Shown here in pieces: positions 1 through 36,957 of a stretch of DNA of 36,957 nt. Position 1 is the first letter of the stretch. The number at the start of each line of letters is the position of its first letter. Location: contig CAJAHH010000059.1 of NCBI GenBank assembly GCA_903939515.1, positions 1 to 36,957 of the forward strand. The letters run 5' to 3'. Made by a program: the position numbers and the translations under genes. A model generated the notes under the pieces. That model did no database searches. It worked only from the letters and a program-made list of their open reading frames with translations, and was not told where the DNA came from. This DNA is from an uncultured Verrucomicrobiota bacterium (GTDB lineage Bacteria; Verrucomicrobiota; Verrucomicrobiia; Limisphaerales; UBA9464).

Positions 1-129
1 AAACGAAGACCAAAGCCCTACCAACTGCTCAATTGCCACCGACGCGAATTCCAAGAGATCCGCCACCAGAACCGCTACCGCAAACCCACCTCACCTCAGA
101 ATACCCCAAAAACATTGGTCGCTATCTAA
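1..129 (+). CDS. C-terminal end of a protein entering from the left, transposase-like
   Basis: The first reading frame is open from the window edge to a TAA at 127-129 and gives 42 residues beginning KRRPKPY. This very basic tail (RRPKPY, then QLLNCHRREF and several Arg/Tyr/Asn) resembles the C-terminal end of IS4-type DDE transposases, which often finish shortly after an RRPKP motif. No catalytic part is visible, so this is a resemblance from memory of the family only. No inverted repeat can be confirmed because the element would lie outside the window. Alternative: the tail of an unrelated basic protein. Confidence 0.4.
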   Translation, partial: KRRPKPYQLLNCHRREFQEIRHQNRYRKPTSPQNTPKTLVAI

Positions 130-227
130 CTGCCATTCGGGACCGACCCCAAGGCGATTTGGGGGAAGGGGTGTAGGAGTCCCGGGTTGCTTCGGGGGGC
201 GTGGTCTCGCCATGCTGGGGGTCTAAT

Positions 228-2963
228 ATGTCGAGGCGGCAATACCCGTTCCATCTGATTGAACCCCGGTGGCAGCGGCACTGGGCGGCAGAGCAGACCT
301 TCCGGGCGTGGAACCCGGGAGACCACATTCCGGAATCCCACCCCTTCGGGCTGCGCCATGATCTGGCGGGCCGGGCGGCGGCGGCTTCCGATTTGCCGCC
401 GAAATTCTACATTCTCGACATGTTCCCCTACCCCTCTGGGGCCGGCTTGCATGTCGGGCATCCCGAGGGCTACACGGCGACGGACATCCTCGCGCGGTAT
501 CGCAGAGCCCAGGGCTTCAATGTGCTGCATCCGATGGGCTGGGACTCGTTCGGGCTGCCGGCCGAGCAGTACGCGGTGAAAACCGGGCAACACCCGCGGA
601 TCACCACCGAGACCAACATCGCTAACTTCACGCGCCAAATCCAATCGCTGGGTTTTAGCTACGATTGGTCGCGCGAGTTGGCTACCACCGATCCAGAATA
701 CTTTCGCTGGACCCAGTGGATCTTCCTGAAGATCTACAATTCGTGGTTCAACCCGGCCACAAACAAGGCCGAGCCCATCGAGACGCTGACCTATCCGGCC
801 GACTGCCGGACCGAGGCCCAACAGCGGGCCCATCGCGATTCCAAGCGCTTGGCCTATGTTTGCGAGGCTCCAGTCAATTGGTGCCCTGAGCTGGGAACGG
901 TGCTGGCCAACGAAGAGGTGATCGACGGCAAGAGCGAGGTCGGCGGGTTTCCGGTCGTCCGCAAACCCATGCGCCAGTGGATGCTGCGCATTACCGCCTA
1001 TGCCGAGAAGCTCCTGGCCGACCTGAACACGATCGAGTGGTCCGACTCGCTCAAGGAGATGCAGCGCAACTGGATTGGCCGCAGCGAGGGCGCTGAGGTC
1101 GATTTCCAGGTGGATGGCCAGCCGGAGAAGATCCGGGTGTTCACCACGCGGCCCGATACTTTATTCGGGGCGACTTACATGGTGTTGTCGCCGGAGCACC
1201 GACTCGTCGCGGGCCTCACCACGCCGGCGCAGGCAGCCGCGGTGACGCAGTACCAGCAATTTGCCACCACGAAGTCCGACCTCGAGCGCACCGAACTCGC
1301 CAAAGACAAAACCGGGGTCTGGACCGGCTCCTTTGCCATCAACCCGGTGACCGGGGGAAATATTCCCATTTGGATCGCCGACTACGTCCTCGCGAGCTAC
1401 GGCACCGGAGCCATCATGGCCGTGCCCGCCCACGATGAGCGGGATTTCGAGTTCGCCCAAAAGTTCGGGCTGCCGGTGGTGCAGGTGGTGCAGCCGCCCG
1501 ATGCCAAGACCGAGTGGCAGGGCTTTTGCGATGAGGGAACGGCCGTGAATTCGAGCAGCGCAGAGCTCTCGCTCAACGGACTGCCCACCGCGGAGGCCAA
1601 GCGACAGATCACCGTCTGGTTAGAATCCAAGGGGCTGGGTCAGAAGACGGTCAACTTCAAGCTGCGGGACTGGCTCTTCAGCCGCCAGCGCTACTGGGGA
1701 GAACCCTTTCCGATCCTTTGGCGCACAGACGCTGAGGGCAATCGGTACCACGAGGCACTGCCCGAGACCGCTCTGCCGCTACTGCCGCCGACCCTCGAAG
1801 ACTACAAGCCCACGACCGATGGCCAACCCCCGCTGGCCCGCGCCCACGATTGGTTGCACTTGCCCGACGGATCCATCCGCGAGACCAACACCATGCCGCA
1901 GTGGGCAGGTTCCTGCTGGTATTACCTGCGCTATCTCGACACGAAAAATAAACAGGGCTTCGTCAGCCCGGAGGTCGAGACTTACTGGATGAAGTCCGGG
2001 GGCAAAACCCCAGGCGTGGATCTCTACGTCGGCGGCACTGAACACGCCGTTTTGCACCTGCTGTATGCCCGCTTCTGGCACAAGGTTTTGTTCGACCTGG
2101 GGCAGGTCTCAACCGCCGAGCCCTTCTTCAAGCTGGTGAACCAAGGTCTCATCTTGGGTGAGGATGGGCAAAAGATGTCCAAATCCCGCGGCAACGTGGT
2201 AAACCCGGACGACGTGCTGGTGGAGTACGGGGCCGATGCGTTCCGTCTCTATGAAATGTTCATGGGACCCCTGCAGGACACCAAACCTTGGAACACTCAG
2301 GGAGTGGAAGGCGTGTACCGGTTCCTAGGCCGGGTCTGGCGTCTGTTCGTCGACGAGAAAGCTGAGACGGATTACGAGCAAGCCTCCACGGTCGCCGCCA
2401 GCGGTGAGGCTTCTTCGGAGGAATCGGCCCGACTCCTCGACTTGATCCGCCTTTCGCCGCGGATCTGCGATGAGGCCCCGACCCCGGCCCAGCTCAAGCT
2501 GCTGCACGAGTGCATTCGCAAAGTGACCCACGATCTGGAACACCTGCAGTTCAACACGGCCATTTCGGCCATGATGGTGTTTATCAATGGAGCAATGACC
2601 TGGGAAAACCGCCCGTCGGTGGTCCTCCGATCCTTCCTGCAATTGCTGGCTCCGTTTTCTCCACACTTGGCTGAAGAACTCTGGCAGCGCTTGCACCAGC
2701 ATCAGGGTCTTGCGGTGCCGTCGCTAACTTATGCTCCTTGGCCTGCTTTCGATCCGGCTCTTCTGGTTGAGACCGACATGGAGTTGCCCGTGCAGGTCAA
2801 TGGCAAGCTGCGCGATGTGATCCGCATGCCGGTGGACGCCAGCGCCGCCGAAATCGAGGCAGCCGCGCTCAAGGCCGAGAAAGCACTGCCCTTCCTCGCC
2901 GGCAAGACCGTGAAAAAGGTCATCGTCGTTCCGCGCAAAATGGTCAACGTGGTGGTGGTCTGA
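228..2963 (+). CDS. leuS: Leucyl-tRNA synthetase
   Basis: Class I aminoacyl-tRNA synthetase that charges tRNA-Leu with leucine in the cytoplasm. The start is placed at the ATG at 228 (911 aa), since the protein then begins close to the usual [14 protein letters not shown] opening; an in-frame GTG at 201 would add nine atypical residues. A GGGGG stretch lies just upstream as a weak ribosome site. Visible landmarks are the HIGH-type motif HVGHPEGY within [17 protein letters not shown], the post-transfer editing domain CP1 with [12 protein letters not shown] and [15 protein letters not shown], and the KMSKS loop in [15 protein letters not shown], followed by the anticodon-binding domain. It is slightly longer than the 860-residue E. 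coli enzyme, with an insertion of about 35 residues between WQRHW and the [13 protein letters not shown] region. Two small genes follow closely, suggesting cotranscription. Confidence 0.97.
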
Positions 2964-2984
2964 GCCGATACACGCCTTGGAAAC

Positions 2985-3152
2985 ATGAAATCGCTGATGA
3001 AACACCTCACCCCAGACGAACTTCGTATCGTCTGGATCCTGACGGCGGTGTTGCTCCTGGGCATCGGTGGCAGAATCTGGATCGTCAGCCAGCCCATGTC
3101 TGCCTCCCGGAGCACCCCAGCCTTCAGTCCTGCATCCGTCCAGACTCCCTGA
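2985..3152 (+). CDS. Small single-pass membrane protein
   Basis: A 55-residue ORF starts 21 nt after the leuS stop, and its TGA is immediately followed by the ATG of the next gene (TGAATG), so translation is probably coupled. The protein begins MKSLMKHLTPDELRIVW and has one hydrophobic helix at about residues 16-28 (IVWILTAVLLLGIGG), then a Ser/Pro-rich tail. The opening (LTPDE followed by a Leu-rich helix) is reminiscent of the N-terminal anchor of ComEA-like proteins, but the helix-hairpin-helix DNA-binding domain is absent. The function is unknown. The tight spacing is the main argument that it is real. Confidence 0.6.
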   Translation: MKSLMKHLTPDELRIVWILTAVLLLGIGGRIWIVSQPMSASRSTPAFSPASVQTP

Positions 3153-3548
3153 ATGGAATCTCAAAGCCCTAAAGACCCGATCGCCGATCTTGTGGCCATC
3201 GATGATCGTTATCACCGGGACGCCTACCTCTTTTTGAGGGATGCCCTAGAGTACTCTCAGCGCATCCTCAAACGGGAAGTCGGTAATAAGACCCGTCACA
3301 TCACCGGCCAAGAATTGCTAGAAGGCATCCGCGAGTTTGCTTTGAAGGAGTACGGACCGATGGCGCTGACCGTGCTTTCAGAATGGGGCATTCAGCGTGC
3401 CGAGGATTTTGGGGAAATCGTCTTCAACATGGTGGAGCACGGCATCCTCTCCAAGACCGAGACCGACTCTCGGAAGGACTTTCAGGGTGGCTACGATTTC
3501 GAGAAGGCCTTCCGCGCCCCCTTCCAGCCGTCGCGTCGAGGGGCTTAA
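3153..3548 (+). CDS. Minf_1886 family protein, Verrucomicrobia/Planctomycetes-restricted
   Basis: A 131-residue soluble protein. It shows the pattern of the Minf_1886 family, which I know as restricted to Verrucomicrobia and Planctomycetes: an Asp-x-Arg-Tyr near the start (DDRYHRDAYLFLRDAL), HITGQELLEGIREFA in the middle, then VLSEWGI, EDFGEIVFNMVEHGIL, and a closing DFQGGYDFEKAF. Length and motif order match the family. No biochemical function is known to me. It follows the 55-aa membrane-protein gene with no gap and is probably in the leuS transcription unit. It is one of the best taxonomic markers in the window. Confidence 0.88.
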   Translation: MESQSPKDPIADLVAIDDRYHRDAYLFLRDALEYSQRILKREVGNKTRHITGQELLEGIREFALKEYGPMALTVLSEWGIQRAEDFGEIVFNMVEHGILSKTETDSRKDFQGGYDFEKAFRAPFQPSRRGA

Positions 3549-3689
3549 CTGGGACACAGTTGGCCCAACATTCCCGACATTCCCAAAACTCGGTACAACT
3601 CGGTACAACTCGGGCATTCAGACTCAACTGCTAGAGCGGGTGGATGGAGGGTAAAACGAGCCCCGGATCCACTCCGCTCCAGTGCCGGC

Positions 3690-3713
3690 AGCCCGGTCAC
3701 GCAAACCCGGGCT
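3690..3713. terminator. GC-rich hairpin between convergent genes
   Basis: AGCCCGG (3690-3696) pairs with CCGGGCT (3707-3713) around a 10-nt loop, 12 bases beyond the carbonic anhydrase stop and between two converging genes. There is no clear U-tract on either side, so it could end or stabilise transcripts without being a textbook rho-independent terminator. The 141 bases to its left hold only a short tandem repetition of ACTCGGTACA (about 3587-3611). Confidence 0.4.
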
Positions 3714-3724
3714 AAGCCTAGTCC

Positions 3725-4390
3725 TTATTCTTCGGGGAACTCGTACGAATAAATCGGATCGAGCGGATGACCTGGTTCCATTTTGGTCACCGTCTTGAGG
3801 CGACCGGTATGGATGTCGTAGACCCATCCATGGAGGGTGGGCTGTTGCCGGCGCTTCCAAGCCAGTTGGACAAAAGAAAGCTCGGCCAGGTTATGGACCT
3901 GCTCGGCCACGTTCAACTCGACCAGGCGTTCGATCCGCAGATCCTCGTCGGCGATACCCTCCAGTTCAACCGCATGGGTTCGGTACACATCCTTGATGTG
4001 ACGAAGCCACTTGTTGATCAATCCGAGGTGCGTCCGGCCCAGTGCGGCCTTTATGCCGCCGCATCCATAGTGGCCACACACGATGATGTGCTTCACCTGC
4101 AACACCTCGACCGCGTATTGCGCCACACTCAGCATGTTGAAATCCGTGTGCACCACCATGTTCGCCACATTGCGGTGGACGAACAGTTCGCCGGGTTCCA
4201 CCCCAGTGACCTCCTCCGCGGGAACCCGGCTGTCCGAGCATCCGATCCATAGGAATTCAGGCTTCTGCCCTCCCGAGTACCGGGTGAAGAAATCGGGCCG
4301 CAGACTCATCTTGTCTGCAACCCAGGCCTGATTGTTGAGCAGCAATCGTTGGTAGCTTTGCATAGACGCTTTAGGTGTGGGTAATGCCAT
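3725..4390 (-). CDS. can: Beta-class carbonic anhydrase
   Basis: Zinc enzyme interconverting CO2 and bicarbonate in the cytoplasm. The start is set at the ATG at 4390 (221 aa, [13 protein letters not shown]) because AGGAG lies six bases before it; a longer in-frame start at 4438 has no such support and would sit deeper in the upstream gene. Zinc ligands are visible: C51-x-D53-x-R55 in GCSDSR, and H107-x2-C110 in CGHYGCGG. The Asp-Arg dyad of the active site is intact. The C-terminal [11 protein letters not shown] is also typical of the family. The gene overlaps the end of the upstream SulP transporter gene by 20 nt, so the two are almost certainly cotranscribed and translationally coupled, which points to a bicarbonate role for the pair. 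Confidence 0.95.
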
Positions 4391-5960
4391 GGACTCTCCT
4401 GCACTGAGTTTCGATGCCCCGATGCGGGGCTGATTCACAGAATTCTCGGATCACCTCGACCGCATCATGATCGACATAATAGGCTCTGACTCCATCGATC
4501 ACTAGGCGGGATCCGTCCGGGATTTCCCGCAGGCGAGCCTTGAGTTCCTGCTTATTAACGAAGGTAAGGTCTTTGTTGAGGCGGATGAGAAAATTCTCGC
4601 CATCCTGAACCAAGGTCACAGCGGTGCGAGTGTAGGATCTCATCACAAAGAAGACGCTCACAACCAGGCCGATCAAGATGCCCTTCAGGAGGTCGGTAAA
4701 AACGATTCCCGCCACCGTAATGGCGAAGGGTAGGAATTGAGACCAACCCTCCTTCCAGACCGAACGGATGACAGACCACGAACACAGCTTGTATCCAATT
4801 GACAACAAGATTGCAGCGAGGCAGGCCAAGGGAACCCTATTGAGCACCGTCGGAATTAAAAAGGCCGCCACCAGTAAAAGTAGCCCATGGATGATCGACG
4901 ACAGGCGGGTCTTGGCCCCAGCGTAGATATTGGCAGAAGAACGGACGATCATGGATGTCACCGGCAGCCCTCCGAGAAAGCCAGAAATCAAATTACCAAC
5001 GCCTTGGGCCCGCAACTCCGCATGGAGATCGGATATCCGTTTCACGGGATCGAGCTTGTCGCTGGCCTCCAAGCTCAGGAGGGATTCCAAACTGCCAACA
5101 ATGGCGATGGTCAGGGCGACCTTCCAAACGAGCGGGTCGGCGATGCGGGAGAAATCCGGGAAATGCAACGCCTGCAAGCCTTCTCGTATCGAGCCCATCA
5201 CCGGCAATTCCACCAGATGATGGTTGGCAGCCAACAGCGTCCAGGAGGGAACCATGACTTTGAAGAACTCGTTCAACACCGTGCCCAGAACCACACAAAT
5301 CAAGGACGCAGGAACCAGCCGGGTCCAGGCTCGGCGTTTGATCACCGGATGATTCCAACCAAAGAGAATTATCAGAGAAACCCCGCTGATAAGGATGGCT
5401 CCCCAGTTGATGGAGCTCACCGACTTGGAAACTTCGTTGAACGTGTTCAGATGGTCTGCCTGCTGAAAGCTCTCATCACCAATGAAGTCGTTGTCATCAC
5501 CCATGGCGTGGGGGATCTGCTTCAAGATGATCACAATGCCGATGCCGGACAGCATCCCCTTAATTACCATGTTGGGAATAAAGTCGCCGACCACTCCGGC
5601 TCGGAGCAGTCCAATAGCAATTTGCATTGCGCCGGACAGGAGCACCGACAGCGTGAAGGCCTCGAAGGCTTTCAACTCCTGAATTGCATTGAGCGCGATC
5701 ATAGCCAGGCCTGCGGCAGGACCACTGACACTGAGTTCAGATCCGGAAAGGAGCGCCACGATCACACCACCAACCACGCCTGCGATGACGCCGCTCAACA
5801 AGGGCGCCCCCGAGGCCAGCGCCACGCCCAGGCACAGCGGCAATGCGACCAGGAACACCACGATGCCGGCGGAAACATCGACACGGGCGTGATCTAGAAC
5901 CGGCAATCTCAGACCAAACCAAGACCGGGGAACTTTTCCTGAAGCCTGCTGGTTAACCAT
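4371..5960 (-). CDS. SulP family anion (bicarbonate/sulfate) transporter with STAS domain
   Basis: A 529-residue inner-membrane protein. Residues about 20-420 contain roughly ten to twelve hydrophobic segments. The N-terminal hallmark of the SulP/SLC26 family is visible ([20 protein letters not shown] followed by [14 protein letters not shown]). Residues about 430-520 form a short STAS-like domain ([21 protein letters not shown], then [23 protein letters not shown]). SulP proteins carry sulfate, bicarbonate or other anions. Substrate cannot be read directly, but the 20-nt overlap with a carbonic anhydrase gene favours bicarbonate, as known for BicA-type transporters and SulP-carbonic anhydrase pairs. 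Only a weak GAG lies upstream of the ATG. Confidence 0.92.
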
Positions 5961-6244
5961 ATCTCATAACTATGGTTTCCAAAATCAGTCTACTTGTCTC
6001 CAAAAATAGTACACCCAGTAGCCCTCAGAGATTCAACCCAACCGATCGGACTGAAAGTGGATGCAATGCGAGCCGGCAAAAGGGGGTGATTCTGGAATTT
6101 TCCCTATCCCACTCTTTCTCGGTTGATCGACATTCCGACTTCGGCGGCAGCACCCACATCTGCCTCGGCATGAACCGAGCACGGCTCCATGCTTCACTTG
6201 CCCAAAGTTAGCCACTGGGTATGTAGGCCCGCCTTTCAATCGCC

Positions 6245-7303
6245 ATGCGAATTCCTCACTACACCGCCTCCGCCGATTTCACGCGATTCGTACGGGCAAT
6301 GCCCAAGACCGAGACCCACCTGCATCTCGAAGGTTCTACCCCCATCGAACTGCTGCGGGAACTCGAGCCGAAACGCTTCAGCACTCCCCCTCCCATCTGG
6401 GCTCCGGAATTCCGGTACACGAGTTTCGATCAGTTCATGGGGCTGTACGACGAGTACTGCATGAACTTCTACCGGTCGGCCCAGCGCTACCACGATGCGG
6501 CCAAGATCGTCTTGGCCACCTGTGCCGAACAGGGCACCCGCTACGTGGAGATGAGCTTCCACCTGCCAAGGCTGGCCGCGGTGAAAGGCTCCGGCCCAGA
6601 AGTTCTGGCCGCCATACGCGAGGCGGCCCCTCCGGGTCTGGAGGTTCGGATCTTTGCTGGCCTGTGTCACAACGACTACGCCATGCACGGCGCTCTGATC
6701 GAGGCGGCGCTGGGTTGGGACGACCTCGCTGGCATCGACCTGCACGGACCGGAGTACTGGCGGATGGAAACCTGGAGTATCGACGTTTGGCGGCGGGCGC
6801 AAGCGGCCGGCAAGTCGACCAAGGCCCACGCCGGCGAATTCATGCCGCCCCCCTTCGTGCGCTGGATTCTCGACAACCTCGGCGTCCGTCGGATCGAGCA
6901 CGGGGTGCGCTCGATAGAGGATCCGGAGCTGGTGCGTCATTTGGCCCGTCAACGCATCACTCTGGATGTCTGCCCGATGAGCAACGTGAAGCTCGATGTG
7001 CAAGGAGTCCCCTGCATGGCCGCCCACCCCATCCGAGCCCTCTTCGACGCCGGTGTGCCTGTCACCCTTAACTCTGAAGACACCTTCTTCTTCGGAAATC
7101 GATTGGAAGAGGAGTACTTCGCGCTCCATCAGGAACTGGGTTTTTCAAAGGCGGAGCTGGCGCGAATCGCTCTGAACGGCATCGAAATCGCCCTATTAAG
7201 CCCAGAGAAAAAACAGGCGCTAGTGGCCGAGTGGCGGACCTTTGTGGCAGCCGAGTCCCTGGACCTAGCGATCGCCGAGGGTTCAAACCGCTTCGTGGGA
7301 TGA
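6245..7303 (+). CDS. Adenosine deaminase family metal-dependent hydrolase
   Basis: A 352-residue amidohydrolase-superfamily protein, expected to deaminate a purine nucleoside or base (adenosine, adenine or a modified form) using one metal ion. Visible motifs are H25-x-H27 in KTETHLHLEGS, the H195-AGE198 motif holding the metal-binding His and the catalytic Glu, H219 in RIEHG, CPMSN, and a C-terminal LNSED. In characterised adenosine deaminases the last motif is normally T/S-D-D, with the first Asp binding zinc; here it reads E278-D279. Length fits the family. It stands alone, with a 284-base gap on the left in which I see no gene. The exact substrate is not decidable from sequence alone. Confidence 0.85.
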   Translation: MRIPHYTASADFTRFVRAMPKTETHLHLEGSTPIELLRELEPKRFSTPPPIWAPEFRYTSFDQFMGLYDEYCMNFYRSAQRYHDAAKIVLATCAEQGTRYVEMSFHLPRLAAVKGSGPEVLAAIREAAPPGLEVRIFAGLCHNDYAMHGALIEAALGWDDLAGIDLHGPEYWRMETWSIDVWRRAQAAGKSTKAHAGEFMPPPFVRWILDNLGVRRIEHGVRSIEDPELVRHLARQRITLDVCPMSNVKLDVQGVPCMAAHPIRALFDAGVPVTLNSEDTFFFGNRLEEEYFALHQELGFSKAELARIALNGIEIALLSPEKKQALVAEWRTFVAAESLDLAIAEGSNRFVG

Positions 7304-7515
7304 GTTTTCCATGGCCACGGGCCGGTGTGTGCCGTGTGGGTTGGGTACAACCTCGGGTGGGACATACCGGCACCCCAAGCGTTCTGAAGGAACGTTGTAT
7401 GACACTCGGTCCGTCCCTGAGTTCGAGAAACGAGGAGGACTTCTCCTCATGGGGCGCTCACGGGATGCCCGACAGCGCCTTGTGAACCGACAGATCAACG
7501 TCTAGCCTTCAGCTC

Positions 7516-10500
7516 ATGCTTCTCCGTGGATGGATCGCGGGCTTTGTCGTGGCGTTGAGCTGTCTCATCTCCGCCACCGCGCAAGACGCCCGGTTCATCC
7601 GACTGCGCAATTCCACGGTCACCACCCCGCCTGCACCCAATTCCAAAGCTCGGGCCGCCGCCGTGACGGCCGGAAAACCTCCCGTCTCTGGCCTGTTCCT
7701 CATCCAGTTGGAGGGCCCCCTCTCAGCCGAACACCGTGAAACCCTGCAGTCCAAACGGCTGCGCCTGCTAAGCCCAGTTCCGGACGACTCCTTTGTTTGC
7801 CACCTCGACGCGGCCTCGACGGCGGAAATCCGGGCCATTCCGTTCGTCCGGTGGCTGGGCGAGTACCAACCCGAATGGCGAATGGACCGCCGCCTGACCG
7901 CCGCGATGGCCGCCGAGCCCCGAGTCCCCCGAAACATCCGCCTGCTGCTCAGACCTCAGACCCCGCCCGCAGCATTGATTTCAGCGCTGCGCCAGTTCAG
8001 CGGGCCCGTCCACCGCACCGAGACCGCCTTCGGTATCTTTCTGGGTGGCACGACCAGTCCCGGGCGCATCCTGGAGCTAGCGCGATCGGAGACGGTGCTG
8101 TGGATTGAGCCTGCGGGCCGAATGAAGCTCGTGGATGAGATCGCCACCGAGAGCCTGATGGGCGATGACGGCACTCCCGGAAAACCCGCCCAAGTCCACA
8201 ATTTGGGCTTTGATGGACGCGGGGTCACCGTCGCGGTCGCCGACTCCGGCCTCGACACGGGTGAAACCGAGACCATGCACCAGGATCTCAACGGACGGGT
8301 GGATGCCTTCTTTGCCTACGGCGGCCTGGAGGATGCCTCCGACGAACACAGCCACGGCACGCACTGCGCCGGAATCGTGGCCGGCAGCGGTGCCATTGGC
8401 ACCCAAGATGACAACGGTTACCTCTGGGGCTTGGGCGTGGCTCCCGGAGCGCACCTCGTGGCCCAGCGACTTTTTGACGGAGCCGGTGAGTACTACGCGC
8501 CTCCCAGCTACGAGGCGTTGACCCGAGACGCCGTCCGTAGCGGCGCTTACGTGGGTTCCAACTCCTGGGGTGACGACACGCAAGGGCGCTACGACCTCAG
8601 CGCCGCTGAATTTGATGCGCTCGTGCGGGACGCCGATTCACGGACTCCTGGAGAACAACCCTACATCCTCGAATTCAGCGCCGGCAATTCAGGACCCGGT
8701 GAGCAAACCATCGGTTCACCGGCCGTGGCCAAAAACGTGATCGCCACTGGCGCTTGCCAGAACGACCGCTTTGATTTGGCGCTCTATGCGGAGGGGTCTG
8801 AGACCATGGCCGACTTCTCCAGCCGCGGTCCGGCTGAAGACGGCCGCATCAAACCCGACATCACCGCACCGGGCACCTGGATCGCCTCGCTCAAAAGCCA
8901 ATTCGCCAGCGACGCCAATGCCTGGCTCGGGATCGACGAGAACTACCTTTTTCAAGGGGGCACCTCCCAGGCAGGTCCGCATGTCAGCGGGGCCTGCGCG
9001 GTGTTTGTGCAATGGTACCGAGAGACCCAAGGTGGACTCACCCCATCGCCCGCTCTGGTGAAGGCCTCACTCATTAATTCGGCCGTGGACATGACTTCGG
9101 GCGAAGTGCCCGTCGACACCGACGATGAGGAGGCCGGCACCATGCTGGTGGTCGGCGGCACACCCCCGGTTCCCAACAATGACGAGGGATGGGGTCGATG
9201 CGATGTGGCCGCGCTCATCACCGGGGAGCGCCGCTTTAATTTCACCGATCAAGGAATCGAGCTGAAAACGGGAGCCTTCTGGGAAAAACGACTCATCGTG
9301 GGGGCTGACGATGCGCTGAAAGTCACCCTCGCCTACACCGATGTGCCTGGACTGCCCGCGGCCATCCCGGCCTTGGTCAACGACCTGGACCTAGAGGTGG
9401 TCTCGCCCGATGGCCGCATCTTCCGGGGCAACGCCTTCCTCGATGGCGAATCCATGGCCGACACCGCTGAAGGCGACCGAATCAACAACGTGGAAGGCGT
9501 TTGGATTAGCAATCCGGCCGCCGGCGAATGGATCCTCCGAGTACGAGCCCAACGGGTGCTCCAAGATGTCCACGGCCGGACCAATGCCACGCCCGAGCAA
9601 GACTTCGCCCTAGTGGCCTCCGGCCAAATCCCCTTCCCCGGCGAGGGAGTGGTTTCATGGGACAAGGAAACCTATCCGGCCCCGTCCGCCGCCCAAATTC
9701 GACTGGTAGACACCGATTTGCGCAATCAGGCCAGCGCCACGGTCACCGTTGCCTCCGATTCGCAGCCAGTCCCGCTGACCCTCACCCTCCTGCCCAGTGG
9801 CACGGGCGGCAGTTTCACTGGGGCCGTATCGCTGGTCACCTCACCGAAGGCGGGCAGCCTGACGGTGGCCAACGGAAACACGCTCACCATTTCGTACACC
9901 GACGCCTCGCCGGCGGGCCTCCGCACTCGGAGCGCCACCATCGACCTCGACCCGCCCGTGCTCGATTCCGTCCGGGCCATCCAGCGTTTTGGTCGGACCA
10001 CCTTGCGTTTCAACGCCAGCGAACCGGTGAGATCGGTCGCGGTCATTAACCCGATCAACGGACCCGCCTTCACTGTGACGAATGCCTTCTTCCGCACCTC
10101 ACCCGAGCTGTTCCTGCCAGAATTGGTACCGGACCAGATTTACCGCTACTTCATCGTGGCGACGGACGGCGCTGGAAACGTGCAGACCAACGACAACGCA
10201 GGGCGGTACTACTTCTTTACAGCGACCCGGCCGGCGAAGGCCCTTTTGCTGTATTCGCCCGAGACCACCTTCGAGCAACTGAACCTGCCCTTCCCCGAGA
10301 TCGAGCACTGGACCCAACCCCTCGACGCCCTCGGCATCGATTACGAAGTCTGGAACTTTGCCGAGACCAACACCGTCCCTTCCGCCGCCCTGCTCTCCGC
10401 ATACCGCGTGGTCCTCTGGCGTCCCGAAGATCTGGCCACCCTGCCCGCAGGCTTGGCCTCCGGACTGTCGGCCTATGTCGCCGGTGGGGGAGCGCTCTTC

Positions 10501-12693
10501 GCAGCGTCCTCCGAGGTTTTGAGCCGATTGTCTCCGGCGGAGCAGTCGTTCCGCACCAATGTGCTGCACGTGGCCGACTTCACCGAAGATGTGGGTGCCA
10601 CGCTCGTTAACGGCATCAATGGGGATCCGATCAGCGCCGGCCTGGCCATTGGTCTGGATTATCAGGAGTTCCCCGACCTGGGGTCGCTGCTCGACTTTTC
10701 GACCTTCCCAGACGCCCTGCGACCCACGGGCGATGCGGCCTCCATCCTCAACCAAGACGAAGGGCGGATCATCGGCCTGCGCTATCCGCGGACCGGCAAT
10801 GACAGTCCAGGACGGGTGGTTTTTCTATCGATTCCTTGGGAGTCCCTTCCGACAGAGGCGGAAGCCCCGAACAACAAGATTACCGTGCTCGGCCGGGCCC
10901 TCGACTTTCTGGTGCCGGGATTGCGCGGTGGCTCGAGTGTGACCTTTCACCAACCGGCCTACACGCTGCCCTCGGCCGCCATGATCGAGGTGAATGACGC
11001 GGCCCGTTCGGGGCAGAAACGGGTCACATTACAAATTAGCAGCACCTCCGATCCGAAGGGGTTTGAGTTACCCTTGGCCGAGACCCCCTTGAAGGGCGTG
11101 TTTCGAGGCCGGGTCACCCTGAGCGCCACGGCGACCGACACCAACTCCCTGCGACTGCGCTGCGCCCATGGGGATTTTCTTACCGCCTCTTACAACAACG
11201 CCTCCGAAGTCGCCTTAGCAACCCAAGCAATCATCGACACGGTGCCCCCAGTGATCAGCGCGGTAGACTCTGATCCGGCCTACAATGAAGCGACCATTTC
11301 TTGGACCACCGACAAACCCACCGACACCCTGGTGCGCTTCGGCGAGAGCAGTGGCGACGATTCACTGCTCACCCGCACCGCCTACTCGGCGGACCTGACC
11401 ACCGAGCACGAAATCCAGATCTCAGGCCTCCAACCCGATCGTGACTACTACTTCCTGCCCGTAAGCCAAGATGAAGCCGGCAATGCGGTGACAGCGCGTC
11501 TAGCGGGGCGCTCGTTCCGCCTGCGCACCCTGCGACCTCTGGATGCCCCTTGGCAGGACTCCCTGGAGAAGGGGCGGTCGGGATGGGCCACTTTCGACGA
11601 CACGGCCTTCGACGACGAAACCGGAGAGAGCTTGCTCAATACCACGTGGCAGTTTGGCACACCGTCCAACCGATACGGAATCGCACCCCATAGCGGCACC
11701 CACTGCTGGGCCACCAACCTCGAAGGACAAGCGGTCGATACGGCCATTGCCGACCTGCTGAGTCCGGCCATCGACCTTCGGGGTGGCAACACCGCCCGCC
11801 TGAAGTTCCGCACCTGGTACGACACCACCGAACGCAGCGACCTCTTGGACTTCGAACTCTGCCAGGTGGCTATTAGCACCAACAATGGCGCTCAATGGAG
11901 CGACCTCGTGGGCTTCGGTTTCGGAGAAGTTTCAGCCGATTGGGAAGAGGTGGACGTCGACATCAGCCGATTCGCTGGGCACGTCGTCCGGATCCGCTTC
12001 AACTACCAGTTGCTCAGTTTTGAAACGACCGACCGTCCGGGCTGGTTTGTGGACGATCTGGAAATTTCCCTAACTCAGAATCAATCGTCGTCGTTCTCCA
12101 TCACCAACAATTTGGCGCAGGCCACCTTCAGTGTCCGGGGGCCCACCAACTTCACAGCGCTCGTCGGATCCGGCCGCTGGTTTAACGTGTCCAATGCGGT
12201 TCCCGGCGAGTACGTGGTGCGATGGTCGCCCGTGGAGCATTACCTCACACCCGCCGCAGTCACCAACCGTGTGGGCACCAACACGCTGGTGATTAACGGC
12301 CGCTACGAGTTCCCCGATGCCAATAAAAATGGAATCTCCGACCTGTGGGAAAACACCTACTTTGGCCGCATTCTGGGAGACGATGCCGCGCCCGAAATCG
12401 ATTCGGACGGCGATGGATTCTCCAATCACTCCGAGTTCCAGGCGGGAACCGATCCTAAGGATCCGGCTTCCAGTCTCCGACTCAACCTCCCCTCCGGGGG
12501 AGTGAATGCGCCAATCCGGATCTCTTGGCCCAGCCAGGCGCGCCGAGAATACTTGCTGGAGATTAGTGACGATCTCCAGCGCTGGACCATCGCCAGCGAC
12601 CCACGCATCGGGACGGGCGGCCCACTGACCAACACCATCCCCGCCCTGCTGGGACAAGGTCGCTATTACTTCCGAGTACGCGTCCAGCCTTGA
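7516..12693 (+). CDS. Large secreted subtilisin-like serine protease with fibronectin-like and Ca-binding regions
   Basis: A 1725-residue protein with an N-terminal signal peptide (residues 1 to about 22, ending near ATAQDA). The S8 peptidase triad is complete: D243 in VAVADSGLD, H280 in HSHGTHCAG and S484 in GGTSQAGPHVSG, with oxyanion Asn at N391 in SAGNSG. Residues before about 225 look like a prodomain. After the catalytic domain come a P-type jelly-roll-like stretch, Ig/fibronectin-like segments (for example ISWTTDKPTDTLVRFGE), a region resembling a beta-jelly-roll adhesion domain ending WFVDDLEI, and Asp-rich calcium-binding repeats (DANKNGISDLWE, DSDGDGFSNHSEF). It ends with a module of about 50 residues, shared with two other secreted proteins here, closing in YYFRVRVQP. 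It is likely exported to degrade extracellular protein. Confidence 0.9.
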   Translation: MLLRGWIAGFVVALSCLISATAQDARFIRLRNSTVTTPPAPNSKARAAAVTAGKPPVSGLFLIQLEGPLSAEHRETLQSKRLRLLSPVPDDSFVCHLDAASTAEIRAIPFVRWLGEYQPEWRMDRRLTAAMAAEPRVPRNIRLLLRPQTPPAALISALRQFSGPVHRTETAFGIFLGGTTSPGRILELARSETVLWIEPAGRMKLVDEIATESLMGDDGTPGKPAQVHNLGFDGRGVTVAVADSGLDTGETETMHQDLNGRVDAFFAYGGLEDASDEHSHGTHCAGIVAGSGAIGTQDDNGYLWGLGVAPGAHLVAQRLFDGAGEYYAPPSYEALTRDAVRSGAYVGSNSWGDDTQGRYDLSAAEFDALVRDADSRTPGEQPYILEFSAGNSGPGEQTIGSPAVAKNVIATGACQNDRFDLALYAEGSETMADFSSRGPAEDGRIKPDITAPGTWIASLKSQFASDANAWLGIDENYLFQGGTSQAGPHVSGACAVFVQWYRETQGGLTPSPALVKASLINSAVDMTSGEVPVDTDDEEAGTMLVVGGTPPVPNNDEGWGRCDVAALITGERRFNFTDQGIELKTGAFWEKRLIVGADDALKVTLAYTDVPGLPAAIPALVNDLDLEVVSPDGRIFRGNAFLDGESMADTAEGDRINNVEGVWISNPAAGEWILRVRAQRVLQDVHGRTNATPEQDFALVASGQIPFPGEGVVSWDKETYPAPSAAQIRLVDTDLRNQASATVTVASDSQPVPLTLTLLPSGTGGSFTGAVSLVTSPKAGSLTVANGNTLTISYTDASPAGLRTRSATIDLDPPVLDSVRAIQRFGRTTLRFNASEPVRSVAVINPINGPAFTVTNAFFRTSPELFLPELVPDQIYRYFIVATDGAGNVQTNDNAGRYYFFTATRPAKALLLYSPETTFEQLNLPFPEIEHWTQPLDALGIDYEVWNFAETNTVPSAALLSAYRVVLWRPEDLATLPAGLASGLSAYVAGGGALFAASSEVLSRLSPAEQSFRTNVLHVADFTEDVGATLVNGINGDPISAGLAIGLDYQEFPDLGSLLDFSTFPDALRPTGDAASILNQDEGRIIGLRYPRTGNDSPGRVVFLSIPWESLPTEAEAPNNKITVLGRALDFLVPGLRGGSSVTFHQPAYTLPSAAMIEVNDAARSGQKRVTLQISSTSDPKGFELPLAETPLKGVFRGRVTLSATATDTNSLRLRCAHGDFLTASYNNASEVALATQAIIDTVPPVISAVDSDPAYNEATISWTTDKPTDTLVRFGESSGDDSLLTRTAYSADLTTEHEIQISGLQPDRDYYFLPVSQDEAGNAVTARLAGRSFRLRTLRPLDAPWQDSLEKGRSGWATFDDTAFDDETGESLLNTTWQFGTPSNRYGIAPHSGTHCWATNLEGQAVDTAIADLLSPAIDLRGGNTARLKFRTWYDTTERSDLLDFELCQVAISTNNGAQWSDLVGFGFGEVSADWEEVDVDISRFAGHVVRIRFNYQLLSFETTDRPGWFVDDLEISLTQNQSSSFSITNNLAQATFSVRGPTNFTALVGSGRWFNVSNAVPGEYVVRWSPVEHYLTPAAVTNRVGTNTLVINGRYEFPDANKNGISDLWENTYFGRILGDDAAPEIDSDGDGFSNHSEFQAGTDPKDPASSLRLNLPSGGVNAPIRISWPSQARREYLLEISDDLQRWTIASDPRIGTGGPLTNTIPALLGQGRYYFRVRVQP

Positions 12694-12766
12694 GGGGAGT
12701 CGATTCTGTCGAAGCCTGTTGCAAAGGGGGCCGATCGGCTTCCCGGGTCGCCGGCAGAAATAAAGT

Positions 12767-12795
12767 GGCCCGATCCCACAGGGCAGGATCGGGCC
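12767..12795. terminator. Bidirectional hairpin between convergent genes
   Basis: GGCCCGATCC (12767-12776) and GGATCGGGCC (12786-12795) form a perfect 10-bp stem with a 9-nt loop, midway between the protease gene and the convergent FG-GAP gene. No long U-tract follows on either side, but position and strength argue for a shared terminator. Confidence 0.65.
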
Positions 12796-12820
12796 AATCG
12801 ACAACTCCTGTGGAGTAGTC

Positions 12821-14161
12821 TCAGTGCTTCTTAGGCTGAGCGGCTTCCCAGGTAGCGTGGTCCACCTTGCGGGCGGCGTGGGTGAAGACAAAGACCCCCT
12901 TCTTGTTGCCCACCACGATGTCCGGCAGACCATCCCGGTTGTAGTCCACCGCCTTCACCTCGGTGCCCACCCCAGAAGCGTCGTCGATGATGTGGGGCAC
13001 GAAGTCCACCGACCGGTCGGCCCCTCGTTGCAATTGGAACCAGTACAGCACCGGTGCGGCCCCGGAGTCGGCATCGCCCGTCGGCCCATGCGCCCAGAAA
13101 CGCTTGCCGGTCACGATGTCCTTGAGTCCGTCGCCATCGATGTCCACCAAATCAATCCCATGGAGTTGGCTGAACTTCACGCCGTAGGTGTTCTCAGAGA
13201 CTTCCTTGTTCATGATGATGTGCTCCTTAAAGTGAATCTCGGAGCCCACCTTCGACTGCTCATACCAGGCCAATCCATACCCGTGGGCCGCGAGGCTGGT
13301 GATCACATCATTGAGCCCATCGCCATTCACGTCATAGGCATACATTTGCGAGCCGCCCAAGCCGAAGGAAACAGGGTGGTGCTTCCACATCGGGTCACCA
13401 GCAAGCGAGGCCGGCTGCTCCCACCAACCATCCTTTTCGAGCAAATCCATACGGCCGTCGCCGTTGACGTCACCCACACCGAGACCGTGGGTGAACCGGT
13501 GGTACTTCTTGTCGGGTGACAGCGGATGCCACGTGAACGGGGCTGTGGGGTTCTTCGGGTCGGGAGAGGCGTACCCATAGCGGCCCTTACTGGAGCAGAC
13601 GATTTCCAGGCGACCGTCGCCGGTGATGTCCACCCAGCGGGGGGACTCGTTGTCGGTGACATCGAGCGCGACGTGGCGCTTCCAATGGGTGGTAACGCCT
13701 TTGCCCGGGTTCTCGAACCACCAGGAATTCTCGCCAGGGAAACCCAAGATCAAAATGTCGGTCCAACCGTCGCCGTTGATGTCCGCGGAATGAGCGAAGA
13801 AATTGGCACTGTATTCGTTCTCGTTGCCCAACCCGCCTTTGTAACCGCGGAAGGTCACCTCGGCCCCGTTGCGCTTGCTCTTGGAAACGTGGTCGGCCGG
13901 AGCGTATTCGTGGCGCACCTTGAAGGTGGGGCCTTCATACCAGAACGGGCCCGAAATCACATCAGCCACACCGTCCCGATTAATATCCCCAAAACACGCG
14001 CCCTCCGCCCAGAACTCATTGCTCAATTCCTGTTTGGAAAACGAGTGAAGCCGCGGCGTAGAGGCCTCGGAATGCAAATAGGCGCACCCCGTCGAAAGCA
14101 ACCCTACGGCAGCGGTGACCAGCAGGAGACGGACGGAGTCAGGAGGGATTCGGAGGTGCAT
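12821..14161 (-). CDS. FG-GAP/VCBS repeat lipoprotein
   Basis: A 446-residue exported protein. The N-terminus has a hydrophobic stretch and a lipobox LLSTGC at about residues 20-25, so it is probably lipid-anchored. The rest is a series of FG-GAP/VCBS-type units, each with a calcium-loop pattern such as DINRDGVADV, DINGDGWTDILI, DVNGDGRMDLLEKDG, DVNGDGLNDVI, DIDGDGLKDIV and DYNRDGLPDIVV, predicted to fold as a beta-propeller. Proteins of this type are abundant in Verrucomicrobia and Planctomycetes; the ligand or reaction is unknown. No enzymatic motif is visible. It points towards the protease gene across a common hairpin and diverges from ptsI. Confidence 0.85.
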   Translation of the reverse strand: MHLRIPPDSVRLLLVTAAVGLLSTGCAYLHSEASTPRLHSFSKQELSNEFWAEGACFGDINRDGVADVISGPFWYEGPTFKVRHEYAPADHVSKSKRNGAEVTFRGYKGGLGNENEYSANFFAHSADINGDGWTDILILGFPGENSWWFENPGKGVTTHWKRHVALDVTDNESPRWVDITGDGRLEIVCSSKGRYGYASPDPKNPTAPFTWHPLSPDKKYHRFTHGLGVGDVNGDGRMDLLEKDGWWEQPASLAGDPMWKHHPVSFGLGGSQMYAYDVNGDGLNDVITSLAAHGYGLAWYEQSKVGSEIHFKEHIIMNKEVSENTYGVKFSQLHGIDLVDIDGDGLKDIVTGKRFWAHGPTGDADSGAAPVLYWFQLQRGADRSVDFVPHIIDDASGVGTEVKAVDYNRDGLPDIVVGNKKGVFVFTHAARKVDHATWEAAQPKKH

Positions 14162-14280
14162 GAAGCTCTTGTCGCGGTCGATGGACCGGAGGTCAAGGCA
14201 CGAATCCCTGAACCAAAATCTCGGACCCTCCGAGACAAAAATGGTTCACGCACCCACCCTCCGGCCATAGCCTTAGGATC

Positions 14281-16062
14281 ATGGCCGAGCAACCAGCCCG
14301 TTCGGGAGCGCGCACCTACCACGGAATCGCGGTTTCGGATGGTGTGGCTCATGCCCGCATTTTGCGGGTAGGGCAGGTCCGACGTCAGATCTCGCGGGAC
14401 AAGGTCGCGCCCGAGGCAATTGAGAGCGAGATCGAGCGCCTCAACCGGGCTCTTCTGGGCACCCGGCATGACATCCAAAAGGTGCGAGATCAGGTTTCCG
14501 CGGCGATGGGAGCCGACGAGGCCGGCCTCTTCGAGGCTCACCTGCTGGTGCTGGAAGACTCCACCTTGCTCAACGAAGTTCTGCGCAAGATCCGCAGCGA
14601 GCACAGTTGTTCAGAGGCCGCATTCCATGACGTGTTTGAAAAGTACGTCTTGGTGCTGAGTTCGGTAGATGACGCCTACCTGCGGGAGCGAGCCGCAGAT
14701 TTGCGCGACGTGGCCGGTCGAGTGCTGGATCACCTCTCGGGTGCAGTCCAAGAGCACGACCTCGAGAAACTTTCCGAGCCCTGCATTTTGGTGGCCCACG
14801 ATCTCGCTCCGAGCGTGACGGCCCTGTTGGATCGGAAACATGTCCTCGGCTTCGCCACCGAAGCCGGCGGCAAGACCAGCCACACCGCCATCATGGCCCG
14901 GAAAATGGGCATCCCAGCGGTCGTCGGACTCGGCCCCCTGCTCGACTCCGTTCAGGACGGTGAGTACGCACTGCTGGATGGCCACGGCGGAGTGCTCACA
15001 CTCAACCCAACCGATCAGACACTCTTCGAGTACGGTCAACTCAAGCAACGCCGTGCGCTCTTCGAAGAAAAGCTCGCACTGCTGCGTGAACAACCGGCGG
15101 TGACGCTCGACGGGCACCCCATCCTTCTCGAGGCCAACATTGAAGGGCCCGAAGACATGGCATCGGTTCAAGCGAGCGGAGCCAATGGCATCGGCCTGTT
15201 CCGGACTGAATTTCTTTTCCTCAACCGCAGCACTCCACCGACCGAAGAAGAACAATTTGAGGCGTACCGTGCGGTGGCTTCACAGACGCGCCCGGGCCAA
15301 GCCGCCATCATCCGCACCTTGGACCTCGGCGGAGACAAGATGCCTGGAGACCTCCAGCGCCAGGGCGAACCCAACCCATTTCTGGGATGGCGGGCCATCC
15401 GCATTAGTTTGGACTGCCCGGAACTATTCCGCGGCCAACTCCGAGCAATCCTTCGAGCCGGGTGCCACGGGAAGGTGCGAATTCTTTTACCCATGGTGTC
15501 GGCCCTGGAAGAGTTGCGGGCGACCAAAACTATCCTGGCCTCCTGCAAAGAAGAACTTCGGGCCGAAGGAATCCCGTTCTGCGATTCCGTGCCTGTCGGC
15601 GTGATGATTGAAATTCCCTCGGCAGCGCTCATCGCCGAGGACCTGGCGCGGGAATCGGATTTCCTCAGCATCGGCACCAACGATCTCACCGGTTACACCC
15701 TCGCGGTCGACCGGCTCAACGAGCGCGTGGCTCGCCTGTATCAACCCACTCATCCGGCAGTGGTGCGCCTCATACACATGACGGTGCAAGCAGCCAACCG
15801 ACACGGACGCCCGGTCGGGGTGTGCGGTGAAATGGCCGGAGAACCGGCCCTGGTCCCACTGCTGGTGGGGCTGGGCGTGCATGAACTGAGCGTCACGCCA
15901 GCGCTCATTCCGGCCGTGAAGTTCCTCCTGCGCCGCCTGCGGCTTTCTGAAGCCCAAGAAATTGCTCAGTTCGCATTGGGCTGTAGCACCGGTTTGGAAA
16001 TCCATCAGCGCAGCCGTGAACTCGCACAGGCCGCCGCACCAAATCTCTTCGGAAGGCAGTGA
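14281..16062 (+). CDS. ptsI: PTS enzyme I (phosphoenolpyruvate-protein phosphotransferase)
   Basis: A 593-residue cytoplasmic enzyme that takes phosphate from phosphoenolpyruvate and passes it to HPr. Motifs are complete: the phosphohistidine site H201 in GGKTSHTAIMARKMGIPAVVG-type context, the PEP-binding barrel with IGLFRTEFLFL, RTLDLGGDKMPG, NPFLGWRAIR, MIEIPSAALIAEDLA, FLSIGTNDLTGYTLAVDR, and the active-site Cys in GVCGEMAGEP. Length is close to the usual 570-590. No HPr or EII gene is nearby, so partners must be elsewhere; in many non-sugar-specialised bacteria EI serves a regulatory phosphorelay. An AGGA lies just before the ATG. Confidence 0.95.
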   Translation: MAEQPARSGARTYHGIAVSDGVAHARILRVGQVRRQISRDKVAPEAIESEIERLNRALLGTRHDIQKVRDQVSAAMGADEAGLFEAHLLVLEDSTLLNEVLRKIRSEHSCSEAAFHDVFEKYVLVLSSVDDAYLRERAADLRDVAGRVLDHLSGAVQEHDLEKLSEPCILVAHDLAPSVTALLDRKHVLGFATEAGGKTSHTAIMARKMGIPAVVGLGPLLDSVQDGEYALLDGHGGVLTLNPTDQTLFEYGQLKQRRALFEEKLALLREQPAVTLDGHPILLEANIEGPEDMASVQASGANGIGLFRTEFLFLNRSTPPTEEEQFEAYRAVASQTRPGQAAIIRTLDLGGDKMPGDLQRQGEPNPFLGWRAIRISLDCPELFRGQLRAILRAGCHGKVRILLPMVSALEELRATKTILASCKEELRAEGIPFCDSVPVGVMIEIPSAALIAEDLARESDFLSIGTNDLTGYTLAVDRLNERVARLYQPTHPAVVRLIHMTVQAANRHGRPVGVCGEMAGEPALVPLLVGLGVHELSVTPALIPAVKFLLRRLRLSEAQEIAQFALGCSTGLEIHQRSRELAQAAAPNLFGRQ

Positions 16063-16127
16063 CGCGGGGCGGGCTCGGGCCAAGGGTGGGCTTAGTGTCG
16101 GTCAGGAACGCCTACAGCCCAATAGCC

Positions 16128-16574
16128 TCAGGACCCGGTACGGGAGTGGAATGCGCAACGCAAGGCCGGTCGGGCGATGAGGGCCCATTGCCACAAAGGC
16201 ACAATTAAAAACCACTTTCGGGCATCGTGGAAGCCAGCGAGAAAGAAGAATGCGTAGCCGTGGGCCAGCAGGCCCAACAACGAGGCCGCAGACGTAAACC
16301 ACGCCAACCGTCGCAAATCCGGTGCGTGACGCCCCTGCCATCCTGCCACCAGCACCAAGAAAAACGGCAGAATCCCCCAGGGCAGGAGGAGCCCATAAAT
16401 CGGGGACCCCGAGCGACCCGGTTCGGAGATCAACGTGGTGAAGATCCCCGCGGGCAGACCACCGGCGAGCGCCGCGCACAGCACAAAGATGAAATCTGGG
16501 GGCAACTGATGTTCTTCAGCCCGTCCCGTCTCTGGATTGCTGGGGGCTTCCAATTCAGTTTCCCGATCGCTCAT
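16128..16574 (-). CDS. Small multi-pass membrane protein, unknown
   Basis: A 148-residue protein I do not recognise. After a hydrophilic N-terminus rich in Glu (residues 1-25) there are about four hydrophobic segments (around FIFVLCAALAGGLPAGIFTTL, IYGLLLPWGILPFFLVLVAGW, LAWFTSAASLLGLLAHGYAFFFLA, and FLIVPLWQWALIARP). The start ATG at 16574 has a TTTGAG just upstream. It lies 42 nt downstream of fabD on the same strand and may share its transcript, but no functional link is evident. Confidence 0.65.
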   Translation of the reverse strand: MSDRETELEAPSNPETGRAEEHQLPPDFIFVLCAALAGGLPAGIFTTLISEPGRSGSPIYGLLLPWGILPFFLVLVAGWQGRHAPDLRRLAWFTSAASLLGLLAHGYAFFFLAGFHDARKWFLIVPLWQWALIARPALRCAFHSRTGS

Positions 16575-16616
16575 GTCTCAAACTGCTCTGCAATGCACTT
16601 CTGAGCAACGGGTGTC

Positions 16617-17549
16617 TCAGACTCCTCCTAAAGCTTGGACAGTGGCTTCCAAACTGGCGACGTCACACACGTTGAAGGCTTGGGCGGACTTATCGATCCG
16701 GCGCAGGAATCCGCTGAGGGCCGAACCGGGGCCAAATTCGATAAACCGAGTGAATCCCTGGGCGAGGAGATAGCGCATGCTCGCCTCCCAACGCACTGAA
16801 GAGGTCACCTGATCGACAAGGATCGGAGAAATCGTCTCAGCCGAACCATGTGGCAGGGCTGTGACATTGGAGACCACCGGCACCTGCGGATTGCGAATCG
16901 AAATATTGGCCAACGCCTCCGACAAACGCGGTTGGGCCGAAGCCATCAACGGAGAATGGTATGCGCCAGCGACCGTCAGAGGAATGGCCTTCTTGGCCCC
17001 CTTGGCCTTCGCCGCCTCCACTGCGGCCGGAATCCGGTCCAAATCGCCGGAAATCACAATTTGGCCCGGGCAATTGAGATTGGCCAGCGTCACACCGCTC
17101 GCCTCGCACACCTCCCGACACGGACCCTCGTCGAGCCCAATCACCGCCGCCATCCCGCCGCGGGTCGCATCGCAAGCCTCCTGCATGAAACGGCCTCGAA
17201 GCCGAGTGATCATCAATCCATCTTCAAATGACATCGCTCCCGCAGCAGCCAGCGCCGTGAATTCCCCCAGCGACAAGCCGGCGGTCGCATCTGCCTGCAA
17301 ACTCGGCAGCCGTTCTTGGAGCAACCTCAAGGCCACCCAGCTCATCAGATAAATTCCCGGTTGGGCGTTCTCGGTTTGCGTCAACGCCGACTCCGGTCCC
17401 TCGAAGCAGATCGAGGCCAAATCGTAGCCGAGGACCTGATTCGCCTGATCGAACAGTGCCCTGGCCGTTGGAAACGTCCCGGCGAGGTCTTTGCCCATCC
17501 CCACCGACTGAGCCCCCTGGCCCGCGAACAAAAACGCAGTCTTCGACAT
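16617..17549 (-). CDS. fabD: Malonyl-CoA:ACP transacylase
   Basis: A 310-residue enzyme that loads malonate from CoA onto acyl carrier protein for fatty acid synthesis. The start is the ATG at 17549 (MSKTAFLFAGQGAQSVGMG); the frame stays open further upstream only because it runs through a non-coding tandem repeat. Family motifs: GQGAQ near the N-terminus, nucleophile S93 in GLSLGE (usually GHSLGE; the residue before Ser is Leu here), the Arg in ITRLRGRFMQ, catalytic H198 in GAYHSPLM, and C-terminal EFGPGSALSGF. It is not next to fabH, fabG or acpP, which often accompany it. Confidence 0.95.
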   Translation of the reverse strand: MSKTAFLFAGQGAQSVGMGKDLAGTFPTARALFDQANQVLGYDLASICFEGPESALTQTENAQPGIYLMSWVALRLLQERLPSLQADATAGLSLGEFTALAAAGAMSFEDGLMITRLRGRFMQEACDATRGGMAAVIGLDEGPCREVCEASGVTLANLNCPGQIVISGDLDRIPAAVEAAKAKGAKKAIPLTVAGAYHSPLMASAQPRLSEALANISIRNPQVPVVSNVTALPHGSAETISPILVDQVTSSVRWEASMRYLLAQGFTRFIEFGPGSALSGFLRRIDKSAQAFNVCDVASLEATVQALGGV

Positions 17550-17620
17550 CCCTGAAATGCAACCAGCCCCAAAAAGCTCAGGAAAGCCCCAATTTACCCC
17601 ATCGCGCCATTTTGACCCAC

Positions 17621-18042
17621 CCAACAAGGGACAGGCTCCTCGGATAAGGGACAGGCTCCTCGGATAAGGGACAGGCTCCTCGGACAAGGGAAAGGCTCTT
17701 CGGATAAGGGACAGGCTCCTCGGATAAGGGACAGGCTCTTCGGACAAGGGACAGGCTCCTCGGACAAGGGACAGGCTCCTCGGACTAGGGACAGGCTCCT
17801 CGGATAAGGGACAGGCTCCTCGGATAAGGGACAGGCTCCTCGGACTAGGGACAGGCTCCTTGGACAAGGGACAGGCTCCTTGGACAAGGGACAGGCTCCT
17901 TGGACAAAGGACAGGCTCCTCGGACAAGGGACAGGCTCCTCGGACAAAGGACAGGCTCCTCGGACTAGGGACAGGCTCCTCGGACTAGGGACAGGCTCCT
18001 CGGACAAGGGACAGGCTCTTCGGACAAGGGACAGGCTCTTCG
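17621..18042. repeat. 20-bp tandem repeat array, 21 copies, between fabD and purK
   Basis: Twenty-one head-to-tail copies of a 20-bp unit with core GGGACAGGCTCCTCGG fill the region between the divergent fabD and purK genes. Copies differ mostly in a short linker (CGGATAA, CGGACAA, CGGACTA, TGGACAA) and by an occasional CTCTT for CTCCT. Because 20 is not a multiple of three, all frames read through it and produce artificial Ser/Pro/Leu/Glu/Cys-rich translations; these are not genes. There are no spacers, so it is not a CRISPR array. The function is unknown. Confidence 0.95.
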
Positions 18043-18112
18043 GGACTTCCGACGCTTCGATGTTTCCGTGGCTTCCCATCGGGGCAGAAAGGGCCTACAC
18101 CGGGTGTTTCCG

Positions 18113-19252
18113 ATGTCACTTCACGGACACATCATTCCACCGGGAGCTACTCTAGGTGTTCTAGGCGGGGGGCAATTGGGGCGCATGTTCGCCATCGCCG
18201 CCCGACGACTGGGCTACAAAATCCACGTTTTCTGCCCGGAGGCCGGTTCTCCCGCAGCACCGGTCGCCGATCGCACGTTCGTGGCTCCGTATGAGGATCT
18301 CGAACAAGTCGAAGCCTTCGCCCGATCTGTGGATGTGGTGACCTTCGAGTTCGAGAATGTCCCCAGCGCCACCAGTGAGGCCTGTGCCCAGCTGGTTCCG
18401 GTGCGACCCGAGGGCCGGGTGCTGCACATCACCCAACAGCGGTTACGGGAAAAAGGATTTCTCCAAGACCACGGATTCCCGGTGACCCCGTTCCGGGCCA
18501 TCCATTCGCTGGCAGATCTTCAATCCGCCACCTGCGATCTGGGACTACCCGGGGTTCTCAAGACCGCCAGCTTCGGCTACGACGGTAAGGGACAACGAAC
18601 ACTCCGGTCCGCGTCAGAGGTTTCAGAGGCTTTTACCGGTCTAGCGGGCGCCGAAGGCATCTACGAGGCCTTTGTCGATTTCGCCCAGGAGGTCAGCGTG
18701 GTGGGAGCCCGGACGATGGATGGACAATTCGCAACGTTCCCGGTGTTCGAGAATGTCCATGCCAACCACATCTTGGATGTGACTGTGTCTCCGGCCCGCA
18801 TCCCTGCCGCGTTGGAAACCGCAGCCCGCACTTTGAGCCGGGACATCCTCGAGGCGCTGAATGTGATCGGTTTGCTGACGGTGGAGCTGTTCGTTACCCG
18901 CGACGGGCGGCTCATCGTCAATGAATTGGCACCCCGAACCCACAACTCAGGCCATCTCACCCTCGATGCCTGTGTAACCTGCCAGTTTGAACAGCAAGTC
19001 CGGGCAGTGTGCGGTCTGCCGCTGGGATCCACCGAACTAAAAAGCCCCGCCGCCATGGCCAATTTGCTGGGCGATGTCTGGAAGGACGGTCCTCCCCGGT
19101 GGGAACACGCGCTGTCAAACCCCCGCCTGAAACTGCATCTCTACGGCAAGACTTCCGCACGGCCCGGCCGAAAGATGGGGCACATCACCGCCACGGCCGA
19201 GACTCCCGAGGCGGCCATCGCGGCGGTTCGCCAGGCGCGGTCGAGTCTTTAA
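18113..19252 (+). CDS. purK: 5-(carboxyamino)imidazole ribonucleotide synthase
   Basis: A 379-residue ATP-grasp enzyme of purine biosynthesis that carboxylates AIR to N5-CAIR using ATP and bicarbonate. The ATG at 18113 is chosen because the protein then begins MSLHGHIIPPGATLGVLGGGQLGRM, close to the family's start; a GTG at 18068 would add 15 residues. Motifs include GGGQLGRM, the adjacent FEFENVP, LKTASFGYDGKGQ, and the metal-binding VNELAPRTHNSGHLTLDAC. The enzyme normally works with PurE, which is not in the window. It faces away from fabD across the tandem repeat and converges with the giant repeat-protein gene. Confidence 0.95.
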   Translation: MSLHGHIIPPGATLGVLGGGQLGRMFAIAARRLGYKIHVFCPEAGSPAAPVADRTFVAPYEDLEQVEAFARSVDVVTFEFENVPSATSEACAQLVPVRPEGRVLHITQQRLREKGFLQDHGFPVTPFRAIHSLADLQSATCDLGLPGVLKTASFGYDGKGQRTLRSASEVSEAFTGLAGAEGIYEAFVDFAQEVSVVGARTMDGQFATFPVFENVHANHILDVTVSPARIPAALETAARTLSRDILEALNVIGLLTVELFVTRDGRLIVNELAPRTHNSGHLTLDACVTCQFEQQVRAVCGLPLGSTELKSPAAMANLLGDVWKDGPPRWEHALSNPRLKLHLYGKTSARPGRKMGHITATAETPEAAIAAVRQARSSL

Positions 19253-19357
19253 CCGTTGGTTTGCTGCGAGCCGAGGTCGAAACGGAAAATCCGGGCCATG
19301 CCCAGATAGGTTTTCTGCGAACAATACGGCCGATCACTCCCACGGGGCGGCACTATC

Positions 19358-19397
19358 AAAAAAGACCGCCGCCGAGGCACTCGGCCATCGGCGGCGG
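19358..19397 (-). terminator. Rho-independent terminator for the giant repeat-protein gene
   Basis: TCGGCGGCGG (19388-19397) pairs with CCGCCGCCGA (19366-19375). Read on the minus strand the stem is followed by TCTTTTTTG, a textbook U-tract. It lies 25 bases beyond the stop of the minus-strand gene and may also stop purK readthrough from the other side. Confidence 0.85.
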
Positions 19398-19421
19398 CTG
19401 ATCAGGGCAAAAGCCCGGTGA

Positions 19422-22400
19422 CTATTGCTTCTTCAGGCGGAACTGGCGGAAGTCGCCGGTTCCCTCCACGGGGATCGGAACCACCACTGGCTCGTCTTCG
19501 CCCAGCGTCTGGATCTCCCCGATGGAATCCACCGTCTGCCACTCCACTCCCAACAACGTGGTGGACTCGACCCGGAAGCGCCCGCCCTGGGGCCCGACGA
19601 CCTTCAACGACAACGTCTGGTCAGGCTGAACGACCAGTGCGAGGTACGTCTTCTGAATGGCCTTGGTCTCCGATCCCGGCCCAGAACCCACCGGCCGGAC
19701 AAGGACCCGGAAGGTGGTCTGAGTGCGGGTCACCGTGTCGCTGACCGAGACGGTCACGATATTGGTCGTATTGGCAAATGCACTGGCCGGGGTCCATTCC
19801 AACAGGCCGTTGGTGGAGACCGTCAATCCCTCAGGACCCCGCTCCAAACGGTAGCTCAGGATTTGTACGGGGATGTCTACGTCGGTTGCCTTGAGGGCCA
19901 CGGAGAGCTTGCTCTGTGCAACCACGATCAAATTGGTCAATGGGAAGACCGGTGGCGCATTGGCCTCGCGCACCGTCACCACGAAGCTGGCCGTCGTGCT
20001 CAACGGTGACGGAGCACTATCAGTCACCTTCACCACCACCGTGTTGGTGCTGGGCCCCTGCTCTTCCGTCGGGCTCCAAGCAATGACGCCGGCATCACTC
20101 ATCGTTAGTCCCTGCGGACCACTCACCAGCGTGTAGGTCAGCTTTTGAGCTGGCAGATCGGCGTCCCGCCCGATGAGCGTGAAGTTGAGACCCACACTCT
20201 CTAGGATAAATCGATTGTAGGCATTCACCAGCGTCGGCGCAGTGTTGGCCTCGGCGACTAAAATAGTGAACACGTTGGTAGTGCTCAGTGAAGGAGTGCC
20301 ATTGTCGGTCACCCGCACCGCAATGGTGTTGGTGCTTGGGCCCTGCGCCTCGGTCGGAGTCCATGTCAATTGCCCCACTTCGCTCACCACCAAGCCGCTA
20401 GGGCCGCTCACCAAACCATAGGTCAGCTGCTGGGCCGGTTGGTCGAGATCACGCCCGATCAACTTGAAGTTAACCGTGTTGAGTTCCCGTACATTCCGGT
20501 TCACCAGGCTAATAAAGAACGGAGCCTGGTTGGCAGATTGAACCTTGATCTCGAACGATTGAGTGACCAGACGGATCCCGTCACTCACCGACACCGTCAC
20601 CGGATATTGAGCTGAGGCCTGAACCAACGAAGGAGTCCAAGACACGATGCCCGCGACTGGATCCACAGACATTCCCGCAGGACCATCCACCAATCCGAAG
20701 GTTAACTTCTGGGTCGGGATATCGGCATCCGTGGCCGACAAGTGGACCACTAGCGGCTTCAATGCCTCGACCGTTTGGTTGTCCACCGAAGCCAATTGGG
20801 GAACCTGGTTAATCTCCAGCACCACCACCGTGAAGGAGTTGGTGGCACTGAGCGCCGGGATGCCATTGTCGGTCACACGAACCACCACCCGATTGGTGCT
20901 CGGCCCCTGAGCCTCCGTCGGGCGGAACAAGACTTGTCCAGTGTTCGGATTCACCGAGAGGCCCTCAGGCCCTGAAATCAAAGCGAAGGTCAGCTTCTGC
21001 GCCGGCTGATCGTTGTCGGACGCCGCCAGTGTGAAGGTCAGACTTCCGGTCTCAGACACCCGTCGCAGTTGGATATCTGCGAGTGTTGGCGGGGTGTTCG
21101 AGGGACGAACAATCACCACGAAACTCGTGCTCGCCTTGGCCACTCCGTCGTTCACCCAGACCTCGACGCTATTGGTTGTGCCGCCCTGATCGATGGTGGG
21201 AGTCCATACCAACTGGCCCTGCTCAGAGACCGTCATTCCCTGAGGACCGCTTGCCAGGCCGAACGCCAACTTCTGCGCGGGCAAATCGGCGTCCTTAGCT
21301 TTCAGCAAGATCACCAAGGGCTTCCGGGCATCCAACGTCTGATTGTCGACGCCAGCCAGGCTCGGAGCCTCATTAACCTCGTTGACGGTAACCTGGAACT
21401 CAACCGGGACGACCACCAGTCCATCGCTCACGGTCAACCGGACCGTCTCAGTCTTGCCACCGGATTCCTCACTGGTCACCCAGGCAACTTGCCCGTTGAG
21501 CGAAACAGTCAATCCCGCTGGGCCACTAACCAGGCGGAACACCAGAGCCTGCTTAGGTTCGTCGGAGTCGGTCGCGACCACTGCGAGGGCCAGCGCCTTG
21601 CCTTCATCGAGGGTCTGCTTGGAGATCGTTGCCACTTGCGGCGGTGCATTCACCTCATTGATCACCAACTGGAACTCCGATGCCACGGTTTGAATGCCGT
21701 CCGAAACGCTGAACTTCACCGTCTCGGTCTTGCCGCCGAAGTCTTCACCAGCGACCCAGCTCACCTGGCCTGCGGATGACACTGTCAGCCCGGCCGGTCC
21801 GCTGATGAGTTGAAACACCAGTGGTTGCTTGGGCAGATCGGTATCGGTGGCCGACAGGTTCAACGCCAGCGCCTTGCCTTCATCCAGGGTCTGCTTGGCA
21901 ACCGCGGCCATTTGGGGCGCAGCATTGACCTCTTTGACCACCAACGTGAATCGATTGGTGACCGAGTCGATGCCATCCGTCACGGCGATACCCACCCCAT
22001 TGGTGCTCGGACCTTGTTCCTCGGAGGGAGTCCATGTGAGCGCACCGGCCGATGTCACCGTCAAACCGACGGGACCACCCACCAACGAGAACGTCAGCGG
22101 TGACCCGTCCGGATCAGTGGCTTTCAGGACCAGATTGAAGGGCTTACCCTCATCGATGACATTATTGGCAATGGCGTCGAAGACGGGGAGTTTGTTCAAC
22201 CGATTGAAGGCAAACAGGTTGGTGACCGGATTATTGCAGTAAATCCAATCCTCCTGATAGTCGATGGCCGGGATATCATTGAACAGCGGTTTAACGGTTA
22301 CCTTGTAAAAGCCGTTGGGAATCTCAACGAACCGCGCCCAACTATTGGTCACGATCGCGGTGACCACCACGTCGCTAGGATCGGCCAAACCAACCTCCCG

Positions 22401-25400
22401 CTGACGTGTCAACTGAACCTCGAAGGGCATGCCCTTCGCCGGCTTGCCGTTGACCGTGATGTGCACCTCCTTGATGCCCCGCTGACTGGTGTACCAGTCG
22501 AGGTAAGCATGTCGGTCGGCACCGGTGGTCTTATCGAGCAAGTAGTGCTCGCCGCCGATGGGTCTCATTTCCAGGGTCCAGAGACCCACGGCCGGGGAAA
22601 GCACTGTCAACTCAGGCCCGGCAACAATGGTGTTGGTGCCCGACTTGACGATCACACCCAGGGGGCTGATCAAGCGGTACCAGAAGGCTGTAGCCGGAGT
22701 CGGGATACCCACATTGTCGAGATCCAGGACGAGCGACTCACCCGACTTCACGTTGAAGCGATAAGCAGCGTGATCTTCCTCCAGGGCCTTGAAGCTCGGA
22801 AGGTCGAGCGCCAGCCATCGGGCGCCGCAGAACTGCAAGTTGTAGTGGGTCTGGGTGACCGGGGTGCCTCCGATGCGTGATTCCAATCGGATCACCTTGC
22901 CGCGGGCGAAGGTGCCAATATTGACCGAGGCCGACTTCTCCCAGCGCAGGCCATTGGCCCGGGCATCGGCCGCCGTGTAAGAAACGGTGACTGAGGCGAT
23001 ACGATTTGTGCCATCAAACGCGTCCACGATGGTGGTCTGCGGGTCGTTGAGGTTGACCGTGGTGGTCGTCAGTTGCAGGTCCAGAGATCCGCCGTCGGCC
23101 AGCACGTGCCAGGTATGGATCTGATTGGTTTGGTAGTTGCCCACCAGCGGACCGCAAATGCAGGGAGTCATGTCCCAGGGAGGCGGTTCGGTCGGGAACT
23201 CCGGCGGAATGACAACCACATTCAACGCCTTGACCGTGATGGCCACCGTCGCCACGGCTGAATCCAGCGAACCATCGTTCACCTTGAAAGTGAAACTGTC
23301 GGCGCCGGTAAAGCCCGCCCTCGGAGTGTACAACCGATTGGCACCAACCCCGGAGAGCGTCCCATTGGCCGGAGGGGCCACCACCGTGTAGGTCAGCGAA
23401 GCCCCTTCCGGATCGGTGCCCGCGAGCACAATCGGGAGAATCTGATCGGCGGTCACCGCCAACGACTGCCCTGCCGCTGTCGGGGCCTGATTGCCCGATC
23501 CAGAACTGCTCAAAGCCGTCAGTTTGAGGCCTGAGAATTTCTCCATGCCAGTGGGAATGGCCAGTGAATCTGTGGGGACCGTGTAGGTGAAGACCGTCGA
23601 AAGTCCCACCTGTGTCGGCACTGGGCTCTTGCCAGTCTTGAGGGCCGCCTCGGCCAGTTCCCAAGTGGCAAACACGGCCGTGTCCCACACCGCCACCTTG
23701 AGCGTCACCGTCGCTCCGGGTTTGAAACCAGCCAACGTGGCGATCGCACCGGGGCCACCGACCGCAGCCGGATTCCAGGTGCCCGGATAGGTCGTGGTCG
23801 AATCCCGGAAAGGCGACGCAACAAACGACTGGATCAAGGCCGCCTCCGAGGCCCCGTAGAAAATCTTGGCCGCATAGGTCACACCTACCAGCGGCTTGCC
23901 GGCCGCATCATTCACCAACGCCAACCCGCGATTGTTCAGGTTGATCTGGGCACCGGCTTCTGAGACCGAGATCGAAATCGTGGCCAAGGCCGAATCAAGA
24001 GCACCATCATTGACCTTAAACGTGAAGCTGTCGGCACCAGTGAACCCAGCCTTGGGTGTGTATTTGATAGCCGGAGCGATTCCCGTGAGCGTGCCATTGG
24101 CCGGCTGCGTCAGAATCGTGTAGGTCAGCTTCGCATTCTCCGGATCCCGGCCCGTGAGCCCGATATCACGAGACTCGCCGGTTGCCAGGCTCACCGTCTG
24201 CGAATCGGCCGTGGGAGCCTGATTGACTGGGCCAGTGTTGCTCAAGGCCGTCAGCTTCAAGCCCGGGAATTTCTCCATGCCACCGGGAATGGCCAGGGAA
24301 TCTGTGGGGACCTTATAGGCGAAGGCCGCCGAGAGACCCGCCTGAGTCGGAACCGCGCTCTTGCCTGCCTTGAGGGCCGCCTCGGCCAGTTCCCAAGTAG
24401 CGAACGCCGCTGTGTCCCACACCGCCACCTTGAGCGTCACCGTCGCTCCAAGTTTGAAACCAACCAAAGTAGCGATCGCGCCAGGGCCACCAACCGCGGC
24501 CGGATTCCAAGTTCCCGGATAGGTCGTGGTCGCATCCCGGAAAGGAGCTGGTAGGAAGGTCTGGGTCAGGCCCGCCTCCGAGGCCCCGTACAAAATCTTG
24601 GCGGCAAAGGTCGCACCTACCAGCGGCTTGCCGGCCGCATCATTCACCAAAGCCAACCCGCGATTGTTCAGGTTGATTTGGGCACCGGCCTCCGAGACCG
24701 AGATCGAAATCGTGGCCAAGGCTGAATCCAGAGCACCATCATTGACCTTGAACGTGAAGCTGTCGGCGCCGGAGAACCCCGTCTTCGGTGTGTACCTGAG
24801 AGCAGGAGCGGTTCCTGTTAGTGTGCCATTGGATGGCTGCGTGATGATCGTGTAGGTCAGCTTGGCGTTCTCGGGATCTTTGGCTGTCAGCCCGATGTCC
24901 TTGGCCTCACCCAACGCCACGCTCAAATTTTGTGAATCTGCCGTCGGCGCCTGATTGGCCGACACCGGCTTAACCGAGATCGCCACCGTCACCACGGCGG
25001 AATCGAGCGAACCATCGTTCACCTTGAAGGTGAAGCTGTCGGAACCAGAGAACCCCGTCTTCGAAGTGTAGACCCGGCTCACTCCCGTGCCCGCCAGCGT
25101 CCCGCTGACCGGCTGGTTCACCACAGTGTAGGTCAGCGATGCGCCCTCGGGATCGGTGCCCGCCAACGTGATGGCCAAGGTCTGGCCACTGTTCACGCTC
25201 AACGACTGACCCACGGCCGTCGGCGCCTGATTGGCCGGGCCGGAATTGCTCAAGGCCTTCAGTGTCAAGCCACTGAACTTCTCCAAGCCGCCGGGAATGG
25301 CCAGCGGATCAGCGGGAATTGCGTAGGTGAACGATGACGAAACACCAACCTGGGTTGGCACCGTGCTTTTGTTGGCCTGCAAAGCCGCCGCTGCAGCCTC

Positions 25401-25751
25401 CCAGGTCGCAAAGACTGCGCTGTCCCACACCACCACTTTGAGCGACACCGTGGTGCCCGGATTGAAACCGGACAGGGTAGCGATGGTTCCGGGACCACCG
25501 GCCGCCGCGGGATTCCAAGTACCGGGATAGGTGGTGGTTGAAGCCCGGAACGGCGATGGGAGAAAAGCCTTACTGATGGCACCCTCTGAGGAGCCATACA
25601 GCACCGCCGCCACGAAGGTCGTTCCGGTCAGCGGCTTGCCGTTGGCATCATTGACCAGCGCCAAACCTCGGTTGTTGAGATTAATTTGACCTTGGCCCAG
25701 AGCGGATAAGATCCACGTGAACCACGCGACGACGTACAAACGTTTTATCAT
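19422..25751 (-). CDS. Giant secreted repeat protein (Ig/cadherin-like domains)
   Basis: Predicted 2109 residues from the ATG at 25751, which gives a signal peptide (MIKRLYVVAWFTWILSALGQG); an upstream in-frame start at 25838 would place 29 polar residues before it. Three copies of a domain of about 180 residues beginning QINLNNRGLALVND (near residues 20, 357 and 600) alternate with cadherin-like/VCBS-type domains (NQAPTA..., SDSFTFKVNDGSLDSA). A unique middle section (WDMTPCICGPLVGNY onward) is followed by about nine Ig/cadherin-like repeats of roughly 90-100 residues (NEVNAAPQ, KQTLDEGKALAL, SAGQVSW). It ends in the same kind of C-terminal module as the protease, closing FRQFRLKKQ. It is probably an adhesin or surface structural protein; no enzyme domain is seen. 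Copies two and three are close at the DNA level, suggesting recent duplication. Confidence 0.88.
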   Translation of the reverse strand: MIKRLYVVAWFTWILSALGQGQINLNNRGLALVNDANGKPLTGTTFVAAVLYGSSEGAISKAFLPSPFRASTTTYPGTWNPAAAGGPGTIATLSGFNPGTTVSLKVVVWDSAVFATWEAAAAALQANKSTVPTQVGVSSSFTYAIPADPLAIPGGLEKFSGLTLKALSNSGPANQAPTAVGQSLSVNSGQTLAITLAGTDPEGASLTYTVVNQPVSGTLAGTGVSRVYTSKTGFSGSDSFTFKVNDGSLDSAVVTVAISVKPVSANQAPTADSQNLSVALGEAKDIGLTAKDPENAKLTYTIITQPSNGTLTGTAPALRYTPKTGFSGADSFTFKVNDGALDSALATISISVSEAGAQINLNNRGLALVNDAAGKPLVGATFAAKILYGASEAGLTQTFLPAPFRDATTTYPGTWNPAAVGGPGAIATLVGFKLGATVTLKVAVWDTAAFATWELAEAALKAGKSAVPTQAGLSAAFAYKVPTDSLAIPGGMEKFPGLKLTALSNTGPVNQAPTADSQTVSLATGESRDIGLTGRDPENAKLTYTILTQPANGTLTGIAPAIKYTPKAGFTGADSFTFKVNDGALDSALATISISVSEAGAQINLNNRGLALVNDAAGKPLVGVTYAAKIFYGASEAALIQSFVASPFRDSTTTYPGTWNPAAVGGPGAIATLAGFKPGATVTLKVAVWDTAVFATWELAEAALKTGKSPVPTQVGLSTVFTYTVPTDSLAIPTGMEKFSGLKLTALSSSGSGNQAPTAAGQSLAVTADQILPIVLAGTDPEGASLTYTVVAPPANGTLSGVGANRLYTPRAGFTGADSFTFKVNDGSLDSAVATVAITVKALNVVVIPPEFPTEPPPWDMTPCICGPLVGNYQTNQIHTWHVLADGGSLDLQLTTTTVNLNDPQTTIVDAFDGTNRIASVTVSYTAADARANGLRWEKSASVNIGTFARGKVIRLESRIGGTPVTQTHYNLQFCGARWLALDLPSFKALEEDHAAYRFNVKSGESLVLDLDNVGIPTPATAFWYRLISPLGVIVKSGTNTIVAGPELTVLSPAVGLWTLEMRPIGGEHYLLDKTTGADRHAYLDWYTSQRGIKEVHITVNGKPAKGMPFEVQLTRQREVGLADPSDVVVTAIVTNSWARFVEIPNGFYKVTVKPLFNDIPAIDYQEDWIYCNNPVTNLFAFNRLNKLPVFDAIANNVIDEGKPFNLVLKATDPDGSPLTFSLVGGPVGLTVTSAGALTWTPSEEQGPSTNGVGIAVTDGIDSVTNRFTLVVKEVNAAPQMAAVAKQTLDEGKALALNLSATDTDLPKQPLVFQLISGPAGLTVSSAGQVSWVAGEDFGGKTETVKFSVSDGIQTVASEFQLVINEVNAPPQVATISKQTLDEGKALALAVVATDSDEPKQALVFRLVSGPAGLTVSLNGQVAWVTSEESGGKTETVRLTVSDGLVVVPVEFQVTVNEVNEAPSLAGVDNQTLDARKPLVILLKAKDADLPAQKLAFGLASGPQGMTVSEQGQLVWTPTIDQGGTTNSVEVWVNDGVAKASTSFVVIVRPSNTPPTLADIQLRRVSETGSLTFTLAASDNDQPAQKLTFALISGPEGLSVNPNTGQVLFRPTEAQGPSTNRVVVRVTDNGIPALSATNSFTVVVLEINQVPQLASVDNQTVEALKPLVVHLSATDADIPTQKLTFGLVDGPAGMSVDPVAGIVSWTPSLVQASAQYPVTVSVSDGIRLVTQSFEIKVQSANQAPFFISLVNRNVRELNTVNFKLIGRDLDQPAQQLTYGLVSGPSGLVVSEVGQLTWTPTEAQGPSTNTIAVRVTDNGTPSLSTTNVFTILVAEANTAPTLVNAYNRFILESVGLNFTLIGRDADLPAQKLTYTLVSGPQGLTMSDAGVIAWSPTEEQGPSTNTVVVKVTDSAPSPLSTTASFVVTVREANAPPVFPLTNLIVVAQSKLSVALKATDVDIPVQILSYRLERGPEGLTVSTNGLLEWTPASAFANTTNIVTVSVSDTVTRTQTTFRVLVRPVGSGPGSETKAIQKTYLALVVQPDQTLSLKVVGPQGGRFRVESTTLLGVEWQTVDSIGEIQTLGEDEPVVVPIPVEGTGDFRQFRLKKQ

Positions 25752-26266
25752 GGAATATTTCAGAGGTTTTGCTGAGGTTTTGATGCTCCCAAGAGGCTTG
25801 GGCCCACCATTCAGCGGACTGCAGGTCGGCTTTCGCAATCCGGCGACGAGGCCACCATCGCAGCCTCTATCGCAGAAAAAGCACGACTTTTGCCAAGCGA
25901 ACTATCGGCCAGTTAATTCAAAATCTTAAAATCCGCCAGCGCAATTTCACCACGGACCTTCCGAAAAACCTCTCTAGCTGCTGTTTTCAGGCATAAAGAC
26001 AAGCCCCTAAGCCAAACCCGCCGAGGGGTCTTGCCAAGCCAAACGGGGTCCATTGCCTAGTTTGACGCAAATGGGGTCCCCTCGCAGCCCCACGAGGCAC
26101 CCTCGGAGACAACCGGGCCCCCTAGGAGACAAAACTCTCGGCAAAAACCCGCCCAGAGCACTGAACCCCTCCCTCGTTCCCGGAAAAACTGATGACTATC
26201 GAACTTGCCGCTTGCCGCCCCCTCCCCGGCCCCGTAATTAAAAGGCTCATTCGCGCAACGCGCATC
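25752..26266. other. Intergenic region before the tRNA, no gene seen
   Basis: 515 bases without a convincing gene. It contains a few GC-rich inverted repeats (CCCCT with AGGGG around 26007-26034; CGAGG with CCTCG near 26091-26103) and a repeated GGAGACAA (about 26106 and 26128). The last 60 bases hold the candidate tRNA promoter described separately. Confidence 0.6.
26212..26240 (+). promoter_or_regulatory. Candidate promoter of the tRNA-Thr gene
   Basis: TTGCCG (26212-26217) and TAATTA (26235-26240) are separated by 17 bases and lie 26 bases before the mature tRNA 5' end. The match to the sigma-70 consensus is moderate and the spacer is unusually C-rich. Confidence 0.45.
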
Positions 26267-26341
26267 GCCGGTGTAGCTCAGTGGTAGAGCAACGGTTTCG
26301 TAAACCGTAGGCCGCTGGTTCAATCCCAGTCACCGGCTCCA
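26267..26341 (+). tRNA. tRNA-Thr (anticodon CGU)
   Basis: Complete cloverleaf: acceptor GCCGGTG (26267-26273) pairs with CACCGGC (26331-26337); D-arm GCTC/GAGC; anticodon stem ACGGT/ACCGT with loop TTCGTAA giving anticodon CGT at 26299-26301; T-arm GCTGG/CCAGT around TTCAATC, with one G-U pair; discriminator T and an encoded CCA. It reads threonine ACG codons. Its 3' half (26296-26341) is repeated at 32546-32591, so it is the attachment target of an integrated element, which leaves the tRNA intact. Confidence 0.95.
26296..26341 (+). other. Left attachment site (3' end of tRNA-Thr)
   Basis: 46-nt segment from the anticodon loop to the encoded CCA. Compared with 32546-32591 it shares blocks of 16 (TTTCGTAAACCGTAGG), 11 (GGTTCAATCCC) and 11 (CACCGGCTCCA) bases, with six substitutions, all falling in or just before the T-stem. 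Confidence 0.8.
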
Positions 26342-26343
26342 TT

Positions 26344-26371
26344 CAAAAAACCAGTTTTCATTGGGTTTTTG
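26344..26371 (+). terminator. Hairpin and T-run after the tRNA
   Basis: An A-rich arm ending in CC (26344-26352) pairs with GG followed by TTTTTG (26363-26371), three bases after the tRNA CCA. This is probably the tRNA terminator, supplied by the integrated element. A similar CCAGT...GGGTTTTT arrangement follows the second tRNA fragment at 32603-32621. Confidence 0.55.
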
Positions 26372-26420
26372 AGGGATTTCGAGGTTTCCATTTCCTTGGT
26401 CATCGCGGTGATGAAAAGGG

Positions 26421-26448
26421 GCCGACATTTGCCGACAGATTGCCGACA
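26421..26448. repeat. Phased GCCGACA repeats, candidate integrase arm sites
   Basis: GCCGACA occurs at 26421, 26431 and 26442, spaced 10 and 11 bp so that all copies face the same side of the helix. Another copy lies at 32466 within ATTGCCGACAT near the right end of the element, with a related TCCGACA at 32340. This is the layout of arm-type binding sites of tyrosine integrases, but the role is inferred. Confidence 0.55.
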
Positions 26449-26495
26449 TATCGGGCCGTTGACCTGTGTGGGCCCTGTGGTAAGCAGGCATTTCG

Positions 26496-27632
26496 ATGAC
26501 GATCATTCGAAAGACCTTCCCTCGAGTGCGCACCTACATCCTGCGGGGAAGATCACGGTTTGAAGTGGATGCAAGGAAAAAAAGCGGGGGCCGTAGATTT
26601 TATTTTTCCAACCGATCCGATGCACTGAAGAAGGCAAAGCAGCTTGCTTCGGTTCTCTCGGATCCAGTGGCCATCGTGCGATCCGGAGATGGTGGTCCGG
26701 ATAAGGTGCTTCTTGAACGGATTCTCCAACTCCTTGAAGGGCAGATACTGACAACTCCCACCACCACGACCGAGAAGTCCTTCCATGAGCTTCTTGACGA
26801 GTGGGTTGAGGCTCGTCGACAGGATAAGTTCAAACCTCTTCGACCCCGTAGTTTCCAGTCGATCCGGATAGTTTGTAATCGGTACAAGGAGCTATTTGGC
26901 CGGTGTTCAATCAACCAGATTGACCGTGAACGGGTTGAGACTGTTTTTTCCGATCAAAACTGGAGTTCCCAATCATTACGAAACTATCGTAGTTATCTAT
27001 CGCAGTTCTTTAACTGGTTGATCAGGAGAGGGATAACCACAACAAACCCCCTTAAATATCTCCAAGTGTCTGTAGTTAACCACAACGTGGAAGTATACTC
27101 GATTGATCAAGTCAGTCAGATTCTTTCAACAGTCCAAAAGGAAAAGTACGTTTCATTGACTCCGTATATTGTCCTCGGGTTGTTTTCTGGGATTCGTCCT
27201 ATTGAGATCGAAAGAACCACTTGGGAGGCCAATATTCGTTTAAGAACCGATGAGATTGAGATTCAAGCTGGGATTTCGAAGACAAAACGTTCTCGACGAT
27301 TCGTGTTGGAACCCATTTTGAAGTCATGGTTGATGTGGTTCAAGGTAAACCACGAATCAGATCCCATAATAGCTTCCAACTTTCGAAGACGGCTGGACTC
27401 TTTCAAAAAGGTTCTACCGTTCAAATGGATTCCAGACGGTTTAAGACACACTTTTGGAACATACCACTATAATCGGACAAAAAACATTGGTGAACTAACT
27501 TTCATCATGGGTAATTCAGAGGCTGTAGCAAAAAGACACTACATTACCACCATCCCTCAAAAGGATGTTGGTCGATTCTGGAACCTGTATCCCGATGACT
27601 TTAATTCCGTTAAACAGACTGTTTCATCTTAG
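26496..27632 (+). CDS. Tyrosine recombinase (integrase of element 1)
   Basis: A 378-residue integrase expected to insert and excise the element at the tRNA 3' end. Residues about 1-60 look like an arm-binding domain, 95-185 a core-binding SAM-like domain (FHELLDEWVEARR, SLRNYRSYLSQFFNWLIRRG), and 200-355 the catalytic domain: R234 in SGIRPIEIE, K262/K264 in ISKTKRSRR, R317 in DGLRHTF, the GNS box at 339-341 and nucleophile Y349 in KRHY. The usual His of HxxR is Asp (D314) and the GHxS His is Asn; such replacements are common in integrases of this phylum as I know them. The gene lies right beside the tRNA and overlaps the convergent serine recombinase by 9 nt. Base use is more AT-rich than in host genes. 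Confidence 0.92.
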   Translation: MTIIRKTFPRVRTYILRGRSRFEVDARKKSGGRRFYFSNRSDALKKAKQLASVLSDPVAIVRSGDGGPDKVLLERILQLLEGQILTTPTTTTEKSFHELLDEWVEARRQDKFKPLRPRSFQSIRIVCNRYKELFGRCSINQIDRERVETVFSDQNWSSQSLRNYRSYLSQFFNWLIRRGITTTNPLKYLQVSVVNHNVEVYSIDQVSQILSTVQKEKYVSLTPYIVLGLFSGIRPIEIERTTWEANIRLRTDEIEIQAGISKTKRSRRFVLEPILKSWLMWFKVNHESDPIIASNFRRRLDSFKKVLPFKWIPDGLRHTFGTYHYNRTKNIGELTFIMGNSEAVAKRHYITTIPQKDVGRFWNLYPDDFNSVKQTVSS

Positions 27633-28280
27633 GAACCGTAAAAGTCGGTGGATTTGTGTTGGTGAAAAACGATTTCCTCTTGTGGTCTTAAAACCTCGAC
27701 GATTCATTCCTTCAGCAAGGTCAGATAGCTTGTAAATTCCCTGGCCCTGTAATTCCCGGATAATAGGGATCCATTGAGAGTAACGTTGTTGACACTGCCT
27801 TTTTCGAACTTCGATGGCTTTAGACACCGCGTTTTGAATACAGGGACTACCAAGCTTTACACCCCGACGTCTTGCTGCATCAAGAGCTGCCTTTGTCCGA
27901 GTAGAGATCATTGTTCGTTCATACTCTGCGACTGCAACGAGGATGTGTATAAGGAACGGTGTTGCGTGAGGGTTATCGACTGCGAGGAAGTTCACCTTGG
28001 ACTGTTGAAGAGTGGTAATGAAGTGGAGATCTCTGCTGAGTCGACATAACTTGGCCACCAAAAGCGTTGCACCGGTCTCACGACACTTTTGGATTGCCTG
28101 ATTCAAGACGGGACGGTCTGAACGTTTTCCACTCTCAATCTCGGTGAGTTCATCCAAGACACCCCCTTGAACCTTTTCCACGTAATCTCGCACCGATTGA
28201 CGTTGAGCTTCCAAACCCAACCCACTGATACCTTGCTGGTGGGTTGAAACACGGTAGTAGCAAACATAGTTCGTTTTCAC
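27624..28280 (-). CDS. Serine recombinase (resolvase/invertase family)
   Basis: A 218-residue small serine recombinase. The catalytic S12 lies in YYRVSTHQQG, followed by family segments LEAQRQSV, LLVAKLCRLSRD, FLAVDNPHATPFLIHILVAVAEYER and TKAALDAARRRGVKLG. Residues about 165-218 form a helix-turn-helix-containing tail (LSDLAEGMNRRGF, SPTQIHRLL). It starts at a GTG at 28280 with no evident ribosome site. Likely roles are resolution of element multimers or inversion of a segment. Its stop overlaps the end of the convergent integrase gene by 9 nt. It is too short to be a large serine integrase, so it is unlikely to mediate integration itself. Confidence 0.92.
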   Translation of the reverse strand: MKTNYVCYYRVSTHQQGISGLGLEAQRQSVRDYVEKVQGGVLDELTEIESGKRSDRPVLNQAIQKCRETGATLLVAKLCRLSRDLHFITTLQQSKVNFLAVDNPHATPFLIHILVAVAEYERTMISTRTKAALDAARRRGVKLGSPCIQNAVSKAIEVRKRQCQQRYSQWIPIIRELQGQGIYKLSDLAEGMNRRGFKTTRGNRFSPTQIHRLLRFLR

Positions 28281-28488
28281 GGGGTGCTGGCTATAGGTTT
28301 TTCAAGAGGATACAAGTTATTTTTCCACCAAAATACAGCAAATTCGTTACTATGCGTTCGTTTGATGTTGTAAGCGTTGAAGTTGCAGGATTTTAGACAC
28401 CATTCACCCGATTGGTTTCTGGAACATTTGGTGATTTAAAAAACGGTTTATACCTGTCTTTTGACTTCCTACACCCTATTTATAGGAT

Positions 28489-28680
28489 ATGAATGACTTT
28501 ATACGAAAACCCTCACCAGATCCGTTAGTTGAAGAGGTTATCCAAGAACTCAAAAAAGATGGTGTGGACATTGATACCATGGAAAATGTGGTTAACCTTA
28601 AACGACACATGGATAAACTCTCCTGTACCAAAGATCAGATATTGGTTCTCAAGGTATGTCCACCCGGATCAAACCTTTGA
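28489..28680 (+). CDS. Short PSPDP-type protein, element 1 copy
   Basis: A 63-residue hydrophilic protein (MNDFIRKPSPDPLVEEVIQELKK) that I do not recognise. It aligns with the start of the gene at 35128 in element 2: both have PSPDP(L/M)VEEVIQ and a following Gly and Asp-Thr. Within this block the DNA differs mainly at third codon positions (CCA/CCT, GTT/GTC, ATC/ATT), indicating protein-level constraint. Both genes are preceded directly by TATTTATAGG, whose AGG may be a closely spaced ribosome site. After the stop, related coding patches continue in other frames to 28917, so this may be the intact head of a longer decayed gene. Confidence 0.55.
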   Translation: MNDFIRKPSPDPLVEEVIQELKKDGVDIDTMENVVNLKRHMDKLSCTKDQILVLKVCPPGSNL

Positions 28681-28917
28681 CGGTGACTGTTTGGACCCGA
28701 CAGTAAATGGGAGGTATCAGGTACCCATAGGTGTAACCACCCCACTATACCCCTTACTTCTGAACATGGGGGGTCTTTAACCTCGGTACCCTCCTCTTAC
28801 CATCTTGACACACAAGGACACACTTTTCATGGAGGTCATTATATATTAACCACCGATACCAATCAATTTATAATAACTGATTGGATCAATTTGATCTTAA
28901 CCACGACTCGATTCTGA
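28681..28917 (+). pseudogene. Frameshifted continuation of the PSPDP-type gene
   Basis: Following the 63-aa gene, frame 2 encodes a plausible continuation (DGDCLDPTVNGRYQVP, then TTPLYP), then the frame returns to frame 1 (LTSEHGGSLTSVP ... TDWINLIL, stop at 28915). Both parts match element 2: PTVN at about 35347-35358 and YTPLPYPDEV-TSEHGASAASVP ... TDWLN at 36379-36600, with synonymous third-base differences. Compared with element 2, seven bases are missing between TAC-CC and TTACTTCTGAACATGG, which explains the frame change. This is most simply a decayed gene. Confidence 0.5.
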
Positions 28918-28924
28918 TTTTTAT

Positions 28925-29017
28925 GATTCAAAAGGTGATTTGACCCTGTACATATGTTCCCGGTACCTGTTACTGAATAATACCAAACTTGGTTCACCTG
29001 AGAGTTTGTTTTTTTAA
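28925..29017 (+). pseudogene. Coding patch with LYIC motif, copy 1
   Basis: An open patch without its own start codon, encoding DSKGDLTLYICS and about 18 further residues up to a TAA. It resembles the patch at 29297-29330 (FNGELNLYICS) and the ORF at 36193 (GGFNLHICRS). Third-base differences between the first two (TGT/TGC, TCC/TCG) suggest coding descent. No function is known. A hairpin GAGTTT/AAACTC with a T-rich loop lies at its end (29002-29021). Confidence 0.35.
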
Positions 29018-29143
29018 ACTCACCACCATCCAAAATCAAGTTAACCGGACAACTATTCGGTCGGTTCAAAAGACAAAGTGTCTTTCGGTTGGTTGGTTGA
29101 GACGATATTTAGTATTCTATTAAACCATCAGTAATCGATCACA

Positions 29144-29293
29144 ATGACCCCAAGGAACGATTTTGATGTCCAAACCGTCCATGTAGACCAACCGATGATC
29201 ACCAGTGTCCAAAACGATCTTGGATCATCAATGGTATGGACGATCAAAACCGTGACGTCACCAACACCAATAACACCAAACTTCGGGTCCTGA
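29144..29293 (+). CDS. Possible 49-aa protein or gene fragment in the AT-rich section
   Basis: An ATG-started 49-residue ORF (MTPRNDFDVQTVHVDQPM...) with a balanced composition. It ends TGA-TAG, and the same frame then continues with FNGELNLYICSVTATAISSN, the second LYIC-motif copy, for roughly another 75 residues. This could be a small gene or the front part of a broken one. No ribosome site is evident. The opposite strand is also open, so the coding strand is judged only by the motif shared with the other copies. Confidence 0.3.
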   Translation: MTPRNDFDVQTVHVDQPMITSVQNDLGSSMVWTIKTVTSPTPITPNFGS

Positions 29294-29388
29294 TAGTTCA
29301 ATGGTGAGTTGAACCTGTACATATGCTCGGTGACTGCTACCGCAATAAGCAGCAATAAGCATAACTACCTACCGGTCCCGAAAACCAC

Positions 29389-30528
29389 CTATGGTTTCAA
29401 AATACCCTCTCTTAGTAACGGTCTATGTCCTACGATCGATTCAAAGATGGATTCAGCCTGTTGTCTCAAGGTCAAAGCATCACGGGTAAGACATAAAAAT
29501 CCATCATACATCGGAACATACCAAACCTGATTTGTCATGGCCCACCGTCCTAATTTCTGAACAAACAGGTCAGCCTCAAGGTTTTGCAACGATAATGCCA
29601 TGGATGGAGTGTTGCAGATCGTGTTGAAAAGGTTGGGAAAGTTGGTTTCTAACCATCGACCCATTATGTTGTTTGACGGGTGTTTCTTGTCACACAAAAA
29701 ACGACTGACAACTCCTTTCAAACGGTCTCTTGAACTCTTGGATTTTGATGAACTGGCCAACACACCGTAGAAGTCTTCTTTCAGGATCTCAACGAAACGA
29801 CTCTTTTCAGAAGGATCGTGTATCCAAAACGGTAAAAGGTTCGGGTAACAAGCAGTGACGTCAAAATACACCAACGATTCTCCGGTTTCCTCCAAAATCA
29901 GGTTAACACGAGCCTCCTTTACCATTCTTATCACGGTATGAGATAACCTTTTAGAGTTTTCACCGTACTTGACATCAAATCGTTTGTGGTAAACCCATTT
30001 AGAGTATTCTAGTCCAAAGATCCGTCGATGTGTGTCTTCAATATGAACCAACTCTTTTCTGACCGTTAACCGGTTCAAATTGGTCAACACGAACTTTGAA
30101 ACGTCATCCGTTGGATCACTACCATCATTTACCCTGATTATTCGGGGGTGGTTAAATGTAAAGAATGTGGTTTCAGTTAACCTGTTCTTGAGATTTAAAC
30201 CGGGTATTCGATAACTCTTAGTAAATCCTTTGTCAACGTCAGAAGAATACGATTGATTGATGTCCAGACATTGGTTCTGTACCATCCATTTTAATACGGT
30301 AGAGTAATTGTTTCCCAATAGATTCCCCAACACGCGGCTGGATACGTTGTGGTAAAGACCAACATCTTCTGAGTCACGTATAATCATGTGGTGGATCAAC
30401 GCTCTTTGACGTTTTTCAGTATCCGTCAATGAACTTGTTGATAACAACGTCCCCAACTTCTTGGACACCACAAGTATTTCCTGTTTCAACCAAGGTCGTT
30501 CAAGATCATTTCGTTGTTTCCGGGTCAT
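29389..30528 (-). CDS. Putative element replication protein with polymerase-like palm motifs
   Basis: A 379-residue protein not confidently assignable to a named family. Residues about 55-110 look like a winged helix (NVSSRVLGNLLGNNYSTVLKWM, then a KSYRIP strand). The second half has three motifs in the order expected of a family-A-like polymerase palm: D223 in YFDVTACYPNLL, K271 in a basic helix RDRLKGVVSRFL, Q315-E318 in LQNLEADLF, and D342 in VPMYDGFL. Plasmid and phage proteins with a winged helix plus DxxxxxP and HDS motifs are known to me from Bacteroidetes elements, and this resembles them. Hence a replication role is inferred. It has a strong start: AGGTGG five bases before the ATG. 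It is downstream of, and separated by a terminator from, the LamG gene. Confidence 0.6.
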   Translation of the reverse strand: MTRKQRNDLERPWLKQEILVVSKKLGTLLSTSSLTDTEKRQRALIHHMIIRDSEDVGLYHNVSSRVLGNLLGNNYSTVLKWMVQNQCLDINQSYSSDVDKGFTKSYRIPGLNLKNRLTETTFFTFNHPRIIRVNDGSDPTDDVSKFVLTNLNRLTVRKELVHIEDTHRRIFGLEYSKWVYHKRFDVKYGENSKRLSHTVIRMVKEARVNLILEETGESLVYFDVTACYPNLLPFWIHDPSEKSRFVEILKEDFYGVLASSSKSKSSRDRLKGVVSRFLCDKKHPSNNIMGRWLETNFPNLFNTICNTPSMALSLQNLEADLFVQKLGRWAMTNQVWYVPMYDGFLCLTRDALTLRQQAESIFESIVGHRPLLREGILKP

Positions 30529-30548
30529 AGATCCACCTAATAAAAAAA

Positions 30549-30579
30549 TACCCCGACCTCAATAAATGAAGTCGGGGTA
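30549..30579 (-). terminator. Rho-independent terminator of the LamG protein gene
   Basis: TACCCCGAC (30549-30557) and GTCGGGGTA (30571-30579) form a 9-bp stem; on the minus strand it is followed by a run of seven T (from 30548 down). It lies 16 bases after the stop at 30595 and separates that gene from the replication-type gene. Confidence 0.85.
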
Positions 30580-30594
30580 CAATGAGTTTTTAGT

Positions 30595-32274
30595 CTACTG
30601 AACCACTTTCAATCTCCAAAACGAAGTAGCCTTGCTGGCTCGAACTAAATGATTCTGGTTGTTCCCATTACCAACAACAACTCCACCTTGGGGAGTCCAT
30701 TGATTCATGTCAGTCGATACTTCCAGTTGATACTTCACACCAGTCAGGGTGTAAAACTCAACATCAACCGCGGGAAAGATAGCCAATGCACCCGTGGGTG
30801 TGATATTGGGATTCTTAGGGTTACCATCCCTCGCGACTTCAATACCGTCACTATATCCATCACCATCAGTATCAGTGGTCAATGGATTGCTTCCATAGGT
30901 CTTAACCTCTGAAAAGTCATTTAAACCATCACCATCAGTATCAGGATTGGTAGGATTCGTTCCAGACAGTATCTCCTCATAATCACTTAAACCATCCGAG
31001 TCACTATCCGTAACCACAACTGTGACGGTAACCTCCGTACTAATGGTCGTTCCATATTGGTTTCCAACGATCACCCGGTAACGTCCATTTGCAGACGATC
31101 GAACCGCACTCACCAGCAATGAACTTGATGTTGCTCCCGGTATGTTCTGCTGATTTAATTGCCATTGATACGTAAGTGTTCCAACTCCAGACGCAGTGAC
31201 TGACAACACCAACTGCGTTCCTTCCGAAGGTGCTTTTCCAACTGGTTGAGTCACAATGGTTGGAGGTGGTGTGCTTACGGTAAGGATTACAGAATCGCTT
31301 ATGACAGCCCCTCTACTATTGCTTATGATAACGCGGTAACGGTTTCCGTTCATTGATTTTGTAACTGAGCCTTCAGTGTAACAGTTTGATGTTGCGCCGG
31401 GAATATCTTGTTCATTTCGCTGCCACCGGTAATTGTACAATTCACCATCTTTAACATTTACACAGAAGGCCGTGCTGCTCCCTACGGTGACCGATTGATT
31501 TTCGGGTTGATTTATAATGATAGCCGATTCGTAGTTGTATAAAGATTTGATCTCAGAATCAGTAAGAGATCGGTCGTAGATGCGAAAATCATCCATGCTT
31601 CCACTAAACCCTGTATTATAATTATCATTGTTTACACCAATGAAGGCTTGGTCACCTGTGGTATTAAGCAGTAACATGTTGGTCGATCCGACAGGTAGGC
31701 CGTTTAGATAAAAGTTTGCAACTCCAGACCTTAACGACACGACTAAATGGTTCCATCCTTCATTTATGTGAGCATCAATCTTTGCATGATCGTAATTGTA
31801 GCCCATAACGCTTACCTTGTTAAATGTGATGCTGCTTTCGTGTCCAACCCGAAAATTGAATGCTTGATTATTTTTTGGGGTTCCACTGGAGAAGATGTAT
31901 GCCCAAGGTTGCTCATTCCTCATTTTTACCCATACAGAGACACATCGATCTGCGTTGCCCTTAGCCGACAAACCTTTGTTTCGTATATCCACAAAAGCAG
32001 AACCGTTTCCAGGAAATATTAGAGCACTAGAAGGATTACCGAAACGATCGGTATCTGGTTTGATCAAGGCTGTTCCAGATGCAATAATGATTCCATCACG
32101 ACCATTTCCGCTTACGTCCTTTGCGTGTCCATTCAACGGGTAATAAGCAACAAGTCCGTCTTGTAGAAATGCGGGTTGAGCTTTGGAGGACTGCGCGATC
32201 GCAAATCCAATCAGGATGCAGAAGACAATCCGTTGAAGGATTCCGGAAGGGAGTGACTTGAATTTTGAGGTCAT
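30595..32274 (-). CDS. Secreted LamG/Ig-like protein with Ca-binding repeats (element cargo)
   Basis: A 559-residue exported protein when started at the ATG at 32274, which puts a signal peptide at residues about 12-32 (IVFCILIGFAIAQSSKA); an upstream in-frame start at 32427 would bury it. Domains: a LamG/concanavalin-like lectin fold (LVAYYPLNGHAKDVSGNGRDG ... GFSGSMDDFRIYDRSLTDSEI), two Ig-like domains (INQPENQSVTVGSS, VTQPVGKAPSEGTQ), thrombospondin-3-like Asp repeats (DSDSDGLSDYEE, DTDGDGLNDFSE, DTDGDGYSDGIE), and the C-terminal module ending FWRLKVVQ. It likely binds carbohydrate or surfaces. It is the only clear cargo gene of element 1 and resembles host secreted proteins in architecture, although its DNA is more AT-rich. 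Confidence 0.82.
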   Translation of the reverse strand: MTSKFKSLPSGILQRIVFCILIGFAIAQSSKAQPAFLQDGLVAYYPLNGHAKDVSGNGRDGIIIASGTALIKPDTDRFGNPSSALIFPGNGSAFVDIRNKGLSAKGNADRCVSVWVKMRNEQPWAYIFSSGTPKNNQAFNFRVGHESSITFNKVSVMGYNYDHAKIDAHINEGWNHLVVSLRSGVANFYLNGLPVGSTNMLLLNTTGDQAFIGVNNDNYNTGFSGSMDDFRIYDRSLTDSEIKSLYNYESAIIINQPENQSVTVGSSTAFCVNVKDGELYNYRWQRNEQDIPGATSNCYTEGSVTKSMNGNRYRVIISNSRGAVISDSVILTVSTPPPTIVTQPVGKAPSEGTQLVLSVTASGVGTLTYQWQLNQQNIPGATSSSLLVSAVRSSANGRYRVIVGNQYGTTISTEVTVTVVVTDSDSDGLSDYEEILSGTNPTNPDTDGDGLNDFSEVKTYGSNPLTTDTDGDGYSDGIEVARDGNPKNPNITPTGALAIFPAVDVEFYTLTGVKYQLEVSTDMNQWTPQGGVVVGNGNNQNHLVRASKATSFWRLKVVQ

Positions 32275-32545
32275 GGGGTAGGAACGGACTTGTGGTTTTC
32301 GGTTTCGGCCGAGTGGTATTATCTGTCCAAAAGGGCCGTTTCCGACAATAGGTTTATTGGCGTTACAAAAAATCTTTCGGGGTCTCCTTTTTTCGTGGGG
32401 GGTATGAGGGCCACAGTAAACCTCCATTCACCGGGAAATCACGCGAACGGTCCGACGTCAGAATTGCCGACATCGCGATGGTGGCCCGATCCTGATCGTT
32501 TGGGGGGTACCTCGAATTCTGGGGGGAAATTCGGGTTAACTGATT

Positions 32546-32591
32546 TTTCGTAAACCGTAGGTCGTCGGTTCAATCCCGACCACCGGCTCCA
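32546..32591 (+). other. Right attachment site: diverged 3' half of tRNA-Thr
   Basis: A 46-nt copy of the tRNA-Thr 3' half from the anticodon loop to CCA. It lacks the 5' half, so it is not a functional gene. Six substitutions relative to 26296-26341 include paired changes that keep, and improve, the T-stem (GTCGG with CCGAC instead of GCTGG with CCAGT). It therefore descends from a different functional tRNA-Thr(CGU) gene, as expected when an element brings a tRNA end from another host. Confidence 0.85.
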
Positions 32592-32653
32592 GTACGTTTT
32601 CCCCAGTGTTTACAGGGTTTTTCACGCGTTTCAACGCGCTAAAACCCCCAACT

Positions 32654-32677
32654 GTCAGGAGAAACGCGGTCAGGAGA
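32654..32677. repeat. Direct repeat GTCAGGAGA, possible integrase 2 sites
   Basis: Two identical 9-base copies at 32654 and 32669, 15 bp apart, between the tRNA fragment and the second integrase gene. Position suggests recombinase binding, but nothing else supports it. A perfect CGCGTT/AACGCG inverted repeat lies just upstream at 32624-32637. Confidence 0.35.
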
Positions 32678-32761
32678 CCTTCCTCCACCTTCCTCGTATT
32701 GGCCCTAACTCAGGGCTGAGGGTCAAGGGGTCGAGCCGATATACTCAGTGGCGATATTACC

Positions 32762-33895
32762 ATGAAGTCGTCACCTGATCTAAAAACCCTGGGAACCGGT
32801 ACCCTGTACCTCCTCCAACGCCAACCCTCGCAGATCTTCTACGCCGAGAACATCCACGGAGACCGAATCAGCCTCGGTACCAAAGACCGCGCTACCGCAG
32901 AGGAAATGCTCCGCGGCCACAAAGCATCGGTGGAAAAACCCAATTTCGCCTACCGAGTCGCCATCGCTTACCTCGGGGAAACAGACCCTGACGCCCAAAC
33001 CCGAACTTGGCAGGACGTCATCGACGCCTACATCAAGCGCAGCGCAGCCGGTCCCACCCGCAACCGATTGGAAACCGCCAAGAAGGACAGAGCCCTCCAG
33101 AAGATCCTCAAGCTCAACGTCCTCCAAGACCGCCCACGCCAAGCCGGTCTCTTCTTTGAGGCCCTTAACAACGGCGGAATCTCCACCAACGTCTTCCTGC
33201 GACGGTTCCACAACTTCGCCCTCGATATGGGCTGGATCGCCTCCCCAATCATTCCCCGCCGTCAATGGCCCAAGGTCCGATACGCCGCCAAGAAGGCGAT
33301 CACCGAGGAACAGTACCTTAGGATTATTGACCGAGAGCAAAACCCCGAGAAATTGGCCTTTTACCAGCTTCTTTGGCATTTGGGTGGTAGTCAGACCGAC
33401 ATCGCCACCCTCACCGCAGAAGCCATCGATTGGACCAACAGGACGGTCATTTTCCCACGCAAGAAAAACCACCAGACCTGTGCCCAACGATTCGGTGACG
33501 AATGCGCCGCGATCCTAGAAAAGCTTCCAAAACAGGGGTTGATACTGCCGAGCATTGCCAGACTCGGAGAAGGAGACAGGGCTAGCTACTTCACCCTTAG
33601 ATGCAGAACTTTGGGAATCACAGGCATCAGCCTCCACTCCTTCAGGTACAGTTGGGCCGAGCGAGCCGCAGCTGTCGGGATGCCTGAACGCTTCGCAATG
33701 ATGGCGTTGGGCCATAAATCCCGGGCGATCCACCAAGCCTACGCCAAGAACCTTTCTACCACGATTGAATCCCTTGAGGTCTTGACCAAGAAACGCGAGG
33801 CCGAGTTGAAGGCTAGCGCACCGGTCATCAGCCCGGATTTCGGATCGACAATCAGTTCAACCGAATCCGATCAAGACCGGTCTGTGGTGGCGTGA
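32762..33895 (+). CDS. Tyrosine-recombinase-family protein (integrase of element 2)
   Basis: A 377-residue protein of the phage-integrase fold. The C-terminal half has H292-x2-R295 in LHSFRYSWAERA, H318 in ALGHKS, and Y327 in IHQAYAK. The first catalytic Arg, normally in TGLRxxE, is absent: the matching segment reads LGGSQTDIATL, with Q211 near the expected position. I recall this arrangement (SQTD and HSxRYxWAERA) as a widespread subfamily in Verrucomicrobia and Planctomycetes, so it is a family trait rather than local damage; whether such proteins recombine DNA by themselves is uncertain. Base composition is like the chromosome. It is not closely related to the integrase at 26496. Confidence 0.85.
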   Translation: MKSSPDLKTLGTGTLYLLQRQPSQIFYAENIHGDRISLGTKDRATAEEMLRGHKASVEKPNFAYRVAIAYLGETDPDAQTRTWQDVIDAYIKRSAAGPTRNRLETAKKDRALQKILKLNVLQDRPRQAGLFFEALNNGGISTNVFLRRFHNFALDMGWIASPIIPRRQWPKVRYAAKKAITEEQYLRIIDREQNPEKLAFYQLLWHLGGSQTDIATLTAEAIDWTNRTVIFPRKKNHQTCAQRFGDECAAILEKLPKQGLILPSIARLGEGDRASYFTLRCRTLGITGISLHSFRYSWAERAAAVGMPERFAMMALGHKSRAIHQAYAKNLSTTIESLEVLTKKREAELKASAPVISPDFGSTISSTESDQDRSVVA

Positions 33896-34248
33896 TTCCA
33901 ATCTGTCAGCCCCGTTCCAAAACCCACGGAAAATTGCCCGTTTGAAAACGATGGTTTTGCAGTGTTCTTGAGGGCGTTTTCTTCCGGAGTGAACGCCAGC
34001 GTTTCGTCCTTCATCGAATGGACATCACCAGCGTTCAAGAAACCGCAGACTTAATCGGAAGTCGCAACGATACCAACCGAATCCGGAAGGATCGATGCCC
34101 CGACAGATCCTTGGAGAAAATGATCTCCAGACCGACTGATTAAGCCAGTTTTCATGCCGTCGATGAAACCAATCATCCAACCCTCCGCATGCAAAAGTCC
34201 CCACTCCAGCCAAAGCTGAGGTGGGGCATCACATTTCGGACCCGAGCG
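33896..34248. other. Intergenic region after integrase 2
   Basis: 353 bases of host-like composition. It holds an inverted repeat GAAAACG/CGTTTTC (33944-33950 and 33975-33981), which could terminate the integrase transcript, and a 41-codon ORF (34018-34143, MDITSVQETADLIGS) with no ribosome site that I do not count as a gene. The hairpin at its right end is listed separately. Confidence 0.5.
34199..34226 (-). terminator. Hairpin terminator for the small DNA-binding gene
   Basis: CCCCACTCCAGC (34199-34210) pairs with GCTGAGGTGGGG (34215-34226) with one mismatch and one G-U pair. On the minus strand it is followed by ACTTTTG, a short T-run, 23 bases past the stop of the minus-strand gene. Confidence 0.65.
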
Positions 34249-34656
34249 TTAATTGGCACCAACGGCAAACTCACATTTCAGGAGGTTTTCAGACGCGTCT
34301 TCTGCGCAACCCCCGTGGGACTTGCTCCTGTTTCGGCCATAAATCGCCTTCGTAGCAACGGACAAACTTTCATGGCACCGACCAAGTGCCTCGACGTCGG
34401 CAAGTGCAAAGTACTTCACGGCGTTATGGGCTGGCTCACCCAGGGGCATGATCAAATCCTGGCGGACCAAAACGGTCATGTCGTCTTCATGGAAGCCGAG
34501 CAGCTCAGCAGCTTCGGAGGCTTTCAACCGTGCGGGTGGATGAGCGCGGAGTAGAAACCTGTCAACCATCCGCGCAAATCCCTCCAATTGAAGCGCACCT
34601 GCAGTGGTTCCAGTTCCAAGAAGCGGTGGAACAACCTTGCCAGCAAACAGGCTCAT
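34249..34656 (-). CDS. Small helix-turn-helix DNA-binding protein
   Basis: A 135-residue protein from the ATG at 34656 (a GTG at 34668, nearer to an AAAGGA, would add four residues). The centre, RLKASEAAELLGFHEDDMTVLVRQDLIMPLG followed by KYFALADVEAL, has the shape of a winged helix-turn-helix of excisionase/MerR type, which recognises DNA with an ASEAAELLG first helix. Proteins like this are often found beside integrases in Verrucomicrobia, so it may be an excisionase or regulator for integrase 2. No catalytic motifs are present. Base composition matches the neighbouring integrase and differs from the AT-rich DNA to its right. Confidence 0.65.
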   Translation of the reverse strand: MSLFAGKVVPPLLGTGTTAGALQLEGFARMVDRFLLRAHPPARLKASEAAELLGFHEDDMTVLVRQDLIMPLGEPAHNAVKYFALADVEALGRCHESLSVATKAIYGRNRSKSHGGCAEDASENLLKCEFAVGAN

Positions 34657-34668
34657 GGTAGGCACCAA

Positions 34669-35127
34669 TCCTTTCTAACTGGACAGAAGGTCAGTTTGAC
34701 CAACTCAGGTTGCCAGCCGATAAATGGTCTACTCGACCACCATCTCTTCCTGTTGTATTGGAGGTTGTTGTTTATCGTTACAGAACAATCTCTGTAACCC
34801 GTTTGTATTTTATTGTTTTCCATAAATTCTTATCGTCACTTCGGATGAACTGTAGTATAACTTTTGGATCACCCGATTTGTCCGACGATGAACACATTAA
34901 ACCACCCACTAATCACAAAGTCAATACATTTCTCCACCAATCATCACATAGTAACTGAACCACCCAACCATTTGGACACACTTTCCATCGGTCTGGTTCG
35001 TACTCGTTGTAAGTGTAACGTCATCCAATCAGCCAAATATCAAGAGCGTCGGATCGATCTCTGTTCGATTTGACCAGTTAGCGTGGCAATTAGTTGTGGT
35101 TTAGTGGTTTTTATACTATTTATAGGT
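34669..35127. other. AT-rich region, no secure gene, one strong hairpin
   Basis: 459 bases where base composition drops sharply. GTTACAGA (34777-34784) and TCTGTAAC (34791-34798) form a perfect 8-bp stem with a 6-nt loop, followed by a T-rich stretch. A protein-like patch (FGSPDLSDDEHIKPPTNHK, around 34859-34916, frame 3) lacks a good start and may be another decayed coding remnant. Just before the next gene, TATACT (35112-35117) could be a promoter -10 box. Confidence 0.45.
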
Positions 35128-35346
35128 ATGATATCAATTAAACCCGATCGTGTACCTTCACCTGATCCGATGGTTGAAGAGGTCATTCAAATCTTCCAGT
35201 CCAAAGGGTACGTGGCAGACACCCTGAACAATTTGACAAGAACTTCATCAGCGTCGTTTCACAACCACCTGGAGAAATCGGTCTTGTTGATGCCAAAACA
35301 CTTTCCAACCGATCAACCAATACCACCGCAAACCCCTCTAAATTGA
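35128..35346 (+). CDS. Short PSPDP-type protein, element 2 copy
   Basis: A 72-residue protein from the ATG at 35128 (MISIKPDRVPSPDPMVEEVIQ); an upstream in-frame start at 35083 would add an unrelated hydrophobic stretch and is not shared with the other copy. The PSPDP-x-VEEVIQ block, the position of the start and the TATTTATAGG immediately before it all match the gene at 28489. Function is unknown. The stop TGA is followed in frame by CCT-ACA-GTG-AAT (PTVN), which matches the continuation of the element 1 copy, so the gene may have been truncated. A hairpin terminator follows at 35509. Confidence 0.5.
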   Translation: MISIKPDRVPSPDPMVEEVIQIFQSKGYVADTLNNLTRTSSASFHNHLEKSVLLMPKHFPTDQPIPPQTPLN

Positions 35347-35508
35347 CCTACAGTGAATTGGAAGTGGTGTAGGATCCATTTGCCCATTTGACCCTCTTGA
35401 ACGTCCTAGTGACCGTTTAGGAACTCCACCAACGGTTTGGGTTAAAGTCGTTGTAGTTATCTTTAGGTTATACCTTATCGTCCGGTCATATGATGATATG
35501 TATAATCG

Positions 35509-35572
35509 ATTCTCTGGAACATTTTCTCGTAACGTCCCCAAACGTTCAAATTTGTTCCAGAGAATTCTTTTT
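35509..35572 (+). terminator. Long hairpin followed by a T-run
   Basis: A 13-bp perfect stem (35509-35521 with 35553-35565; arm TTCTCTGGAACA) encloses a second small hairpin AACGT/ACGTT (35531-35535 with 35542-35546). TTCTTTTT follows at once. It fits a terminator for the PSPDP-type gene and insulates the RNA promoter a few bases further on. A protein-binding or replication site is an alternative. Confidence 0.6.
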
Positions 35573-35580
35573 AAAATAAG

Positions 35581-35609
35581 TTGTTTTCACCAACTTACCG
35601 ATATATATT
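35581..35609 (+). promoter_or_regulatory. Candidate sigma-70-type promoter of the structured RNA
   Basis: TTGTTT (35581-35586), a 17-base spacer and TATATT (35604-35609). This predicts a transcript start near 35616. It lies directly after a terminator hairpin and before the structured region. Confidence 0.6.
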
Positions 35610-35615
35610 GTTGTG

Positions 35616-36155
35616 AGTATGTTTGGGGGAGAAATCCCAGACAGTTTGTCCTGTTGTAAATGGTTCAAAACCAAAAGTTCCCAACTCCTAATAGAGTGAA
35701 GGAATCATAGAGTTGACAGTTTATGGATTTACAAAGTGTGGAGTCCAACCTTGGGGGGTTGAAAATATGATGTGGTAACACACATTACCTGAAGTAAGTC
35801 CCGGCCCTTAGCGAAAGCTAAAAGAGATGGTTGGTGGGTAAAACCACCGGAGTTTTAGGAGGATAACTCTGTTAAAGACTGTCTTGAACAACATTGTTCC
35901 ACCCCACTTTATCCGACAGCAAACACTGGGAAATTCAAGAAATCCAGACTTGTTGAGGTTGAAGATCCTCGTAATGGGGAACCTTTAACCTCAACAATCC
36001 AAGAAAATTCAGATCAAGAAAACCAAACTCAAGAAGAAAAGAAGTGAAGAGTTAGGAAGTGAAGAACTGAAAGTAAATAGCTTGAAGCGCAACAACACAT
36101 TAACCGCAGCAAATCGATGTACAAACCCCAACCTTCAAGGAGGTTGGGGTTTTGG
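35616..36155 (+). ncRNA. Candidate large structured noncoding RNA (about 540 nt)
   Basis: The segment has its own promoter and terminator and no convincing ORF. Hairpins visible along it: GTTTGGG/CCCAGAC (35621-35642), TGGTT/AACCA (35661-35673), CAACTC/GAGTTG (35682-35715), CAACC/GGTTG (35746-35761), ATGTG/CACAT (35770-35785), TTAGC-GAAA-GCTAA with a GNRA loop (35808-35821), TTGGTGG/CCACCGG (35831-35850), GAGTT/AACTC with AGGAGG in the loop (35850-35869), GAACA/TGTTC (35886-35899), and a 10-bp stem TGTTGAGGTT/AACCTCAACA (35951-35996) with an inner TCCTC/GGGGA hairpin. A purine-rich tail (36001-36075) precedes the terminator. Size and mobile-element setting recall GOLLD and ROOL RNAs, but I cannot assign it to either. 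I see no copy in element 1. Confidence 0.6.
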
Positions 36156-36156
36156 T
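36124..36156 (+). terminator. Rho-independent terminator of the structured RNA
   Basis: AACCCCAACCT (36124-36134) pairs perfectly with AGGTTGGGGTT (36141-36151) around a 6-nt loop and is followed by TTGGTTT. This is the strongest terminator in the AT-rich region. Confidence 0.85.
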
Positions 36157-36192
36157 TTAGCGCTTATCAGGTTCTGAAGTGAAGAGGTGGTG

Positions 36193-36330
36193 ATGTGGTT
36201 AATACATGGTGGTTTCAACCTACACATATGCCGCTCCTTGCTACCGCAACAAGCCCCCCTCCCCCAGCAAACCACCACCACCATGTTCCATCCATGGCAA
36301 ATCAGGACGGTTACACCACCCCCAATATGA
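36193..36330 (+). CDS. Possible 45-aa protein with LHIC motif
   Basis: An ATG-started ORF (MWLIHGGFNLHICRSLLPQQ...) with a Shine-Dalgarno-like GAGGTGG a few bases before the start. GGFNLHICRS resembles the GELNLYICS and GDLTLYICS patches of element 1 (29306 and 28937). The second half is Pro/Gln/Thr-rich. The short length and low-complexity tail keep confidence low. It lies just after the RNA terminator. Confidence 0.3.
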   Translation: MWLIHGGFNLHICRSLLPQQAPLPQQTTTTMFHPWQIRTVTPPPI

Positions 36331-36378
36331 ACCAAAAAGCGTCTGTGAACCAGCTACAACGACGCTTAACGAACGCAA

Positions 36379-36633
36379 ATGGACGTTAAAGGGTGGTATA
36401 CCCCCCTCCCATACCCTGACGAGGTTACTTCTGAACATGGAGCATCCGCAGCGTCGGTACCCCACCAGAGTTGCACAACACACCCGGAGAAAAATCCATG
36501 GGGAGATCGTATATATTGGACACAGTTTCCTTGGTCAGACTGTTTTGAGAAGTTCAACAGATTTCACCCAACGGATTGGTTGAACCATCTTGAACCAGAA
36601 ACAAGTCACCTTTGGTATTATCCAGAACCATAA
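36379..36633 (+). pseudogene. Separated second half of the PSPDP-type gene
   Basis: An 84-codon frame (MDVKGWYTPLPYPDEVTSEHG ... TDWLNHLEPE ... YYPEP). It matches the frameshifted continuation of the element 1 gene: YTPLPYP with TTPLYP, TSEHGASAASVP with TSEHGGSLTSVP, and TDWLN with TDWIN, with mostly third-base differences (GGA/GGG, ACG/ACT, AAC/AAT). In element 1 this part directly follows the PSPDP head; here about 1 kb including the structured RNA lies between. It has no ribosome site, so it may be untranslated or part of a split gene. Confidence 0.45.
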
Positions 36634-36702
36634 AAACGAATGGTTTAGGTAATTTTACAACCAATTGTTATTTTAACATTATTTTAATAGTATAGTGTCG
36701 GT

Positions 36703-36888
36703 TTATAACAACATTTCACTGGACATTTCCGTAATCTCTGATACAGTTGATTTCAGAGTTAAGGAACGTTCGAAGAAACGTAAACCTTCCTCCTTCGAAA
36801 TCCAGTTGATACCGTTTATCGATTCTGGGTTCCGATACAATTTCAAAAAAACAAAGTAAAATAAACAACAGTATGGAGACAAAGACAT
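36703..36888 (-). CDS. Possible small protein, unknown
   Basis: A 61-residue frame from the ATG at 36888 (MSLSPYCCLFYFVFLKLYRNP ...), with an alternative TTG start at 36924. The second half (GINWISKEEGLRFFERSLTLKS) is hydrophilic and protein-like; no family is recognised. Upstream, TTTTATTAGGGTGG resembles the leader TTTTATTAGGTGG just before the replication-type gene of element 1, which hints at related control or a displaced gene start. Confidence 0.3.
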   Translation of the reverse strand: MSLSPYCCLFYFVFLKLYRNPESINGINWISKEEGLRFFERSLTLKSTVSEITEMSSEMLL

Positions 36889-36957
36889 ATAAGTTACATC
36901 ACGAAAACCATGAACTGAACTCAACCCACCCTAATAAAAGGATCACAAAATCCCCGG

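Follow-up and report, generated by a model that had tools for sequence, protein, structure and literature searches.

A candidate stand-alone structured RNA of orphan family in a tRNA-Thr-integrated element of an uncultured Verrucomicrobiota bacterium

Introduction

Does a gene-poor stretch of mobile DNA in an uncultured Verrucomicrobiota bacterium encode a large RNA that acts on its own, and if so, to which family would it belong? The stretch occupies positions 35612 to 36156 (forward strand; start approximate; ∼540 nt, or 545 nt between these coordinates) of the window, by which we mean the whole 36,957-nt sequence analyzed here. The original prediction held it to be a stand-alone, hairpin-dense RNA in a tRNA-integrated element, possibly a new or divergent relative of GOLLD and ROOL. 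PMC12286853 describes GOLLD and ROOL as RNAs of phages and prophages that often lie near tRNA islands, have no known function, and form nanocages, and many GOLLD RNAs are longer than 800 nt. GOLLD RNAs have a conserved 3′ region and a variable 5′ region.

Here, we evaluated the predicted fold, the genomic context, and the distribution of this locus. The best-supported reading is that positions 35612 to 36156 encode a structured RNA that stands alone, is accessory to a system of tRNA-Thr-integrating elements, and belongs to an orphan family (probability of about 0.5); part of it recurs in the tRNA-Thr element of a second species. The proposed membership in GOLLD or ROOL did not survive, and on our best reading of the sequence, the candidate would resemble these RNAs in lifestyle only, without kinship.

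Two tandem elements at one tRNA-Thr gene

The tRNA-Thr(CGT) gene at 26267 to 26341 (+), identified by tRNA search and by an Rfam match, serves as the attachment site. A 46-nt sequence at 32546 to 32591 (+) duplicates the anticodon loop of this tRNA together with its 3′ half (87% identity), and the only other occurrence of TTTCGTAAACCGTAGG in the genome is in this att-like copy. This tRNA-Thr(CGT) gene therefore has two elements in tandem, joined to each other (elements 1 and 2) at the att-like copy. Each element starts with a tyrosine integrase, located at 26496 to 27632 in element 1 and at 32762 to 33895 (+) in element 2 (the latter matching PF00589, E = 9 × 10−9, and phrog_1, E = 2 × 10−22). 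GC content is ∼60% up to the tRNA-Thr gene and ∼43% thereafter, with a rise to ∼56% around the second integrase. The candidate RNA sits in element 2, whose far end lies beyond the end of the contig, in low-GC DNA that is poor in genes. These features bear out the original assignment to a tRNA-integrated element. No phage structural module was seen in element 2 up to the contig end.

Element 1 has contents of its own. It carries a serine resolvase (27624 to 28280, −; PF00239, E = 1.8 × 10−26) with a homologue in the element of genome G008 and, as cargo, a protein (30595 to 32427, −) that combines LamG and immunoglobulin-like domains with TSP3 repeats and has PHROG hits to tail and Hoc-like decoration proteins.

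Predicted fold and flanking signals

The minimum free energy (MFE) fold of positions 35612 to 36156 reached −159 kcal/mol and contained 14 hairpin loops, in agreement with the at least 10 local hairpins originally reported (shuffle mean, 10.9; 13 of 100 shuffles also reached 14). At the 5′ side (35620 to 35924, +), a hairpin at 35620 to 35643 is followed by a closed multibranch domain at 35644 to 35924, in which four long-range helices were predicted with probabilities of 0.90, 0.84, 0.64, and 0.76. Helices of this 5′ domain include 35644 to 35648 with 35920 to 35924, 35651 to 35656 with 35914 to 35919, and 35715 to 35722 with 35876 to 35883; the closing helices reappeared when the domain was folded by itself. 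The GAAA-capped stem noted previously is present in the MFE fold at 35808 to 35821. Further downstream, a 15-pair hairpin that encloses a 5-pair stem (35950 to 35997, +; pairing probability, 0.97) is formed by 35950 to 35964 with 35983 to 35997 and includes one G-U pair. An A-rich linker (35998 to 36122, +) leads to a terminator-like hairpin (36123 to 36156, +), with 36123 to 36135 paired to 36140 to 36152. Thus, the proposed terminator hairpin is present, with 13 pairs, but its T-run is interrupted (TTTTGGTTTA spans the stem end). Neither strand of 35612 to 36156 contains an open reading frame (ORF) of at least 60 amino acids, as had been predicted.

The candidate is bounded downstream by a repeat motif at 36206 and upstream by a perfect inverted repeat of 12 bp that has a T-rich tail (35510 to 35564) and may terminate the small gene before it. 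A stretch spanning this repeat (35475 to 35624) was unusually stable on both strands (z = −5.7 on + and −4.9 on −). The proposed promoter (35581 to 35609, +) is indeed present as TTGTTT (35581 to 35586), a 17-nt spacer, and TATATT (35604 to 35609), inside the dyad AAGTTG...CAACTT. However, it retains 8 of 12 consensus bases and was not listed by a promoter scan requiring at least 9 of 12, and positions 34900 to 36957 contained 2 promoter-like sites versus a shuffle mean of 3.8, no enrichment. Because of this modest match and the lack of any excess of such sites, the label "good promoter" was generous: the site is no better than chance and unconvincing.

Comparison with known RNA families

Covariance models from Rfam 15, searched across the whole window, gave no match to the candidate at the gathering score. 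With permissive filters (35400 to 36300 and 34900 to 36957), models for GOLLD, ROOL, OLE, and introns were absent up to an E value of 10. The covariance-model comparison thus assigns the candidate to neither GOLLD nor ROOL, and the suggestion that it is a member, even a divergent one, was not upheld. Group I and group II introns, OLE, and RNase P were likewise rejected for lack of a covariance-model match, as was tmRNA, which was recovered neither by covariance model nor by ARAGORN. A guide-like RNA was also rejected: complementarity to the rest of the window amounted to two antisense 12-mers and one 13-mer (shuffle expectation, 1.1 [SD, 1.3] and 0.3 [SD, 0.7], respectively), with none on the same strand. 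A literature search confined to such an RNA in Verrucomicrobia found no report.

The candidate and GOLLD share the general character of large noncoding RNAs of mobile DNA associated with tRNAs. They differ in length (∼540 nt versus >800 nt for many GOLLD RNAs) and in carrier, the candidate being borne not by a prophage but by an element that has a tyrosine integrase, sits at a single tRNA gene, and is truncated where the contig stops; in addition, the GOLLD model does not match. The likeness to ROOL, as far as the source describes its occurrence in phages and prophages near tRNA islands, is that of a large orphan RNA with a similar lifestyle. Here again the model does not match; features of ROOL include pseudoknots and a nanocage. 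In having a mobile carrier and in standing free, the candidate is like both families.

Fold stability and homologous fragments

We compared the fold with those of shuffled sequences. The whole of 35612 to 36156 was more stable than its composition predicts (−159 versus a shuffle mean of −132 kcal/mol; z = −3.8, 0 of 100 shuffles; z = −3.9, 0 of 200 shuffles). This excess is unevenly distributed, with the 15-pair stem and terminator accounting for much of it. Taken by itself, the 5′ domain was moderately unusual (z = −2.4 to −2.6), with z values of −2.4 for 35612 to 35925 (4 of 200 shuffles as stable) and −2.0 for 35650 to 35920 (9 of 200); for 35620 to 35924, 1 of 200 shuffles matched the energy and 10 of 200 the hairpin number. 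The linker (36010 to 36125) showed no excess stability (z = +0.1).

These data bear on the main rival explanation, namely, that the stretch is decayed or neutral spacer in which a long hairpin, two terminators belonging to neighboring genes, and chance hairpins coincide without the function of a single RNA. We regard this explanation as less probable than a structured RNA. In its favor, the stretch without the 15-pair stem and terminator (35612 to 35949) gave a z of −1.7 (7 of 200 shuffles), and 13 control stretches of 338 nt from both elements ranged from +1.65 to −1.82. The reverse complement of the whole stretch also scored −2.9 (1 of 200 shuffles), and the fold signal is therefore not strongly strand specific. 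The chance-level promoter, the surrounding low-GC DNA with few genes, and a very narrow distribution in genome searches also fit spacer. Against it stand the consistent closing helices of the 5′ domain, with an energy that 1 in 200 shuffles equals, and the conservation of 62 nt at 85% identity in the element of a congener beside flanks that do not align, which is more than a neutral spacer would be expected to keep.

The congener is Verrucomicrobia bacterium isolate K_Offshore_40m (genome G016; GTDB), from a sample that we take by its name to come from Lake Tanganyika. Its match covers window positions 35982 to 36043 in the 3′ part of the candidate (E = 1.5 × 10−11 in a one-genome search) and takes in the 3′ strand of the 15-pair stem, unchanged, together with the first part of the linker, with a 1-nt indel. 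The end of the element that carries this match splits a tRNA-Thr gene ∼1.1 kb away and shares 217 nt (80% identity) with the element end in G008. A different hairpin comes after the match and may serve a converging lipoprotein-like gene instead. The second fragment, in genome G319, is 34 nt long and 97% identical. Its single difference converts the pair U35721-G35877 to C-G and so retains the predicted pair. Because the adjoining membrane-protein frame (presumably DUF2339-like) stays open into the matched stretch, the G319 contig end may well be a chimera. The homologue search that was originally called for thus yielded two fragments covering different parts of the candidate, but both are cut by contig edges and no full-length homologue was recovered.

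G016 and G319 were the only other genomes with convincing matches in whole-genome blastn searches. The genome sets overlapped, and the window's own genome is included in the counts. Matches were found in 2 of 50 genomes of the family (own and G016), 10 of 320 of the order (own, G016, G319, and seven judged to be chance), 2 of 384 of the class (own and G319), and 2 of 387 of the phylum (own and one marginal, so none convincing). The context of all seven chance matches was inspected, and by eye most looked coding. The marginal phylum match, in G884, was seen only at a glance (34 nt; 85%; E = 9.8 × 10−4). In another blastn search, 11 of 13 matching genomes, those besides the own genome and G016, were judged to be chance; 8 of these share one 22-nt stretch, which is a conserved small-gene start in the six examined. 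One further homologue search was considered at E ≤ 0.02.

Structure-based and wider searches agreed with this narrow range. A one-sequence covariance model of 35715 to 35883 (R1), run over 20 sources, matched only the window and the G319 end; it matched none of four element stretches (three of them new), and matched the window only across 313 genomes under stricter filters. In the fetched stretches of relatives (19 + 3 loci), blastn found no copy beyond the own, G016, and G319 sequences; none was found against phages and plasmids. In IMG/VR, the exact patterns CCTTTAACCTCAACAATCCAAG and GGATTTACAAAGTGTGGAG and a gapped pattern each returned 0 hits, and AACCTCAACAATCCAAG returned five stretches, in none of which nhmmer found further likeness. 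No relative was among the 3 IMG/VR pattern matches obtained via the integrase of element 2 or the 130 obtained via the polymerase-like alignment described below. Neither element 1 nor the fetched stretches of G005 and G008 yielded a copy of the candidate; this absence, together with its presence in two tRNA-Thr elements, fits accessory cargo.

Given that no Rfam 15 family fits and that the distribution is cargo-like, an orphan structured RNA is the most likely explanation. Such an RNA would be transcribed from just upstream of 35612, released at the terminator-like hairpin, and act in trans as a free folded molecule, carried as cargo by a subset of the system's elements. Our best guess is that, acting as a scaffold or decoy, it would sequester a macromolecule of the host or of a phage. 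If real, it would extend the few large structured RNAs known from bacteria by a large orphan from Verrucomicrobia mobile DNA and would show that the lifestyle of GOLLD and ROOL arises outside those families.

Related elements and a possible role in replication

Short repeats connect the two window elements to stretches of G005 and G008; by eye, these have in common an integrase, a repeat motif (D1), a polymerase-like gene, and a small ORF that starts with PSPD..(V/I)E..IQ. The G008 element lies between the 5′ half of a tRNA-Thr gene and a complete copy of such a gene; it is opposite in orientation to the window elements, with the tRNA 5′ half duplicated instead. The integrase of element 2 is widespread, occurring in 155 of 313 genomes at E = 10−20 (own included), and the polymerase-like protein is rare (4 of 49 family genomes, own included). 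The latter (379 to 400 amino acids; window 29389 to 30528 [−], L070:5935 to 7137 [−], and L085:10313 to 11485 [+]) had no Pfam, PHROG, or PDB sequence match; motifs noted by eye are YFDVTACYPNLL and PMYDGFLC. Its structural model, built from a three-sequence alignment, had a mean pLDDT of 50.2, with blocks of 57 to 83 over residues 211 to 379. All of the best 50 matches listed for this model are family-A DNA polymerases or single-subunit mitochondrial RNA polymerases (best match: Z = 12.0, RMSD of 3.5 over 206 residues), suggesting that the related elements encode a small protein resembling family-A polymerases.

The D1 motif lies directly downstream of the candidate RNA (36206 to 36274, +) and is perhaps an origin or operator. 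Eight aligned copies (window 28931, 29301, and 36206; L070:5815, 7141, and 7251; L085:11534 to 11585 and 11854 to 11905) give a consensus of about AGGTNNTTSRACCTRYACATATG. D1 adjoins the polymerase-like gene in element 1, G005, and G008, and one D1 follows the RNA in element 2.

RNA II of ColE1-type plasmids is a structured transcript of ∼550 nt, and its replicon uses a family-A polymerase. By analogy, the neighboring D1 and the polymerase-like protein of related elements suggest that the candidate could control or prime the replication of a plasmid-like element, together with an element-borne polymerase acting at D1. The candidate is of similar length to RNA II and, by prediction, likewise structured. 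However, the candidate ends at a terminator before D1. Moreover, the three elements with a whole polymerase-like gene have no detectable copy of the RNA, and the polymerase-like gene, present in the related elements, is not seen in element 2 up to the contig end. We therefore consider a replication role improbable. About as improbable is the fuller version, in which the candidate would found a class of its own among large structured RNAs, one working with the element's own family-A-like polymerase as template, primer, or copy control, and the tRNA-Thr elements would be self-replicating, RNA-primed, plasmid-like islands. If real, the candidate also draws attention to an element system that has a small polymerase-like protein of its own and would lend itself to testing what an RNA does there.

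Related proteins of 261 and 301 amino acids were noted by eye at L085:12152 to 12937 (−) and L070:7917 to 8822 (+), respectively; the one in L070 had no Pfam match.

Intron and protein-coding readings

Alternatively, the candidate could be what remains of a retroelement RNA, such as a group II intron. Such a reading draws on G009, of the same genus, which has an integrase 99% identical to that of element 2 and a stretch 97% identical to window 32553 to 34946 that then continues as the 3′ portion of a group II intron (RF00029, 53 bits; reverse transcriptase tail by eye). The G009 contig lacks the RNA stretch because its element passes into the intron at the base matching window position 34946. 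The G319 match also starts abruptly next to coding sequence. However, the G009 junction corresponds to a site ∼670 nt upstream of the RNA, no Rfam intron model matches the window stretch, and no reverse transcriptase was found in the window among the families searched, making an intron origin very unlikely. The G009 copy of the element 2 start (L060, G009:C5, 1 to 5028) lies outside an intact tRNA gene and is cut by the intron 3′ part.

Least likely of all is the end of a small-protein gene (35857 to 36045, frame ending in VEVEDPRNGEPLTSTIQENSDQENQTQEEKK and a stop): the same frame stops after 20 codons in G016 and 21 in the window (by eye), but the frame has no start codon giving 50 amino acids and no Pfam match up to an E value of 10, and the reading is disfavored because the 1-nt indel in G016 shifts the frame within the best-conserved part.

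Small ORFs with the PSPD..(V/I)E..IQ start were located by eye in four elements, at window 28489 to 28680 and 35128 to 35346 (+), in L070 from ∼5482, and in L085 at ∼13567 to 13420 (−).
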